Assembly: GCF_003952505.1 (NCBI RefSeq)
Contig: NZ_CP034450.1
Span: 2,542,001 to 2,606,000 of the forward strand
Direction of reading: 5' to 3'
Length of the DNA: 64,000 bases
Origin: Mesorhizobium sp. M4B.F.Ca.ET.058.02.1.1
GTDB lineage: Bacteria; Pseudomonadota; Alphaproteobacteria; Rhizobiales; Rhizobiaceae
The position numbers and the translations under genes are program-made. The stretch's first letter is position 1; each line of letters begins with the position of its first letter. Shown here in pieces: positions 1 to 64,000 of the stretch. The notes under the pieces are model-generated. The model saw nothing but the letters and a program-made list of their open reading frames with translations. It did not search any database and was not told the origin of the DNA.

Positions 1-104
1 GAAGGCTTCCTAGACAAACAATCCTCGCCGCCGGCGCATTGTCATCAAAGCGTCGCGGCATTCCTGTTCACAGCAATCAAAGACATGAAAGCGGACGAAG
101 CGAA

Positions 105-2159
105 ATGAAGAACCTGTGGAATGACGGCGACGCGGAAAAGATGGTTGCCGACTATGCCAAGAAGGGCGTCGGCCGCGACCTCGCGCTGCGCGTCTATACG
201 ACCCGGCTGCTCGGCGGCGAGCCGCGGCTGGTGCTGCATGGCGGCGGCAACACGTCGTGCAAGATCAAAGCCACGGATCTCGTCGGCGACGAGTGGGACG
301 TGCTCTGCGTCAAGGGCAGCGGCTGGGACATGGCCGTCATCGAGCCGCAAGGCCTGCCGGCGGTTAAGATGGGCGCGCTGCTCAAGGCGCGCGCGCTGGA
401 GAGGCTCTCCGACGAAGACATGGTGGCGCTGCAGCGCGCCAACCTCATCGACCCCGGCTCGCCCAATCCCTCGGTCGAAACGCTGCTGCACGCCTTCCTG
501 CCGCACAAATTCGTAGACCACACGCATTCGACCGCCGTCCTCGCCATTGTCGACCAGGAAGACAGCAAGGCGCTGGTTGGAAAAGTGTTCGGCGAAAAGA
601 TGGGCTACGTGCCCTACATCATGCCGGGCTTCGACCTGGCGAAGGCGGCGGGCGACGTTTTCGATGCCGACCCCAGCGTCGAGGGCCTGATCCTCGACAA
701 GCACGGCATCTTCACCTTCGGCGACGATGCCAGACAGGCCTACGACCGGATGATCCATCATGTGACCGTCGCCGAGGAGTATGTCGCGAAGAACGGCAAG
801 CCGAAGACGGCAAAGGCGGCCCTGCCGGCTCGACTTGCCAAGCCGGCCGACATCGCGCCCGCGCTGCGCGGCGCGGTGGCGGTGGCGCGCGGCGAAGGCC
901 GCTTCGATCGCATGATCAGCGACTTCCGCACCTCCGATGCGATCGTCGATTTCATCAATTCGGCTGACATCGCCGACTATGCCGGGCGCGGTGTCTCGAC
1001 GCCGGATCTCTCGATCCGCATCAAGACCGGTCCGATGGCGGTGCCGGCGCCGGACGCCGACAAGATCGGCGACTACAAGGCGGTCGTCCGCGGCCATGTC
1101 GAGACCTTCGCCAAGGACTATCGCGCCTATTTCGAGACCAATGACGCACTGGACGACGTCAAGCGGACCATGCTCGATCCGATGCCGCGCCTGACCTTGG
1201 TGCCAGGCCTCGGCATGTTCGGCCACGGCCGCACGCTGAAGGAGGCCAGGATCGCCTCCGACGTCGGCGAGATGTGGATCGAGGCGGTGCGCGGCGCCGA
1301 GGCCGTCGGCCATTTCCACCCGCTGTCCAAGGCCGATCTCTTCCCGCTCGAATACTGGTCGCTGGAACAGGCCAAGCTCGCCTCCAACAAGCCGAAGCCG
1401 CTGACCGGCCAGGTGGTGCTGGTGACCGGCGGCGCCGGCGCGATCGGCGCGGCGACGGCGAAGCTGTTCGCCGACAATGGCGCACATGCCGTCATCGTCG
1501 ACCTCGATGCGGCCAAGGCCGCGGAAGCGGCGAAGAGGGCCGGCAACGGCTCGATCGGCGTCGGCGCCGACATCACCAATCCGGCCGAACTGCGTGCCGC
1601 CTTCGACCGGGCAGTCGCCGTCTATGGCGGCCTCGACATCCTCGTCTCCAATGCGGGCGCGGCCTGGGAAGGCCGCATCGGCGAGCTCGACGACGCTACG
1701 CTGCGCAAGAGCTTCGAGCTCAATTTCTTCGCCCACCAGTCGGCGGCGCAGAACGCCGTGCGCATCATGCTGGAACAGGGCACCGGCGGCGTGCTTTTGT
1801 TCAACACGTCCAAGCAGGCGATCAACCCGGGGCCGAAGTTCGGCGCCTATGGCATACCGAAGGCGGCGACGCTGTTTTTGTCGAGGCAATATGCGCTGGA
1901 CTACGGCGCGCAGGGCATCCGCTCGAACGCAGTCAATGCCGACCGCATCCGCTCGGGTCTGTTGACCGACGCCATGATCGCCAGCCGCTCGGGCGCGCGC
2001 GGCGTGTCGGAGAAGGAATACATGTCCGGCAATCTGCTCGGCCAGGAAGTGACGGCCGAGGACGTGGCGCAGGCCTTCCTGCACCAGGCGCTGGCCGATC
2101 GAACCACCGCCGATGTGACGACGGTCGACGGCGGCAACATCGCCGCGGCGCTGCGGTAG
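105..2159 (+). CDS. Bifunctional class II aldolase / short-chain dehydrogenase (RhaD-like)
   Basis: A 684-residue two-domain cytoplasmic enzyme. The N-terminal half (about 20-260) is a class II aldolase/adducin domain with the zinc-binding pair H139-T-H141 and a further His near residue 200. The C-terminal part (about 435-684) is an SDR domain with the NAD(P)-binding motif TGGAGAIG at 441-448 and the catalytic Y582-x3-K586. This architecture is known from rhizobial RhaD-type proteins, which cleave a ketose 1-phosphate to DHAP and lactaldehyde and then oxidise or reduce the aldehyde. The start chosen is ATG 105 (MKNLW), because the longer reading frame from 39 adds an atypical basic tail. Upstream partners lie outside the window, so rhamnose or fucose as substrate is inference; a methylthio- or deoxy-sugar is possible given mtnK-mtnA 7 kb away. 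Confidence 0.88.
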   Translation: MKNLWNDGDAEKMVADYAKKGVGRDLALRVYTTRLLGGEPRLVLHGGGNTSCKIKATDLVGDEWDVLCVKGSGWDMAVIEPQGLPAVKMGALLKARALERLSDEDMVALQRANLIDPGSPNPSVETLLHAFLPHKFVDHTHSTAVLAIVDQEDSKALVGKVFGEKMGYVPYIMPGFDLAKAAGDVFDADPSVEGLILDKHGIFTFGDDARQAYDRMIHHVTVAEEYVAKNGKPKTAKAALPARLAKPADIAPALRGAVAVARGEGRFDRMISDFRTSDAIVDFINSADIADYAGRGVSTPDLSIRIKTGPMAVPAPDADKIGDYKAVVRGHVETFAKDYRAYFETNDALDDVKRTMLDPMPRLTLVPGLGMFGHGRTLKEARIASDVGEMWIEAVRGAEAVGHFHPLSKADLFPLEYWSLEQAKLASNKPKPLTGQVVLVTGGAGAIGAATAKLFADNGAHAVIVDLDAAKAAEAAKRAGNGSIGVGADITNPAELRAAFDRAVAVYGGLDILVSNAGAAWEGRIGELDDATLRKSFELNFFAHQSAAQNAVRIMLEQGTGGVLLFNTSKQAINPGPKFGAYGIPKAATLFLSRQYALDYGAQGIRSNAVNADRIRSGLLTDAMIASRSGARGVSEKEYMSGNLLGQEVTAEDVAQAFLHQALADRTTADVTTVDGGNIAAALR

Positions 2160-2205
2160 GCAACCTGCCATGGACCCCTACTGTCATGCAGGGGTTCATA
2201 GGGGA

Positions 2206-2335
2206 ACGCTGGCGCCGCCCCTCATCCGCCTGCCGGTGTCCTCTCCACGTATAGTGACGGGGAGAGGGACGCTGTCGCCGACGGTTTCGCCAATCACCAG
2301 TTGAGGGGCGGCAGCGACTTTAGCGACCTCGCCAC
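2206..2335. repeat. Mosaic intergenic palindromic repeat, copy A
   Basis: The spacer between the aldolase and ddl holds a structured repeat: a GCCGCCCCTCATCCGCC block, a hairpin around TATAGTGACGGGGAGAGG, then GTCGCCGACGGTTTCGCC. The same blocks recur at 3588-3622 and 4951-5090, the last in inverted orientation. I recognise the pattern as a dispersed noncoding repeat of the mosaic kind common in Mesorhizobium genomes. No ORF is supported here. Confidence 0.75.
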
Positions 2336-2423
2336 CACGACTTGAAAACTGTCGTCGTCGGAAGCGATTGCCGAAATTCCGCTTCAATCTATTCCTTGAA
2401 CCGCTTGCAAGGTGGAGACGTTC

Positions 2424-3494
2424 ATGGCCGCGAACAGACTGCGTATTGCCGTGCTCTTTGGCGGGCGTTCGGCCGAGCATGACGTTTCGATGCTTTCGGC
2501 GACCAATGTCATGCGCGCGCTGGCGCCGGCGAAATATGATGCGGTTCCGATCTTCGTCAGCCGCGAAGGAAAATGGCTGCTCAGCCGTTTCGAGGACGGC
2601 ACGCTGTCGGCACCTTCGGGCGACACGGAGATTTGCCTGGTGCCGGGCGGACACGGGCGGATGCTGGCGATCCCGGCCGAGGGCGCGCCCTACGCGCTGC
2701 CAGATATCGATATCCTGTTTCCCGTCCTGCACGGCCTGCACGGCGAGGACGGCGCGGTGCAGGGGCTGGCGGAAGTGGCGCAGGTGCCGCTCGCCGGCTG
2801 CGGCATCCTGGGCTCCGCGACTGCGCTCGACAAGGACATCGCCAAGCGGCTGCTGAAAGCTGCCGGCCTACCAGTCGCGCGGTCGGTTACCATCGTTCCC
2901 GACGCGACGCCCGCCTTTGCGGAAGTCGCGAGTGCGCTCGGGCTGCCGGTCTTCATCAAGCCGGCGCGCCAGGGCTCGTCGGTCGGCGTCAGCAAGGTCT
3001 CCAGCGAAAGCGATTACCAGACCGCACTCGCCGAAGGGTTCAAGCACGATGGCAAGCTGCTGGCGGAAGAGTTCATCCGCGGCCGCGAAATCGAATGCAG
3101 CGTGCTGGAGGACGCAAAGGGCGGATTGTTCGTCTCCCGCCCCGGCGAGATCGTGCCGGCCGAGAGCCATGGCTTCTACAGCTATGACGCCAAGTACATC
3201 GATAAGGATGGGGCGGCGCTGAAGGTGCCGGCCGAACTGCCGCTGGAGATCGAGCAAGCCATGCGCGACATGGCCGCAAAGGCCTTCCGCGCGCTCGGCT
3301 GCGACGCCATGGCCCGCGTCGATTTCTTCGTGACGCCGGGCATGGGCTTCGTCGTCAACGAGCTCAACACCATTCCCGGCTTCACCGACATCAGCATGTA
3401 CGCCAAGGCGATGGCGGCGAGCGGCGTCAGCTATCCGGAAGTCATCGACCGGCTGGTGGCGCATGGGTTGGCGCGCGCCGGAAGAGTGGGCTGA
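2424..3494 (+). CDS. ddl: D-alanine--D-alanine ligase
   Basis: A 356-residue ATP-grasp ligase that joins two D-alanines for peptidoglycan precursors in the cytoplasm. The N-terminal motif GGRSAEHDVS (residues 13-22), a central ATP-grasp domain with KPARQGSSVGVS, and the C-terminal VNELNTIPGFT metal/substrate loop are all intact, and the length is normal. The start is ATG 2424, six bases after GGTGGAG; a GTG at 2412 is in frame but would lie inside that ribosome site. It stands alone, away from the division cluster where rhizobia keep ddlB with murC and ftsZ, so it is probably the second (DdlA-type) paralogue; that last point is inference. Confidence 0.93.
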   Translation: MAANRLRIAVLFGGRSAEHDVSMLSATNVMRALAPAKYDAVPIFVSREGKWLLSRFEDGTLSAPSGDTEICLVPGGHGRMLAIPAEGAPYALPDIDILFPVLHGLHGEDGAVQGLAEVAQVPLAGCGILGSATALDKDIAKRLLKAAGLPVARSVTIVPDATPAFAEVASALGLPVFIKPARQGSSVGVSKVSSESDYQTALAEGFKHDGKLLAEEFIRGREIECSVLEDAKGGLFVSRPGEIVPAESHGFYSYDAKYIDKDGAALKVPAELPLEIEQAMRDMAAKAFRALGCDAMARVDFFVTPGMGFVVNELNTIPGFTDISMYAKAMAASGVSYPEVIDRLVAHGLARAGRVG

Positions 3495-3587
3495 GAGCGG
3501 GCTGCAAGCAGGAGAGCGGCCCTGGATGCCACTCTCTTCCGAGCACGAAAGAGGTCGCGTTGGCTAGAACGGTCTCAAGCAAGACGG

Positions 3588-3622
3588 TTTCTCCCCGTAT
3601 AGTGACGGGGAGAAAGACAGCT
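3588..3622. repeat. Mosaic repeat, left half split by the insertion sequence
   Basis: TTTCTCCCCGTATAGTGACGGGGAGAAA is a near-perfect hairpin matching the core of repeat copy A. It stops abruptly at the left end of the insertion sequence (3623). The expected continuation, TTCGCC...TTTCGCCAA, resumes at 4952, directly after the right end. The IS therefore landed inside this repeat. Confidence 0.7.
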
Positions 3623-4950
3623 TGTCCGAACCGGATAGATAGGTAACAGAATGGACCGATTGCATAGGTGACAGTTTTCTCCCTCGCCGGAGGACCCGGC
3701 GATGGTTTGGCGAGAGACTGGCATCATGGACGAGCGGCTTCGTTTTGTAGTGGATTGCCTTTCTGGCGAAGAGACGATGAGCGAGCTTTGTGCGGCCTAC
3801 GGAATTTCGCGCAAGATCGGCTATAAATGGCTGGGTCGCTACCGGGAGTTTGGCCCGGAAGGTTTGCACGATCGGCCGCGAGCGCCGCTCAATCATGGCC
3901 GTGCGACAGCCCTTGATCTTGTCGAGCGGATCGTGGCGGCGAAGGAGACGCATCCGCTGTGGGGGCCCAAGAAGATCGTGGCGCGGCTCAAGCGCGCGGC
4001 TCCCGACTTGATCTGGCCGTCGGCCTCGACGGCAGGCGCTATCCTTGCACGGCATGGGCTTGTCAGCGCCCGCAAGCGGACCCGGCTGCGGGCCTGCGGC
4101 AATGGACCTTGGCCGGAGCCGCAAGGGCCGAACGCGGTGTGGACCGGCGATCACAAGGGCTGGTTCCGGACCCGTGACGGGTGGCGTTGCGAACCGTTGA
4201 CGGTGATGGATGCGTCGAGCCGCTACTTGCTGGCGCTCGAAGCGACCGGCTCGACGGCGGATGCCGAGGCCTGGCCGGTATTCGAGCGGCTGTTTGAGGA
4301 GCATGGCCTGCCGGACCGGTTCCGAAGCGACAATGGCCCGCCCTTCGCGTCGGCCGGTGTCACCGGGCTGACACCGCTTGCGGTGCGCTTCATCAAACTC
4401 GGCATCGCCCTGGAGCGGATCGCGCCCGGCAAACCCCAGCAGAACGGGCGCCACGAGCGCTTTCATCTGACCCTGTTGCCGCTGGCCGAGGCACCGGAGG
4501 CCGACAGGGCGGCCCAGGGCCACGCCTTCGAGGCCTTCCGGCGCAGCTACAATGAAGAACGTCCCCATGAGGCGCTAGGCATGGACACTCCAGCCCAGCA
4601 TTACAGATCCTCCCGGCGCGCCATGCCGACGATGCCGCCCGAGCCTGATTATCCGGCCGAGGCCGCGGTCCGTCATGTACGCCACAATGGCGAGATCAGG
4701 TGGAACGGCGGCTTCGTCTATGTCTCGCAGGCACTGGTTGGTGAAGCTGTCGCGGCCGCCCAAACCGAGGATGGTCAATGGGCTCTTTCCTTCCATGCAC
4801 ACCAGCTCGGCATCATCGACACAAGGCGTATGACGCCTGTCCGCTGCAGCGCCGCGCTAACCAATCCGCTTGGCGCTGCAGCGGACAAATAGGGGGAGAA
4901 CTGTTACCTATGTATCCGGTTCAAACTGTTACCCATCTATCGGCTGGACA
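3623..4950 (+). mobile_element. Complete IS481-family insertion sequence
   Basis: A 1,328-bp element bounded by imperfect terminal inverted repeats: the left end begins TGTCCGAACCGGATAGATAG and the right end, read inward on the minus strand, begins TGTCCAGCCGATAGATGGG. Each end carries two spaced copies of a CTGTTACCTATSTATC-type motif (3625-3682 and 4900-4950), as expected for transposase binding sites. It contains one intact transposase gene and lies within an intergenic mosaic repeat, so no gene is disrupted. I could not resolve a clear target-site duplication. Confidence 0.88.
3702..4892 (+). CDS. IS481-family transposase
   Basis: A 396-residue DDE transposase. An N-terminal helix-turn-helix (TMSELCAAYGISRKIGYKWL, about 25-44) precedes an rve integrase core with the catalytic triad D150 (WTGDHKGWF), D210 (RFRSDNGPPF) and E252 (NGRHERFH). 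The frame is uninterrupted and the triad complete, so the element may still be active. The start MVWRETGIMDERLRF is the usual one for this family. The large minus-strand frame over the same bases (3564-4568) is a shadow. Confidence 0.95.
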   Translation: MVWRETGIMDERLRFVVDCLSGEETMSELCAAYGISRKIGYKWLGRYREFGPEGLHDRPRAPLNHGRATALDLVERIVAAKETHPLWGPKKIVARLKRAAPDLIWPSASTAGAILARHGLVSARKRTRLRACGNGPWPEPQGPNAVWTGDHKGWFRTRDGWRCEPLTVMDASSRYLLALEATGSTADAEAWPVFERLFEEHGLPDRFRSDNGPPFASAGVTGLTPLAVRFIKLGIALERIAPGKPQQNGRHERFHLTLLPLAEAPEADRAAQGHAFEAFRRSYNEERPHEALGMDTPAQHYRSSRRAMPTMPPEPDYPAEAAVRHVRHNGEIRWNGGFVYVSQALVGEAVAAAQTEDGQWALSFHAHQLGIIDTRRMTPVRCSAALTNPLGAAADK

Positions 4951-5090
4951 CCTTCGCCGGCGATTTCGCCAACCATAAACGTTGCAGAAAATTGCGCTGC
5001 GGGCGCGGCCAGCTCTCTTCTCCCCGTTTACGGGGAGAAGGTGCCGGCAGGCGGATGAGGGGCGGCGCCAACGTTGCTAATGTCGCCAAA
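4951..5090. repeat. Mosaic repeat, right half, with inverted copy of the palindromic block
   Basis: CCTTCGCCGGCGATTTCGCC resumes the repeat interrupted by the IS. It is followed by TTCTCCCCGTTTACGGGGAGAA, a perfect hairpin, and then GGTGCCGGCAGGCGGATGAG, the reverse complement of the block that opens copy A. With 3588-3622 this forms one element with inverted outer blocks. It fills the spacer downstream of the substrate-binding protein gene, and its hairpins could act as 3' transcript stabilisers. Confidence 0.7.
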
Positions 5091-5160
5091 AGCGTGCAGC
5101 AGTTGGGAGTCGGAAGCGCGTCGCATCAATGCCATCAGAGGCGACGCGCCTAGACCAGAA

Positions 5161-6213
5161 CTACTTGGCGTTCGGGTTCGGCATCCAGGCCGGCATGGCG
5201 ACATCGGCATGGGCGAACTGCGGCAGCTTGGCCGACAGGTCCTCCATGTTCTTGATGTCCTTGTCGACGAGCTCCTTCTGGGTGATCAGCGTCGGCGGCA
5301 CGATGACGTTGTGGCCGGGATCCTCGCCGGCGAGCAGTTGCGCCAGCGCGCGCACCGAGACCTGGCCGACGACGGCCGGGTTGGTGGCTGCGGTGGCGGC
5401 CCAGGCGCTGTCCGGCTCGCGCATCGCGGAGATGTCAGAGGTCGAGATGTCGGCCGAGTAGATCTTGACGGCCTTGTTCAGACCCGCCTCGTCGACGGCG
5501 ATCTTCACCCCCTTGGCGAATTCGTCATAGGGGGCGAACATTACCTTTATGTCGGGATGCGCCGACAGCACCGAGCGTGCCTGGTTGGCGACGGAGTTGG
5601 CAATCGGGTTGTCGAGCGTGCCGAACATGGCGACCTCGTTGATGCCCGTATGCTTCTTCTTCACGTCGACCCAGGTCTCGTTGCGGCGGTCGAGCGGCGC
5701 GATGCCGGCGACGTAGACATAGCCGGCCGTCCAGCTGTCGCCATTGTCCGTGACCGCCTGCTCTAGCGCGAGACGGGCAAGGTCGCGGTCGGACTGCTCG
5801 ATCTGCGGGATCTTCGGGTTCTCGACATTGACGTCGAAAGCGACGACCTTGATGCCGGCGTCGACCGCGCGCTGCGCGGCATCCTTCATCGATTCCGTCA
5901 GGCCGTGCTGGATGATGATGCCCTGCACGCCGAGCGCGATGGCCTGGTCGACCATGTCGGCCTGAAGGGCGGCGTCCTGGCGGCTGTCGAGCACGCGCAG
6001 GTCGACGCCAAGCGCCTTGGCCTGCGCCTCGACGCCCGAGAGATAGGCCTGGAAGAAGTCGCCGGTCGACAGATAGCGCACCAGCGCGATCTTGACGCCG
6101 GGCTTGTCGAACGGCGCCGGTCTGTCGGCGGCAAGAGCCGGGACCTGCATCAGCATCGTGGCGCCCGCAAGCCCGAGCGCCACCTTCCCCAGAAGTCTTC
6201 TTGTGATGTTCAT
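5161..6213 (-). CDS. ABC sugar importer, periplasmic substrate-binding protein (putative methylthioribose)
   Basis: A 350-residue periplasmic binding protein of the ribose/galactose type (Peripla_BP_4). A signal peptide covers about residues 1-29, with a twin-arginine-like TRRLLGK and cleavage near ALAAD. The mature part has the alternating Rossmann pattern of the family (VKIALVRY, QGIIIQHG, IKVVAFDVN). ATG 6213 is chosen because it follows GGAGGAAAACGAC; the GTG at 6228 lies upstream of that site. It is the last gene of an ATPase-permease-binding-protein operon (33 bases after the permease) divergent from mtnK-mtnA, which makes methylthioribose or a related 5-deoxypentose the best guess for the ligand. 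The family is certain; the ligand is inference. Confidence 0.9.
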   Translation of the reverse strand: MNITRRLLGKVALGLAGATMLMQVPALAADRPAPFDKPGVKIALVRYLSTGDFFQAYLSGVEAQAKALGVDLRVLDSRQDAALQADMVDQAIALGVQGIIIQHGLTESMKDAAQRAVDAGIKVVAFDVNVENPKIPQIEQSDRDLARLALEQAVTDNGDSWTAGYVYVAGIAPLDRRNETWVDVKKKHTGINEVAMFGTLDNPIANSVANQARSVLSAHPDIKVMFAPYDEFAKGVKIAVDEAGLNKAVKIYSADISTSDISAMREPDSAWAATAATNPAVVGQVSVRALAQLLAGEDPGHNVIVPPTLITQKELVDKDIKNMEDLSAKLPQFAHADVAMPAWMPNPNAK

Positions 6214-6246
6214 GTCGTTTTCCTCCACTGTTTTGACCGGTCGAAC

Positions 6247-7242
6247 CTATCTCCCGCCCCTGCCGGAAAGGGCGAAGGTGAAGACAAGGGCGACGACGAG
6301 AACGCCGCCCTTGACGAAATCCTGCGTGTAGTAGGGCGCGTTCATCATCGTCAGGCCCTGTAGCAGTACCCCTACGAAGACCGCGCCGACGGCCGTGCCG
6401 AAGGCGTTTGGCTTGGCCGCGCCAAGCACCGCGTAGCCGATGAGCGCGGCCGCCACCGCGTCGAGCAGCAGATTGTTGCCTGAGGCAATGTCGCCACGGC
6501 CAAGCCGGGCGGCGAGCAGGATGCCGCCGATCGCGGCAAAGACGCCCGAAATGACATAGGCCCAGATCTTGTAAGCCTTGACCGGCGCGCCGGCGAGTTC
6601 GGCCGCGCGCTCATTGCTGCCGACGGCATACATCATGCGGCCGAAGCGCGTGTATTCGAGGAAGAACCAGATCAGCAGCGCCAGCACAATCAGCACCACG
6701 ACCGACACCGGAACGAGGTTGGGCACGAAGAAATCGAAGCGATGGCGTCCGAGCGCCAGGAAGGCTTCGCCGAACTTGCCGTTGGCGACCGAGCCGTCGG
6801 GCATGGTCATGCCGGTGGCGATCGAGCGGCCTTCGGTTGGGATGCGCTGCAGGCCGACGAGCAGGAACATCATGCCGAGCGTGGCGAGCAGGTCGGGCAC
6901 CCGCATGTAGACGATCAGCCAGCCGTTGATCAGGCCGACGGCGGCGCCGATCAGCAGGCAGACGACGACCGCGACGACGGCGTTCTGTTCCAGCACCACC
7001 ATGACATAGGCGGCCGCCATCATGGCGCTGGTGGCCACCGAGCCGATCGACAGGTCGAAGCCGCCGACCACCAAGGTAGCCGTGACGCCGAGCGCCAGCA
7101 CGCCAGTGATGGCGACGGACTGGAAGATGAAGACCGCGCTCTGCGGCGACACGAAACCGTCGGCGGCGACCGCGAAATAGGCGATGAGACCGAACAGAAG
7201 GACGATGAAGCCGTAGCGGATGGCATGGTCACGCAACATCAT
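6247..7242 (-). CDS. ABC sugar importer, permease (RbsC-like)
   Basis: A 331-residue integral membrane protein of the ribose/xylose permease family (BPD_transp_2). It is almost entirely hydrophobic, with roughly 8-10 membrane segments and the family block VVGGFDLSIGSVATSAMMAA near residue 60; GGDLS-type motifs there are typical of RbsC. It forms the membrane channel for the binding protein at 5161-6213 and the double ATPase at 7309-8820. The 66-base gap to the ATPase gene and 33-base gap to the binding-protein gene support one transcript. Confidence 0.92.
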   Translation of the reverse strand: MMLRDHAIRYGFIVLLFGLIAYFAVAADGFVSPQSAVFIFQSVAITGVLALGVTATLVVGGFDLSIGSVATSAMMAAAYVMVVLEQNAVVAVVVCLLIGAAVGLINGWLIVYMRVPDLLATLGMMFLLVGLQRIPTEGRSIATGMTMPDGSVANGKFGEAFLALGRHRFDFFVPNLVPVSVVVLIVLALLIWFFLEYTRFGRMMYAVGSNERAAELAGAPVKAYKIWAYVISGVFAAIGGILLAARLGRGDIASGNNLLLDAVAAALIGYAVLGAAKPNAFGTAVGAVFVGVLLQGLTMMNAPYYTQDFVKGGVLVVALVFTFALSGRGGR

Positions 7243-7308
7243 GCAGCGCTCTCCGGCGCCGTTGCCATGTCAGTCCAACGCATCCCTGCTCCATTCCTGT
7301 CCATGATC

Positions 7309-8820
7309 TCACGCCGCGCTGTGCAGCGGGCCGCCCGCCACTTCGGCAAGCAGCCGCTCGAGATCGATGTCTTCGTTCCTGTGTTCGCCGACGATCGTCT
7401 GCTCCGACATGACCAGGATGCGGTCGGCCGTCTCCAGCGCCTCGTCGAGCTCAGTGACGAAGAGCAGCGTGGCGCGGCCGTCGGCGCTCGCTCGGAGCTT
7501 GGCGGCGATGTCGCGCCGGGCCGAGATGTCGACGCCCTGAAACGGTTCGTCGAGGATGAACAGTTTTGCATCCTGCGACATCCAGCGGCCGACCATCACC
7601 TTCTGCTGATTGCCGCCCGAAAGTGCGGAAAGCTCATCCTTCTCCGAACGGCAGACGATGGCGAGCTCGTCGATCTGCCGGCGTGCGACGATGCGTTCGG
7701 CGCGCCGCTTCATGATGCCGAAGCCTGACATGCGCTTGAGGAACGGCAGGCTGATGTTGCGCTCGATGTTGAAGCCGCCGACGATGCCGCTGGTGACGCG
7801 GTCCTTGGCAACAAGGAAAACGCCGGCCGCGATCGCCTCGCCTGCCGATGCCGGCGCATAGGGCTTGCCGTCCATGGTCATGGTTCCGGACAGCGGCCGG
7901 CGCACACCGAACAGGGTTTCGGCCAGCGCCGTCTTGCCGACGCCGACCAAGCCGGTGATCGCGACCACCTCGCCGGCGCCGAGCGTCATCGAGATCGGCT
8001 TCGACCCTTGCGCGATCCGCAGGCCTTCCGTGTTGAAGACAGCGCGCGCCGAGCTTCTCGCGACCACCAGGTCGAGATGGATCTTGCGGCCGAGCATGGC
8101 GTTGACGGCGCCCTCATAGTCGAGCGGCTTGGTGTCGAACAGGCCGCTCACCACGCCGTCGCGCATCGAGACGATGCGGTCGGCGAGCCGGCGGATGTCG
8201 GACATGCGATGCGAGATGTAGAGGATCGCCACCGCTTGCTCGCGCAGCCGGTCGATGAGCTGGAACAGCCGGTCGGCCTCGGCGCTGGACAGCGACGAGG
8301 TCGGCTCGTCGAGGATCAGCACTTTCGGCCGGTGCGCCATGGCCCGCGCGATCGCCACCATCTGCCGGTCTGCCAGCGAGAGATCGCTGACCCGGGCCTT
8401 GAGGTCGATGGCGAGCCCCATGCGATCGGCGACGGCCCTGGCCTCGCGGCGCACCCGGCCGGCATTGAAGAAGGTCGGCACGCCGCTGCCGCTCAGGCGG
8501 TCCAGCGTCAGATTGGTGGCGACGTCGAGGTCGGCGACGACGCCGTCATTGATGTTCTGATGCACGGTGACGACGCCGGCGCGGATCGCCTCGGCCGGCG
8601 TGTTCGGCGCGAAGTCCTCGCCGGCGAGATGCATCGTGCCGCCGCCGAGCTCGTAGACGCCGCTGACGATCTTGACCAGGGTGGATTTGCCGGCGCCGTT
8701 GGCGCCCATCAGCACGGTGACTTCGCCCGCATGCAAGTCGAGCGAGATGCCGCCAAGCACCTCGATATGGCCAAAGGACTTCCTTAGGCCGTCCACGCGG
8801 AACACGGCACCAGTGCCCAT
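7309..8820 (-). CDS. ABC sugar importer, duplicated ATPase (RbsA/MglA-like)
   Basis: A 503-residue protein with two fused nucleotide-binding cassettes, the normal form for CUT2 sugar importers. Cassette 1 has Walker A GANGAGKS at 39-46, a degenerate signature (LSLAD) and Walker B VLILDEPTSSL. Cassette 2 has a divergent Walker A (GLVGVGKTA), as usual in this family, but a good signature (LSGGNQQK) and Walker B LFILDEPFQGVD. ATG 8820 follows GGGAGGAATGA. It is the first gene of the importer operon, directly downstream of the shared palindromic operator at 8857-8885. Confidence 0.93.
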   Translation of the reverse strand: MGTGAVFRVDGLRKSFGHIEVLGGISLDLHAGEVTVLMGANGAGKSTLVKIVSGVYELGGGTMHLAGEDFAPNTPAEAIRAGVVTVHQNINDGVVADLDVATNLTLDRLSGSGVPTFFNAGRVRREARAVADRMGLAIDLKARVSDLSLADRQMVAIARAMAHRPKVLILDEPTSSLSSAEADRLFQLIDRLREQAVAILYISHRMSDIRRLADRIVSMRDGVVSGLFDTKPLDYEGAVNAMLGRKIHLDLVVARSSARAVFNTEGLRIAQGSKPISMTLGAGEVVAITGLVGVGKTALAETLFGVRRPLSGTMTMDGKPYAPASAGEAIAAGVFLVAKDRVTSGIVGGFNIERNISLPFLKRMSGFGIMKRRAERIVARRQIDELAIVCRSEKDELSALSGGNQQKVMVGRWMSQDAKLFILDEPFQGVDISARRDIAAKLRASADGRATLLFVTELDEALETADRILVMSEQTIVGEHRNEDIDLERLLAEVAGGPLHSAA

Positions 8821-8856
8821 TCATTCCTCCCTGACCCCGACGCTATGGGCTATATC

Positions 8857-8885
8857 GGCAATTGTCAACACGATTGACAATTGCC
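8857..8885. promoter_or_regulatory. 29-bp palindromic operator with divergent sigma70-like promoters
   Basis: Perfect 12-base arms, GGCAATTGTCAA (8857-8868) and TTGACAATTGCC (8874-8885), flank a 5-base spacer. Each arm holds a TTGACA -35 box facing outward. On the plus strand TTGACA 8874-8879 is followed 17 bases later by TAGCTT, towards mtnK. On the minus strand TTGACA is followed 17 bases later by TAGCGT, towards the importer. A bound repressor would cover both -35 boxes and shut both operons together. No regulator gene lies next to it. Confidence 0.8.
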
Positions 8886-8956
8886 AGCATGCTTCCTAGC
8901 TTGGCCCCGCCGCCATGCCTCCTTTATGTTCGGAGCGCATAAGCGAGAGGATGATG

Positions 8957-10231
8957 ATGACGCAGAAACTGCCGTTCGAAGCACTATCGGTCGAAACGCT
9001 GCCGGCGCGCCTCGGCGCCAATGAGGCCGTCACCGCGCAGATCGGCAAGGATGCCCGGCGCTGGAAGGTGCGTGAGGTCGGCGACGGCAATCTCAACCTG
9101 GTGTTTATCGTCGAGGGCGACGAAGGCGCGGTCGTCGTCAAGCAGGCCCTGCCCTATGTGCGGCTGGTCGGCGACAGCTGGCCGCTGCCGCTGAAGCGCT
9201 CCTTCTTCGAGTATCACGCGCTGACCAGGCAGGAGCGCCGAGCGCCCGGCTCGGTGCCGTCGATCCACCATTTCGACGAGGCCCAGGCGCTGATCGTCAT
9301 GGAATATCTGGCGCCGCCGCACATCATCCTGCGGCGGGCGCTGATCGAAGGCCGGCAACTGCCGAACATCGCCCGCGACATCGGCCTGTTCATGGCCCGC
9401 ACCCTGTTCCGCGGCTCCGACCTGCATATGCCGACCAAGGACCGCAAAGCCGATTTGGCGCTGTTCGCCGACAATGTCGAGCTATGCGGCATCACCGAGG
9501 ACCTGGTGTTCACCGATCCCTATTTCGACGCCAAGCTGAACCGGCATACGTCGCCGCAGCTCGACGGCCTGGTCGCCGAGCTGCGCGCCGACCGCGACCT
9601 CAAGGTCGAGGCGCAGCGGCTGAAACATCTGTTCGCCGCCAACGCCGAGACGCTCTTGCATGGCGACCTGCATTCCGGCTCGATCATGGTCACCGATACC
9701 GAAACCCGGATGATCGATCCGGAGTTCGCCTTCTATGGCCCGATCGCCTTCGACGTTGGCATGCTGCTCGCCAATTTCTGGATGTCATTCTTCTCGCAGC
9801 GCGGCCATGAAGACAAAGGCAGGCGCGACGCCATGCGCGCCTACCTGCTCGGGGTCACCGACGAAACCTGGGCCGTGTTCCGCGCCGAGTTCTCGCATCT
9901 GTGGCGGACCGAGCGCACCGGCATGCTCTACCACAGAAGCCTGTTCGAGGATCAAGGCGATCTGCTCGGCGCCGAGCAGGCGCTCGACCACATGCTGCAC
10001 TCGATCTGGACCGACCTGCTCGGCTTTGCCGGCATCGAGGTGCACCGGCGCATCCTCGGCCTCGCCCACAATGCCGATTTCGATGCCATTGCCGATCAGG
10101 ATCTGCGCGCCACATGCGAAGCAAAGGCACTGAAGTTCGGCCGCCATCTCGCCGTCAACCGGCGCCAGATTTACAGCATCGACGAGGTCAACAGCCTGGC
10201 CGCGCTGATCGAACAGGAGAGCAGCCTTTGA
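8957..10231 (+). CDS. mtnK: S-methyl-5-thioribose kinase
   Basis: A 424-residue kinase of the choline-kinase-like fold. It phosphorylates methylthioribose, the product of methylthioadenosine nucleosidase, to methylthioribose 1-phosphate in the cytoplasm. Visible motifs are the nucleotide loop GDGNLNLVF (42-50), the catalytic HGDLHSGS (235-242) and the metal-binding DPEFAFYGP (254-262), all characteristic of MtnK. Three ATG codons follow GAGAGG; the third (8957) has the best spacing, though 8951 and 8954 are possible. It is translationally coupled to mtnA by a 4-base overlap and controlled by the operator at 8857-8885. Confidence 0.93.
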
Positions 10232-11322
10232 ACGTCGGCGACCGCCACTACCGCACCATCTGGCTGAGCGATGACGGCCGCTCGGTCGAGATCATCGACC
10301 AGCGCTGGCTGCCGCATGAGTTCCGCATCGAGACGATCGGCACCGTTGCCGGTATCGCCACCGCGATCCGCGACATGTGGGTGCGCGGCGCGCCGCTGAT
10401 CGGCGTCACCGCCGCCTATGGCGTCGCCATCCAGATGGAAAACGACCCGTCGGATGCGGCGCTCGACGCCGTCTGGGAGACACTGCACGCGACACGCCCG
10501 ACGGCGATCAACCTGCGCTGGGCGCTTGACGAGATGCGGCGGGTTCTGAAGCCGCTGCCGCCGGCCGAGCGGGCCGGGGCCGCCTATCGGCGCGCCGCCG
10601 AGATCGCGGACGAGGATGTCGGGCTGAACCGCGCCATCGGCGAGAACGGGCTTGCCATCATCAAGCAAATCGCGGCGCGAAAAGCACCGGGAGAGACGGT
10701 CAACATCCTGACCCATTGCAACGCCGGCTGGCTGGCGACGGTCGATTACGGCACCGCAACCGCGCCAATATATCTGGCAACCGAGGCCGGCATTCCGGTC
10801 CATGTCTATGTCGACGAGACCAGGCCGCGCAATCAGGGCGCCCAGCTGACCGCCTGGGAGATGGCCGGCCACGGCGTGCCGCACACGCTGATCGTCGACA
10901 ATGCCGGCGGCCATCTGATGCAGCGTCGCCAGATCGACATGGTGATCGTCGGCACCGACCGCACCACCGCGGACGGCGACGTCTGCAACAAGATCGGCAC
11001 CTATCTCAAGGCGCTCGCCGCTTCCGACAACGACGTGCCGTTCTATGTCGCGCTGCCCTCTCCGACCATCGACTGGACGGTGGGCGACGGGCTTGCGGAA
11101 ATCCCGATCGAGGAGCGCTCCGGCGACGAGGTGTCGCTGGTCTGGGGCAAGAACGCCAAGGGCGAGATCGCGCAGGTGCGCGTCTCGCCGGAAGCGACGC
11201 CCGCGGCAAACCCGGCCTTCGACGTCACGCCGGCGCGGCTTGTCACCGGCCTGATCACCGAGCGCGGGGTCGCCAAGGCCTCGCGCGAGGGGCTGAAGGC
11301 GATGTTCCCGGAGCGTGGTTAG
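10228..11322 (+). CDS. mtnA: S-methyl-5-thioribose-1-phosphate isomerase
   Basis: A 364-residue isomerase that converts methylthioribose 1-phosphate to methylthioribulose 1-phosphate. It has the eIF2B-like fold with the catalytic C164 in [11 protein letters not shown] and D244 in [19 protein letters not shown], plus the family motif RGAPLIGV (53-60). The start is TTG 10228, overlapping the mtnK stop (TTGA) and preceded by AGGAG at good spacing; no ATG is available in the right place. No mtnB, mtnC or mtnD follows, so the next step must be encoded elsewhere or use an aldolase as in the DHAP shunt. Confidence 0.93.
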
Positions 11323-11362
11323 CCACAAGGAGGAAGATTGGCAGCTGCGGCGACGGCGCTAA

Positions 11363-11391
11363 TTGACAGCGCCGCCCTCCCCCTCCATAGC
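11363..11391 (+). promoter_or_regulatory. Putative sigma70 promoter of ribH2
   Basis: TTGACA (11363-11368) is followed by a 17-base spacer and CATAGC (11386-11391). Transcription would begin near 11398, a few bases before the first paired region of the FMN riboswitch, which is the geometry expected for a riboswitch leader. The -10 box is a weak match. Confidence 0.5.
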
Positions 11392-11404
11392 TTCACCGTT
11401 AAAG

Positions 11405-12094
<690 letters not shown>

Positions 12095-12162
12095 GGCGCG
12101 GTTGCCGGGGTGGCAATCCCGGTAACAGCCTCTAATATCGCGAAAAAACCGAGATCGGGAGC

Positions 12163-13176
12163 ATGCCGGTGCAGACCAAGAAGATCATCAACGACGGCAA
12201 CCGTTCCGTCGACGAGATGCTGGAAGGAATACTGGCCGCGCATCCTCGCCACCTCAGGAGCGTGGACGGCAGCCCGCGCTCGATCATCGCCCGCGACGGG
12301 CCACGGCCAGGCAAGGTCGGGCTGGTCATCGGCGGCGGCTCGGGCCACGAGCCGACCTTTCTCGGCTTCGTCGGCAAGGGGCTGGCGGATGCCGCGGCGG
12401 TCGGCAATGTCTTTGCCTCGCCGCCGCCGGACCCGATCCTCGAATGCGCCAAGGCGGTGAGCCGCGGCGCTGGCGTCCTGTTCATGTACGGCAACTATGC
12501 CGGCGACGTGATGAATTTCGACATGGCGGCCGAGATGGCGGCGATGGACGACATCGAGGTGCGCACGGTGCTGACCACCGACGACGTGGCCTCTGCGCCG
12601 CGCGACCAGCGGGGCAAGCGGCGCGGCGTCGCCGGCAATTTCTTCATCTTCAAGGCGGCGGGCGCGGCCTGCGACCGCATGCTCTCCTTCGACGAAGTCG
12701 AGCGCATCGCCAGGAAGGCCAACGACCACACCTTCACTATGGGCGTGGCGCTGTCGCCCTGCTCGCTGCCGCAGACGCGGCGGCCGAACTTCGAGATCGG
12801 CGCCGACGAGATGGAGATCGGCATGGGCATCCATGGCGAGCCCGGCATCGCGCGCGGCAAGCTCAGGACCGCTGACGAGATCACCGACGAGATGCTGGAC
12901 AGGATCATTGCCGAGATGGCGCCGTCGCGTGGCGACAAGGTCGCGGTGCTGGTCAACTCGCTCGGCTCGACGCCGTTGATGGAGCTCTACATCATGAACC
13001 GGCGCGTCAAGCAGCGGCTCGACGACATCGGCGTCTCGGTGCATGCGACCTGGGTCGGCAATTACTGCACCTCGCTGGAAATGGCCGGCGCCTCGCTGAC
13101 GCTGGAGCATCTCGACGGCGAGCTGCAGACCCTGCTCGACCATCCGTGCGATTGCGCCATGTTCCGCGCCGGCTGA
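12163..13176 (+). CDS. dhaK: Dihydroxyacetone kinase family protein, DhaK subunit
   Basis: A 337-residue DhaK-type subunit, which binds a short-chain ketose covalently through a histidine hemiaminal. Motifs are GGGSGHEP (57-64) and GIHGEPG with the expected substrate His at 224. The downstream DhaL gives a two-subunit kinase; no DhaM or PTS protein is present, so the phosphate donor could be ATP or an unlinked DhaM. Members of this family act on dihydroxyacetone or on D-/L-erythrulose. The position beside erythritol-type genes makes a tetrulose or dihydroxyacetone plausible. ATG 12163 follows GGGAG. Confidence 0.9.
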   Translation: MPVQTKKIINDGNRSVDEMLEGILAAHPRHLRSVDGSPRSIIARDGPRPGKVGLVIGGGSGHEPTFLGFVGKGLADAAAVGNVFASPPPDPILECAKAVSRGAGVLFMYGNYAGDVMNFDMAAEMAAMDDIEVRTVLTTDDVASAPRDQRGKRRGVAGNFFIFKAAGAACDRMLSFDEVERIARKANDHTFTMGVALSPCSLPQTRRPNFEIGADEMEIGMGIHGEPGIARGKLRTADEITDEMLDRIIAEMAPSRGDKVAVLVNSLGSTPLMELYIMNRRVKQRLDDIGVSVHATWVGNYCTSLEMAGASLTLEHLDGELQTLLDHPCDCAMFRAG

Positions 13177-13186
13177 GGGAATTTCC

Positions 13187-13825
13187 ATGACCGCCATCGG
13201 AACGGCAGAGCTGAAGAGAATGTTCGACGCCATCGCCGCGGCGATCGAGGCCGATAAGGACAGGCTCTGCCAACTCGACGGCGTCATCGGCGACGCCGAC
13301 CACGGCATCGCTATGGCGCTCGGCTTCAATGCCGCGCGCGATGCGCTCGCCGCGCTCGATCTTGTGGCGATCGAGCCGACGGCGCTGCTCAACACTGCGG
13401 CGAAATCCTTCCTCAACGCCGTCGGCGCCTCGTCGGGCCCGCTTTATGCGACCGCCTTGATGCGCGCCGCCGCCGCCGTCAAAGGCAAGGCGACGCTGGC
13501 GGCAGACGATGTCATCGCCATGGTCCAGGCGATGGCGCAAGGCATCAAGGATCGCGGCAAGGCCGAAATCGGCGAAAAGACGATGATCGACGCCTGGCAG
13601 CCGGCGGCCGAGGCGGCCGCCGCCGCGCACGCCGCGGGCAAAAGCCTGGCCGAGAGCCTGCAGGCCGCGCTGACCGCCGCCGAAAGCGGCGCCGAAGCGA
13701 CCAAGGACATGATCGCGGCCAAGGGCCGATCCTCGCGGCTCGGCGAGCGTTCGCTCGGCCATATCGACCCGGGTGCTGCCTCGGCCGTCACCGTCATCGG
13801 CGCGATGCGAAGCAGTCTCAATTAG
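13187..13825 (+). CDS. dhaL: Dihydroxyacetone kinase family protein, DhaL subunit
   Basis: A 212-residue all-helical nucleotide-binding subunit. GDADHG at 35-40 is the Mg-ADP/ATP-binding motif of DhaL, and [15 protein letters not shown] is the second conserved block. It starts 10 bases after the dhaK stop, preceded by GAGGGAATTTCC. Its end overlaps by four bases the convergent rpiB-like gene. Together with DhaK it would deliver DHAP or a tetrulose phosphate to the neighbouring isomerases and aldolase. Confidence 0.9.
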
Positions 13826-14262
13826 GCCTTGGCTGCATCCAAACGGTTGATCGCCTGAACATTGCCGGCCGACGGCCCCTTCTCGTCGAATTCCGAGGCG
13901 AGCCAGGTATCGACGATCGCCTTGGCGAGCTCCGGACCGATGACGCGGGCGCCCATGGTGATGATCTGGGCGTTGTTGGATTTCGCCGCGCGCTCGGCCG
14001 AATAGGTGTCGTGGGTGAGTGCGGCGCGGATGCCCGGCACCTTGTTGGCCGAGATCGAGACGCCGATGCCGGTGCCGCAGAACAGGATGCCGCGATCGTT
14101 CTCGCCGTCGACGATGGTCTGGGCGAGCTTTTGCGACAGATCGGCATAGTAGCCGGCCTGGCTGAGGTCGCTGACGCTGAGGCCGGATTTGGTGGCGAGG
14201 TGGGCGGCGATGACGTCGAGCAAGGGCTTGCCGGCGCTGTCCGCTCCAATGGCTATTCGCAT
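13822..14262 (-). CDS. eryI: RpiB-type sugar-phosphate isomerase (EryI-like)
   Basis: A 146-residue RpiB-fold isomerase with the active-site Cys in [16 protein letters not shown], the N-terminal [12 protein letters not shown] phosphate site, and an Asn-Asn-Ala-Gln segment ([16 protein letters not shown]). In Brucella, EryI is the RpiB homologue that converts D-erythrulose 4-phosphate to D-erythrose 4-phosphate, the last step of erythritol breakdown (Barbier and colleagues). The name follows context; a ribose 5-phosphate isomerase B role is the alternative. ATG 14262 follows AGGAAAGGACAAGATC, 28 bases after the upstream isomerase gene ends. Confidence 0.85.
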
Positions 14263-14290
14263 GATCTTGTCCTTTCCTGTTCGAATGATG

Positions 14291-15058
14291 TCAGATCGCG
14301 GCTGAGGCGCGCTGGAGGATGTCGATGTAGCCTTGCGCCCGCCAGGCGGAGCGGCCGATGAAGAGGCCGTCAATGTTTGGTTGGCCGATCAGCTCGGCCG
14401 CGTTGCCGGGGTTGACGCTGCCGCCGTAGAGCACCGGCGGCACCGAAGGCAGCAGGCCGCCGGCAACCGTTTTGATCAGCGCCTGTTGCCTGTCGGCATA
14501 GTCGGAGCTGGCCGGAATGCCCTTGTCACCGATCGCCCAGACGGGCTCATAGGCGAACAGGATTTTTGCTCCCCTCGCCTCGCCTTCGAGGAATTGCAGC
14601 GCGCCCTCGACCTGCGCGGTCAACACGGCATCGGCCTTGCCGCTCTCCCGCTCGGCGAGCGTCTCGCCGACGCAGATCAGCGGGATCAGCCCGTGCCTGA
14701 CCGCCGCCGCCGTCTTCAGGCCGACCGTGTGGTCGGTCTCGCCGAAATGCTGGCGCCGCTCGCTGTGGCCGAGCTCGACCAGGTCGAGGCCGCAATCGCC
14801 GAGCATCAGCGGCGATATCTCGCCGGTCCAGGCGCCGGCATCGGCCCAATGCATGTTCTGGGCACCGACCTTGATGCGCGTCGATGCCAGCGCCTGCTTG
14901 ACCTCGCGCACCGCCGTGAAGGGCGGAATGACGAAGGGCTGGATGCGCTGGTCGAACCCCGGCGCGAAGCCGGCCAGCGCCTTGGCGAAAGCGAGCGCCT
15001 CGGCGAGCGTCTTGTTCATCTTCCAGCTTGTACCGACCCAGTAGACCACGCGTACCAC
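14291..15058 (-). CDS. eryH: Triosephosphate-isomerase-like protein (EryH-like)
   Basis: About 255 residues with the TIM-barrel active-site set: K in GTSWKMNKT, His in ELGHSERR, Glu in [10 protein letters not shown] and the phosphate loop [16 protein letters not shown] instead of the canonical GNWKMNG is seen in the second TPI of rhizobia and Brucella. That enzyme (EryH) isomerises tetrulose phosphates in erythritol catabolism. The start is uncertain: GTG 15058 (used here) or GTG 15049, which has a better spaced GGGGAG; an ATG at 15082 would overlap the repressor gene. It lies between the DeoR repressor and rpiB in one operon. Confidence 0.85.
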
Positions 15059-15062
15059 TCCC

Positions 15063-15833
15063 CTATTCCTTGCCGTCGACAACCGTCAGTGAAACCCCTG
15101 TGGCTTCCAGCTCGTCACGCACGGGCTGGCCGAGTTCGCTGCCGGTGAAGACCGCGTCGAACGCCTTGAGGTCGGTGAGAAAATGCAGCGCCGTGCGGCC
15201 GAACTTGCCGTGATCGACCAGCAGATATTTGCGCCCCGCCGCCGCCATCATCAGGCGCTTGGTCTGCACCACCTCTTGGTCCTGGTGGAAGGCCGAGCTG
15301 CCGTGGATGGCCGACGACGACAGGAAGGCGACGTCGGCACGCAGCGATTTCAGCGTCTCCTCGGCGAGCAGGCCGAAGAAGCCGTGGAACTTCTTGCTGT
15401 ACTGGCCGCCGAGCGCGATCAGCGTGATGCCGCCGACACCGGCGAGATCCTGGATGACGGCGAGATTGTTGGAGATCACCGTCAGCGGGCGAAGATCGGC
15501 GAGGTGCCCGGCGATGCCGCCCGCCGTCGAGCCGTCATCGATAATCACCGTCTGCCCCGGCTCGATCATGGCGACGGCGGCGGCGGCAAGGCGCAGCTTC
15601 TCACCGACCGCCTGCTTTTGCCGGTAGCGGAAATCGCTCTCGAACAGGCCGCTCGGTTGGATCGAGGCGCCGCCTCGCACCTTGCGGAGGAAGCCGTTCT
15701 CCTCCAGCTCGTCGAGGTCGCGATGAACGGTCATCTTCGAGACGCCGAAGCGCGCGGCGAGATCCTCGACGGAGGCGGTGCCGGCCTCCATCAGGAAATC
15801 CATGACGCCTTGCCGGCGGCTGTCGCTCTTCAC
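15063..15833 (-). CDS. DeoR-family transcriptional repressor of the polyol locus
   Basis: A 256-residue DeoR regulator. The N-terminal winged helix (VEDLAARFGVSKMTVHRDLDELEENGFLRKVRGG) is followed by a DeoRC sugar-phosphate sensor domain with the DDGSTAGGIA phosphate loop. GTG 15833 is chosen because GGAGG lies nine bases upstream and it gives the standard family length; longer frames to ATG 15878 or 15899 have no ribosome site and would swallow the palindromes at 15887-15930. It heads an operon with the two isomerases and is divergent from fba, and likely represses both. The S. meliloti erythritol locus has a comparable regulator (EryR). Confidence 0.87.
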   Translation of the reverse strand: MKSDSRRQGVMDFLMEAGTASVEDLAARFGVSKMTVHRDLDELEENGFLRKVRGGASIQPSGLFESDFRYRQKQAVGEKLRLAAAAVAMIEPGQTVIIDDGSTAGGIAGHLADLRPLTVISNNLAVIQDLAGVGGITLIALGGQYSKKFHGFFGLLAEETLKSLRADVAFLSSSAIHGSSAFHQDQEVVQTKRLMMAAAGRKYLLVDHGKFGRTALHFLTDLKAFDAVFTGSELGQPVRDELEATGVSLTVVDGKE

Positions 15834-15886
15834 TCCGCGGTTCCTCCGAGCGTCCGGGCGCCTTGGTCGCTCTTCCATATATAACA

Positions 15887-15930
15887 ACAGATATCGCATT
15901 CATATCACAATATCTGTGATAATGTGACAA
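15887..15930. promoter_or_regulatory. Palindromic operator cluster between the DeoR gene and fba
   Basis: TATCACA-ATATC-TGTGATA (15903-15921) is a perfect 7-base-arm inverted repeat. It is nested with ACAGATAT (15887-15894), which pairs with ATATCTGT (15910-15917), and followed by TGTGACA (15924-15930). The cluster is AT-rich within GC-rich surroundings and sits in the divergent region, a position suited to autoregulation by the DeoR protein and co-control of fba. The remaining stretch to 16100 shows nothing else definite. Confidence 0.6.
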
Positions 15931-16100
15931 TGGCGTGGGATTTTCCTTTGCCGGAGATTGCCGACCTGTAACAAGAATTGCTCCCTGCGACGCGCCGGAC
16001 GGTTGCGGTCCGCCGGGATTCCGGCCAGAAGCATCGGCGGGCTGGACGACGGTCGAACAGCCAGCAACCGAATTCGAAACCAGTTACGGGAGACTATTGG

Positions 16101-17165
16101 GTGGCTCGCATCACACTGAGACAATTGCTCGACCATGCCGCCGAACACGGCTATGGCGTGCCGGCCTTCAACATGAACAACATGGAACAGGGCCTCGCCA
16201 TCATGGAGGCGGCCGAGGAGACCAAGTCGCCGGTCATCCTGCAGGCCAGCCGCGGCGCGCGCGCCTATGCCAATGACGTGGTGCTGGCCAAGCTGATCGA
16301 CGCGCTGGTCGAAATCCACCCCGACATCCCGGTCTGCATGCATCTCGACCACGGCAACAACGAAGCGACCTGCGTCACCGCGATCCAGTACGGCTTCACC
16401 TCGGTGATGATGGACGGCTCGCTCAAGGAAGACGGAAAGTCGCCGGCCGACTACGCCTACAATTCCGGCATCACGCGCCGCGTCGTCGACATGGCGCATT
16501 GGGGCGGCGTCTCGGTCGAAGGCGAGATCGGCGTGCTCGGCTCGCTGGAAAGCGGCGGCGGCGAGCAGGAAGACGGCCACGGCGTCGAAGGCGCAATCAG
16601 CCACGACCAGCTCCTGACCGACCCGGAACAGGCGGTGGAGTTCGTCAAGGACACGCATGTCGACGCGCTGGCGGTGGCCATGGGCACCAGCCACGGCGCC
16701 TACAAATTCTCGCGCAAGCCGGACGGCGCGGTGCTGGCGATGAACGTGATCGAGGAGATCCATCGCCGCCTGCCCAACATGCATCTGGTCATGCATGGCT
16801 CGTCGTCGGTGCCCGAAGAACTGCAGGAGATCATCAACAAATATGGCGGCCAGATGAAGCCGACCTGGGGCGTTCCGGTCGAGGAGATCCAGCGCGGCAT
16901 CAAGCACGGCGTGCGCAAGATCAACATCGACACCGACAACCGCATGGCGCTGACCGGCGCGATCCGCAAGGTGCTGACCGAGAACCCGTCGGAATTCGAC
17001 CCGCGCAAGTACCTGACGCCGGCGATGGCCGCGATGAAGAAGCTCTGCAAGGAGCGCTTCGAGCAGTTCGGCACTGCCGGCAACGCGCCGAAGATCAAGC
17101 CGATCCCGCTGTCGGACATGGCCAAGCGCTACAAGGCGGGCAGCCTCGATCCGAAGTTCGGCTGA
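16101..17165 (+). CDS. fba: Class II fructose-/sedoheptulose-bisphosphate aldolase
   Basis: A 354-residue zinc aldolase of the Calvin-cycle subtype ([24 protein letters not shown] start). Metal and substrate motifs are [25 protein letters not shown] and HGSSSVP, and NIDTDNRMA near residue 275 is the phosphate site. GTG 16101 follows ACGGGAG at nine bases. The family reversibly condenses DHAP with glyceraldehyde 3-phosphate or erythrose 4-phosphate. In this locus, which can yield erythrose 4-phosphate and DHAP, a sedoheptulose-bisphosphate role is an attractive inference. It is divergent from the DeoR repressor and followed by a strong hairpin. Confidence 0.93.
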
Positions 17166-17188
17166 GGTCTGTTCCGACCCGGTTCAAA

Positions 17189-17215
17189 GGGCGTGAGCCA
17201 CAGCGGCTCGCGCCC
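17189..17215. terminator. Bidirectional stem-loop between convergent fba and eryC
   Basis: GGGCGTGAGCC pairs with GGCTCGCGCCC across a five-base loop (one G-T wobble). It lies between the fba stop (17165) and the eryC stop (17218) and is followed by ATTTAC, so it can serve as a terminator for either direction, though the T run is poor. Confidence 0.65.
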
Positions 17216-17217
17216 AT

Positions 17218-18159
17218 TTACTTTGCCTGCCGCGACAGATCCGATCGTCCGGCGTCGATGAACGGCGCCCAGTAGTCGACGGATTCGCGGATCATTGCGA
17301 CGACCTGGTGGTCGACCGGCTCGCGCTCGCGGAAGGACAGTTCCAGGCAGATCTCGTTGTCGGTGCCGCCGCCGCGCCGCACCGTCTCCAGGAATTTCTC
17401 CGGCGTGATACGGCCATCCCTGTTGTAGGCGGCGGTGAAGGGCCAGTGGCCGCCCTTGTTCATCGACGACTGCTTGATGTGGATGATCGGCGATTCTTTC
17501 GGGAAAGCCTCGGCCCAGGCATAGGGGTCGATGTCGGCGGGATTGCTGGAGGTGACGTCGCCATGGTCGATGTCGACCATCATCTTCAACGGGATGGCGA
17601 GGCCCGCAGCTTCGATCTCGCCGTGCAGCGCGCGGCAGCTTTCGATGGTATGGCCGAACTCGCGGCCGACCGACATCGGCTCCCAGAACAGGTAGGTCAG
17701 GCCGGCCGCCTTGGCATGATCGGCGACCTCACGCCAGCATTCCATCGCGATGTCGAGCAGCCGGGCGCGGCGCTCAGGGTCGTCGTAATCCTTGTGGGTG
17801 AAGATCGCGAACTGCGTGCCGATGCCGCTGGCGCCAAGCTCGGCCGAAATGGCGGCGAAGGTCTTGAACCAGTCTACATAGTAGCGGCGCACCTCGGCAT
17901 CGGGATGGCCGAAATGGTTGAGCCGGCCATAGGGGCCGGTCATGCCAGAGGTGATGCGCACGCCGGTGCGGGCAAGTGCTGCCTGGAACAGCCGGACGAA
18001 CTTGGCGATCGTCGCCGCCGGCCAGCCGGGATTGACGAATTCATGTGTGAGCTGGACGTCCCTTATGCCGATGTCATAGGCGATGGCGTCGATCAGGTCG
18101 TCCGGATCGGCAAAGCGGTTGACCAGCGGGTTGGTGTTGAGGGAGAGCGTGAAGGCCAA
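17218..18159 (-). CDS. eryC: Sugar-phosphate isomerase/epimerase (EryC-like)
   Basis: A 313-residue xylose-isomerase-like TIM barrel (AP_endonuc_2 family). Likely metal ligands are in FWEPMS, MVDIDHGD, IHIKQSS and LELSFRERE. It matches EryC of the rhizobial and Brucella erythritol loci in length and placement. There EryC interconverts 3-tetrulose-4-phosphate stereoisomers before the EryH/EryI isomerases act. The start is TTG 18159, with AGGAG eight bases upstream; no better codon exists. It is the last gene of the long minus-strand operon that begins with the transporter. Confidence 0.85.
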   Translation of the reverse strand: MAFTLSLNTNPLVNRFADPDDLIDAIAYDIGIRDVQLTHEFVNPGWPAATIAKFVRLFQAALARTGVRITSGMTGPYGRLNHFGHPDAEVRRYYVDWFKTFAAISAELGASGIGTQFAIFTHKDYDDPERRARLLDIAMECWREVADHAKAAGLTYLFWEPMSVGREFGHTIESCRALHGEIEAAGLAIPLKMMVDIDHGDVTSSNPADIDPYAWAEAFPKESPIIHIKQSSMNKGGHWPFTAAYNRDGRITPEKFLETVRRGGGTDNEICLELSFREREPVDHQVVAMIRESVDYWAPFIDAGRSDLSRQAK

Positions 18160-18239
18160 ATTCCAGACTCCTGTTCAGGCCTGCCCGACAGCGTGACGAC
18201 CGATGGCGCACGCACCCGAACCGCCGGCATGAAGCGCAA

Positions 18240-19313
18240 TCATTGCAGCACGCTGCCGGCGCGCCGGTTGAGCTCCTGGCGGTATTTCTCGGCGTCCCAG
18301 TTCAGGAGCTCGGCATTCTCCTCGATGCTGAGATAGTTGACGCGCGCCGTCGGATCGACGCGGATGACGACATCGGCGAGGCAGCGCGCCATCGCCTCGG
18401 CGCCGGCATTGGCATCCCGGCGCATCAGTATGCCCTTGCCGGGGAAGAGGATGGAGGCTGGAGCCGGCTGCCCGGCAGCCGTTGTCCGCGCCACCACGGC
18501 GGCGGCATTCTCGTTCGGACCGGCGATCGCCGAGCCGATGCCGAGAAAGATCACGTGGTCCGGGTAGAGACTGCCCGAGGCGGCGATCCGGCAACTGGCG
18601 AGATCGGTGGCGGCGGCGTGCGCCTCGATCGCGACCGGAAGGCGGTAGGCACTACCCATGGCGAGCCTGATCAGCGCGTCGATGTCGGGCGCAGGCACCT
18701 TGCGCGGCGCGCGGGCAAGCAGGCCAGTGACGCGCCGCAGCAATAGGTTTGCCTCGGTGACCGTCTCGGCCGCGACCACCAGCCCATGGTTGCCGAGCAC
18801 GAGCACGTCGGTGCCCGGCTTCAGCCGTTCGGCGATGCCTTGCGCCAGCGGCAGGCCCGGCCGGCGATAGGGCACGAAGGCCCAGTCGAGGCCGCGCAGT
18901 CGTTCCTCCAGCAGCGCCTCGGCATTGGCCTGGACGGCGATCGCGATGGTCTCGACGCAGTGGACATGGACGACGACCTTTTGCGGCAGCAATGCATGCA
19001 CCGTCGTCTCAATGGACGGGCGCAACTGGTGCGGGTTGAGCTCGGCAAGCGTGAACACGGCGGCCTTCTCGGCCGCCGGGTCGTTGCGCGCGACGGCATC
19101 GAGCAAGGGCGCCAGCGCCACCGGGACCATGATGTCGTTGCTGGCCGCGTTCATCAGCCAGGTGCCGGAGGCCTTGATCCACAGCACACCGGCTTGCTTG
19201 AGCGAGGTGTTGCCACCGGCGCCCTGGACCAGCAGAGGATCGGCGCCGACACTGGCCGACAGGACGCGCAACGCCTGCAATTCGGCGGCATCGTGATCAT
19301 TGCGTTCTGCCAT
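18240..19313 (-). CDS. Class II aldolase/adducin family protein
   Basis: A 357-residue protein, longer than the 215-residue FucA type. The N-terminal two thirds form a class II aldolase domain with GAGGNTSLK, the zinc pair in HVHCVETIAIA and GNHGLVV. The C-terminal 120 residues are less familiar but resemble the linker of RhaD-type proteins that lack the dehydrogenase. ATG 19313 shares one base with the glpD-like stop (TGATG), so the two are coupled. The Brucella erythritol pathway needs no aldolase, so this may serve another polyol, cleave a ketose phosphate or decarboxylate an oxo-acid phosphate. The true reaction cannot be read from sequence. Confidence 0.82.
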   Translation of the reverse strand: MAERNDHDAAELQALRVLSASVGADPLLVQGAGGNTSLKQAGVLWIKASGTWLMNAASNDIMVPVALAPLLDAVARNDPAAEKAAVFTLAELNPHQLRPSIETTVHALLPQKVVVHVHCVETIAIAVQANAEALLEERLRGLDWAFVPYRRPGLPLAQGIAERLKPGTDVLVLGNHGLVVAAETVTEANLLLRRVTGLLARAPRKVPAPDIDALIRLAMGSAYRLPVAIEAHAAATDLASCRIAASGSLYPDHVIFLGIGSAIAGPNENAAAVVARTTAAGQPAPASILFPGKGILMRRDANAGAEAMARCLADVVIRVDPTARVNYLSIEENAELLNWDAEKYRQELNRRAGSVLQ

Positions 19314-20830
19314 CAGCCGGCCTTTGCCAATCGGTTCGCGCACCAGTCCTCGAAGGTGCCTCTCTCAGCGGCCGAGAGATGCAGACCGTGCTTGGTGCGG
19401 CGGTCGAGGATGTCGGCGGCGGTCGACGCCCACTCATGCTCGAACAGGTAGCTCGCCTCGCGCTCGAAGAAATCCCTGCCAAAGTGCCGCCCGAGCTGGT
19501 CGAGCGATCCGGCATTGCCGACCAGAGCGCGTGTCCGCGTGCCATAGAGCCGGCCATAATGCTTGAGCAGCGAGGCCGGCATCCAGGGGTAGTCGCGGCC
19601 GAGGTCGCCGAGGAACTGCTCGAAGTCGGCATTGGCGATGTCGCCGCCCGGCAGATGCGCAGCGGAAGTCCACGCCTTGCCCATTCTCGGAAAGAACGGC
19701 TGGATGCGGTCGAGCGCGTGCTCGGCGAGCTTGCGGAAGGTGGTGATCTTGCCGCCGAAGACGGAGAGCAGCGGCGCCTGCCCGGTCGGCGCGTCCAGCT
19801 CGAAAATATAGTCGCGCGTCACCGCGCTCGGATTGTCGGCATTGTCGTCATAAAGCGGCCTGACGCCGGAGAACGAGTAGACGACGTCGCCGCGCGTCAG
19901 GCCGCGCTTGAAGTAGCGGTTGATGGCCTTGATCAGGTAGTCGATCTCGCTCTCCTCCGCCGCCACGTCTTCCGGGCGCCCTTCATAGGGAATGTCGGTG
20001 GTGCCGATCAGCGCCAGGTCGTTCTGATAGGGATTGATGAAGATGACGCGCTTGTCGTTGTTCTGGACGAGATAGGCCTGCCGCCCCTCCCAGAATTTCG
20101 GCACGACGATGTGGCTGCCCTTGACCAGGCGGACATTGCGCTTGGAGTTCTGCCCGGCGACGCGGTTGACGACATCGTTGACCCAGGGGCCGGCGGCATT
20201 GATCAGCGCCTTTGCCCGGACCGTGGTCTTCACGCCGGTCCTGCCGTCGCGCATCTCGACCGACCACAGGCCCTTGTCGCGACGGGCGGCGGTGCAAGCG
20301 GTGCGGGTGAAGACCTTCGCCCCGCGCTCGGCCGCGTCCAGCGCATTGATGACGACGAGGCGGGCATCGTCGACCCAGCAGTCGGAATATTCGAAACCAC
20401 GCATGAAAGCGTCCTTGATCGGCGCGCCCTCCGGCGCCGTGCGCAGGTTCAGCGTGCGGGTGGGTGGCAGCCGCTTGCGGCCGCCGAGATGGTCGTAGAG
20501 GAAGAGGCCGATGCGGACCAGCCAGGCAGGGCGGTCGTCGGGGCTGTGCGGCAGCACGAAGCGCATCGGCCAGATGATGTGGGGCGCGGATTCCAGGAGC
20601 ACCTCGCGCTCGATCAGCGCCTCGCGCACCAAGCGGAACTCGTAATATTCGAGATAGCGCAGGCCGCCATGAACCAGCTTGCCCGAACGCGAGCTGGTGC
20701 CTTCGGCGAGATCGTCCTTCTCGCACAGGATGACGGACAGGCCACGGCCGGCGGCGTCGCGCGCGATGCCGGCGCCGTTGACGCCGCCGCCGATGACGAA
20801 AAGGTCGACAATGTCGCCGTCACCGCTCAT
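19313..20830 (-). CDS. eryB: FAD-dependent polyol-phosphate dehydrogenase (EryB / GlpD family)
   Basis: A 505-residue member of the aerobic glycerol-3-phosphate dehydrogenase family. Motifs are the FAD dinucleotide fold VIGGGVNGAGIARDAAGRG at the N-terminus, SSRSGKLVHGGLRYL, and the LLSVFGGKITTFRKLAE block before a helical C-terminal domain. It is presumably membrane associated, passing electrons to quinone. In erythritol loci this family member (EryB) oxidises erythritol phosphate made by EryA. With an EryA-like kinase and EryC in the same operon, that role is favoured over housekeeping GlpD. ATG 20830 is chosen (GGCGAG upstream). Confidence 0.87.
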   Translation of the reverse strand: MSGDGDIVDLFVIGGGVNGAGIARDAAGRGLSVILCEKDDLAEGTSSRSGKLVHGGLRYLEYYEFRLVREALIEREVLLESAPHIIWPMRFVLPHSPDDRPAWLVRIGLFLYDHLGGRKRLPPTRTLNLRTAPEGAPIKDAFMRGFEYSDCWVDDARLVVINALDAAERGAKVFTRTACTAARRDKGLWSVEMRDGRTGVKTTVRAKALINAAGPWVNDVVNRVAGQNSKRNVRLVKGSHIVVPKFWEGRQAYLVQNNDKRVIFINPYQNDLALIGTTDIPYEGRPEDVAAEESEIDYLIKAINRYFKRGLTRGDVVYSFSGVRPLYDDNADNPSAVTRDYIFELDAPTGQAPLLSVFGGKITTFRKLAEHALDRIQPFFPRMGKAWTSAAHLPGGDIANADFEQFLGDLGRDYPWMPASLLKHYGRLYGTRTRALVGNAGSLDQLGRHFGRDFFEREASYLFEHEWASTAADILDRRTKHGLHLSAAERGTFEDWCANRLAKAG

Positions 20831-20864
20831 CTCGCCGAACCCTCTACGCAACGCTTCATGGCAC

Positions 20865-21905
20865 TCAGCACGGATTGACCGGCGGCAGGCCGGCAAGATA
20901 GCGGCGCACTTCCTCGGCCGCCTGCTCGGCCGCGTAGGTGACGGTGCGCACCGAGGCGCCAGCGATATGCGGGGTGAGCGTCACATTCGGCAGCTGCAGC
21001 AGCGGCCAATCCGAAGGCACCGGTTCGATCGCGAAGGTTTCCAGCATGGCGCTGGCGATATGGCCGGAGACCAGCGCCTCGTAAAGGGCGTCATAGTCGA
21101 CCAGCGGCCCGCGCGCGGTGTTGATGAAGATCACGCCGGGCTTCATGCTGGCGATGGTCTCCGTGTTGATCAGGCCGCGGGTTTCCACGGTCACCCGGGA
21201 ATGCAGGGTGACCACGTCGGAGCGCGACAGAAGATCGTCGAGAGCGACCAGTTCAATGCCGGCATTGCGGTCGTCCGCGCTCAGCTGCACATAGGGGTCC
21301 GAGACCAGGACGCGGCAGCCGAAGGCGCGCAGGAGGCGCACCACTTTGGTGCCGATATTGCCGTAGCCGACGACACCGACGGTCATCTCGCTGAGCTCGC
21401 GGCCGGTGCGGTCGGCGCGATAGAGATCGCCGCGCCATTCGCCCTTGCGCAAGGCCTCGTGGCCGACGCGGATCAGCCGCGTCTCGGCGAGGATGGCGCC
21501 GATGGTGAATTCGGCCACCGCGCTCGCATTGCGGCCGGGAACGTTGACGACGCGGATGTCGTGAGCCTTGGCGGCCGCCATGTCGATGTTGATCGGTCCG
21601 CCGCGCGACACAGCGACCAGTTTCAACGCCGGAAGGCGCCGCATCATTCCATCCGAGAGCGGAGCGAGCTGGGTCACCAGGATCTCGGCATCGCCGACAA
21701 AATCGACCACCTCGTCCGGATGGCCGAAATACTCCTTTACCTTGTCGAGGCCGAGCGCGGTGTTGCCGAACTCCATCGGCTCGTCGGGCCACGCGGTTTC
21801 CAGCGTGCGGATGTCGAGGCTGTTGCCGCAGGCCTTCTCGATCTCAATCCGAAAGACCTCCGGGAGCATGAAACGGTCGCCGATGATCGCAATTTTTCTA
21901 TGCAT
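20865..21905 (-). CDS. NAD-dependent D-2-hydroxyacid dehydrogenase (SerA-like)
   Basis: A 346-residue enzyme with the NAD-binding motif GVVGYGNIG, catalytic Arg in FINTARGPLVD, a Glu in ETFAIEP and catalytic His in LTPHIAGAS: a complete 2-hydroxyacid dehydrogenase set. The extended N-terminus is typical of phosphoglycerate-dehydrogenase-like proteins. ATG 21905 lies 11 bases after the kinase stop, so it is in the polyol operon between the EryA- and EryB-like genes. No step of the established erythritol pathway uses such an enzyme. An overflow product, a tetronate (for example erythronate or threonate phosphate) or a different polyol acid is possible. Confidence 0.88.
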   Translation of the reverse strand: MHRKIAIIGDRFMLPEVFRIEIEKACGNSLDIRTLETAWPDEPMEFGNTALGLDKVKEYFGHPDEVVDFVGDAEILVTQLAPLSDGMMRRLPALKLVAVSRGGPINIDMAAAKAHDIRVVNVPGRNASAVAEFTIGAILAETRLIRVGHEALRKGEWRGDLYRADRTGRELSEMTVGVVGYGNIGTKVVRLLRAFGCRVLVSDPYVQLSADDRNAGIELVALDDLLSRSDVVTLHSRVTVETRGLINTETIASMKPGVIFINTARGPLVDYDALYEALVSGHIASAMLETFAIEPVPSDWPLLQLPNVTLTPHIAGASVRTVTYAAEQAAEEVRRYLAGLPPVNPC

Positions 21906-21916
21906 GCTCGACTTTC

Positions 21917-23470
21917 TCAATTTGCCTTCGCCGCGGCCATCGACCGCCAGACCGGACGCAACGCCTCGCGCGCCAATGTGTAGGATGGCGCCATCCTGTC
22001 GTAGATGGCGGCGAGTTGCGGGTCGCTCGGCTCGGCCTTGCCGAGCAGAGGCGTGACCCATTCGGCGACGCAATCGTCCATCGACCGGTAGAGGCCGACG
22101 CAGACCGCCGCGATCATGGCGGCACCCGCGGCGCCCGCCTCCTCGCGCTCGCTGGTGCGCGTCGCGGCGCCGACGGCGGCGCCGAGGATCTTGCGCAGGG
22201 CCGGGCTGCGCGCCGCGCCGCCGGTGAGGCGGATCTCTCGCGGCAGCGAGCCCATGGCGGCGTAACAATCGCGCGAAGCGAAGGCCAGCCCCTCGAAAAC
22301 GGCGCGCACCATGTCGGCATAGCCGTGGCGCGAGGAAATGCCGACGAAGCCCGCCCTTGCATTGGCATCGACGAACGGACCCCGCTCGCCGGCCTCCGAC
22401 ACATAGGGCTGGTAGATCAGCGAAGCCGGCTTCGACGACGATATCCAGCCGTCGACCAGCGCGATCATCTCGCCATTCGAGCGCGAGATGCCTTGCGCGG
22501 CAAGGATGCCGGAGGCGAGCCCTAGCACCCAGTCGATGTTGAGCGTCGCCGCCATGTTCGACTGCATCTGCGCGAAGACGCCGGGCGCCGGCATGGTCAT
22601 GGTGTAGCCGGTCTTGGCCTCGTTCAGGAGCACCTCGTCCGGGGTCTCGGCAAGGCGCATGTGCATGCCGGTGGAGCCAATGATGGAACAGCCGGGCTTG
22701 CGCTGGCGGTCGAACAGGCCGGCGCCGAGCGCGGTGCAGGCGACGTCGACATAGGCGAGTACGACCGGCGTGCCGGCGATCAGCCCGCTGGCATCGGCCG
22801 CCGCCTTGGACAGGGCGGCGCTTTGCCTGGTGCCGTCGACGATCGGCGGCAGCAAATGCCGGAGGTCGGCGACGCCGAGCACGTCGAGCACATCGTCGGA
22901 GTAATCGCGCGTGCGGAAATCGCCGAAGGTGAAGGTCCCTTCCGAAGGGTCGGTGGCGCGCTCGCCGGTCAGCTTGAAATAGAGCCAGTCCTTGCAATGG
23001 AATGCCGTCGCGGCGCTGGCAAGCATTGCCGGCATGTTTCGTTTCATGAAGACGAACTGCGATCCCTGCTGGCAGGCGGCAAGCCCGCTGCCGGTCTTTT
23101 CGAAGCGCAGTCGGTCCTCCGGCCGGGCGCGGATCTCCTCGACCTCCCTGGCGGCGCGCGCGTCGAGCCACAGCCAGCCTTTGGCGACTGGCTCGCCGGC
23201 CTTGTCGATCAGCCACGTGCCGTCGCCCTGCCCAGTCACCGCGATGGTGATTACCCGGTTAGCGAGGTCCGGCACCTTGTCGGCCAGCTGGCGAAGCGTG
23301 ACCGCCGTATCGGCCCAGGTGCGCGCCAGGTCCTGTTCGGCGCCACCGCCCGGCAGCGTCTCGTAGCGGTTCGGCAGCGCGGTGGCCGCGATCTGCCGGC
23401 CCGCCTTGTCGAAAGCGACGGACTTGATGACAGACGTGCCGGCGTCGATGCCGATCAGCACATCCCGCAT
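21917..23470 (-). CDS. eryA: FGGY-family carbohydrate kinase (erythritol kinase EryA-like)
   Basis: A 517-residue two-domain kinase. The N-terminal ATPase fold begins IGIDAGTSVIKSVAFD, has AVTGQGDGTWLID around 80-95 and SEGTFTFGDF. The C-terminal domain carries the adenosine motif RLTGGAARSPALRKILG. In rhizobial erythritol loci this position is held by EryA, which phosphorylates erythritol in the cytoplasm. Family identity is firm; substrate is from context. ATG 23470 shares a base with the upstream ATPase stop (TGATG), so uptake and phosphorylation are translationally coupled. Confidence 0.88.
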   Translation of the reverse strand: MRDVLIGIDAGTSVIKSVAFDKAGRQIAATALPNRYETLPGGGAEQDLARTWADTAVTLRQLADKVPDLANRVITIAVTGQGDGTWLIDKAGEPVAKGWLWLDARAAREVEEIRARPEDRLRFEKTGSGLAACQQGSQFVFMKRNMPAMLASAATAFHCKDWLYFKLTGERATDPSEGTFTFGDFRTRDYSDDVLDVLGVADLRHLLPPIVDGTRQSAALSKAAADASGLIAGTPVVLAYVDVACTALGAGLFDRQRKPGCSIIGSTGMHMRLAETPDEVLLNEAKTGYTMTMPAPGVFAQMQSNMAATLNIDWVLGLASGILAAQGISRSNGEMIALVDGWISSSKPASLIYQPYVSEAGERGPFVDANARAGFVGISSRHGYADMVRAVFEGLAFASRDCYAAMGSLPREIRLTGGAARSPALRKILGAAVGAATRTSEREEAGAAGAAMIAAVCVGLYRSMDDCVAEWVTPLLGKAEPSDPQLAAIYDRMAPSYTLAREALRPVWRSMAAAKAN

Positions 23471-24594
23471 CAGGCAAGCTCCATCCCGTGCGAAATCGCC
23501 CTGCCGTCCGCCTGGTCGAAGACGTGCAGGTTCTTCGGGTCGATGCTGACATTGATCGGCGCCCCTAGCTCGAGGCGGGTGCGGTCATGCTCGACCAGCA
23601 CCAGCGAGCCGCCGGCGAAATCGGCGGCGATATGGGTCTGGTCACCAAGCCATTGGTTGGCCGAGACGGTGGCCGGCACGCCGTCCTTCGAGCGGCGTAC
23701 CGCATAGGGCCTGACGCCGATGACGACGCGCTCGCGGGCAAGCAGTTGGTCGCGCACCGGGCCGCTGAAGGCGTCCTTGTCGTAGTCGAGCGACAAGCCG
23801 TCGGGCAGCCTCAGGCTGATCTTGCCGGCGGCCGTGCCGACGAAGGCCTCGAAGACATTCATCGGCGGCTCGCCGACGAAGGTGCCGGTGAACAGGTTCG
23901 CCGGCCGCCGCTTGATCATGTCGGGCGTGTCGAACTGCTGCAGCACGCCGCCTTCCATCACCGCGATGCGGTCGGCGAGGGCGTTCGCCTCGGTCTGGTC
24001 GTGGGTGACGAGGATCGCGGTCAGGCCGCGCTCCTTGATGAAGTGCTTGATACGGCCGCGCAGCACGGCGCGCAGCTGCGGCTCGAGCTGGCCCATCGGC
24101 TCGTCGAGCAGGTGCAGGTCGGCGTTGCGGATCAGCGCCCGGCCGAGGCTGGCGCGCTGCTGCTGGCCGCCGGAGATCGAGCTCGGATAGCGCTCGAGGA
24201 TGTCCTCAATCTCGAGCAGCTTGGCGATGCTGGCGACCTTGGCGTCGACATCGCTCTTCGAAAGCCGCGCCGCCTTCAGCGCGAAGGCCATGTTCTCGCG
24301 CACGGTGAGCGGCGGATAGAGGGAGTAGCCCTCGAAGGCCATCGCCACGTTGCGCTTGACCGGCGCCAGTGTGTGCACCTTGCGGCCGGCGACGGCGATC
24401 TCGCCACGCGAAACCTCCTCGAAGCCAGCGATCATGCGCAGCGTCGAGGTCTTGCCGCAGCCCGACGAGCCGAGCAGCGCCACGATCTCGCCCTTGGCGA
24501 TCCCGATCGTCAGGTTCTTCACCGCATGCACGCCGCGGTCGATCGGGCCGTAGAATTTGTCGACGCCGGAAATGGTGAGGGCGCTGGCGCTCAT
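23470..24594 (-). CDS. ABC polyol importer, ATPase 2
   Basis: A 374-residue ATPase of the MalK/UgpC-like class: Walker A GSSGCGKTS, Q-loop region with EGYSLYPPLTVREN, signature SISGGQQQR, Walker B LHLLDEPMGQLEPQ and a C-terminal TOBE/OB domain. The Q-loop glutamine position reads AFEGYS, where Gln is usual, which is worth noting. It overlaps the preceding ATPase by ATGA. Two different ATPases with two permeases and one binding protein match the five-component glycerol and multiple-polyol importers of rhizobia (GlpSTPQV, MptABCDE). Confidence 0.9.
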   Translation of the reverse strand: MSASALTISGVDKFYGPIDRGVHAVKNLTIGIAKGEIVALLGSSGCGKTSTLRMIAGFEEVSRGEIAVAGRKVHTLAPVKRNVAMAFEGYSLYPPLTVRENMAFALKAARLSKSDVDAKVASIAKLLEIEDILERYPSSISGGQQQRASLGRALIRNADLHLLDEPMGQLEPQLRAVLRGRIKHFIKERGLTAILVTHDQTEANALADRIAVMEGGVLQQFDTPDMIKRRPANLFTGTFVGEPPMNVFEAFVGTAAGKISLRLPDGLSLDYDKDAFSGPVRDQLLARERVVIGVRPYAVRRSKDGVPATVSANQWLGDQTHIAADFAGGSLVLVEHDRTRLELGAPINVSIDPKNLHVFDQADGRAISHGMELA

Positions 24595-25709
24595 GCCGCT
24601 TCTCCGCTGCGCAAATTGACGACCCTATTGGCGCCGATGCGCTCGCCGCTCGCATGATCGAACAGCAGCGCGCTCTTGCTGTCGACGGCGATATGCGCCT
24701 TGCCCTCGGTCTGGCCCGGCGTTCCAGCCGGGCGCGAGACCAGGATCTCGCGGCCGCGCACGGTACGCACCAAGGTGACGATCTTTTCGTTGAGCGGCGT
24801 CTCGGCCTCGACGGTCACCGGAACGGCGCCGGGCGTGGCCTCGCCGACGAAGCTCAGCGCCTCGGGCCGCAGGCCGATGACGCAGTCGCGCCCGACCGCC
24901 GCCTCATAGGCGCCGGCGAGATGGACCTGGACGTTCGACAGGCCGACATAGATGCCCTTGGCGTCGCGGGCCGGCTTGACGTCGAGCAAATTGATGGTCG
25001 GATCGCCGAACAGCCTGGCGATCTCGACATTGGCCGGCTCGCGATAGATCTGCTCGGGCGTGCCGAGCTGGCGGATGACGCCTTGCGACATCACCGCGAT
25101 GCGGTTGCCGAGCGCCATCGCCTCCTTGTAGTCCTGGGTGACGTAGACGACGGTCGCGCCGCGGTCATGCAGGAGCCGCGGCAGTTCAAGCCGCATCTCG
25201 AAGCGCAGTTTGGCATCGACGTTGCGCAAGGGATCGTCGAGCAGGAGAATTGGCGGCGAGCCGACCAGGGCGCGGGCTAGCGCAGTGCGCTGCTTCTGGC
25301 CGTTGGAGAGCGCGCGTGGCTTGTGGCTCAGCACATGGTCGATCTTGAGCAACTTGGCGACGCTCTCGACGCCGGCCTTGATAGTGCCTTGCGAGGAGTG
25401 CCTGGCCTCGAGCGGCGTGGCGATGTTGTCGAAGGCGCTCATATGCGGGAACAGCGCGAAATTCTGGAACGCCATGCCGACGCCGCGGAACTCGGCATCG
25501 ACATCGGTCATGACCTCGCCGCCGATGAGGATCTTGCCCTCGTCGGGGTCGATGACGCCGGCAACCATGCGCAGTAGCACCGTCTTGCCGGCGCCGGACG
25601 GACCGAACAGCACCAGCGTTTCGCCGTCGGCGACGGTCAGCGACAGATTGTCGAGGACCGTCTGGCTCTTGTAGCGCTTTACGACATTTTTCAGTTCGAG
25701 GCTGGCCAT
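24591..25709 (-). CDS. ABC polyol importer, ATPase 1
   Basis: A 372-residue MalK-like ATPase: Walker A GPSGAGKT, Q-loop MAFQNFALFPHMSAFDN, a slightly altered signature ALSNGQKQR, Walker B PILLLDDPLRNVDAKLR (Asp replaces the catalytic Glu) and a C-terminal TOBE domain. The Asp-Asp Walker B here, against Asp-Glu in its partner, suggests an asymmetric pair with one degenerate and one canonical site. ATG 25709 starts five bases after the permease stop. The longer frame reaching 26081 is an overlap artefact. Confidence 0.9.
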   Translation of the reverse strand: MASLELKNVVKRYKSQTVLDNLSLTVADGETLVLFGPSGAGKTVLLRMVAGVIDPDEGKILIGGEVMTDVDAEFRGVGMAFQNFALFPHMSAFDNIATPLEARHSSQGTIKAGVESVAKLLKIDHVLSHKPRALSNGQKQRTALARALVGSPPILLLDDPLRNVDAKLRFEMRLELPRLLHDRGATVVYVTQDYKEAMALGNRIAVMSQGVIRQLGTPEQIYREPANVEIARLFGDPTINLLDVKPARDAKGIYVGLSNVQVHLAGAYEAAVGRDCVIGLRPEALSFVGEATPGAVPVTVEAETPLNEKIVTLVRTVRGREILVSRPAGTPGQTEGKAHIAVDSKSALLFDHASGERIGANRVVNLRSGEAA

Positions 25710-25714
25710 CGGAG

Positions 25715-26572
25715 CTACCCTTTCACGGCGCCGAGCGACAGGCCTTCGACGAGATAGCGCTGCGCGTAGAGCGCAAGCGCCAGCGTCGGCGTGATCGACA
25801 GCACGATCGCGGCCGAGATCTGGCCGTATTGAATGCCGGACGAGGTGATGAAGGCCAGTGCGCCGACCGTCACCGGCTGCTTGTCGGCGGAGGCGAGCAC
25901 CAGCGCAAAGACGAAATTGTTCCAGGCGAAGATGAAGGCGAGCAGGCCGGCGGCGGCGATGCCCGGCCCGGCCAGCGGCAGCGCGATCTTGCGGAAGGTG
26001 GCGAACCAGGAATGGCCTCCGATCCGATAGGCGTATTCGATGTCGGCCGGGATGTCCTCGAAATAGCCGCGCACGATCCACAGGATGAGCGGCAGGCAGA
26101 TCAGCTGGTAGACCCAGATCAGCCCGATATAGGTGTTAGCCAGTCCAAGCTTCTGGAAATAGAGGGTGAGCGGCAACAGCACCAGCAGCGCCGGCGCGAA
26201 GCGGAACGACAGCAGCGTGAAGGCGATGTCCTCCGAGCCGCGGAATTTGTGGCGGGCGAAAGCATAGGCCGCGGGCACGCCAAGCAGCAGCGAGACGGCA
26301 ACCGAGGTGACCGACAGGAACACCGAATTCCAAAGGTTGCGCATGAAGGCGATGTCGAGCGTGCCGGCCGCCGTCACCAGCTTGCCGGTGATCAGCGCCG
26401 TGTAGTTGGCGAGCGTCGGCTCGAAGATCAGCTGCGGCGGGATGCGCAGGATCGTCTCGTTGGTCTGGAACGACATCATGAAGATCCAGGCGATCGGGAA
26501 CATGAAGAAGATGACCACCAGCGTGAGCGCCACGCCGCGCAGGATGCGTTCGAGAAGCGAGGTGTGTTCCAT
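25715..26572 (-). CDS. ABC polyol importer, permease 2
   Basis: A 285-residue CUT1 permease of the MalG/UgpE class with about six membrane helices. It begins MEHTSLLERILRGVALTLVV and carries the EAA-loop region EDIPADIEYAYRIGGHSWFATFRKIALPLAGPG, where the ATPases dock. It starts nine bases after permease 1 ends, with GGCAGGGATGG as a plausible ribosome site, and is followed by ATPase 1 five bases later. Confidence 0.92.
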   Translation of the reverse strand: MEHTSLLERILRGVALTLVVIFFMFPIAWIFMMSFQTNETILRIPPQLIFEPTLANYTALITGKLVTAAGTLDIAFMRNLWNSVFLSVTSVAVSLLLGVPAAYAFARHKFRGSEDIAFTLLSFRFAPALLVLLPLTLYFQKLGLANTYIGLIWVYQLICLPLILWIVRGYFEDIPADIEYAYRIGGHSWFATFRKIALPLAGPGIAAAGLLAFIFAWNNFVFALVLASADKQPVTVGALAFITSSGIQYGQISAAIVLSITPTLALALYAQRYLVEGLSLGAVKG

Positions 26573-26581
26573 CCCTGCCTC

Positions 26582-27502
26582 CTATGCCTGGCCGCGGGCG
26601 CGTTCGCGCAGCCGGAGCCAGTTCTTGATGAAGATGTTGGAGAGGAAATAGGTGATCGCCCACAGGATGATCATCAGCGCCGCCGAGCGTCCGACATTGG
26701 TCGACTGGAAGAAGTTGAGATAGGCCTCGACCTGGAAAACGGTCAGCGTGTCGCCGGGCCCTCCCTGGGTCATCGCGTAGATGATGTCGAACTGCTGGAT
26801 TGAATCGAGCAGGCGGAACAGCGTCGCGGTCAGGATATAGGGCGTCAGCATCGGCAGGGTGATGCGGAAGAACACGAAGCTCCTCGGCACGCCGTCGAGC
26901 GCGGCCGCCTCGAAGGGTTGCGTCGGCAGGCTGCGCAGGCCGGCAAGCAGCAGGATCATGATGAAGGGCGTGTAGACCCAAATGTCGACCAGCACGACGG
27001 TGAGCAGCGCTGTCGACGGCGAGGAGGCCCAGCGGAAGTCCTGCAGGCCGATGAGGCTGGCAAGGTAGCTAAGCACGCCGAAGCCGGGATTGGTCATCAG
27101 CTTCCACATCAGGGCAGCCAGCGCCGGCGCCGTCATCAGCGGCATCAACAGCATGATCGAGATGAAGTTGTTCAGCGTCGAGCGCTTCTGCAACAGCATG
27201 GCGATGCCGAGGCCGAGCAGCAGTTCGAGCACCACGGTGATGCCGGCATAGAGCAGCGACACCTCGAGCGTGTTCCAGAACTTCGGGTCGGTGAAGAACG
27301 AAATGTAGTTGTCGCCCCAGTTGAATTGCCTGGCCCATGGCTGACTCAGCCGGTAGCGCTGGAAGGAATAGACCACCGAGGTCAGGAACGGGATCAGGAT
27401 GCCGATGCAGACCAGGAGCGCCGGCAGGCTGAGGAGATAGGGCAGAACCCGCTTGCTGATCCTGAAGCCGGAGGGTCTGTGGACTGTCGTCGCCGCGGTC
27501 AT
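26582..27502 (-). CDS. ABC polyol importer, permease 1
   Basis: A 306-residue CUT1 permease of the MalF/UgpA class, with about six helices after a basic N-terminus. The EAA loop is RSLPTQPFEAAALDGVPRSFVFFRITLPMLTP. ATG 27502 follows GGAAGAGCG. It pairs with the permease at 25715-26572. A 152-base spacer with three perfect stem-loops separates it from the binding-protein gene. Confidence 0.92.
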   Translation of the reverse strand: MTAATTVHRPSGFRISKRVLPYLLSLPALLVCIGILIPFLTSVVYSFQRYRLSQPWARQFNWGDNYISFFTDPKFWNTLEVSLLYAGITVVLELLLGLGIAMLLQKRSTLNNFISIMLLMPLMTAPALAALMWKLMTNPGFGVLSYLASLIGLQDFRWASSPSTALLTVVLVDIWVYTPFIMILLLAGLRSLPTQPFEAAALDGVPRSFVFFRITLPMLTPYILTATLFRLLDSIQQFDIIYAMTQGGPGDTLTVFQVEAYLNFFQSTNVGRSAALMIILWAITYFLSNIFIKNWLRLRERARGQA

Positions 27503-27536
27503 CGCGCTCTTCCGTTATCCCGGTTGCTCCGCCCTG

Positions 27537-27645
27537 CCGGCCGCCCAAGGGAGCAAGGCGGCCGGTCGGGCGTTGGCGAAGCATACCGCTTCGCCTCGCG
27601 AGTGTCGTTGAGGGTCGCGGCTGGCCCGCGTTGCGCGCCAGCCGC
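27537..27645 (-). promoter_or_regulatory. Three tandem perfect stem-loops between binding-protein and permease genes
   Basis: Stem 1: CCGGCCGCC / GGCGGCCGG (27537-27565). Stem 2: GGCGAAGC / GCTTCGCC (27575-27595). Stem 3: GCGGCTGGC / GCCAGCCGC (27617-27645). All arms are perfect (8-9 bases) with 5-11-base loops and no T runs. Such structures after a binding-protein gene usually stabilise its mRNA or attenuate read-through, giving an excess of binding protein over membrane components. Confidence 0.7.
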
Positions 27646-27654
27646 TGCCCGATA

Positions 27655-29100
27655 TCAGCCGAGGCCGGCCTCCTTGAGCTGGCCGTTGATGCTCTCGGCC
27701 AGCTTGTCGAGGCCCTCGTCGATCGGCACTTCCTTGGCCACCATCTTCTGCAGCGTCGCGGCCCATTCGGTGGTGAGGTCGAAGAACAGCGGCTGCGCCG
27801 TGAACTTGATGCTGGCGCCGGGCGCCGAGGCGTCGAACATCTCGACATAGCCCGGATAGCTCTTGTTCAGCTTCTCACGGAACACCTCGTCCTTCCAGAC
27901 CGACTGCCGGACCGGATTGACGAAGTCCATCTTGGTGGCGCCGAACAGGCAATGGTCGAGCCCGGAAGCCCACTGCAGGAAGTACCAGGTGGCGTCCTTG
28001 TCCTTGGAGAAGTTGGACATCGACAGCGACCAGATCCAGATGTTGGGCGTCGGCGCCTTGGCGGCCGGATTGGCCTTGAAGCCGGCGAAGGCGAGCTGGC
28101 CGGCCATCTTGTTGGTGCCGCCATTCATGAAGTAGCCGAGGATGTCGGCGTCGAAGATCATCGCCGAGGCGCCGGCGCCGAGATCGGTACCGACCTGGTA
28201 CCAGGTGTAGGTCGACCAGTCCTTCGGGCCGCTCTCCTGGATCATCTGCACCCATTGCTTGTGGAAGGCCTTGGATTCGGCGGTGTTCATGGCAGCAGAC
28301 AACTTGCCGTCGGCCGACACGTTGAGGTCCTTCTGGTCGAAATTGGCATAGGCCGACAGGAAGCCCGGATGGATCGTCGCCCAGGAGCGCGAACCGCGCA
28401 CGCCGATGCCATAGACGCCGCCACCGACATCCTTGGTGAGCTTGGCGGCCGCTGCCACCATCTCGTCCATGCTGCCGGGAACCTTGACGCCGGCCTTGTC
28501 GAACATCGCCTTGTTGTAGGTGATGTTGTTCTGCTCGAAGCCCCACGGAATGCACCATTGCTTGGCGTCTTCCGAACCCAGCGCGCCGCCGGGCTTGCCG
28601 TTCCAGGCGCAGGAGTTCTTGACGCCGGGCAGGAAGTCGTCCCAGGCATATTTCGGATTGGTCTTGGCCGGGTCCTTGATCCACTCGTTGAGGTCGGTGA
28701 TCCAGCCGGCCGGGCCATAGGTCCAGGTCATGTAGGCGCCGGTCATGAAGGCGTCGTATTCGGAGGAGCTCGCCGAGAGCGCCGCGGTGACCTTGTCGAA
28801 ATAGACGTCTTCCGGGAACACGTCATAGACGACGTTCATGCCGGTCAGCTGCTTGAAATTGTCGAGGTCGGCGATCATCGCATCGGCATAGGGATGCTTG
28901 TTGAGCAAGAGCTTGATGGTCTTGCCCTTGTGCGCCTGCCAGTCGAAATCGGCGGCGAGCGCGCGGGTCTGGCCCAGATTGAGCAAGACACCGGCGGTGC
29001 TTGCGGCAAGGCCCATGGCGCCCAGTCCCCTGATCAGTCCACGGCGGTCGACTTGTCCACGCAGGAACGCGTCGATCAGGTCTTTTTCTTTCTCATGCAT
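27655..29100 (-). CDS. ABC polyol importer, periplasmic substrate-binding protein
   Basis: A 481-residue SBP_bac_1-family protein. The N-terminus (DRRGLIRGLGAMGLAASTAG, cleaved near ALAAD) looks like a twin-arginine signal peptide; the mature domain opens with KTIKLLLNKHPYADAMIADLDNFKQLTGMNVVYDVFPEDVYF split over the first lobe. ATG 29100 follows GGAGGAGAAGAGGAC. It is the first structural gene after the SorC regulator and the only periplasmic component. By analogy to MptA-type proteins the ligand is probably erythritol, adonitol or another short polyol; sequence alone does not decide. Confidence 0.9.
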   Translation of the reverse strand: MHEKEKDLIDAFLRGQVDRRGLIRGLGAMGLAASTAGVLLNLGQTRALAADFDWQAHKGKTIKLLLNKHPYADAMIADLDNFKQLTGMNVVYDVFPEDVYFDKVTAALSASSSEYDAFMTGAYMTWTYGPAGWITDLNEWIKDPAKTNPKYAWDDFLPGVKNSCAWNGKPGGALGSEDAKQWCIPWGFEQNNITYNKAMFDKAGVKVPGSMDEMVAAAAKLTKDVGGGVYGIGVRGSRSWATIHPGFLSAYANFDQKDLNVSADGKLSAAMNTAESKAFHKQWVQMIQESGPKDWSTYTWYQVGTDLGAGASAMIFDADILGYFMNGGTNKMAGQLAFAGFKANPAAKAPTPNIWIWSLSMSNFSKDKDATWYFLQWASGLDHCLFGATKMDFVNPVRQSVWKDEVFREKLNKSYPGYVEMFDASAPGASIKFTAQPLFFDLTTEWAATLQKMVAKEVPIDEGLDKLAESINGQLKEAGLG

Positions 29101-29145
29101 GTCCTCTTCTCCTCCACAGGGTAGTTTCAACCAAAGCGGTGCCGG

Positions 29146-30120
29146 CTACCCGACCGGCGTCTGTTCCACGAGCGATCGCGCCGTCCGCTCGTCGGTTATC
29201 AGGCCCTTGAGGTAGCGGCCCTCCAGCACTGACTTGATGGCTCGAACCTTCACCTTGCCGCCGGCGACGGCGACGATCCTGCGGTTGGCGATGTCCTCGC
29301 GGGCGAGCGCCAGGGCGCGGCTGGAAACCGTGGTCGCCACTGGCTTGCCGGCCTCGTCGAAGAAATGGCCAAGCAGTTCGCCGACGGCGCCGTTGCGGCG
29401 GGTCTCCTCCATCTCGCCCTTGTCGATCATGCCGGTGGCGACCAGCGAGGCCTCCTGCTCTGCGGTGCCGATGCCGGCCAGCAGCAGGTCGGCGGACCTG
29501 GCGAGATCGAAGACCTCGCTGACGCCCTTCTGGCCGAGCAGCACGGCGCGGTCCTCGACCGTGTTGGCGAACATCGGCACCGGCATGACATAGGCCTCGG
29601 CGCCGGTGCGCTCGGCGAGGCGATGGATCACGTCATGCGGGTTGGCCGAGAATTTGCGCGTCAGGCCGCCGAGCAGCGAGACGAAGCGGATCCCGTCGGC
29701 CGAGATGCGCGGCAGGTATTCGACGCAGGCCGCGAGCGTGCGGCCATGGCCGACGCCAATCAGGGTGCCCTCGCCGCGCTCGATCTCGCGCTTGAGGAAC
29801 TGAGCGCCGGCAATGCCCAGCGCCTTGAGCGGCAGGTCTTCCGGATCGAAGTCCGGCACCACCTCGCAATAGTCGAGACCGTAGCGGCCGGACAGTTCGT
29901 CCTCCAGCGCCACGCATTCGGAGATCTCGCCGTCGATATAGACCTTAACCAGCCCTTCCTGGTTGGCCTTGGTGATGAGGCGATGCGCCTTGAGGCTGGT
30001 CAGGCCGAGCCGCTTGGCGACCTCGGCCTGGGTCAGGCCGCCGGCATAGTGAAGCCAAGCGGCGCGAGCGGCCATGCTGGTCTCATCGTCGCGCAGGAGG
30101 CCGTTGCCGAACCCAACCAT
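29146..30120 (-). CDS. eryD: SorC-family transcriptional regulator (EryD-like)
   Basis: A 324-residue SorC/DeoR-type regulator. The helix-turn-helix is at about 28-50 (LTQAEVAKRLGLTSLKAHRLITKA), followed by a sugar-phosphate-binding domain with GVGHGRTLAACVEYLPR and LGGLTRKFSANPHDVIHRLAE. EryD proteins repress erythritol operons in Brucella and rhizobia. ATG 30120 is preferred (AAAGGGCGGAA upstream); the longer frame to 30165 would include the candidate operator at 30132-30145. It heads the long minus-strand operon, 45 bases before the binding-protein gene. Confidence 0.88.
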   Translation of the reverse strand: MVGFGNGLLRDDETSMAARAAWLHYAGGLTQAEVAKRLGLTSLKAHRLITKANQEGLVKVYIDGEISECVALEDELSGRYGLDYCEVVPDFDPEDLPLKALGIAGAQFLKREIERGEGTLIGVGHGRTLAACVEYLPRISADGIRFVSLLGGLTRKFSANPHDVIHRLAERTGAEAYVMPVPMFANTVEDRAVLLGQKGVSEVFDLARSADLLLAGIGTAEQEASLVATGMIDKGEMEETRRNGAVGELLGHFFDEAGKPVATTVSSRALALAREDIANRRIVAVAGGKVKVRAIKSVLEGRYLKGLITDERTARSLVEQTPVG

Positions 30121-30131
30121 TTCCGCCCTTT

Positions 30132-30145
30132 TGATATTTTTATCA
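30132..30145. promoter_or_regulatory. Candidate EryD operator
   Basis: TGATA-TTTT-TATCA is a perfect inverted repeat in an AT-rich island, 12 bases upstream of the eryD start. It is in the right place for autoregulation of the whole polyol operon. The same divergent region (30121-30323) also contains a CTTCAAC/GTTGAAG hairpin at 30262-30278 in front of the MgtC-like gene. Confidence 0.5.
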
Positions 30146-30323
30146 GTTGCTGCAAAATTTTTCACAAGGCTACACCGGAGTCAAGCGGCGCCTGTCTCAA
30201 AATCGTGCAAGGGGCGCGATAGACGGCGCCAGTGCTCCGGGCCGCCAAGGAACCTTCAGCCCTTCAACGGGGTTGAAGTCGTTGGGAACAAGGAGTGGCG
30301 CGGCGCGCGCGCCTCTTTGAACG

Positions 30324-31049
30324 ATGTTCGAGCCGCTTTGCTGCGATATGCCGCTTCACCCGACCTGGCCCGACCTCGCCGCGCGGCTCGTCTTCACACT
30401 CTTGGCGGGCTTCCTGATCGGTCTGAACAGGGAGGCACGCGGCCATACCGCCGGGCTGCGAACGACAATACTGGTCGGCCTTGCCGCGGCCATCGCCATG
30501 ATCCAGGCCAATATGTTGCTCGACGTGGCCGGCAAGGGCACGGACTCTTTCGTCCGCATGGACGTGCTGCGTTTTCCGTTGGGTGTGCTGACCGGCGTCG
30601 GGTTCATCGGCGGCGGCGCCATCCTGCGGCGCGGCGATCTCGTGACCGGCGTCACCACCGCCGCCACGATGTGGATCATGACCATGATCGGCCTCGCCTT
30701 CGGCGGCGGCCAGTTCGGCCTTGGCGCGATCGCGACGGTGATGACGCTGGTGACGCTGCAGGCGCTGAAATGGGTCGACCTCAGGATCCCGCGCGACCAC
30801 CATGCGATCCTGGCGGTCTCATGGCCGAATGGCTCTCCGCCGGTTCTCAGGGACATGGTCGGTCCGCTCGGCTATGACGCGCGCTTTATCGGCATGGAGC
30901 ATGACGCCGACCGCGACCGGTTCGTCCATTCCTTCAATCTCGCATGGAAGCAACCGGATGCCGTCGAGCCTTCGGTGGAAATCCTGGCCGTGGTCGGCCG
31001 GCACTGCGAGGTCGAGCGCTTCGAGCTGATCAGCGAGAAGGCGGCCTGA
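30324..31049 (+). CDS. MgtC/SapB-family inner-membrane protein
   Basis: A 241-residue protein with an N-terminal MgtC/SapB membrane domain of about four to five helices (LVFTLLAGFLIGLNREARGHTAGLRT, GFIGGGAILRRG, GVTTAATMWIMTMIGLA) and a soluble C-terminal tail of about 90 residues. The RExRG and GGGAI motifs are those of MgtC, a virulence-linked membrane protein associated with growth in low magnesium. The start could be ATG 30324 or 30348; neither has a good ribosome site. It is divergent from eryD and not obviously part of either neighbouring operon. Confidence 0.87.
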   Translation: MFEPLCCDMPLHPTWPDLAARLVFTLLAGFLIGLNREARGHTAGLRTTILVGLAAAIAMIQANMLLDVAGKGTDSFVRMDVLRFPLGVLTGVGFIGGGAILRRGDLVTGVTTAATMWIMTMIGLAFGGGQFGLGAIATVMTLVTLQALKWVDLRIPRDHHAILAVSWPNGSPPVLRDMVGPLGYDARFIGMEHDADRDRFVHSFNLAWKQPDAVEPSVEILAVVGRHCEVERFELISEKAA

Positions 31050-31077
31050 TCCTCGCTGAACGGCCGCAGCGGCAGGC

Positions 31078-32313
31078 TTACTCGCCTGCCTTGAGTGGTT
31101 CGGTGTCGGCTCGGATCAGCTTGATGTCCGCCCCTGCCGCCCAGGCGCCGATGTCTTCCCGACGCAGCGCTGCCGCCATCATATCTGGGAAATGATCGGG
31201 CGTGCAGGCGAAAACCGGAACCCCGAGCGCGGCGACCGATCCAGCCATCGCGGGATCATAGCCGGGACGACCCTGATCGGTGAGCGCCAGCAGCACGACG
31301 ACATTGACGCCCGACCGGACCAGCGCTGCCAGCCGCTTGAGAAGCTCCTGGCCGTTGCCGCCCTCGTAGAGGTCGGTGATCAAAATGAAATGCGCCTTGG
31401 TCGGCCGCTCGATCCGCTCGGCGCAATAGGCGACCGCCTGGTTGATGTCGGTGCCGCCGCCAAGCTGGACGCCGAACAGCACCTCGACCGGATCGCTGAG
31501 CTCCTCCGTCAGGTCGACGATCGCCGTGTCGAAGCAGACCAGCTTGGTGCGCACCACCGGCAGCGAGGCCATCACCGCAGCGAAGATAGAGGCGTAGATG
31601 ACCGAGCTTGCCATCGAGCCGGACTGGTCAACGCACAGCGTCACCTCGTCGAGGTCGACCAGCCGGCGCTGACGCCGCATGAAGCCGACCAGCCTTTCCG
31701 GCACGACCGTCTTGTGGTCGGGCTGATAGTGGCGAAGGTTCGCCGCGATGGTGCGCGGCCAGTCGATGTCGCGCTGCCGTGGCCGGTTGGTGCGCCGCGA
31801 CCGGTCGAGCGCGCCGCGGATCGCCTCGGCGGTCTTTTGCTCGAGGCGCTGCATCAGCTTGGCGACGATGTCGGAGATGATCGAACGGGCGATATCCTTG
31901 GTCTTGTCCGGCATCGCCGAACGCAGCGAGACCAAATCCGCGACGAGATTGACGTCCGCCTCGATCGCCTTGAGGAACTCCGGCTCCATCAGCATCTGCT
32001 TCAGGTTCAGTCGCTCGAAGGCGTCCTTCTGCACGACCTGGACGACCTGCTCGGGAAAGAACGAGCGGATATCACCCATCCATTGCGCGACGCGCGGCGC
32101 CGAGCGGCCGAGCCCGCCGCGCCGTTTGCGCGGATCGCCGGCCGTGTCGCCGCTGTTGTCGCCATAAAGCGCGTCGAGCGCCGCCGAAAGCCGCCGATCC
32201 TCGGCGGAGAGTGCCGACGAGGACGCATCGTCGGCGCCGATCGCCAGCCGCCAGCGGCGTTCCCGCGTTCCTCCCGTCGGCTCGAGGTCCGGCCCGATCG
32301 CATCGTCATCCAT
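31078..32313 (-). CDS. vWA-domain protein of the MoxR/DUF5682/DUF5691/SWIM operon
   Basis: A 411-residue protein with a basic, poorly structured N-terminal third, a helical middle (about 90-210) and a C-terminal von Willebrand factor A domain. The MIDAS is complete: D229-Q-S231-G-S233-M, T288 in GGGTDI and D314 in LITDLYEGG. MoxR-type ATPases characteristically work with such metal-binding vWA partners in protein assembly or remodelling. ATG 32313 lies inside the DUF5682-like gene (8-base overlap), so the two are translationally coupled. It is the last gene of the five-gene operon. Confidence 0.88.
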   Translation of the reverse strand: MDDDAIGPDLEPTGGTRERRWRLAIGADDASSSALSAEDRRLSAALDALYGDNSGDTAGDPRKRRGGLGRSAPRVAQWMGDIRSFFPEQVVQVVQKDAFERLNLKQMLMEPEFLKAIEADVNLVADLVSLRSAMPDKTKDIARSIISDIVAKLMQRLEQKTAEAIRGALDRSRRTNRPRQRDIDWPRTIAANLRHYQPDHKTVVPERLVGFMRRQRRLVDLDEVTLCVDQSGSMASSVIYASIFAAVMASLPVVRTKLVCFDTAIVDLTEELSDPVEVLFGVQLGGGTDINQAVAYCAERIERPTKAHFILITDLYEGGNGQELLKRLAALVRSGVNVVVLLALTDQGRPGYDPAMAGSVAALGVPVFACTPDHFPDMMAAALRREDIGAWAAGADIKLIRADTEPLKAGE

Positions 32314-34564
32314 GGCTGGGCTCCCCTGAAAGCAGCTTGCCGAGGAGACCAAAGTGCCGGCGCCAGGCTTCGCCGCCGTCGGGCGTCGGCGTCAGCCCGG
32401 CGGGCAGGCTCGCTCCTTTGCCGAGCACCGCTTCGATCAAACGCCGGCGCTCCATGCTGTCGAGGTTGGAGAAGACGCGGCGCAGCAAGGGCAGATGCGC
32501 AACGAAGGCCTCTTCGTCGAGTGAGGCAAGCCATGCATCGACGGCGCCGCGCAGACCCTCGTCATAGATCAGTCGCTGACCGGCGCCGCTGAAGAAGCCC
32601 TCGAAGAAAGCGGCAGCGTCGATGACCGGCGTCCCGGGTGACAGGCGCTTTGCCAAAAGGTCGGCCGCGCCCTCTGCGGAGAGCCGTCCGGCCTCGTAGA
32701 GCAGATGGGCCGCGCAACCGGCAACGAGCGCTGTCGATCGCGACGAATCGAGCACGGCCGCGAGGCCGCCGCGCCAGGCATCCACGACATCCTCGCCCGG
32801 CTCCACCAGCCTGATCGCCTCGTCGGCCTTGCGCATCGCGCCGATCAACGCCGCGGCGGCCTGAACGTCGAGATCGCGCGCGGCGTAGGGCAGCGCGATC
32901 GAGCCCTCGACGATTAGCCGCTCCAGTAGGCCCGCAAGGCGCTCCGTCTCGGTCTTGCGCGCTTCGCCGTAGCGGATGATGTCGGCCAGCGGCGGCACCG
33001 AAGCCAGAAGTTCCAGGCATTCGCTGCTGTGTGCCGCTTTTTCCTCCAGCGCGACGAGGCCAGCAGCGGAAGCTTCACTGAGAGCCGCCGTGATGGCGCC
33101 CTGGACCAGCGCGGCCAGGGTGTCGAGTGTCGCGGCGGCGGCGATCATCTGAACCAGGCGGCCGTTGGCGGCCTTCTCGATGGTCGGGCCGTAGACCAGG
33201 TTCTCGACCAGTTGAACGGCATACTCCGGCTGCCAGGCCAGCATCCAGCGCTCGCGAAAGGTGCCGCGGCTGCGCCCGGTGTCGGTCAGCTTGCCCCAGT
33301 TCACGCCAAGCACGTTCAGCCGGTGCAGCAGCGTCGACCGAAACAGCCCGCTCTCGCTGCGCAGGTCGATGGAGAGCTCCCGTTCCAAGGCCTCGGGCTT
33401 CAGCCGCGCCGTCTTCTGGTTGCGCTGCAGGTCATCGATCAGCGGCGCCAGCGGCGTGTCCGGCGGTATCTCGCCGACATCGGCGCCTAGCAGCAATTCG
33501 GCCTCGACCATCTTCCACAGCAGGGCCTCGCCGTTGAACAGCCCTGCGATCGAAGCGTCGCGCAGTTCCTCGAAACCCGGCTTCGGCCGTTCGCGGATGG
33601 CCGCAAGCGCGCGCGCCAGACGTTCCGCCTCGATCAGCGACGCGGTCGAGATCATGTGGCCTTTCGCCCTGAGGACCGAAGCGATCCGCGCCAGCCACAG
33701 GATGGAAGAGTCGCCCTGCGCACGCGTCTGCCACAGATGCTTGCACCAGCCGGGCGCAACGACGCCGGCGCCGTAGCCATAGCCGAGCGCCAGGCGCGGC
33801 CCCGTCCACGGCGCGAAGGTCATCATGGTCTTGCGGCGGGCCATTCCCTTGAGCAGGGCCTGGTCGCTCTTTTGCGTATGCGCCGCCTGCAAGGCCGGCA
33901 CGTGCCAGGCGCCGCAGACGACCGCTAGCGGCCCATCGAACTCCTTGCGCGCGGCTGCGATTTCCAGCCGCATGTGCGCCTCGCGCATCGCCTCGAATTT
34001 GCCGATCACACCCTCGCCGTCGCGCAGCGTCGTCATCGCGTCGGCAATGGCCGCGAAGATCGGCCCCGGCGCGGGATTCTGCTCGATGATATCGGACCAC
34101 CAGCTTTCGCCATCCTCGTAGCCGGCGGCGCGCGCCAGGGTGCCGATCGGATCCTGGATGCGCGTCGCTTCCTCGCCTTGCTCTTCGACAGGTTCCGCTT
34201 CGGCGGTATCGGTGTCGGTCGGACTTTCGGGCGCCTTCTCGGCCAGCCGCGCCGCGGACGGCAGATCGATGAAGCGCAGCGCCGCCTTGTTGGCGACCGC
34301 CCACAACGCCGCCTGATATTCCGGCGAGAATTCGGCGAACGGCCAGAAGCTGGTCGCGGCCGGATCGTCCTCGGGATAGCAGAGCAGCGCCACCGGCGGC
34401 TTCATGTCGGGGCTGGCGAGCAGCGGCAACAGCGGCGACGCATCGACCGGCCCTTCGATCAACACGGCGACAGGCTGCAATTCCTGCAATGCCTTGACCA
34501 GGCTCTCGGCGGAGCCCGGTCCGTGGTGGCGGATGCCGAAATAACTGATGCCGCCCTCAGTCAT
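32306..34564 (-). CDS. DUF5682-family protein with TraB/TIKI-like motifs
   Basis: A 752-residue cytoplasmic protein without signal peptide or membrane segments. The N-terminus begins ISYFGIRHHGPGSAESL; G10-x2-H13, E37 (VLIEGP) and a second G218-x2-H221 (VVCGAWHVPAL) reproduce the spacing of the two GxxH motifs and Glu in TraB/TIKI/EreA-type hydrolases. The rest (about 290-750) is long, helical and unrecognised. I place it in DUF5682 by memory of the operon context and the FGIRHHGPGS motif. The gene starts three bases after the MoxR ATPase gene and overlaps the vWA gene. Its enzymatic activity is unproven. Confidence 0.8.
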   Translation of the reverse strand: MTEGGISYFGIRHHGPGSAESLVKALQELQPVAVLIEGPVDASPLLPLLASPDMKPPVALLCYPEDDPAATSFWPFAEFSPEYQAALWAVANKAALRFIDLPSAARLAEKAPESPTDTDTAEAEPVEEQGEEATRIQDPIGTLARAAGYEDGESWWSDIIEQNPAPGPIFAAIADAMTTLRDGEGVIGKFEAMREAHMRLEIAAARKEFDGPLAVVCGAWHVPALQAAHTQKSDQALLKGMARRKTMMTFAPWTGPRLALGYGYGAGVVAPGWCKHLWQTRAQGDSSILWLARIASVLRAKGHMISTASLIEAERLARALAAIRERPKPGFEELRDASIAGLFNGEALLWKMVEAELLLGADVGEIPPDTPLAPLIDDLQRNQKTARLKPEALERELSIDLRSESGLFRSTLLHRLNVLGVNWGKLTDTGRSRGTFRERWMLAWQPEYAVQLVENLVYGPTIEKAANGRLVQMIAAAATLDTLAALVQGAITAALSEASAAGLVALEEKAAHSSECLELLASVPPLADIIRYGEARKTETERLAGLLERLIVEGSIALPYAARDLDVQAAAALIGAMRKADEAIRLVEPGEDVVDAWRGGLAAVLDSSRSTALVAGCAAHLLYEAGRLSAEGAADLLAKRLSPGTPVIDAAAFFEGFFSGAGQRLIYDEGLRGAVDAWLASLDEEAFVAHLPLLRRVFSNLDSMERRRLIEAVLGKGASLPAGLTPTPDGGEAWRRHFGLLGKLLSGEPSHG

Positions 34565-34567
34565 GGC

Positions 34568-35647
34568 TCAGATGGCCGCGTTGAGCGCCGCGTAGTAGCC
34601 GGCATAGTCCGACCGCTTCTTCAGCACCGTCTCCAGATACTCCTCCAGCACGACCTTGTCCTGAACCGGATCCTTGACGATCGCGCCGACAAGGCTCGGC
34701 GCCAAACCTTCGGCGTGAAACTTGCCGTCGTCGAACCATGCCGCCTGGCTGAGGCCACTGATCACGGTTGCGATCGCCTCGGCGGTGGAGAGCGAGCCAG
34801 ATGGCGTCTTCAGCGTCACCTTGCCGTCGGCCGTCGCGCCGGAGCGCAACTCGCGGAAAATGGTGAGCACGCGGGCGATCTCCTCGCCGACATTCTTCGG
34901 CACTGGCAGGTCCAATCCGCCGGCCATCTCGCCGACGCGCCTGGAAACGATCGAAACCTCTTCCGCCATGTCCCCGGGCAGAGGCAGCACCACGACGTTG
35001 AAGCGGCGCTTCAGAGCCGAGGAGAGTTCGTTGACGCCCTTGTCGCGGTTGTTGGCGGTGGCGATGATGTTGAAGCCGCGCTGGGCGTAGATCGAGGTGT
35101 TGAGCTCCGGCACCGGCATCATCTTTTCCGACAGCACGGTGATCAGCGTGTCCTGCACGTCGGAGCCCATGCGCGTCAGCTCTTCCAGGCGGCAGAGCTT
35201 GCCTTCCTGCATGGCGCGGTACAGCGGCGTCGGCACAAGCGCCTCCTGGCTCGGGCCCTTCGCCAGCAACTGGGCATAGTTCCAGCCGTAGCGGATCTGG
35301 TTCTCGTCGGTTCCGGCGGTGCACTGCACGATCAGCGTGGAATTGCCCATGATGGCGCCGGCGAGATGTTCCGAAACCCAGGATTTCGCCGTTCCCGGCA
35401 CGCCGAGCAAAAGCAGAGCGCGATCGGTCGCGAGCGTGGCCACCGCCGTTTCCATCAATTGCCGGCGGCCGACATATTTCGGCGAAATCACCGTGCCGTC
35501 GTCCGCCTTGCCGCCCATCAGATAGGTAAGCACGGCCTTCGGCGACAGGCTCCAGCCGGCGGGCTTCTGGCGGTCGTCGCCGCGCGCGAGCGCCTGCAGT
35601 TCGGCGGCATAGACCTGCTCGGCCGGAAGGCGGATGGCTGCGTTCAT
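34568..35647 (-). CDS. MoxR-family AAA+ ATPase
   Basis: A 359-residue AAA+ ATPase. Walker A is GVPGTAKS at 82-89; the Walker B position reads LCRLEELTR (E155-E156), so the usual Asp is Glu. Sensor 1 is FNIIATANNRDKG and the arginine-finger region SSALKRRFNVVVLPLP. MoxR proteins act as chaperone-like remodellers with vWA partners. Overlap and spacing with DUF5691-like (19 bases) and DUF5682-like (3 bases) genes place it at the centre of the operon and mark it as the energy-using component. Confidence 0.9.
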   Translation of the reverse strand: MNAAIRLPAEQVYAAELQALARGDDRQKPAGWSLSPKAVLTYLMGGKADDGTVISPKYVGRRQLMETAVATLATDRALLLLGVPGTAKSWVSEHLAGAIMGNSTLIVQCTAGTDENQIRYGWNYAQLLAKGPSQEALVPTPLYRAMQEGKLCRLEELTRMGSDVQDTLITVLSEKMMPVPELNTSIYAQRGFNIIATANNRDKGVNELSSALKRRFNVVVLPLPGDMAEEVSIVSRRVGEMAGGLDLPVPKNVGEEIARVLTIFRELRSGATADGKVTLKTPSGSLSTAEAIATVISGLSQAAWFDDGKFHAEGLAPSLVGAIVKDPVQDKVVLEEYLETVLKKRSDYAGYYAALNAAI

Positions 35648-35666
35648 GCGATCATCTCCGGGTTGA

Positions 35667-37112
35667 TCATCTGTTGGATTGGGAAGGCTTTTCGGCCAGC
35701 GCCGCGTTGATCCGCAGCAGGCCGAGCGATGGGGATGCGGGCGGCAGGCCGGCGGCGACGACCTCGCCGATCAATTTCTCCGCCGTCGCCGCCGTGGCGA
35801 GAAAGCCTATGGCCTCGAGATACTGCTCAGCGCTTCGTTTCATGACGTCGTTGTCGCCCGAGACGGCGGAGCGCAGCGCCGAAAGCGTCTTGCCTTTTGC
35901 GAGGTCGCCCCATTCCAGCCAGCCTGCTTCGGCGCCTTCGACCTGATTTAGCGCGTGCAGATTCTGCGCGTCATTCAGGATCTGACTGATCAGGAGACGC
36001 TTCCTGCCGCCGTCCAAACGCAACATGAGTTGGAGGACGAGAAGCGCCAGCTTGCCGCCTTCGGCGACAAGCATATCCGCCAAACAGGCCACCGCCGCAT
36101 CGCTGCCGGACACCGAGACCATTAGAACGAGAAAACGATCGGCATTGTCATCGACGCCGAATTGCCATGCGCCGATGAATTCAGGCTCTGTCTTGCCGAA
36201 GCGAGCGACAAGATCGCCGAGGTAGCAGGATGCGAACAAGTCGGCGCGACGGGCTTGTTGCGCAGGCGACTTGAGTTTTGTCGGTGCGTAGGTGGTGCGG
36301 CGGCGAATGAAGCCGGATTTACCTTCCTCGATGAAAGCGGCAAGCTCGGCTGTCGGATCTTCCGACCCGCCATCAGCCGGATTGCCATGCTCTCCCAACC
36401 TTGCCAGGAGCCGGCCGGCCATTTCGCGCACCTTGCCCGAGCGATCGGCGGACAGGCTCTTCAGGAACGGCACGTCGTCGGCACCCAGGCCGAAGCGCAT
36501 GAGTTCGACGAGCGCTAGCCTGACCTCCGCCGGCTCGCTGGCCCCTTTGGTCTCGATAAGCGTTCGCGCCAAGGCAGGTGTGGTGCGCCGCAAATCGATC
36601 AGTGCGGTACGGCGCGCCGCGGGATAGAAATCATCCCAGGTCTCCGCAGTCAGTTGCTCGCGCCGGGACTGTTTCTCACCGTCCGCGCCTGCCTGCCAGT
36701 CGACCCAAGGGGCATAGACCTCGGGACTTTCCTGATCCGACGCAGCGGCCATCCAATCCATCGGATGCAGCACGAAGCCGCGGCTGGCGACGAGCGCGGC
36801 CACGCGGGTCTTGAGCCTCACTTCGGCTGCATATTTCAATGCAGCACGCAGCAACGGCCGCAGCCGTTCCGGGAGCGTCGGCATGGCCAGCACCGGCAGC
36901 GGCGGACGGCGTTTCAAGGTTTTCGCCGCCGCCGGCCGAAGCGCGACATCGAGCGCCTGCGCGGCAATGGCCAGCAGCCGCCTCTGCTGCTCGTCCGGGC
37001 TGGCCGCAGCCGCCACTTCCTTCCATTCGGCAGGGGCAAGTTCGAAAGCGGCGCCGCCGGAAATCCAGCCGTCGCGCAACCTTGCCAGCCCTGCCTGCTC
37101 GAGTTCGTTCAC
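35667..37112 (-). CDS. DUF5691-family protein (helical repeat)
   Basis: A 481-residue soluble protein rich in Leu/Ala helices, reading like HEAT-type repeats (for example ARRTALIDLRR, RTLIETKGASEPAEVRLALVEL, DRSGKVREMAGRLLARLG). No catalytic motif is visible. Operon context identifies it as the DUF5691 partner usually found with SWIM, MoxR, DUF5682 and vWA proteins. The start is GTG 37112, overlapping the SWIM-protein stop as GTGA; the upstream extension of the frame to 37415 is antisense-like sequence over the SWIM gene. Likely a scaffold or recognition subunit (inference). Confidence 0.78.
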   Translation of the reverse strand: MNELEQAGLARLRDGWISGGAAFELAPAEWKEVAAAASPDEQQRRLLAIAAQALDVALRPAAAKTLKRRPPLPVLAMPTLPERLRPLLRAALKYAAEVRLKTRVAALVASRGFVLHPMDWMAAASDQESPEVYAPWVDWQAGADGEKQSRREQLTAETWDDFYPAARRTALIDLRRTTPALARTLIETKGASEPAEVRLALVELMRFGLGADDVPFLKSLSADRSGKVREMAGRLLARLGEHGNPADGGSEDPTAELAAFIEEGKSGFIRRRTTYAPTKLKSPAQQARRADLFASCYLGDLVARFGKTEPEFIGAWQFGVDDNADRFLVLMVSVSGSDAAVACLADMLVAEGGKLALLVLQLMLRLDGGRKRLLISQILNDAQNLHALNQVEGAEAGWLEWGDLAKGKTLSALRSAVSGDNDVMKRSAEQYLEAIGFLATAATAEKLIGEVVAAGLPPASPSLGLLRINAALAEKPSQSNR

Positions 37113-38509
37113 GACAGATCGAGCCTCCCCATATTGCTCTGCGACGCAAGAAGCTCGAGCCTGGCGCCGTTCCAGAGCGCCGCCGTGGCTGCAAGCTCGA
37201 GGCCGAGCAACGTCTGGTTGACCGATCCCGCGACAGGCAGGGCAATGCCGTGCGGATCGCCCGCAGCCTGCCACCAGGCGCCTTCCTTCTCGTCCAGCGC
37301 GATCGCGCCGGCAGGCAGGATGACCGGGCAATCCGACAGCCATGGCGCGCCGTCCTGGAAGGCGGCATAGGCGGCAAGCGGATCGCCGGCTGCGTCCGAG
37401 CCGAAGGCTGGCCAAGCGCCTGGTGCCGAATCACCGAGCCGTTCCACGACCAGCGCCCGTAGCGGATTGCGCGATGGATAGAATACGAGCTTGGCCTTGA
37501 AGCGATCTCCCGGCGCGAAGGCGCCGGACCGGCGCCCGGCCGAAGCCGGGAAGAAATCGAGCAGAACGGCAAATCGCGGCGCCGGGCTCTTCAGATCGAG
37601 CAGCCATGTCGCATGGCTGACAAGCCCGTCGCGGCGGGTTTCTATCTTCTCGCCGAGCACCTCCCAATCGCTCTCGACCTGAACGGCGTCGGGGTTGGCG
37701 AGGACCTGCTCGCGCGTCTCAGATGTCGACACAAGTCGTTTCAGCTCGGGATCATCGGGCGTGGCGCGCCAAGCCTTGGCGAGCATCACCAGCTTGCCGA
37801 GCTCGCGGATCGCGGCATCCGGCTTCTCCTCGCCGCGCAGCGCCATCAACCGCGCCGGCAACTCGTCGACGCGGCCGGCAAGCGCTGTGGCCTTGAGGTC
37901 GACCAGCCGGGCTGCAATGCGGCGGCAGCGCTCGCTGCAGGCATCGACGAACCCGGCAAGGCCGAGCCGGAGCTGGTCGGCTATCCATTGATCGAGCTCG
38001 TCCAGCGCTGCCGCCACGGCGCTTCGCGTGTCCTCGGCCCGCTTGCGCTGTGCCGCCTCGCGGCGTTCAGCGGCCACGGCATCTTCGACCGGAGCGCTCT
38101 GCTCGGGCCGCGATGCCTCGTCGATGCTTTTGCCTTCCGAGTTTGCCGCCGCCTGCGTCGCTGGCTGCCCGGGCCGGCGGCGCCGGCCGAGCCAGTCGTT
38201 GACCCAATCCGGCGTCTGCTCGACGCGATCGAAGCTGGCCGGCGCGGTGGCGCCGATCCACATCAGCCCCAGTATGTGCTTGCACGGGAATTTCCGCGAC
38301 GGACAGGTGCATTTGTAGCCATGGTCGCCGGTATCGAATGCTACACGGTAGGGATTCGATCCCGAGCCCTGGCATTCGCCCCAGATGAGCCCCAGTTGCT
38401 CATTTGTCTCGAGCCGAGGCCAGTTCGACCGCTTGGTCAGCTTCGAGGCGGCGCTGAGCGAGGCCTGGTCAGGGGCAAGCGCTTCAATGGTTTTCAGGTC
38501 CAGTTGCAA
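37109..38509 (-). CDS. SWIM zinc-finger protein
   Basis: A 466-residue protein with a SWIM finger C67-T-C69-x6-C76-K-H78 (YKCTCPSRKFPCKHILGLMW). A central proline/charged linker (about 110-160) and a C-terminal helical and beta-rich region follow without known motifs. SWIM fingers bind DNA or protein. TTG 38509 is the probable start (AGAGG just upstream); no in-frame ATG is available near it. It is the first gene of the five-gene operon and overlaps the next by four bases. Confidence 0.85.
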   Translation of the reverse strand: MQLDLKTIEALAPDQASLSAASKLTKRSNWPRLETNEQLGLIWGECQGSGSNPYRVAFDTGDHGYKCTCPSRKFPCKHILGLMWIGATAPASFDRVEQTPDWVNDWLGRRRRPGQPATQAAANSEGKSIDEASRPEQSAPVEDAVAAERREAAQRKRAEDTRSAVAAALDELDQWIADQLRLGLAGFVDACSERCRRIAARLVDLKATALAGRVDELPARLMALRGEEKPDAAIRELGKLVMLAKAWRATPDDPELKRLVSTSETREQVLANPDAVQVESDWEVLGEKIETRRDGLVSHATWLLDLKSPAPRFAVLLDFFPASAGRRSGAFAPGDRFKAKLVFYPSRNPLRALVVERLGDSAPGAWPAFGSDAAGDPLAAYAAFQDGAPWLSDCPVILPAGAIALDEKEGAWWQAAGDPHGIALPVAGSVNQTLLGLELAATAALWNGARLELLASQSNMGRLDLS

Positions 38510-38652
38510 GCCGCGCCTCTCATGACCCCGAAGTATGATTCCGCGACGATAGATAGCCGTTTGCGGCGCGCTGGTGTAGCTCCAGCCGCCGCAAAGTTAA
38601 TTCCTTGTCTAACGTTCGGTTTCCTGATCAGGCCGGGCCGGTAATGTCGGCT
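38510..38652. other. Spacer upstream of the SWIM operon
   Basis: This 143-base stretch separates the SWIM gene start from the aminotransferase stop. It should hold the promoter of the five-gene operon (minus strand). I see no convincing -35/-10 pair, palindrome or terminator in it. Confidence 0.4.
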
Positions 38653-40044
38653 TCAGACGACCCCCGCGCCGCGGACGAGATCGACGAAGCGGGCAAAGAC
38701 TTCCGTGTGGCGGTCGACGTCGGCCGGCGACGTCGCCGGACACATCAGGAACATGGTGTGGAACGGCGTCACCAATATGCCCTCGTTCATGTAGAAGGCA
38801 TGCAGCAGCGTCTCGAGGTCGCCGCGCCGGGCGGCAATGACATCGGCGCCGTTGCGCGGCGGCGCGGGCATGAACATGATCTCGGCGCGGGCGCCGACCT
38901 GCGTCACATGCCAGGGCAATCTGCTGGCGCTGATGATGCCGCGCGCGGCTTCGGCCAGGCGCGAGGCATTGGCGATCATGACCTCGAAATTGGCGGGGGT
39001 CAGCACCTCCTCCAGCACCGCGCGCATGGTGGCGACGGTCAGCGCATTGCCGGCGAGCGTGCCGCCGATGCCGAGATGCGCCGACTGGCGCACGCGCGGA
39101 TTGACCATCGGCACGATCGCCCACAATCGCTCGGCGATCTCCCGCGAGACGCCGAAGACGCCGGCCGGGATGCCGCCGGCAATCGCCTTGCCGGTAACCA
39201 GCATGTCCGGCTCCAGACCATGCTGCGCGGTGCAGCCGCCCGGCCCGCTGGAGATGGTGTGGGTCTCGTCGATGATCAGCACCGTGCCGGTGCGGCGGGT
39301 GATCTCGCGAAGCGTGGCGTGAAAACCGTCGGCGACCGGGATCATGCCGAAATTGGTCATCAGCGGCTCGGTCAGCACGCAGGCGACGTCGCCGGCCGAG
39401 AGCGCCTCCTCGAGCGCCGCGATGTCGTTGAACTCAACCACCCTGGAGACGGCGGAATGGTCGACGCCATTGGGATGGATCATGTTGCGCATGCCGACGC
39501 GGCCGTCGCGGATCTCGACATGCGCCTCCTCGACGCCGCCGTGATAGCAGCCGGAGAAGACCAGCACCTTGTCGCGGCCGGTGATTATGCGGGCAATGCG
39601 GATGGCGCCGCGATTGGCGTCGGTGGCCGAGGTGGTGAGCGTCCAGTAAGGCAGGCCGAAGCGGCGCGTAAGCTCTGCGCCGACCCAGAGGCTGTCCTCG
39701 GTCGGCAGCATCATCGTGGTGCCGTTCCGCAACTGGCGAAGGGCGGCGCGGGTGACCGCCTCCGGCGCATGGCCGCACATGCCGCCGGTGTCGCCAAGGG
39801 CGAAGTCGACATAGTCGTGGCCGTCGATGTCGCTTATGTGGGCGCCGCTGGCCGACGCCGCATAGACCGGGAAACCGCCGGCCCAGCGGCGCATCCAGTG
39901 CGAGGGACCGCCATAGAGGAAATGCCTCTTGCCCTCTTCCCACGCCGCCGCCGAGCGCGGGTGGGTTTCGAGGAAGCGCTGTTGCTCGCGGTCGAGCAGG
40001 TCGCCGGTTGTCTTTGAATGCAAAGCGTTTTTGGCAGCCGTCAC
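38653..40044 (-). CDS. Class III (PLP-dependent) aminotransferase, glutamate-1-semialdehyde-aminomutase-like
   Basis: A 463-residue fold-type I enzyme. Motifs are YVDFALGDTGGMCGHAPEAV near the N-terminus, the cofactor segment IIDETHTI and the Schiff-base lysine in LVTGKAIAGGIPAGVFG. It resembles the aspartate aminotransferase family/GSA-aminomutase group used for omega-amino or beta-amino acids; the substrate is not readable. GTG 40044 is chosen because GGGAGG lies nine bases upstream. The divergent IclR regulator and the palindrome in between suggest substrate-responsive control. Confidence 0.88.
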   Translation of the reverse strand: MTAAKNALHSKTTGDLLDREQQRFLETHPRSAAAWEEGKRHFLYGGPSHWMRRWAGGFPVYAASASGAHISDIDGHDYVDFALGDTGGMCGHAPEAVTRAALRQLRNGTTMMLPTEDSLWVGAELTRRFGLPYWTLTTSATDANRGAIRIARIITGRDKVLVFSGCYHGGVEEAHVEIRDGRVGMRNMIHPNGVDHSAVSRVVEFNDIAALEEALSAGDVACVLTEPLMTNFGMIPVADGFHATLREITRRTGTVLIIDETHTISSGPGGCTAQHGLEPDMLVTGKAIAGGIPAGVFGVSREIAERLWAIVPMVNPRVRQSAHLGIGGTLAGNALTVATMRAVLEEVLTPANFEVMIANASRLAEAARGIISASRLPWHVTQVGARAEIMFMPAPPRNGADVIAARRGDLETLLHAFYMNEGILVTPFHTMFLMCPATSPADVDRHTEVFARFVDLVRGAGVV

Positions 40045-40098
40045 GGGGCGAAGCCTCCCTTGTGTGCCGTCAGTTGGGCACAAGATGATTTTCTTGTC

Positions 40099-40115
40099 GG
40101 TTCACTATTTGAACC
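40099..40115. promoter_or_regulatory. Candidate IclR operator in the aminotransferase/IclR divergent region
   Basis: GGTTCA-CTATT-TGAACC is a perfect 6-base-arm inverted repeat in the 150-base divergent region. It lies 55 bases upstream of the aminotransferase start and 80-100 upstream of the regulator, a usual position for an IclR-family site. Confidence 0.5.
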
Positions 40116-40194
40116 ATCGTTTTGCATGTTATAGACAAACTGCAGGCTACCTCGGCTGCTGTCAAGTTAATTCACATGCGAACTATCTTGGAGA

Positions 40195-40947
40195 ATGCAT
40201 CATGAGCACGGTGGCAAGGCGGTCTCGCTGCTGGAACTGTTCACGCTCGACGAGCCGGAGATCGGGCTGTCCGACCTCGCCCGCAAGGCCGGCCTCGACA
40301 AGGCGACAGCCCGGCGTTTGCTGATGGCGCTCGCCAACCATCGGCTGATCGAGCAGGAGCCGCAAAGCCGCCGCTACCGGCTGGGCGCCGGCCTGTCGCG
40401 GCTGGCCCGCATCCGCGACGCGCATTTCCCTTTCGTGCGCGTGGCGGCGCCGGTGGCGCGGGAGCTGTCGCTCGAAACCGGCGAGACCGTGCATCTGTCG
40501 GAGTTCAGCGCTGGCGCGCTGCTCACCGTGCATGTCGAACTGTCGGCGAAGGCCAACCGCGTCAATGTCGATGTCGGCCAGATCCTGCCACTGCACGGCA
40601 CGGCCTCCGGCATCGCCTTCCTCGCCGCCTCGCGGCTGCAAGTGGTCAGCGCCTATCTGGAGAAGCCCTTGCAGGCCTTCACCGCGCATACGGTGACAGG
40701 ACCGGACACGCTGGCCAAAGCCATCGCTTTTGCCGCCGCGAGCGGCTATTCGCGCAGCTCGCAGGGCTATGAGGAAGGCGTGCACAGCATCGGCGCCGCG
40801 ATCCTCGGCGCCGACGGCCAACCGATCGGCGCGCTTGCGGTGGCTTCCCCCGTATCCCGCGTCGACGATGCGGTCGCGGCCAACCAGGGTGCTGCGACGG
40901 TCAAGGCGGCGCGCCTGATTGCGGCACGGCTGACCGGCGAGGCGTGA
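40195..40947 (+). CDS. IclR-family transcriptional regulator (probable 1-base frameshift at start)
   Basis: About 250 residues: a winged-helix N-terminus (EIGLSDLARKAGLDKATARRLLMALANHRLIEQ) and a C-terminal IclR effector domain (LHGTASGIAFLAA, GYSRSSQGYEEGVHSIGAAIL). As read, translation would begin at ATG 40195 (MHHEHGGKAVSLLEL), but GGAGA then sits only two bases away. ATG 40202 has that site at ideal spacing and opens MSTV in another frame; adding one G to GGTGGC (about 40213) would give MSTVGKAVSLLELF, a textbook IclR start. Either the upstream ATG rescues the frame or a base is missing. Divergent from the aminotransferase it likely controls. Confidence 0.82.
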   Translation: MHHEHGGKAVSLLELFTLDEPEIGLSDLARKAGLDKATARRLLMALANHRLIEQEPQSRRYRLGAGLSRLARIRDAHFPFVRVAAPVARELSLETGETVHLSEFSAGALLTVHVELSAKANRVNVDVGQILPLHGTASGIAFLAASRLQVVSAYLEKPLQAFTAHTVTGPDTLAKAIAFAAASGYSRSSQGYEEGVHSIGAAILGADGQPIGALAVASPVSRVDDAVAANQGAATVKAARLIAARLTGEA

Positions 40948-41053
40948 CATCCCGCATCGGCGAGGCTGAACTCACCATACTCGCGGCTGCCGCTCATTGG
41001 TCGCGGTCGCCGAACCTGGCCGAAGCCCCTCTTGTCGCCTTCATTTGAAAATT

Positions 41054-41122
41054 TGAACGGTGTTCACTTTTGTCTTGAACGCCGTTCACAATGTGCTAAA
41101 TTGCGTTTATGAACATCGTTCA
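41054..41122 (+). promoter_or_regulatory. Triple TGAAC-N3-GTTCA operator array
   Basis: Three copies of the perfect inverted repeat TGAAC-N3-GTTCA lie at 41054-41066, 41076-41088 and 41110-41122 with spacers GGT, GCC and ATC. Start-to-start distances are 22 and 34 bases, about two and three helical turns, so all face the same side of the DNA. A promoter with TTGAAC (41075-41080) and TAAATT (41097-41102) would overlap site 2. The array precedes the 55-residue ORF and the Aas fusion gene. The half-site style fits a TetR-family repressor, but none is encoded nearby. Confidence 0.75.
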
Positions 41123-41227
41123 TGGAAAATGAGCGGCGAAGCGGATGACGAAGCCTGCTGATTGTATCCGGCCCTGAAACCAGCCAGCGCCGACCCGGCT
41201 TAACCCTGAAACGAAAGGATCATATCG

Positions 41228-41395
41228 ATGGCCACCAACAGCTATGTTTCCAACCATGCGAGTGCCTGGAAGACGTCCATCGCCATCACCAAGACGCTGC
41301 GTGACGCGGAGGAAACGGGCCGGTTCATCAACAGGCTGCAAGGCGCCAAGACCGAAAAGCTGATGATGGATATCAACCGCAGTAACGAAGTTTAA
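41228..41395 (+). CDS. Small hypothetical protein (55 aa)
   Basis: An ORF of 55 residues (MATNSYVSNHASAWKTSIAI onwards, ending RSNEV) begins nine bases after AAAGGA and ends 95 bases before the Aas fusion gene. It is soluble, mildly basic, without cysteines, signal peptide or membrane segment. The good ribosome site, position just downstream of the triple operator and absence of overlap with another gene support it as real. I do not recognise the family. Confidence 0.6.
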   Translation: MATNSYVSNHASAWKTSIAITKTLRDAEETGRFINRLQGAKTEKLMMDINRSNEV

Positions 41396-41490
41396 CCGGC
41401 TTCCCGCTTAAAACGAGGCTCAAACCGCGCAAGCAACCGCTGACCGATCCATCTCGGATTGCTCGATGGCCTTGCCCAATGGAACTTGCC

Positions 41491-44400
41491 ATGAACACCC
41501 ATCTGATGATGTCGCGGCGCTTTGCGCCTCTCTTCTGGACGCAGTTCCTGTCCGCCTTCAACGACAACTTCCTGAAGAACACGCTGGTGTTCCTCATCCT
41601 CTTCACCCTTGCCGCGGACCAGGCGGCGTCATTGGTGACCTTGGCCGGCGCCATTTTCATGGCCCCTTCCTGCTCTTGTCCGCGCTTGGCGGCGAGATCG
41701 CCGACCGCTTCGACAAGGCTTTCGTGGCGCGCAGGCTGAAGTTCGTCGAGATCGGCGCCGCCTTGCTGGCCGTAATCGGCATCGCGCTGTCGTCCATTCC
41801 GGTGCTGCTCACGGCGCTGTTCCTGTTCGGCGTGATTTCGGCGCTGTTCGGCCCGATCAAATACGGCATCCTGCCCGATCACCTCGAGCGCAAGGAACTG
41901 CCGCGCGCCAACGCCTGGATCGAGTCGGCCACCTTCGCCGCCATCCTCGGCGGCACCATCGCCGGCGGCGTCGTCTCCGCCGACGGCATCGGCGTTGCGG
42001 TGTTCGGACCGATCATGATGGCGCTTGCCGTCGGCTGCTGGCTCGTCAGCCGCTACATCCCGGCGACCGGTGCGGCCGCGCCGAACCTGGTGATCGACAA
42101 GAATGTCCTGCGCTCTACCTGGCGTCTGGTCAGCGAATTGCGCACCAACCAACGCATCTGGCGGGCGGCGCTGATGGCGTCCTGGTTCTGGCTGGTCGGC
42201 GCCATCGTCCTTTCCATCCTGCCAACCCTGGTCAAGAATTCGCTCGGCGGCACCGAGATCGCCGTGACCGCCTATCTGGCGGTCTTCGCGGTCGCCGTCG
42301 CCATCGGCTCGGCCATCGCCGCCTGGATGTCGCAGGGACGCATGGTGCTGTTGCCCGCCCCGGTCGGCACCGCGCTGATGGCCGTGTTCGGGCTGGACCT
42401 CGCCTGGAGCGTGTGGGGCCTTCAGGCCTCCGCCCAGGCGCAGACGCTCAGCGCCTTCTTCGCCGGCCCGAACACCATCCGAGTCGCCATTGATCTCGCC
42501 GGCCTGGCGATCGCCGGTGCCTTCCTTGTCGTTCCCACCTTCGCGGCCGTGCAGGCCTGGGCGCCGGAGGACCGGCGCGCCCGTGTCGTCGCCGCGGTGA
42601 ATGTCGTCAGCGCCGGCTTCATGACCCTCGGCGGCGGCATCGTCGCCGCCATCCAAGGCGCTGGCGTCTCGATCGCCGGCGTGCTGGCCGGCCTTGCCGT
42701 GGTCAATGCCGTCGCCGCCTGGCTGATGCTGAAATACCTGCCCACGAATCCTTTCCGCGATTTCGTCTCCATCCTGTTCCGCGCCTTCCATCATCTGGAG
42801 GTCGAGGGGCTGGACAACCTCAAGGCCGCCGGCCCGGCGCCGATCCTGGCGCTCAACCATGTCAGCTTCCTCGATGGTCCGCTGGCCCTGACGCTGACCG
42901 ACGAGGAGCCGGTCTTCGCCATCGACCACACCATCGCGCAGGCCTGGTGGATGAAGCCGTTCCTGAAGCTCGCCCGCGCCCTGCCGCTCAATCCGGCCAA
43001 GCCGATGTCGACCCGCACGCTGATCAAGATCGTGCAGGGCGGCGATCCGCTGGTCATCTTCCCCGAAGGCCGCATCACCGTCACCGGAGGCCTGATGAAG
43101 GTCTATGACGGCGCCGCCATGGTCGCCGACAAGACCGGCTCGATGGTCGTGCCGGTGCGCATCGACGGGCTGGAGAAGAGCTACTTCTCGCGGCTGACGT
43201 CGCAGCACGTGCGCCGCCGCCTGTTCCCGAAGGTCAAGGTGACCATCCTGGAACCGGTGAAGCTCGAAGTTCCGCAGGAGTTCAAGGGCCGCCAGCGTCG
43301 CACCGCGGCGGGCGCCGCCCTCTATCAGGTGATGTCGGATCTCGTCTTCCGCACCGAGGACATCGACAAGACGGTGCTTGAGAAAATCATCCTGACGGCG
43401 AACGAGCGCGGCATGAAACAGCTCGCCGTGCAGGACCCGGTCACCGGCTCGCTGAGCTACGGCAAGCTGCTGACGGCTGCCGCCGTGCTCGGCGAGAAGT
43501 TCGAGCACCTCTATGCCAGCCAGCAGACAATCGGCATTATGCTGCCCAATGCCAACGGCGCATGCGCGACGCTGCTCGGCGTCATGTCGGCCGGCAAGGT
43601 GCCGGCGATGATCAACTTCACCGCGGGTGCGGCGAACATCCTCTCCGCCTGCAAGGCCGCCGAGGTGCGGACCGTGCTCACCTCCCGCGCGTTTGTCGAA
43701 CAGGCCAAGCTCGGCGCGGTCGTCGAGGAAATCGGCCGCTCGGTGGAGATCGTCTGGCTCGACGACCTGCGAGCCGGCATCGGCCTCAAGGACAAGCTGC
43801 TCGGGCTGCTGCGCAAGACCACACCGCGCGTCGCCCGCAAGCCCGACGACGCGGCGGTGATCCTGTTCACCTCCGGTTCCGAAGGCACGCCGAAGGGCGT
43901 GGTGCTTACCCACCGCAACATCCTCGCCAACGCCGCCCAGGCCGCCTCGCGCATCGACTTCCACTCGGGCGACAAGGTGTTCAACGTGCTGCCGATCTTC
44001 CATTCCTTCGGCATGACGGCGGGCACGGTGCTACCGCTGATCTCGGGCGTGCCGGTCTATTTCTACCCCTCGCCGCTGCACTACCGCATCGTGCCTGAAC
44101 TGGTCTACGCGTCGAATGCGACGATCATCTTCGGCACCGACACGTTCCTCTCAGGCTATGCGCGCACGGCGCATCCTTACGACTTCCGCTCGGTGCGCTA
44201 CTGCTTTGCTGGCGCCGAGCCGGTCAAGGCGGCGACGCGCATGACCTATATGGAGAAGTTCGGCCTGCGCATCCTCGAGGGCTACGGCGTGACCGAGGCG
44301 GCGCCGGTGATCTCCATCAACACGCCGATGTACAACCGGTCCGGCAGCGTCGGCAAAATCATGCCCGGCATGGAGTATCGGCTGGATCCGGTGCCCGGCG

Positions 44401-44894
44401 TCGAAAATGGCGGGCGGCTCTACGTGCGCGGCCCGAATGTCATGTCAGGCTATCTGCGGGCCGAGAAGCCGGGCGCGCTCGAGCCGCTGGAAGACGGCTG
44501 GCATGACACCGGCGACGTTGTCTCCATCGATGAGGCGGGCTTCATCACCATCCGCGGCCGCGCCAAGCGTTTCGCCAAGATCGGCGGCGAGATGATCTCG
44601 CTGGCTGCCGTCGAGGCGCTGGCCGGCGAATTGTGGAAAGGCTCGCTGTCGGCCGTCGCAACCGTGCCGGATGCCCGCAAGGGCGAAAAGCTGATCCTGA
44701 TCACGGAGGCTGCGAACGCTACCCGCGCGGATTTCCTGGCCTTCGCCAAGGCCAACGGGGCCATGGACCTGATGGTGCCTGCCGAGGTGCGCGTCGTTGC
44801 GAAAGTGCCGGTGCTCGGTTCCGGCAAGCTCGACTTCGCCGGCGTGACGAAGTTGGTGCGCGGCGAGGAAGACCTGAAGGTCAAGGCCGCCTGA
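41491..44894 (+). CDS. aas: LplT-Aas-type fusion: MFS lysophospholipid flippase / acyltransferase / acyl-ACP synthetase (1-base frameshift)
   Basis: Three domains: an MFS transporter (about 1-415, beginning MNTHLMMSRRFAPLFWTQF), a PlsC acyltransferase (NHVSFLDGP near 455, FPEGRITVTG near 524) and an AMP-binding acyl-ACP/CoA synthetase (FTSGSEGTPKGVVLTHRN near 790). Such fusions import lysophosphatidylethanolamine and reacylate it at the inner membrane. As given, the frame breaks at the C run 41663-41666: reading GAIFMAP continues as FLLLSALGGE only if one C is added, giving 1,134 residues. Everything else is intact, so a sequencing error or a very recent mutation is more likely than an old pseudogene. 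It lies downstream of the triple operator. Confidence 0.87.
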
Positions 44895-44909
44895 CGCGGA
44901 TACGCGAAC

Positions 44910-44932
44910 GGGCCGGCGCAAAACGCCGGCCC
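44910..44932 (+). terminator. Strong stem-loop after the Aas fusion gene
   Basis: GGGCCGGCG and CGCCGGCCC form a perfect nine-base stem around a CAAAA loop, 16 bases after the stop codon. There is no T run, so it may work with Rho or as an mRNA 3' stabiliser. Confidence 0.65.
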
Positions 44933-45002
44933 GCCAGGGCTACTGTCGGCCCGACTTTGCCATTGTTTCGCGCGCGCGGATCGATGGGCAAGGCATCGCG
45001 CT

Positions 45003-46004
45003 TCAGACTATTTTGCCACCTCGTCCAAAGACCTTCTGCAACACGAGCTTCAGCCGCTTGAACTCGTAGCGGCGCCGCAATTTGGCCAGCGTCGCTCGGT
45101 GGGCGGCGTCGATTTCGGGCAGCGAATCCGGCGCTGTCGCCTGGGGCAGCGCGAGCAGCGCGTTGGCATGGAGGTCGGCGAAAGGCTGCGGGTCATAAGT
45201 AGCGAACGGCGTCGGCGGGTCGCTCAGCACGGTCGGATTGCTGTTGATCTCGAACACTGTGGGCTGGCCGTTGGTCAGCGTGTAGTCGATGCGCCCGTAT
45301 TGCATACGGGCCTTTTCGAAGACCTGCATCACCCATTCGGCATGTGGGTTCGCGGCAATGTAGGCCCTGATCTCGTCGATATGCGCCGGCAGGAGCTCCT
45401 CGTTCGAATTCTTGACGAACCAGGATTTCGACATGGCAATATGCTGGGCGTAGATCGTATCGCCGACCCGATAGGCGGCGAATTTCCGGTAGTATCCGTC
45501 CGGCCATGGCGCGCCGGTCATCTCCACCACGATCGGCCGCACCAGCCTGCGACCGTCCGGCCGGGCGAGTGCCGCGTCGAGCGCCGTCCGGTCGTGCAAA
45601 AGCGGCGGCTCTTCGTAGAGTGCGCCCACCTCGTCGCGGATGAAGACCGGATAGCGCATCGTGTCATCGAGCTGGTCCAGCCTGAACGCGCGAAAAAGGT
45701 TGCCGCCATCGTCACCAAGCACACGCAGCAGATCGAAGCGCTGCAGGCTGGCGGTCGGGTGGTTGAGCTGCTTCAGGCCCGCTTGCCGCGCCAGCGCGGC
45801 GCTCAGGTCTGATGCCCGCTTCATCTCCTCGGCGGTCAGCCGGTCCATGTCCGACCAGATCACCACGCCGGCGCGAACGCCGCGCAGCAATCCGGCATCC
45901 TCATAGCGAACCAGCCGGAACGATGCTTGCAGATCTGTGCGGTGATAGAGAAGCACAACCGCATGCGTATAAGCGTGCTTTCTATGTGTGACGTAGAATA
46001 TCAA
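45003..46004 (-). CDS. ATP-grasp-like protein of unknown substrate
   Basis: A 333-residue cytoplasmic protein. The C-terminal third contains YGRIDYTLTNGQPTVFEINSNPT, the typical metal-binding end of ATP-grasp ligases (Glu and Asn ligands), and LVRPIVVEMTGAPWPDGYYRKFAAYRVGDTIYA resembles the central ATP-grasp sheet. The N-terminal 130 residues are less typical. The start is TTG 46004, after a GGGGGGCG stretch. It is divergent from the GNAT and P450 genes. No peptide substrate gene is visible, so I do not assign a reaction. Confidence 0.65.
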   Translation of the reverse strand: MIFYVTHRKHAYTHAVVLLYHRTDLQASFRLVRYEDAGLLRGVRAGVVIWSDMDRLTAEEMKRASDLSAALARQAGLKQLNHPTASLQRFDLLRVLGDDGGNLFRAFRLDQLDDTMRYPVFIRDEVGALYEEPPLLHDRTALDAALARPDGRRLVRPIVVEMTGAPWPDGYYRKFAAYRVGDTIYAQHIAMSKSWFVKNSNEELLPAHIDEIRAYIAANPHAEWVMQVFEKARMQYGRIDYTLTNGQPTVFEINSNPTVLSDPPTPFATYDPQPFADLHANALLALPQATAPDSLPEIDAAHRATLAKLRRRYEFKRLKLVLQKVFGRGGKIV

Positions 46005-46108
46005 GCGATTGCGCCCCCCGATCCGCAGAATTGCAAACTGCAGTCTTGCTGACTAGCAAAAAGCTGCTACGCGCCCTATAGCGCATGGGCAAGCCGGGTG
46101 GCCGAGAG

Positions 46109-46777
46109 ATGAACGTCGAGAATAATGCGCTTCCAATCCGGAAGCTGGACGCGGACGACATGCCGCTGCTGATGGAGCTTGAAGCTGCCGCCTGGGCCGG
46201 CCCGCTGCAGGCCAGCGAGGCGACCATCCGACGCCGGCTGGCGCTTGGCCACACCATGCTGGGGGCGATCGACGGTGACGTGCTTGCCGGCACGCTCTGC
46301 TTCACCGAAACCAGCCAGGACCCGCTGGTGCGTGCAGACTTTCCCGCGAATTTCGATGCCTTTGCGTCGCTGCCGCGCAGCGAGCCGGTGCACTCTCTTT
46401 ATGCCTACAATCTCTGCGTCCGCCCCAGCCACCGCGGCGGCAACACGGCGATCCGGCTGCTGAAGGAGATGGAGCGCCACGGCCACCGCCTCGGCGCGCG
46501 CTGGCTGATCGGCGACGGCCGCTGCTCGGCCTATGCCGGCTCATCCGGCGGCGACGACGACCAGGTCAGGGCCGACCCGCGGTTTCGCGCTACCATAGAC
46601 CGCTGGAACGAGACCGGCATAAGGCCGCCGCTGGAAGAGATTATCCGCGATCCGCTTCTGCGTCTGCACTACCGCGTCTACGACTGCGAATTCCTCTACG
46701 TCATGCCGGATTTCTTCCCGCAGGATGCCGCGTCCGGCGGTTTCCGGGTCATCTCGGCCAAGGACCTCAAGAAATGA
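46109..46777 (+). CDS. GNAT-family N-acetyltransferase
   Basis: A 222-residue acetyltransferase: an N-terminal GNAT domain with LPIRKLDADDMPLLMELEAAAW, and the acetyl-CoA loop in NLCVRPSHRGGNTAIRLLKEMERHG, where R-G-G-N replaces the usual Q/R-G-x-G. A C-terminal extension of about 70 residues (DRWNETGIRPPLEEIIRDP) is unusual for simple GNATs. ATG 46109 is preferred over 46085. It ends 20 bases before the P450 start, so both probably share a transcript and pathway. Confidence 0.83.
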   Translation: MNVENNALPIRKLDADDMPLLMELEAAAWAGPLQASEATIRRRLALGHTMLGAIDGDVLAGTLCFTETSQDPLVRADFPANFDAFASLPRSEPVHSLYAYNLCVRPSHRGGNTAIRLLKEMERHGHRLGARWLIGDGRCSAYAGSSGGDDDQVRADPRFRATIDRWNETGIRPPLEEIIRDPLLRLHYRVYDCEFLYVMPDFFPQDAASGGFRVISAKDLKK

Positions 46778-46796
46778 CGTGCGAGCCGGCCGCAGC

Positions 46797-47999
46797 ATGA
46801 CGGCTCCGTTCTTCGATCCGTTTGCGCTCGGCGACGATCCGTTCGCGCATTTTGCCGAGATGCGCGCACTGGGCGGCATAGCGCGCGGCGCGGCGCCCTA
46901 TCCCGAACTCGCCGACGCGCATTACGTCTTCAGCCATGAGCTGGTGTCCCGCGTTCTGAAACATCCCGCCCTGCTGCAGGCGCCGCCCGGCAGGTATGAG
47001 GAGGTCCGCCGCAAGCTTGTCGACCAGGCGCCAATGGCGCTGCTCAGCCGGTCGGTGATGCTCGCCGATCCGCCGCAGCATGGCGGGCTGCGCCGGCCGG
47101 TTGCAGGCTTCCTCTCCAGACCCACCGTCGAGGCGCTGACACAGGGCCTGCGGGCGCTAAGCCGCGAGCTGGTCGACCGGGCGATGGCGGACGGCCGCAT
47201 CGATGCCGTCGCCGGGCTCGCCGTGCCGGTCTCCTTCTGGCTGCTGCAGGAAATCATGGGCATCGAGATCGAGGATCCATGGGCGCTGAAATCGGTGACC
47301 AGCCGCATGGCTGGTGCGTTCGACCTGCGAACAGACCAGCCGCCGGCTGCCAGCGCCGCGGCCTATGGCGAATGCCGGGCCTTTGTCGAGGAGCGGCTGG
47401 CGCAACAGGCCTTCCGGCCGGACGGAATGGTCGCCCGCATGGCGCGGGAAGTCGCCGAAGGGCGCTGGTCGCGCGAAGACATGGTGGCCAACGTCGTGTT
47501 CATGCTGTTTGCCGGACAGGAGACCGTCGTCGACGCTTTCGGCAACGCCGTGGTCGCGCTGCACCGTTTTCCAGAGCAGCGCGCCCTGCTCGAGCGCCGG
47601 CTTGTCGACTGGAGCAGCGCGGCCGCCGAATTGCTGCGCTTTGGCGCCTCCGTGCAATACGCGATCGCGCGCATTGCGGCCGAAGACATCGACCTCGGCA
47701 ACGTTGGGATCGCGAACGGCGAGGCGGTGGTGGCGGTGCTGGGCAGCGGCAACCGCGACGATGCGGTGTTCGCGGACGGTGACCGGCTGGACCTCACCCG
47801 CTCGCCGGCCTTGTCGTTGACCTTCGGCACCGGCCTGCATGTCTGCCTCGGCCAGCATGTCGCCCGGATCGAGATCGCGGCGATGCTCGAGGCGTTGTTC
47901 ACCCGCGCTCCCGGCTGGCGGCTTGATGCCGCCGGCGCCAGGCGCCGCCCGTCGCTGTCGTTTCACGGGATGAGTACCGCGCCGCTTGTCCTCGCTTGA
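46797..47999 (+). CDS. Cytochrome P450
   Basis: A 400-residue soluble bacterial P450 with all hallmarks: the oxygen-activation motif A239-G-Q-E-T243 in the I helix, E278-x2-R281 (ELLR) and heme-binding FGTGLHVCLG with C350 as axial ligand. It has no membrane anchor. Start ATG 46797 lacks a strong ribosome site; GTG 46779, overlapping the GNAT stop, is an alternative. Redox partners are not in the neighbourhood. Coupling to a GNAT gene suggests tailoring of a small molecule (inference). Confidence 0.9.
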   Translation: MTAPFFDPFALGDDPFAHFAEMRALGGIARGAAPYPELADAHYVFSHELVSRVLKHPALLQAPPGRYEEVRRKLVDQAPMALLSRSVMLADPPQHGGLRRPVAGFLSRPTVEALTQGLRALSRELVDRAMADGRIDAVAGLAVPVSFWLLQEIMGIEIEDPWALKSVTSRMAGAFDLRTDQPPAASAAAYGECRAFVEERLAQQAFRPDGMVARMAREVAEGRWSREDMVANVVFMLFAGQETVVDAFGNAVVALHRFPEQRALLERRLVDWSSAAAELLRFGASVQYAIARIAAEDIDLGNVGIANGEAVVAVLGSGNRDDAVFADGDRLDLTRSPALSLTFGTGLHVCLGQHVARIEIAAMLEALFTRAPGWRLDAAGARRRPSLSFHGMSTAPLVLA

Positions 48000-48026
48000 G
48001 AGGATCGCGCGCCGGGCCACCAATCC

Positions 48027-48935
48027 TCAGTCAAGGAAAAGCGGCCGCGTCTGCGCAAGGATCGCCGGATCGAGCGAGCGGACTATCTCCGCCACCTTGG
48101 CCCGCAGGACCTCGATCGCCGCGTCGTCGAGCGGATCAAGAATGTCATTCTGATCCCTCGTCGCGATATACTCTTCCAGCGAGGGCGCCTCGCTCGCCGG
48201 CGTGAAGCCTCCGCCGCGGGCGTGCTTGCTCAGCAATTCCTGCCGCGACTTCACCGCATAGTGGCGGATCCAGCCGAGCTTCCATTCCATCGGCATGGCG
48301 GCTTGATGCCTGTCGAGCGTCATGCCGTCGACCAGCGTCCTGCGCTGCCCGATCGGGAAGCCGTGCGGATGCGCCATGAACAGCATCGGGCTCCGCACGG
48401 CCTTCGGCAGGCATGACCCGACGCGCCCAAACGCCTTCTTCCAGCGCGCCGTCGGGGCGTCATGCCTGCCGCGCCGCGGAAACCGGACGGTGACCAGCTC
48501 GTCGTCATAGCCTTCTCTGCCGTCGCTGCCGAAATTCGCCCAGCGGAAGGCGACGCTGCGCACGCCGCGCCGGCTGAGCAGCGAGCGGACAAGCTCGGCG
48601 CCGCTCCAGGGCGGTCCGCCGAGCGGCTCGAGAAATTCGTCGGCGTCCAGGAAGCCGAGATAGCGATAGCCCTGGAACAGTGCCCGCCAGTAGAGGTGCG
48701 AATAGGCCCGCCGCTGCGGCTGCAGCCGATCGTGCCGCCAGTCGACCAGCTCGATCCAGCCGGCGTCGCGCAACGCCGAAAGCACCGCCGTCTGCGGCCC
48801 GGCGACGCAATTGTCGGCGATCATCAGATCGAAACCGTGCAGCTTGTGCCACGCGGTCCATTCGATCACATAGGGTTGCTCCAGCTTCATGATCGCGCAG
48901 ATCACGGGCCTGTCGACCGAAAGCGGAAATCTCAT
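48027..48935 (-). CDS. Glycosyltransferase family 2-like (Glyco_tranf_2_4 type)
   Basis: A 302-residue protein with the pattern of DUF/GT2 enzymes that open with ICAIMKLEQPYVIEWTAWHKLHGFDLMIADN, then a DxD-like metal site in YLGFLDADEFLEPLGG. The C-terminal part includes FMAHPHGFPIG and IRHYAVKSRQELLSKHARGG, typical of this cell-surface glycosyltransferase group. ATG 48935 follows GAAAGAG. It lies 10 bases after the fucosyltransferase-like gene and should be co-transcribed with it, acting in surface polysaccharide synthesis. Confidence 0.82.
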   Translation of the reverse strand: MRFPLSVDRPVICAIMKLEQPYVIEWTAWHKLHGFDLMIADNCVAGPQTAVLSALRDAGWIELVDWRHDRLQPQRRAYSHLYWRALFQGYRYLGFLDADEFLEPLGGPPWSGAELVRSLLSRRGVRSVAFRWANFGSDGREGYDDELVTVRFPRRGRHDAPTARWKKAFGRVGSCLPKAVRSPMLFMAHPHGFPIGQRRTLVDGMTLDRHQAAMPMEWKLGWIRHYAVKSRQELLSKHARGGGFTPASEAPSLEEYIATRDQNDILDPLDDAAIEVLRAKVAEIVRSLDPAILAQTRPLFLD

Positions 48936-48945
48936 CGCAACTCTT

Positions 48946-49800
48946 TCATCGTGCCAATTGCCGAAGTTCGATCTGCCGAAACTTGATCGCATCGCCATAG
49001 AAGGCCGCGAGCTGCTCGGCGGACGCTGTCCAGTCGCCGATGTCCAACTTATGAAAGCGGTAGCGTGCGTCGCCAGGCGGAAGCAGGTCGATGTCCGGCC
49101 TGATCGCCGGATCCAGGATGCCGGCCACCGGCAGGTGGATCGTGCGCGCCGACGACAGCCAGCAGGCCAGCCAGGCAAAGCTGCCTACCGACGCGACGAC
49201 ATGGCTTGCCCGGCGCAGCGTCTCGAAATCAGTCAACGGCGATGCCTTCGGCGCGAAGGCGGCATCGGGAAAGCGCTGGCGCAGGCGCCGGCAATAATCA
49301 TTGTCGTCATGGACCTGGCCGACGAAGACCGGCTTGCGGCCACTGTCCCGGCTAAGGGTCTCGAAGAAGGCGAACGGCATCGGGCAGTAGTTGCGGTGGG
49401 AGCCGTCGAGTATATCGCCGGCCCGCACATGGATGACGAGGAATTCGTCGCCATAGGTCGGCGCATCGACTGCACGCCCGTCGAAAAACCCGGAAACCTC
49501 CATTCGATCGTAATAGCCCAACCTCTGTGCGAAGCCCTTGAACAGGATGCTCCGCGCGCGTTTCTCACGGAACGCGGCAGCGATCGTGTCGAGATCGTAG
49601 CGATGATAGCCTTCTACCCGAAGCGCCCGGTATCTCCACACAAGAGGCGGCCGCAGCTTGGCGATGGACCATTCCGGCAGATCGGCGTTGCAGACATAGC
49701 CGCCGGGAATGCGCCCGGCCAGCACATGGCTGAACATGTACTGGAACATCCTGTTTCCCATGCCGCCAAGCGGCCGCATGACGATCGGTACACGCCGCAT
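48946..49800 (-). CDS. GT11-type alpha-1,2-fucosyltransferase-like glycosyltransferase
   Basis: A 284-residue protein beginning MRRVPIVMRPLGGMGNRMFQ; GGMGNRMFQYMF is the GT11 N-terminal motif. HVRAGDI (about 124-130) matches the nucleotide-sugar-binding HxRxGD of fucosyltransferases, and SVGSFAWLACWLS sits where the third motif is expected. ATG 49800 follows AAGGGGGTTCG. Together with the next gene it forms a two-gene surface-glycan unit. The sugar donor (GDP-fucose is usual) is inferred from the family. Confidence 0.82.
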   Translation of the reverse strand: MRRVPIVMRPLGGMGNRMFQYMFSHVLAGRIPGGYVCNADLPEWSIAKLRPPLVWRYRALRVEGYHRYDLDTIAAAFREKRARSILFKGFAQRLGYYDRMEVSGFFDGRAVDAPTYGDEFLVIHVRAGDILDGSHRNYCPMPFAFFETLSRDSGRKPVFVGQVHDDNDYCRRLRQRFPDAAFAPKASPLTDFETLRRASHVVASVGSFAWLACWLSSARTIHLPVAGILDPAIRPDIDLLPPGDARYRFHKLDIGDWTASAEQLAAFYGDAIKFRQIELRQLAR

Positions 49801-49932
49801 CGAACCCCCTTGAAGCCGGCACCGGATCGAGCCTGTCGATCGCGATCCCGGCATTGTGCGCTGGAATAATCGCGTGAGGATCGTCTGATACGCAAGCCGT
49901 GCTTGTCGTCGCGTATCGGGGCCCAGTGCAGT

Positions 49933-50292
49933 CTAGGGATATTTTGTCTGAACTGCGATCGCGTCCCGGGAATCGCTCTCCAGGTCCTTCGGCAGCGGCA
50001 GGCTCGAGCAGTTCAAGTGCACCTCGCGGGCGAACAGCTTTCGCTGCTTCTGCTCGTGCTCCTTGATGGCCGCCACCAGCCCCATGCTGTACGGGCCAAG
50101 CAGGACGCCGAAGCCCCAGCCGGGGTGCTCCTTTTCGCGAGCGGCGTAGTTCGAGGCATCCATGCGGGCTTTCTGGCATTCCGGCGACGCCCATTTCGGG
50201 TCCTGCTGCGAAAGCGACGTTTCATAGTCGACCGGAGAGGTCACACACCCGGCCAAAGTCGCCGCCAGCACGACAAGCACTGCAATTCTCAT
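49933..50292 (-). CDS. Predicted lipoprotein, unknown function
   Basis: A 119-residue protein with a lipoprotein signal peptide: MRIAVLVVLAATLAGC, with LAGC as lipobox and Cys16 as the lipidated residue. The mature part is charged and has a short hydrophobic stretch (GWGFGVLLGPYSMGLVAA) and a second Cys. ATG 50292 follows AGGAAAGG. Nothing links it to its neighbours and I do not recognise the family. Confidence 0.78.
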   Translation of the reverse strand: MRIAVLVVLAATLAGCVTSPVDYETSLSQQDPKWASPECQKARMDASNYAAREKEHPGWGFGVLLGPYSMGLVAAIKEHEQKQRKLFAREVHLNCSSLPLPKDLESDSRDAIAVQTKYP

Positions 50293-50602
50293 CCACAAGC
50301 CTTTCCTAAAGCATCGCGGAGAAACCACAGATCGCTTGCTTCCACAAGGCGCGGGCTTGGACGAGGCAGCGAGAAACAGGGTTATCGTCGTTGGTCGCCC
50401 GGCTCAGAACTTGCGGCTGAGATAAGCGAGCATCGTGATCGGGCTGGGCGCGCATTGCCGGCAGGCTGGGCGCGACATTACCGGCGGCTCGGGCCTGGAA
50501 AGATTGCGCCTCCTACGCATGACTATTCTTGTGAGATGTAACATTCAAAGGCAGTGATATATTGCCGGCTTTGGCTGACGTTTCTTCAACGGGAGACATG
50601 GC
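50293..50602. other. 310-base intergenic region
   Basis: This gap between the lipoprotein and DMT-transporter genes contains a tandem repeat (see 50442-50486) and a 38-codon minus-strand frame ending near 50404 in SPITMLAYLSRKF. That frame lacks support as a gene. It becomes AT-rich towards 50520-50570, where the DMT gene promoter should lie. No RNA gene recognised. Confidence 0.4.
50442..50486. repeat. Short imperfect tandem repeat, two 22-23-base units
   Basis: GGCTGGGCGCGCATTGCCGG and GGCTGGGCGCGACATTACCG lie head to tail, differing by one inserted base and one substitution, followed by a partial third unit. It is in noncoding sequence. Confidence 0.65.
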
Positions 50603-51583
50603 ATGCTGGCAATACCGATATCCCATCCAGGAGATCAGCCCGCCGTCGGGACGATATCCTCCTCGACCGGATCCTCCCCGACTCTATCGTCCTTGACCGG
50701 CTATCCGGCCGCCGTGCTGTGCTGGCTGCTTTCGGCCGGCGTCTACATCGCGGCCAAATGGGTGGCGCCGGAAATGCCGCCCTGGGGCCTCTGCTTCTGG
50801 CGGCTTGCGCTCGCCTCAGCCATCCTGCTGCCGATCGTGCACCGCCATCACGGCGCGATGATCACGCTGCTCAAAACCCGCGCGGTGGAGATCGTCGTCG
50901 TCGGCGCGATCGGCCTGACGCTTTGCCAGGGCATGATCTACCACGGCCTCAACGACACCGACGCCACAACGGCCGGCATCATCATGGCGCTGTCGCCGGT
51001 CATGACGATGGTGCTCGCCCGTTTTGTGCTTGGCGAGCCGCTCGGGCTCTGGAAGTCGCTCGGCGCGCTGGCGGCGCTTGCCGGGATGATGGTCATCGTC
51101 GCGCACGGCAACCTGACGGCGCTGCTTCAGCTCCGGTTCAATCCCGGCGAATTGTGGATCGTCGGCAGCGCGTTCTGCTGGGGTCTCTACACCGTGCTGC
51201 TGCGCCGTTCCAAATTCGGCCTCGAGCTGCTACCGCTGGTGGTTCTGCTGCTTGGCGCCGGCGCGCTGGTCGCCCTGCCCTTCCATCTGTGGGAACTGTT
51301 CAACGACGAACGCTCGGCAATGACCATCAACGGCCTGCTCGCGCTCGCCTATCTGGCGGGTCCGGGCGGCGCGCTGATGTACTATCTCTACAACCGAAGC
51401 GTGGAGACGCTCGGCGCCAGCCGCGCGAGCATGCTGCTCTACCTGCAGACGGTGTTCGTCGCGATACTGGCCTATCTGCTGCTCGGCGAGAACCTGCATG
51501 ACTACGACCTGGTTGGTGCTGCCTTCATCGTGGCCGGCATCGTGCTCGCCACGGTGGTCAAGCCCATCCCGGGAAAAGCATGA
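50603..51583 (+). CDS. DMT-superfamily (EamA) transporter
   Basis: A 326-residue inner-membrane protein with ten predicted helices in two EamA repeats (about 33-166 and 184-318), each with the PE/SP and GE-type signatures (LSPVMTMVLARFVLGEPLG; YLQTVFVAILAYLLLGENL). ATG 50603 follows GGGAG at eight bases. It is a probable metabolite exporter; the substrate is unknown. A CTCGGC/GCCGAG hairpin (51644-51658) follows. Confidence 0.88.
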   Translation: MLAIPISHPGDQPAVGTISSSTGSSPTLSSLTGYPAAVLCWLLSAGVYIAAKWVAPEMPPWGLCFWRLALASAILLPIVHRHHGAMITLLKTRAVEIVVVGAIGLTLCQGMIYHGLNDTDATTAGIIMALSPVMTMVLARFVLGEPLGLWKSLGALAALAGMMVIVAHGNLTALLQLRFNPGELWIVGSAFCWGLYTVLLRRSKFGLELLPLVVLLLGAGALVALPFHLWELFNDERSAMTINGLLALAYLAGPGGALMYYLYNRSVETLGASRASMLLYLQTVFVAILAYLLLGENLHDYDLVGAAFIVAGIVLATVVKPIPGKA

Positions 51584-51643
51584 AGCCGTCCGCAATTGCG
51601 CTTCGATAAGCTTAGGCTCCTGGCCCCTTCGGGAGCGGGCTGG

Positions 51644-51658
51644 CTCGGCGAAGCCGAG
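51644..51658 (+). terminator. Small stem-loop after the DMT gene
   Basis: CTCGGC-GAA-GCCGAG forms a perfect six-base stem 60 bases after the stop codon. There is no T run, so termination is only possible, not demonstrated. Confidence 0.4.
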
Positions 51659-51771
51659 ACGGAGCGGGCGCCGCCATTTGCGACCCTTCGAGCGGCCGGA
51701 GATTCCACAATCCCTGCGTCATCGATATGATGCGGCGATGGGGCGCGACATCAATCGAAGGGGAGCATCCG

Positions 51772-52188
51772 GTGAACGAAAAAGCCAGTCCAAGAACACT
51801 CGCGGAGATCGCCAGCTATCACGCCCATATCTACTACGCCGGGCAGCCTGAGCGGCAGCATGCCGAATGGCTGCGGCTTCGCATCGCAGAACGTTTCCGC
51901 GTGCGCCTCGGCAACTGGCGCGACGAGCCGGTCGGCCCGCATCAGCAGGCGATGTACCAGGTCTCGTTCGCCAACGCGCTCTTCGCTACGCTGGTGCCAT
52001 GGCTGATGTTGAACCACGGCGGCCTGAGCATTCTCATCCACCCCAACACCACCAACCCCAAGCGCGACCATCTGATCGACCCGATCTGGATCGGCCGGCC
52101 GCTGGGTGTGAACGGCGAGGTGCTTGGGGACGAAGATGAGGCGGAGGAGGCACTGGAGGTGAATACGGAGCCGACGCTGGGGGCCTAG
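51772..52188 (+). CDS. DOPA 4,5-dioxygenase-family protein
   Basis: A 138-residue single-domain protein matching the aromatic ring-cleaving DOPA dioxygenase-like family. HAHIYY near the N-terminus and WLMLNHGGLSILIHPNT carry the metal-binding histidines; QVSFANALFATLVPWL lies between. The family is common in proteobacteria, usually without a known substrate. GTG 51772 is preferred (AAGGGGAG upstream) over ATG 51727. It is alone, between the DMT gene and a gene-poor stretch. Confidence 0.85.
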   Translation: MNEKASPRTLAEIASYHAHIYYAGQPERQHAEWLRLRIAERFRVRLGNWRDEPVGPHQQAMYQVSFANALFATLVPWLMLNHGGLSILIHPNTTNPKRDHLIDPIWIGRPLGVNGEVLGDEDEAEEALEVNTEPTLGA

Positions 52189-52542
52189 GGCGGCGTCAGT
52201 CCGACAGAGGGCAGGTCCTGGTTGAACAGGATCGCCGGGCTGGTTGGCTTGGCGCTTAAGCTGGCGACGTCGCATCATCAAGACGCAGCAGGCGCAATCG
52301 TAGCACGCTTGGCTACAGCCTTGCAGCTCTTGGCGGAATCGCCGACCCGTTTTGCGCATTTGTCTTGACGCAATTCCGGACGAAAAGCCGCTGCGCTTTC
52401 TGGAATTTCTTTAGACTGCTTCGCCGGTCTCAATATACCCCTTTCGGCTTAGTCCATTTGAGATAGATGTTGGCCCTCGACTCACACGTGAGTCAGGCCA
52501 ATACTTCAACTCGTAAATTAAGCGAAGCGGGGGCTCGCGAAC
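52189..52542. other. 354-base gene-poor stretch
   Basis: No ORF with a ribosome site is supported. The first half is GC-rich and featureless; the second half (from about 52380) drops clearly in GC and holds the large inverted repeat at 52470-52501. The base composition change suggests the left edge of a segment of different origin that extends to about 53640. Confidence 0.45.
52470..52501. repeat. Large inverted repeat
   Basis: Two nested perfect arm pairs, TTGGCC/GGCCAA and GACTCAC/GTGAGTC, around a two-base loop give a 13-pair hairpin with three unpaired bases on one side and one on the other. It lies 42 bases upstream of the small ORF at 52543. It may be an operator, an IS end remnant or a structured leader. 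Confidence 0.65.
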
Positions 52543-52749
52543 ATGGATTCCGATATCATCTCGGGGATAGCTGTTACTTCGATCGTCGTCGGCTTCGCCG
52601 GTCAAGCCGTCTTGCTTTGGATCGCATGGCGCGGCCTTGAGTGGACGCCGGCGAAAGTTGTCGCGAGCTACCGAAGAGGGCGCTTCGCCGCAGCTGCCGG
52701 ATTCGACCGAACTGCGGATCCTGGAGATCGCCGTTGCCTGCGGCTTTGA
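52543..52749 (+). CDS. Small ORF with one predicted membrane helix (doubtful)
   Basis: A 68-residue frame starting MDSDIISGIAVTSIVVGFAG, with a convincing hydrophobic segment (about 8-29) and GAAGCGGGGG upstream. After about residue 45 it runs through DNA whose other frame encodes the AraC remnant, so the second half may be junk joined to a truncated N-terminus. Confidence 0.3.
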   Translation: MDSDIISGIAVTSIVVGFAGQAVLLWIAWRGLEWTPAKVVASYRRGRFAAAAGFDRTADPGDRRCLRL

Positions 52750-52912
52750 GTCTCCTTCGCATTTTTCAAAAACCTTCCGCGAGCATTTTGGAGAGGCTCC
52801 AAATTCTGTTCGCGCGCTCGCTCACGGCAGACGGGGCGGCCTGCGCTGCGCCGCAGGCGACTTGTCAGTGACACCACAAGCGTCGGGCCCAAAGCACCAA
52901 AATTATCGCTGA
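52637..52912 (+). pseudogene. Fragment of an AraC-family regulator (C-terminal helix-turn-helix)
   Basis: Within this frame, ILEIAVACGFESPSHFSKTFREHFGEAPNSVRA (from about 52720) is the second helix-turn-helix and signature of AraC/GlxA-type regulators. The first helix-turn-helix and the entire N-terminal domain are missing, and the upstream residues have no AraC character. It is best read as a truncated remnant, left by deletion or recombination. Confidence 0.65.
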
Positions 52913-53041
52913 GGTTCGCAGTTCCGATCGGTCCGGATCGCAGTCCGCGCTAAACGACCAATTTGTCGCAACGTGTGCGGTACTCCCCGAATTGCCGGTT
53001 CCGTAGTATGGCGAATCGACTTTGAAAATTTGGAGATTCCA

Positions 53042-53632
53042 GTGCTTCGCCGCAGTCTTGTTGTCTTTGCAGCGGTTGCTCTTACCGCTTGCGTCTCGTC
53101 CTCCATTGACCCGCAGAGCAAGGCCTCCATGGGCTCCGTCTACGTGGAGCCTGTGCAGCTGTCGAAAGCCTCTGTCTTTGCGCCAAATTCAAGTGAGGCA
53201 AATGCAAGTTCCGGGAAAGTGCCCGCCACGGTATCAGAGGCTACTTCTCGTCTTCAAGAGATCGTGGACACGCGCACAAATCTCCGCGAGCTCATCGAGA
53301 GTCAGGCGAAGGAAGACCTTATTAGCAAGGGATATCGCGTAACAGACGCGGCATCGGGCGCCTCCGCCAAGCTGAAGATCAATGTCTACAACGCATTAAG
53401 CGTACCAGTCGGCGATGGGCGAGGCATTGCGATGACCGTCAGCGCTGAGATGGTTCGTTCATCGGACGGCAAACGGCTCATGTTCGCCGGCGCCAGCCAA
53501 ATCAAGGATGCTGAAGCGCAGGGCGTTCGCATGGCGCCCTATGCCGAGTGGTTCACCAATGAGGATTTCCTCGTAGAGCAGTACCGTTTGGTCGCTCGGC
53601 TGCTTACCGCTCAGGCCCTTGCGGGCCTATAG
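53042..53632 (+). CDS. Predicted lipoprotein (DUF3313-like), unknown function
   Basis: A 196-residue protein with a lipoprotein signal (LRRSLVVFAAVALTAC, lipidated Cys16). The mature part contains a Ser/Ala-rich segment and a C-terminal domain (KLKINVYNALSVPVG, AMTVSAEMVRSSDGKRLMFAG) typical of small outer-membrane lipoproteins. GTG 53042 follows GGAG at six bases. GC content and codon use are lower than in neighbours, which suggests separate ancestry. DUF3313-like is only a resemblance. Confidence 0.72.
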   Translation: MLRRSLVVFAAVALTACVSSSIDPQSKASMGSVYVEPVQLSKASVFAPNSSEANASSGKVPATVSEATSRLQEIVDTRTNLRELIESQAKEDLISKGYRVTDAASGASAKLKINVYNALSVPVGDGRGIAMTVSAEMVRSSDGKRLMFAGASQIKDAEAQGVRMAPYAEWFTNEDFLVEQYRLVARLLTAQALAGL

Positions 53633-54003
53633 AGACGTGAAAGCTGGGTCGAGGCGACGACCAGCACCGGATCTAACTCGCGCGAAATCTGTGAAAGCAG
53701 GAGCAAGGCCTCGTGGCAGCCGGATCGACTGGCCATGCGGGGGCGGTCGGCTGCCGGCCTATCCCCCGCCAGTCTTGGCAGCAGAAAAATCTCCGCCCCC
53801 TCAGGCAATTCCTTCGACCACGTATCCCGATAGATCGTGCCGTCGATCGCGACAGCGATGCCGCGATCGATCAGCGGCTCGAAGGCGGGATACTGTTCCG
53901 AAAGTTTCCGGAACAGCTCCCTGATGTCCTTGGCCTCGACCTCGACCTTACTCTGGCCTCCGGCGAGCGCGCCAAGCGATCCCCAGAGCGTCACTTCGAC
54001 CAT
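53611..54003 (-). CDS. moaD: MoaD/ThiS-family sulfur carrier, C-terminus apparently frameshifted
   Basis: As given, 130 residues; the first 80 are a ubiquitin-like MoaD/ThiS domain (VEVTLWGSLGALAGG, EGAEIFLLPRLAG). The family must end in Gly-Gly, the thiocarboxylate site. Here it reads LAGDRPAA and continues for 50 meaningless residues into the convergent lipoprotein gene. Adding one G to the five-G run (plus-strand C run 53763-53767) gives LAGG followed at once by a stop at 53759, an 81-residue protein of standard form. A missing base is therefore very likely. Next to a molybdenum hydroxylase operon, a role in molybdopterin sulfur supply is plausible. Confidence 0.8.
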   Translation of the reverse strand: MVEVTLWGSLGALAGGQSKVEVEAKDIRELFRKLSEQYPAFEPLIDRGIAVAIDGTIYRDTWSKELPEGAEIFLLPRLAGDRPAADRPRMASRSGCHEALLLLSQISRELDPVLVVASTQLSRLYRPARA

Positions 54004-54068
54004 CAGCGCCAGAACCTCATTGGACCGTGGCGTAAGCCGAAAACCGCTTAGCGCTTTTCAGCATTGCT

Positions 54069-56333
54069 CTAGCCTTCCCGTTCCGCCTCGATCGCCGCCA
54101 GGATCCGCGGCGGCGACATCGGGATGTGCGTCATGCGCACGCCAGCGGCGTTCGACACCGCATTGGCGATCGCCGCCAGCGGCGGCACGATCGAGGTCTC
54201 GCCGACGCCGCGCACCCCATAGGGGTGGTTGGGGTTGGGGATCTCAAGGATCTGCGTGTCGATCATCGGCAGGTCCGAGCAAACCGGGATGCGGTAGTCG
54301 AGGAAGCCGGGGTTCTGCAGGCGCCCGTCCTTGCCGTAGATATACTCCTCGTTGAGCGCCCAGCCGATGCCTTGCGCGGCACCGCCCTGGTACTGGCCCT
54401 CGACATAGGTCGGGTGCACCGCCTTGCCGGCATCCTGCACCACGGTGTAGCGGATCACCCTGGTGGCGCCGGTGTCGGGATCGACCTCGATGTCGCAGAT
54501 ATGGGTGGCGAAGGACACGCCGGCGCCGTCGGCGACCAGCTCGCTGTGGCCGGCGATCGGTCCGCCGGTCTTGCCGGAATCGGCGGCGATCTCCTTCAGC
54601 GACAGTTTGCCGAGATTGCCGTGCTTCTCGCCCTTGGCGACCGCGTGGCCCTGTTCCCAGGCGACGTCATCGACCGAGATGTCCCACATCTGCGCGGCGC
54701 GCTCACGCAGGATCTTGATCGCGTTGCGGGCGGCCGAGATCGTCGCCATGGAGGAGGAGAAGGTGCCGCGGCTGCCGTCGGTCATGTCGTTGTAACCGAG
54801 GGAGGACGTGTCGGCGACGATCGCCTTGACTTGCGAATAGTCGATGCCGAGCTCCTCCGCCGCCACCAGTGACAACGAGGCCCGTGAACCACCGACGTCG
54901 ACCGTGCCGACGGCCAGCGAGACCGAGCCGTCCATGCCGATGTTCAGGTCGGTGCAGGTCTGGCCGCCGAAGTTGAACCAGAAGCCGCAGGCCATGCCCC
55001 TGCCCTGGTTCTTCGCCAACGGCGCCTTCATGTGCGGATGGTTCTTCGCCGCCTCCAGTGTCGGGCCGATGCCGATCGGGCCGTAGACCGGGCCGTAGGA
55101 GGAGCGTGTGCCTTCGTGAGCCGCATTCTTGATGCGGAAGTCGACCGGGTCGATGCCGATCTCCTTGGCCAGCTCATCGACGGCGCTTTCCACCGCGAAG
55201 GCCGCCATGGGTGCCGAGGGCGCGCGATAGGCGGCGGTCTTCGGCCGGTTGACCAGTACTTCGTAGCCGACGGTCTTGACGTTCTCAAGCTTGTAGCAGG
55301 CGAAGGCGGTCATGGCGCCGATCTCGGCCCACGTCCCGGCATAGGGGCCGCTCGTGTAGCGCAGCGTCGCTTCGGCGGCGGTGATGGTGCCGTCCTTGCG
55401 GGCGCCGATCTTGACGTCGATCGAGGTGGCGCTGGTCGGGCCCGAGGCGCGGAACACCTCGTCGCGGGTCATCACCAGCTTCACCGGCCGTCCGGCCTTG
55501 CGCGACAGCGCCAGCGCCACCGGTTCGGCCCAGACATGGGTCTTGCCGCCGAAGCCGCCGCCGATCTCGGAGGAGGTGACGCGCAGCTTCGAGGCTTCGA
55601 TGCCAAGCAGTTGCGCGCAGTGCTGGCGGTAGACGAAGTGGCCCTGCGTGCAGACCCACAGCTCGGCTGTGCCGTCGGTGCTGACGCTCGCCACGCAGGC
55701 ATGCGGCTCGATATAGCCCTGGTGCGTCTGCTCGGTCTTGAACGAGCGCTCGACGATGAAGTCGGCCTGGCCGAAACCCTGATGGACGTCGCCATGGCCA
55801 AACTGGCTGCGCTTGGTGACGTTGGACGGCTTTGCCGGCTTTTCCTCGAGGCCCTCGGTGAAGGTGGCGTCGTTGACGAGCGGTGCGGTGTGCTTCATCG
55901 CCTCGTCGACATCGGTCACATGCGGCAACACCTCGTAGTCGACCTCGATCAGCTTCAGCGCCTGCCTGGCGGTGCGGGCATCGACGGCGGCGACCGCGGC
56001 CACCGCATGGCCGTCATAGAGCGACTTGGTGCGCGCCATGCAATTGTCGAGGATGTCGTACATAGCGGTATCGCCATCGGTAAGGTCTGGCAGGTCGGCC
56101 GCGGTGACCACCGCCTTCACGCCGGCGAGTTTTTCGGCCTTCGAGGTGTCGATCTTCCTGATGATCGCATGGGCGTGTGGGCTGCGCAGCACGCGCCCGA
56201 CGAGCTGGCCGGCCATGTTGAAGTCGGCGCCATAGCGGGCGCGGCCGGTCACCTTGTCGACGCCGTCGGGGCGAATAGGGCGCGTGCCGACGGAAGAGAA
56301 ATTGCGTCCCGAGTAGCGCGGATCGAAATTCAT
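54069..56333 (-). CDS. Molybdenum hydroxylase (xanthine dehydrogenase family), molybdopterin-binding large subunit
   Basis: A 754-residue catalytic subunit (Ald_Xan_dh_C and C2). Conserved features are GGFGGKTHVWAEP, AYRAPSAPMAAFAVESAVDELA and GVGETSIVPPLAAIANA, where the Glu acts as the catalytic base. It hydroxylates an N-heterocycle, aldehyde or CoA-thioester aromatic; the substrate cannot be read. ATG 56333 follows the Fe-S subunit stop by one base. With the two smaller subunits it forms a classical S-M-L-type enzyme. No XdhC-like maturation factor is encoded beside it. Confidence 0.92.
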   Translation of the reverse strand: MNFDPRYSGRNFSSVGTRPIRPDGVDKVTGRARYGADFNMAGQLVGRVLRSPHAHAIIRKIDTSKAEKLAGVKAVVTAADLPDLTDGDTAMYDILDNCMARTKSLYDGHAVAAVAAVDARTARQALKLIEVDYEVLPHVTDVDEAMKHTAPLVNDATFTEGLEEKPAKPSNVTKRSQFGHGDVHQGFGQADFIVERSFKTEQTHQGYIEPHACVASVSTDGTAELWVCTQGHFVYRQHCAQLLGIEASKLRVTSSEIGGGFGGKTHVWAEPVALALSRKAGRPVKLVMTRDEVFRASGPTSATSIDVKIGARKDGTITAAEATLRYTSGPYAGTWAEIGAMTAFACYKLENVKTVGYEVLVNRPKTAAYRAPSAPMAAFAVESAVDELAKEIGIDPVDFRIKNAAHEGTRSSYGPVYGPIGIGPTLEAAKNHPHMKAPLAKNQGRGMACGFWFNFGGQTCTDLNIGMDGSVSLAVGTVDVGGSRASLSLVAAEELGIDYSQVKAIVADTSSLGYNDMTDGSRGTFSSSMATISAARNAIKILRERAAQMWDISVDDVAWEQGHAVAKGEKHGNLGKLSLKEIAADSGKTGGPIAGHSELVADGAGVSFATHICDIEVDPDTGATRVIRYTVVQDAGKAVHPTYVEGQYQGGAAQGIGWALNEEYIYGKDGRLQNPGFLDYRIPVCSDLPMIDTQILEIPNPNHPYGVRGVGETSIVPPLAAIANAVSNAAGVRMTHIPMSPPRILAAIEAEREG

Positions 56334-56334
56334 C

Positions 56335-56811
56335 TCAGGCTCCCTTCATCACGTTCGCCGCGTCCTGGACGGCGCGCACGATCTTGTCATAGCCGGTGCA
56401 GCGGCAGAGGTTTCCGGCGAGGCCGAAGCGGATTTCCTCCTCGGTCGGGTCGGGGTTCTTTGCCAAAAGGTCCTTCGCCGCGATCAAAAAACCCGGCGTG
56501 CAGATTCCGCACTGAAGCGCGGCGTGCTCGAGGAATTTCTGCTGCAGCGGATGCAGTTTCTCGCCATGCGCCATGCCCTCGACGGTCTCGACGCGCCGGC
56601 CTTCAGCCTCGGCGCCAAGCACCAGGCAGGAGCAGACCAGCCGGTCGTCGAGGATGATGCTGCAGGCGCCGCAGTCGCCGGTGCCGCAGCCTTCCTTGGC
56701 GCCGGTCAGCCCGAGCCGGTCGCGCAGCACGTCGAGCAGGGTCTCGTCCGGCTGGCAAAGATATTCGACGTGATCGCCGTTGATTGTCGTTGAGACTGCT
56801 ACACCGGCCAT
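56335..56811 (-). CDS. Molybdenum hydroxylase, 2Fe-2S subunit
   Basis: A 158-residue subunit with the N-terminal plant-ferredoxin cluster (GCGTGDCGACSII...VCSC) and the C-terminal helical cluster (QCGICTPGFLIA...NLCRCTGYDKIV), the complete set of eight cysteines for two 2Fe-2S centres. It passes electrons from the Mo centre to FAD. ATG 56811 shares one base with the FAD-subunit stop. Confidence 0.95.
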   Translation of the reverse strand: MAGVAVSTTINGDHVEYLCQPDETLLDVLRDRLGLTGAKEGCGTGDCGACSIILDDRLVCSCLVLGAEAEGRRVETVEGMAHGEKLHPLQQKFLEHAALQCGICTPGFLIAAKDLLAKNPDPTEEEIRFGLAGNLCRCTGYDKIVRAVQDAANVMKGA

Positions 56812-57671
56812 CACTTGCCTCCTGCGCGCTGATAGGCGGTCGTGGCGGCTCTCCTGGCCAGCACACCCGCAACTTTCCGTCTGAACTCGATGGTGCCCCG
56901 CTTGTCGTCGATGGGACGGCAGGCGCCGGAGCAGACCTTGGCCAGCCGCTCGAGCGCTGCTTCGTCGAGCGTCCTGCCGATGAGGGCCTCGGCGGCCTCG
57001 TCCACCAGCAGCACCGTCGGCGCCGCGGCACCCAGCGCCACGCGGGCCGCCTTGACCACGCCCTGCTCGTCGAGCGTCAGGTTCACGCCGGCGCTGACCA
57101 CGGCGATGTCCATCTCGGTGCGCGGAATGAAGCGCAGATAGGCATCGCCCGAATGCGGCGCACGTTTGTCGAGCAGGATCGCCTCGATGATCTCGCCCTT
57201 GGCGAGCGAGGTCCGGCCCGGACCGGTCGGCACCGCCTCCACGGCAATCGTGCGCTTGCCCGAAGATCCGGCAACGACTGCCCTGGCGCCGGCGGCTACC
57301 AGCGCCGGCACGCTGTCGGCGGCCGGCGAGGCATTGCAGAGATTGCCGACGATGGTGCAGCGTCCCTGCACCTGCTTGGAGCCGATCAGCTTCGCCGCCT
57401 CGACGACGCCCGGCCACGCCTTCTTCAAGGAAGCGCTCTCGCCCAGCACGGCGCAGGGGACGGCGGCTCCGATGCTGAAGCCTTCTGCGGTTTCGCGGAT
57501 CTCGCTCAGGCCCTCAATGGCCTTGATGTCGACGATCAGGTCGGGTTCGATGAAGCCGCCCTTCATCCTCACCAGCAGGTCGCTGCCTCCGGCGAGGATG
57601 GCGGCCGTGCCGGCCGACCCGGCCAATTGGCCAACGGCATCTTCGATTGAATGCGGACGTATGTAGCGCAT
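56811..57671 (-). CDS. Molybdenum hydroxylase, FAD-binding subunit
   Basis: A 286-residue FAD subunit of the CoxM/XdhB type: ILAGGSDLLVRMKGG and TIVGNLCNASPAADSVPAL are the two FAD-binding motifs, and AYLRFIPRTEMDIAVVSAGV the third conserved block. ATG 57671 follows GAGGAGACG; longer frames to 57794 enter the promoter region. It is the first gene of the three-gene operon. Confidence 0.93.
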   Translation of the reverse strand: MRYIRPHSIEDAVGQLAGSAGTAAILAGGSDLLVRMKGGFIEPDLIVDIKAIEGLSEIRETAEGFSIGAAVPCAVLGESASLKKAWPGVVEAAKLIGSKQVQGRCTIVGNLCNASPAADSVPALVAAGARAVVAGSSGKRTIAVEAVPTGPGRTSLAKGEIIEAILLDKRAPHSGDAYLRFIPRTEMDIAVVSAGVNLTLDEQGVVKAARVALGAAAPTVLLVDEAAEALIGRTLDEAALERLAKVCSGACRPIDDKRGTIEFRRKVAGVLARRAATTAYQRAGGK

Positions 57672-57936
57672 CGTCTCCTCATGGTTATCGCAATCTTGTC
57701 GACCGTTATAAAGGGTCTCCTCATAATGGCCATCCTCTTCCGCATCGGTGGCGATTGGGCCAAGGCGAGGCAAAATGCAGTCCCACCGGCGCACGCCGGT
57801 TCGGCTGACCGTCGGCCGCCCGGAATTGCGTCAAACAAAGGGTAAGCGGCTCGGTGCCGCGAAACGATGAACCGCCGCAGGGGCTTGACCCGACGATCGC
57901 TCGCGTGAAACCTCTCCGGTCAAGGGAGAAGTTTCC

Positions 57937-58392
57937 ATGCGACATCTTTTGGTTGTCCTCACCGCCTTGATCCTCGCGACAGCAGCGCAGGCGAGTACGA
58001 TTTACTACGGCGCCAGGGTGGGAATGGAACTTACCATCGTGAAAAAGACGGGCATCGGCTCCACGCACGCCAGCATCCTGGCTAAACACGACAGGCAGAA
58101 GGCGGGCGTCTACTGCCGCGAATATGGCCACGATTTCTCCAAGGATTGCATCGACGCGGAAATGAAGTCGCCTCTGCACTTCGAGATCACCGCCAACTGC
58201 AAGACCGGCAAGTTCACCACCTTCTATGGCGCCAGCATGCTGTTCCAGGGCCGCAACAAGGGCACCGATGTGACGACGGACTATCTGATCACATCGATTG
58301 ATGACAATGTGGTGCTCGATGGCTCCGGCGCTTCCGGCTACGACTATACGCTGGAGCAGTTCAAGGCGCTGTGCCCCAACCGCGTGAAGTAG
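57937..58392 (+). CDS. Predicted secreted protein, unknown function
   Basis: A 151-residue protein with a cleavable signal peptide (MRHLLVVLTALILATAAQAS). The mature part has four cysteines that could form two disulfides, and an unrecognised beta-rich pattern (YYGARVGMELTIV, FEITANCKTGKFTTFYG). ATG 57937 follows GGGAGAAG. It is separated from the M20 gene by 92 bases. Confidence 0.78.
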   Translation: MRHLLVVLTALILATAAQASTIYYGARVGMELTIVKKTGIGSTHASILAKHDRQKAGVYCREYGHDFSKDCIDAEMKSPLHFEITANCKTGKFTTFYGASMLFQGRNKGTDVTTDYLITSIDDNVVLDGSGASGYDYTLEQFKALCPNRVK

Positions 58393-58484
58393 GGCCGGTG
58401 GCCTGGCCCGCCCGAGCCCGGAACCTGGACCGTGGCGGGCACGGCCATTTGTGGCTAGCAAGTCGTCATCGGAGGCCAAGAAGC

Positions 58485-59633
58485 ATGACCCTGACCAATC
58501 AGGATATTGTCGAGCTGACCGCGTGGCGGCGCAAGCTGCACCGGCAGCCGGAGATTTCGAATGAGGAGGAGAAAACGGCAACGGAAGTCGTCTCCTTCCT
58601 CGCCGACACGGGGCCGGACAAGGTGCTGACCGGACTGGGCGGACACGGCGTTGCGGCGGTCTACGACAGCGGCCGAGCCGGCCCGACCGTACTGTTCCGC
58701 TCGGAACTCGACGCGTTGCCGATCGAGGAACTCTCCGGCGTGCCGCATGCCTCGCAGGTGCCGGGCAAGTCGCATATGTGCGGCCATGACGGGCACACCG
58801 CGATCCTGGCCGCGCTCGGCCGTCAACTCGGGCGTGAGCGGCCGGCTAGCGGCCGCGTCGTGCTGATGTTCCAGCCGGCGGAAGAAACCGGCAATGGCGC
58901 GGCCGGCGTCGTCGCCGATCCGCGCTTCAGCGAGATCACCCCGGATTTCGCCTTCTCGCTGCACAATCTGCCCGGCGTGCCGTTCGGCGAGGTACGGCTG
59001 AAGAGCGGTGTGGTCAACTGCGCCTCGCGCGGCATGCGCATCGTGCTGGAGGGCAAGACCGCGCATTCGTCGATGCCCGAGACCGGCATCTCGCCGATGC
59101 TGGCGATCAGTGAGCTGATGCCGGCGCTGCCGGCGCTCGGGCGCGGCAGCTTCGCCGACGACGACTTCTCAATGGTGACCGTCACCCATGCCGAGATGGG
59201 CGAAGCCGTGTTCGGCATCGCGCCCGCCCATGCTGAGGTCTGGGCGACGCTGCGCACCCGGCGCGACGAGCGCATGGCGGATCTCTGCGCCGCCGCTCAA
59301 GCGCTGGCCGCGGAAATCGCCGGCCGGCATCGCCTGGCCTTAAGCTCCGACTACCACGAGATCTTCGTCGCCAGCATCAACGCACCCGACGCGGTGGCGC
59401 ATCTGCGCCGCGCGCTCGACGAAGAAAGCGTCGTCCACGGCGAGGAAGCCCTGCCGATGCGCGCCTCGGAGGATTTCGGCCTGTTCGGCCACAGCGCCAA
59501 GTCGGCGATGTTCTTCCTCGGCGCCTGCGAGCGCTATCCGGCGCTCCACAATCCGGACTACGATTTTCCGGACGACCTGATCCCGATCGGGTCGAGGATA
59601 TTCATGCGCACGGCGCGCAACTTGCTGGGGTGA
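58485..59633 (+). CDS. M20-family amidohydrolase (hippurate/IAA-amino-acid hydrolase-like)
   Basis: A 382-residue metallohydrolase with the ligand set CGHDGHT, QPAEETGNGA and a late His in LHNPDYDFPDDLIP. The dimerisation (lid) domain lies between about 180 and 295. Members hydrolyse N-acyl amino acids, hippurate or indole-acetyl conjugates. ATG 58485 follows GGAGG at nine bases. No operon partner is evident. Confidence 0.9.
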   Translation: MTLTNQDIVELTAWRRKLHRQPEISNEEEKTATEVVSFLADTGPDKVLTGLGGHGVAAVYDSGRAGPTVLFRSELDALPIEELSGVPHASQVPGKSHMCGHDGHTAILAALGRQLGRERPASGRVVLMFQPAEETGNGAAGVVADPRFSEITPDFAFSLHNLPGVPFGEVRLKSGVVNCASRGMRIVLEGKTAHSSMPETGISPMLAISELMPALPALGRGSFADDDFSMVTVTHAEMGEAVFGIAPAHAEVWATLRTRRDERMADLCAAAQALAAEIAGRHRLALSSDYHEIFVASINAPDAVAHLRRALDEESVVHGEEALPMRASEDFGLFGHSAKSAMFFLGACERYPALHNPDYDFPDDLIPIGSRIFMRTARNLLG

Positions 59634-59660
59634 GGGTTGGCTGGCGGGCGCGAGTCAACG

Positions 59661-59696
59661 CCAAGCGAAAGTCATTGGCCAAGCGAAGGTCATTGC
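59661..59696. repeat. Two adjacent 18-base direct repeats
   Basis: CCAAGCGAAAGTCATTGG and CCAAGCGAAGGTCATTGC lie head to tail in the short spacer after the amidohydrolase gene, differing at two positions. Function unknown. Confidence 0.65.
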
Positions 59697-59717
59697 GAAC
59701 CCCAAAGATGGCTGTCG

Positions 59718-60719
59718 CTATCTGACCTTGATGACCACCTTGCCCTTGGCGCGTCCCGTTTCGACGTAGGCCAGGGCCTCGTTGGTCGCTTCGAAGGGAA
59801 AGACCCGATCGACAACCGGGCGGATCGCGCCGGACTCGATGAGGGCGGTGATCTTGCCCAACTGGTCGCCCTGCGCCCACATGAACAGGAACGAAAAGCT
59901 GACGCCACGGCGCCTGGCTTTGGACCGAATGGCGCGGCTAAGAAGGCGCAGGAGCGTCCTCAGCACCAGGTTCAACCCCTTTTCCCTGGCGAATTCGGGA
60001 TCCGGCGGGCCGGAGATCGAGATGAGCTTGCCGCCGGGTTTGAGCACAGTGAGCGACTTTTCGAGTGTTTGGGCGTCCTGGCTGTTCACGACGATATCGT
60101 AGCCCGACAGGATTTTTTCGAAGTCGTCTTTCCGGTAGTCGACGACGACATCGGCGCCGAGGCCCTTGACCAGAGCAGCGCTTGTTGCGCTCGCCGTCGT
60201 CGCAACGGTCGCGCCGAGATGCTTTGCCAGCTGGATCGCGAATATGCCGACGCCGCCGGAGCCGGCCTGGATGAAGACCTTCTGTCCTTTGCTCAGCTTT
60301 GCCCTTTCAACGAGCACCTGCCAGGCGGTCAGACCGACCAGGGGGATCGAGGCCGCCTCCTCCATGCTGAGATTGCTGGGCTTCAGGGCGACGTCGGCTT
60401 CATCGATGGCGATGAACTCGGCGAATGCCCCGATCCGGCCATCGCGCGGCCGCGCATAGACCTCGTCGCCGGGTTTGAACCTGCGAACTTTCGATCCCAC
60501 GCGGATGACCTTGCCGGCCACGTCGTGGCCGAGGATGAAGGGCCGGCTATAGGGCAGGATGAGCTTGAACTCTCCGGTCCTGACCTTGGAATCGAGAAGG
60601 TTCATCGCCGCCGCATGGATCTCGACCAGGACATCGCTGACCCCGAGCTTCGGCTCCGGCATCTCGGCCAGCCGCAGGATGGCCTTCTTGTTATACTTGT
60701 CGACAACGAATGCCTTCAT
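59718..60719 (-). CDS. Zinc-independent medium-chain dehydrogenase/quinone-oxidoreductase-like
   Basis: A 333-residue NADP-dependent MDR protein. The GroES-like N-terminus has ILGHDVAGKV but lacks the structural zinc cysteines; the Rossmann motif is AGSGGVGIFAIQLAKHLGA. This fits the quinone oxidoreductase/enoyl reductase branch. ATG 60719 follows AGGAAGTTACTGCC. It is 66 bases after the SDR gene on the same strand, so both probably answer to the divergent TetR regulator. Confidence 0.9.
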   Translation of the reverse strand: MKAFVVDKYNKKAILRLAEMPEPKLGVSDVLVEIHAAAMNLLDSKVRTGEFKLILPYSRPFILGHDVAGKVIRVGSKVRRFKPGDEVYARPRDGRIGAFAEFIAIDEADVALKPSNLSMEEAASIPLVGLTAWQVLVERAKLSKGQKVFIQAGSGGVGIFAIQLAKHLGATVATTASATSAALVKGLGADVVVDYRKDDFEKILSGYDIVVNSQDAQTLEKSLTVLKPGGKLISISGPPDPEFAREKGLNLVLRTLLRLLSRAIRSKARRRGVSFSFLFMWAQGDQLGKITALIESGAIRPVVDRVFPFEATNEALAYVETGRAKGKVVIKVR

Positions 60720-60785
60720 GGCAGTAACTTCCTGAAAGTGGTTTTGGTGTGCCGCACGGTGAGAATCCCCCTGCCCTGCGCCTGT

Positions 60786-61601
60786 TCAGACCGGCAAGCG
60801 GAACTGCTTGCGCAAGCTCTTGTCGAACATCTCGGCGGGGACAAAGCGGCGCAGCATGTTGACCTGCCGCGCGGCCTTGCCGGCGGTGTAGCGCCGCCGC
60901 GGACGGGCATCGGTCGCGGCCTTGACGACCACATCCGCCACCACTTCCGGCCGGTCGGCCTTCGGCATCACATCGCGAAGCAGGGCGTCGACTCCGGCGC
61001 GCGCCCGATCATATTCCTGCAACAGGGAATCCGGCTCGATCCCGTTCTGGTCGAAGACGGTGCGCACGAATGCCGGCTCGATGACGGAGACGCGAATGTT
61101 GAAGGCACGAACCTCGTGATCGAGCGATTCCGAATAGCCCTCGATCGCGTGCTTGGCCGCCGAATAGTGGGCCGAATACGGCGCCGGCACGAGACCCAAT
61201 ATCGAGCCGATGTTGATGATGCGCCCTTCGCCATGCCGCCGCATCGACGGCAATACCGCGTTGGTCATGCGCACGGCGCCAAACAGATTGACGTCGAACA
61301 GTGCCTGTACCTGCGCGATCGAGAATTCCTCGGCGCCGCCAATCATGCCGACGCCGGCATTGTTGACCAGCACATCGATCCGGCCGGTACGCGAGAGCAC
61401 CGTCGAGACGAGTGCGGTGATGGCCTCGCCATCGGTTACGTCGCAGGCCAGCATGGTTACCCCGTCCGGGCCGTTGCCGGCCGCGCGGCGGCTTGTCCCG
61501 AAGACGGTAAATCCCGCCCGCGCCAAGGCCTGGGCGCTGGCGCGGCCGATGCCCGAGGAGGCTCCGGTCACAACAGCGGTCTTTCCGGAATTCGCATTCA
61601 T
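60786..61601 (-). CDS. Short-chain dehydrogenase/reductase
   Basis: A 271-residue classical SDR: cofactor motif TGASSGIG (12-19), NNAGVGMIGG and the active-site YSAAK. ATG 61601 is chosen because GGAG lies seven bases upstream; ATG 61622 is less likely. It is the first gene of a two-gene operon divergent from tetR. Confidence 0.92.
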   Translation of the reverse strand: MNANSGKTAVVTGASSGIGRASAQALARAGFTVFGTSRRAAGNGPDGVTMLACDVTDGEAITALVSTVLSRTGRIDVLVNNAGVGMIGGAEEFSIAQVQALFDVNLFGAVRMTNAVLPSMRRHGEGRIINIGSILGLVPAPYSAHYSAAKHAIEGYSESLDHEVRAFNIRVSVIEPAFVRTVFDQNGIEPDSLLQEYDRARAGVDALLRDVMPKADRPEVVADVVVKAATDARPRRRYTAGKAARQVNMLRRFVPAEMFDKSLRKQFRLPV

Positions 61602-61653
61602 GTCATGCTCCAAAATCGCCAAGGCCGGTCTTTCCGGCCAATTAAATTACGCC

Positions 61654-61669
61654 TATAATATAATATTAT
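61654..61669. promoter_or_regulatory. AT-rich promoter/operator between SDR and TetR genes
   Basis: TATAAT (61654-61659) abuts the perfect palindrome ATAATATTAT (61660-61669) in the only AT-rich stretch of the area, with ATAAT repeated at 61674. The divergent 102-base region between the SDR and tetR starts is a standard site for TetR autoregulation. Confidence 0.55.
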
Positions 61670-61703
61670 GACCATAATGCAATAGCGGAAAGGACGTACA
61701 GCC

Positions 61704-62270
61704 ATGCGCTATGAAAAGGGCCGCAAGGACGCCTCACGCGGCCGGATCATGGAAGTCGCCGCCGAACGCTTTAGAAGCGACGGCATCGCTGCGTCCGGAC
61801 TGGCGACCATCATGAGCGACGCCGGGCTTACGAACGGGGCCTTCTACCCGCACTTTCAATCGAAGGCGGAGCTTGTCCGCGAAAGCGTGGCCGCGGCGCT
61901 GGATGCCCAGTCGCGGCAAATTCAGGAATTGTTGGCTTCGGGCGGCCCGGAAAAGGCCATAGAAGCGTATCTGTCGGCCGAGCATCGGGACAATCCGGAA
62001 AAGGGCTGCGCCTCCGCGGCGCTGTTGCCCGAGATCGCGCGCCAGCCGCCGGAAACGCGCGAGGTCTATACCGAGCGCTTCCTGTCACAGGTGCTGAAAG
62101 TTGCCGCAGCGCTGCCGCAGGGCAAGGATCCGGAAGGCGTGGCGCTGGGTGTGTTCGCGACGCTCATCGGCGCGCTGCAACTGGCCCGCGCCGTACAGGG
62201 GACGGACCTGTCGGATCGCATCCTTGCCGCGGGCGCGGATGCGGCGCGGACGCTGATCCAGCAGCGTTAG
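61704..62270 (+). CDS. TetR-family transcriptional regulator
   Basis: A 188-residue regulator. The N-terminal helix-turn-helix (GLATIMSDAGLTNGAFYPHFQSKAELV) ends in the canonical YxHFxSKxxL motif; the C-terminal ligand domain contains EKGCASAALLPEIARQPPE, as in the TetR subgroup regulating oxidoreductase and efflux genes. ATG 61704 follows GGAAAGGACGTACAGCC. It probably represses the divergent SDR and MDR genes. Confidence 0.92.
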   Translation: MRYEKGRKDASRGRIMEVAAERFRSDGIAASGLATIMSDAGLTNGAFYPHFQSKAELVRESVAAALDAQSRQIQELLASGGPEKAIEAYLSAEHRDNPEKGCASAALLPEIARQPPETREVYTERFLSQVLKVAAALPQGKDPEGVALGVFATLIGALQLARAVQGTDLSDRILAAGADAARTLIQQR

Positions 62271-62277
62271 ACCGCCG

Positions 62278-63768
62278 TCAGCCGAGCGCGATCCATGCCG
62301 TCTTAAGGTCGGTGTATTTGTCGATGGCGTGCAGCGACTTGTCGCGACCGAAGCCGGACTGCTTGACGCCGCCGAGCGGCACGGTGATGTCGGCGCCGCC
62401 ATAGGTGTTGACGTGGACGACGCCGGCATTGATGGCGCGCACCATGCGGTGCGCCGTCGACAGGTTCGAGGTCCACACGGCGGAGGCCAGGCCGTAGACG
62501 GTCGCATTGGCGAGGCTCACAGCTTCCTCCTCGGTATCGAAGCGCATGACGCCGAGCACGGGGCCGAACACCTCCTCGCGAGCGAGCTGCATCTTTTCGG
62601 TCACGTTCTCGAAGATGGTCGGCGCCATATAGCTGCCGCCGGTCTCGGTCAGGATGCGCTCACCGCCGGTGACGAGGCGGGCGCCCTCCTCCGCCGCCTT
62701 GGCGACGAAGTTGAGATTCTTGGTCAACTGCTCGGCGCTCGACACCGCGCCGATATCGCTGCCGAGATCGAGCGGATCGCCGACTTTCAGCTTCGTGGTC
62801 GCCTTGAGGAGCTCGTCCATGAAGCGGTCGTAGATCGACGCCTGGACGAGCAGGCGGGAACCGGCGACGCAGACCTGCCCGGAATTGCGGAAGATGCCAT
62901 TGGCCGACACGACGGCCGCTTGGCTGAGGTCCGGCGCGTCGGCAAAGACGATGTTGGGCGACTTGCCGCCGAGCTCGAGGAAGACGCGCTTCAAATTGGA
63001 GCGCGCCGAATAGTCGAGCAGGCGGCGGCCGACCGGACCGGAACCGGTGAAGGCAATGGCGTCAACATCCATGTGCAGGCCGAGCGCCTCGCCGGCCACC
63101 GCGCCGCGGCCGGTGACGACGTTGAAAACGCCTTCCGGCAACCCGGCCTCGGCAGCAAGCTCGGCCAGCCGCAGCAGGGTCAGCGAGGCGATTTCCGGCG
63201 GCTTGACGACGATCGAGTTGCCGGCGGCGAGCGCCGGCGCGATCTTCCAGGCGCCAATCATCAGCGGGAAATTCCACGGCACGATGACGCCTACGACGCC
63301 GAGCGGTTCCTTGTGGATCAGGCCCAGCACATTGTCGGCAGTCGGCGCGATCTCGCCATAGATCTTGTCGATCGCCTCGGCGTAGTAGCGGATGGTGCCG
63401 GCCGCCGACACCGGCTCGGCCTTGTAGGCCATGCCGATCTCGGTGCCGTTGTCGCGCACGCCGAGCACGGCGAGTTCGTCGGCGTGCCTCTCGACCAGTT
63501 CGGCGAGCTTCGTCAGCACCTTCTTGCGAAAGGCGGGAGCCGCGCGCGACCAGGAACCTTTCTCGAAGGCCTTGCGGGCAGCGAGCACCGCGCGATCCAC
63601 ATCGGCGGCATTGCCGTCGGCGATGCTGGCGAATGGGCGTCCGTCGATCGGCGAGATCACCGGCAAGGTGGCGCCAGTCGCGCCCGCCGTCTGGACGCCA
63701 TCGATGAACAGGTTGCGCGCGCCGACCTCGGTCTTGCGCAGCGTGTCGATGGTGCTCTGGCTGATCAT
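62278..63768 (-). CDS. NAD(P)-dependent aldehyde dehydrogenase
   Basis: A 496-residue ALDH with the general base in LELGGKSPNIV, catalytic Cys in NSGQVCVAGSRLL, cofactor loop FTGSGPVGRRLL and VPWNFPLMIGAWKIAPAL. All elements are intact. ATG 63768 follows GGAGG and overlaps the P450 stop as ATGA, so the two are translationally coupled. An oxidation sequence in which the P450 makes an alcohol or aldehyde and ALDH makes the acid is a reasonable inference. Confidence 0.93.
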   Translation of the reverse strand: MISQSTIDTLRKTEVGARNLFIDGVQTAGATGATLPVISPIDGRPFASIADGNAADVDRAVLAARKAFEKGSWSRAAPAFRKKVLTKLAELVERHADELAVLGVRDNGTEIGMAYKAEPVSAAGTIRYYAEAIDKIYGEIAPTADNVLGLIHKEPLGVVGVIVPWNFPLMIGAWKIAPALAAGNSIVVKPPEIASLTLLRLAELAAEAGLPEGVFNVVTGRGAVAGEALGLHMDVDAIAFTGSGPVGRRLLDYSARSNLKRVFLELGGKSPNIVFADAPDLSQAAVVSANGIFRNSGQVCVAGSRLLVQASIYDRFMDELLKATTKLKVGDPLDLGSDIGAVSSAEQLTKNLNFVAKAAEEGARLVTGGERILTETGGSYMAPTIFENVTEKMQLAREEVFGPVLGVMRFDTEEEAVSLANATVYGLASAVWTSNLSTAHRMVRAINAGVVHVNTYGGADITVPLGGVKQSGFGRDKSLHAIDKYTDLKTAWIALG

Positions 63769-64000
63769 TGGGCAGCGCCTCCGAAGGCAACATTGAGGGT
63801 GGTAGGCGCGCGGAACTCCCAGCCGCGGAACACCGGTTGCTTCCCGGGCACCAGTTTCAGGTCGGGGAAGCGCTCGAGCAACAACCGTACCGCCAGGCAC
63901 ATCTGCTCGCGCGCGAAAAAGCGGCCGGAACAGAAATGATGGCCGAAGCCGAAGGCGGCGTGGTTGCCTTCGTCGCGATGGATGTCGAAACGATCGGGAT
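63765..64000 (-). CDS. Cytochrome P450, C-terminal part (cut by window edge)
   Basis: The last 78 codons of a P450 run off the right edge. The heme-binding loop FGFGHHFCSGRFFAREQM is complete (FGxGxHxCxG), followed by LLLERFPDLKLVPGKQPVFRGWEFRAPTTLNVAF split over the usual C-terminal beta structure. The stop overlaps the ALDH start. Typical soluble class; the beginning lies outside the window. Confidence 0.9.
   Translation of the reverse strand, partial: PDRFDIHRDEGNHAAFGFGHHFCSGRFFAREQMCLAVRLLLERFPDLKLVPGKQPVFRGWEFRAPTTLNVAFGGAAQ

Follow-up and report, generated by a model that had tools for sequence, protein, structure and literature searches.

In pairs of a MoxR ATPase and a vWA protein, the vWA protein grips a peptide through its MIDAS and the MoxR protein passes on force, as outlined in the accessible part of the paper on vWA-MoxR ternary conflict systems (PMC7159879), the text of which holds no word beginning with SWIM or yeh. 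YehL is a named MoxR subfamily, listed as one of seven (PMC3893208) or one of nine (PMC11432383), and the accessible parts of both papers name it without giving a function. In the literature searched, with most subscription papers outside the search, we found no mention of DUF5682 or DUF5691, and the matches listed included no operon study of yehL, yehM, yehP or yehQ by title.

The locus described here lies in a stretch of 64,000 nucleotides (the window), taken from a genome of 6.46 Mb in a single contig. As an earlier note on this DNA had read it, five minus-strand genes form one block, and all five open reading frames were found. Read along that strand, they encode a SWIM zinc-finger protein (37109..38509; 466 amino acids, TTG start; Pfam SWIM, 2.5e-5), a DUF5691 protein (35667..37112; 481 amino acids, GTG start; a partial Pfam DUF5691 match, 1.1e-17, spanning only positions 55-243 of 491), a MoxR-clade AAA+ ATPase akin to E. 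coli YehL (34568..35647; 359 amino acids; AAA_5, 1.8e-38), a DUF5682 protein akin to YehM (32306..34564; 752 amino acids; Pfam, 2.3e-209) and a CoxE-type vWA protein with a MIDAS, akin to YehP (31078..32352; 424 amino acids from TTG, 411 from the ATG at 32313; VWA_CoxE, 9e-56). All five Pfam matches exceed the curated cut-offs and bear out the names SWIM, DUF5691, AAA_5, DUF5682 and VWA_CoxE. The GTG start of the DUF5691 gene overlaps the SWIM stop in a GTGA (37109-37112), 19 bases separate DUF5691 from MoxR and three bases MoxR from DUF5682; these joints agree with the earlier note, as does the 8-base overlap of DUF5682 and vWA, which applies from ATG 32313 and grows to 47 bases from the longer TTG start at 32352. 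The DUF5682 protein shows 95% identity to a protein named Mesorhizobium abyssinicae. Within 38510-38652, a block about 30-80 bases upstream of the SWIM start is kept among Mesorhizobium copies while the remaining upstream sequence differs, and this block is a possible promoter.

The five genes form one conserved unit that is inherited together, in line with the single operon described in the earlier note. With DUF5682 as bait, a genome contig scan gave 581 confirmed stretches, of which the best 80 were taken as named loci, a sample thereby biased to close relatives. The full set is present in 72 of these 80 loci, and in 69 it stands on a single strand in the order SWIM-DUF5691-MoxR-DUF5682-vWA. 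Five of the eight remaining loci end at a contig edge, and three (L063, L064 and L094) miss genes inside the stretch examined. The named loci span Alpha-, Beta- and Gammaproteobacteria, Bacteroidota, Cyanobacteria, Acidobacteria, Verrucomicrobia, Planctomycetes and Actinobacteria (higher ranks read off organism names). Profiles of the window proteins, run over 92 loci (the 80 named ones plus 12 stretches from other genomes), matched DUF5682 in 92, MoxR in 91, vWA in 85, DUF5691 in 81 and SWIM in 79. Pairwise protein distances from the window and 67 loci, with seven of eight close Mesorhizobium copies omitted, correlate at r 0.855-0.908 for the ten protein pairs, against a maximum of 0.141 in 200 permutations per pair; part of this correlation would be expected from the shared descent of the hosts alone. 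One locus (L040:191-7439) carries the genes on one strand in the permuted order MoxR-DUF5682-vWA-SWIM-DUF5691.

Motif conservation was counted over alignment rows that include the window and E. coli. The MoxR Walker A motif GxPGTAK (G82, P84-K88) and Walker B motif RxEExTR (R153, E155, E156, T158 and R159, YehL included) are invariant in 93 of 93 non-gap rows, and the vWA MIDAS residues D242, S244, S246, T301 and D327 in 87 of 87 rows. The MoxR-vWA pair recognized earlier has the motifs of both partners intact. Among solved chains, midasin and NorQ come closest by sequence. The usual Walker B has Asp-Glu; a Glu-Glu at this place marks the present MoxR branch (34568-35647; 93/93 non-gap rows).

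The zinc ligands of the SWIM protein (C67, C69, C76 and H78) are kept in 78 of 78 non-gap rows, and we propose that it acts as a targeting subunit. For DUF5691 we propose an adaptor or scaffold role; for the scaffold of the earlier note, only a weak HEAT match (E 0.1) speaks. SWIM and DUF5691 occupy a single open frame in two loci, L084 (by Pfam) and L097, a finding that we set beside the inferred targeting module. Other apparent fusions were rejected: the frames differ for MoxR-DUF5682 in L024 and L026 and for vWA-SWIM in L023, and in L026:6224-9667 Pfam finds DUF5682 alone.

A counterpart is found in E. coli, whose locus comprises yehF (WGR), yehH (a pseudogene), yehI (DUF4132), yehK, yehL (MoxR), yehM, yehP (vWA) and yehQ (SWIM). 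Identity to the window proteins is 42% for MoxR/YehL, 29% for DUF5682/YehM and 36% for vWA/YehP, and the window-protein profiles score YehL at 407, YehM at 438 and YehP at 418 bits. The window SWIM and DUF5691 profiles gave no match among the yeh proteins, and a profile comparison of SWIM with the YehQ family covered 19 columns at E 0.026. The label of a poorly described system needs narrowing, the set being undescribed only in part: three of the five proteins are homologous to YehL, YehM and YehP, and the YehL subfamily is in print, at least by name in the accessible part of PMC3893208. A place spanning at least 80% of yehLMPQ was found in 5162 of 5426 E. coli genomes, with a median of one place, that is, a single copy; the counterpart is thus near-core. 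Strain DGF-298 lacks the yeh locus through a deletion of 29,182 bases, as the accessible part of its description reports (PMC10652928).

An even draw across the phylum found DUF5682 in 12 of 299 genomes, the window's own included, and the other 11 genomes yielded 12 stretches, five with the window-type five genes and seven with an E. coli-like set. All seven of the latter hold MoxR and DUF5682, five hold vWA, and clustering places a DUF4132-like gene in each, which Pfam bears out in the five tested. Clustering also places a DUF4132-like gene near the five-gene set in five Bacteroidota loci, confirmed by Pfam in the three tested (L078, L080 and L082), and these loci link the two operon types. 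A profile comparison of DUF5691 with DUF4132 gave E 0.0064, which we did not count as a match. The MoxR-DUF5682-vWA core is thus constant while the targeting genes differ between two lineages. No DUF4132 or WGR gene lies beside the window operon; elsewhere in the same genome there is one lone DUF4132 protein of 1122 amino acids with DUF7737 (L108:7291-10659, at about 1.21 Mb of contig G000:C1), which could serve the operon from afar.

In the TraB form of the TIKI/TraB superfamily, the signature consists of GxxH, Glu and a second GxxH. This signature is present in DUF5682 as two nearly invariant GxxH motifs and a Glu: R12, H13, H14 and E37 are each found in 94 of 94 rows and G10 in 89 of 94, and in the second motif G218 is kept in 87 of 87 and H221 in 88 of 88 non-gap rows. 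Two further motifs, SPE and REAxM, match the His and Glu residues in invariance, as does R12. For the N-terminal domain (about residues 1-300), a model searched alone predicts a TIKI/ChaN/EreA-like fold, an assignment that is new here for DUF5682/YehM; the first three rows of this fold search are a Tetrahymena chain, and Foldseek against the PDB with the same model gave nothing significant (best E 0.25). The C-terminal part is long and helical in the predicted model, and the full-length model matched helical or helical-repeat proteins only. Profile searches of solved chains gave nothing credible with DUF5682 (best E 0.86) and no match with one TraB protein. In the profile comparison of DUF5682 with TraB_PrgY_gumN, longer ORFs gave E 3.2e-4 at probability 39, aligning the second GxxH region and not the first, and trimmed domains gave E 0.0017 over the second motif only, so that profile support for TraB kinship is suggestive only. 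A TraB value of E 2.3e-5 with the motifs in register was discarded because 4 of 24 TraB rows and 2 of 7 EreA rows were in the wrong frame.

The predicted fold and the invariant residues give a concrete reason for the earlier proposal of DUF5682 as the effector, which would make it a likely enzyme. The comparison with RRSP adds a caution: in its 2His/2Glu set the first Glu corresponds to an Arg in DUF5682 (R12, 94/94). According to the accessible part of PMC6254334, PMT has a TIKI fold but lacks the catalytic set, and with this precedent and R12 the DUF5682 site could be non-catalytic. DUF5682 would then be a TIKI-fold pseudoenzyme with a conserved sensory pocket for a ligand or peptide, and MoxR-vWA remodelling would be the real output. 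In favour of this, the invariance of R12, SPE and REAxM sets the pocket apart from a simple copy of known active sites. On the other side, both operon types retain H13, E37 and H221 even where identity falls to 25-30%, and we regard a pseudoenzyme as very unlikely.

For the genomic neighborhood, a codon-model script gave 205 near genes in 60 loci, of which 134 were drawn and 114 scanned, the 20 left out by hand being mostly short or distant ORFs and DUF4132 genes; a methylase of L093 and a GmrSD of L094 were added by hand, giving 116 proteins and an inflated defence count. In raw counts, with 25 of 148 Pfam families listed, the flanking families are mixed and the commonest, GNAT, has four members among the 116. 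This bears on the possibility that MoxR and the CoxE-type vWA protein are an assembly factor that matures one client, as CoxD-CoxE or RavA-ViaA do, with DUF5682 as a ChaN-like metal or haem carrier or client platform and no hydrolase. Among these flanks we saw no recurring client enzyme, and in the accessible part of PMC8533742 the molybdate genes of Deinococcus did not respond alongside the DUF4132 and WGR genes; we consider a cofactor or complex assembly factor doubtful.

The neighborhood also bears on the biological conflict to which the earlier note had linked the set. Such a role would mean an anti-phage or other system in which DUF5682 is the toxic effector that MoxR-vWA releases, on the pattern of the vWA-MoxR ternary systems. 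Some loci do have suggestive neighbors: in L079 (1068-16286) the operon directly follows Hen1 and Pnkp RNA-repair genes and precedes an MmeI-type restriction-modification gene, L053 has a reverse transcriptase and L062 an RtcB neighbor, in L093 a C5 methylase lies within the operon, and in L094 GmrSD adjoins it; a search with an RtcB signature gave no match. The window MoxR protein also passes the cut-off (29.2 vs 27 bits) of bpMoxR, a Pfam domain known from ternary systems of MoxR, vWA and beta-propeller proteins, its best family still being AAA_5. Against this, among the 116 flanking proteins no defence family recurs strongly in raw counts, and one PADLOC model alone, mad3, matched more than one of them (three members; every other model one, 25 of 113 families listed). 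PADLOC found nothing below E 0.005 among the five proteins themselves, the best being mad8 at E 0.0056, and the MadB-family ATPase of MADS defence scored 50.9 bits, short of the NCBIfam cut-off of 475.

Within Mesorhizobium, DUF5682 is present in 18 of 41 genomes, the window's own included. In one genome (G300, locus L162) the operon abuts an MgtC-like gene as in the window, with an aminotransferase gene 9 kb from SWIM. In another that lacks DUF5682 (G055, locus L161), about 9 kb of other DNA separates the MgtC-like and aminotransferase genes, so that this is no clean empty site; the five proteins had no match in it. In two further loci (L031 and L167) the operon is inverted and lies beside a SorC-like regulator. 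The operon thus moves as one unit in gain, loss and inversion, which speaks for a conflict system, and its patchiness in the genus suits a conflict role and an accessory stress role alike. Plasmids seldom carry it (28 of 72,556 records). A copy on the Methylosinus plasmid pOB3b3 (L169:5064-11223) has SWIM, DUF5691, an AAA ATPase and DUF5682 among transposase genes, a further point for a conflict system; downstream, the incomplete gene table of the plasmid lists no vWA. In phage, 1 of 50,697 records carries it, an unverified unannotated contig, and a search of viral contigs with two patterns drawn from the five-gene type found none. With this carriage, few flanking defence genes and a single-copy, near-core counterpart in E. 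coli, the link to biological conflict finds no support, and we judge a conflict system to be distinctly unlikely.

Our best explanation, to which we give a probability of about 0.42, is one machine of the YehL-MoxR type in which MoxR-vWA feeds or gates a TIKI-type DUF5682 hydrolase and SWIM-DUF5691 provides targeting. It builds on the ATPase motifs, MIDAS, zinc ligands and co-inheritance observed and on the predicted fold of DUF5682; the working steps, which we infer, would be as follows. The SWIM-DUF5691 module would recognize the target, and the vWA MIDAS would grip a peptide belonging either to that target or to DUF5682. Using ATP, the MoxR ring would pull on the gripped peptide, and this pulling would deliver the target to, or activate, the putative TIKI-type hydrolase site of DUF5682, which might then cleave a peptide or an ester bond. 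As a setting, stress or the quality control of proteins or nucleoproteins is more likely than phage defence. As a speculation, a target linked to nucleic acid would agree with SWIM, WGR, the small number of repair neighbors and Deinococcus, where WGR and DUF4132 genes rise upon DdrO depletion (accessible part of PMC8533742).

A bolder version, which we hold to be rather unlikely, would be an ATP-dependent cutting machine of an unrecognized kind, also represented in the majority of E. coli genomes, with MoxR-vWA as unfoldase and gripper, the TIKI-fold DUF5682/YehM as cutter and interchangeable targeting modules (SWIM-DUF5691 for one lineage, DUF4132/WGR plus YehQ for the other). If true, it would be an AAA+ protease whose peptidase derives from the TIKI superfamily. 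With a predicted active site in YehM, an anonymous operon of 5162 of 5426 E. coli genomes becomes testable in a laboratory strain.

Compared with known systems, the locus has in common with RavA-ViaA, CoxD-CoxE, NorQ and midasin a MoxR-clade ATPase with a vWA partner, and differs from them in the Glu-Glu Walker B of its MoxR protein; we know of no TIKI-like or SWIM partners in those systems. The vWA-MoxR ternary conflict systems (VMAP, iSTAND, FtsH, beta-propeller) have the same MoxR-vWA core, and the bpMoxR cut-off is passed, but their third component (beta-propeller, VMAP, STAND) is not among the window five, whose Pfam matches over cut-off include no beta-propeller, VMAP, iSTAND/STAND or FtsH-like component. 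With the TIKI/TraB/ChaN/EreA superfamily, DUF5682 shares the two GxxH motifs and the Glu and may, by prediction, share the fold of its N-terminal domain; its long helical C-terminal part sets it apart. The yehLMPQ genes of E. coli encode MoxR, DUF5682 and vWA homologues in identical order together with a SWIM protein, but this protein, YehQ, comes last and has the motif alone in common with the window SWIM; the E. coli type lacks DUF5691, and DUF4132 and WGR genes adjoin it. The window set is a variant of this system: it has SWIM and DUF5691 where the E. coli type has DUF4132, WGR and another SWIM protein.
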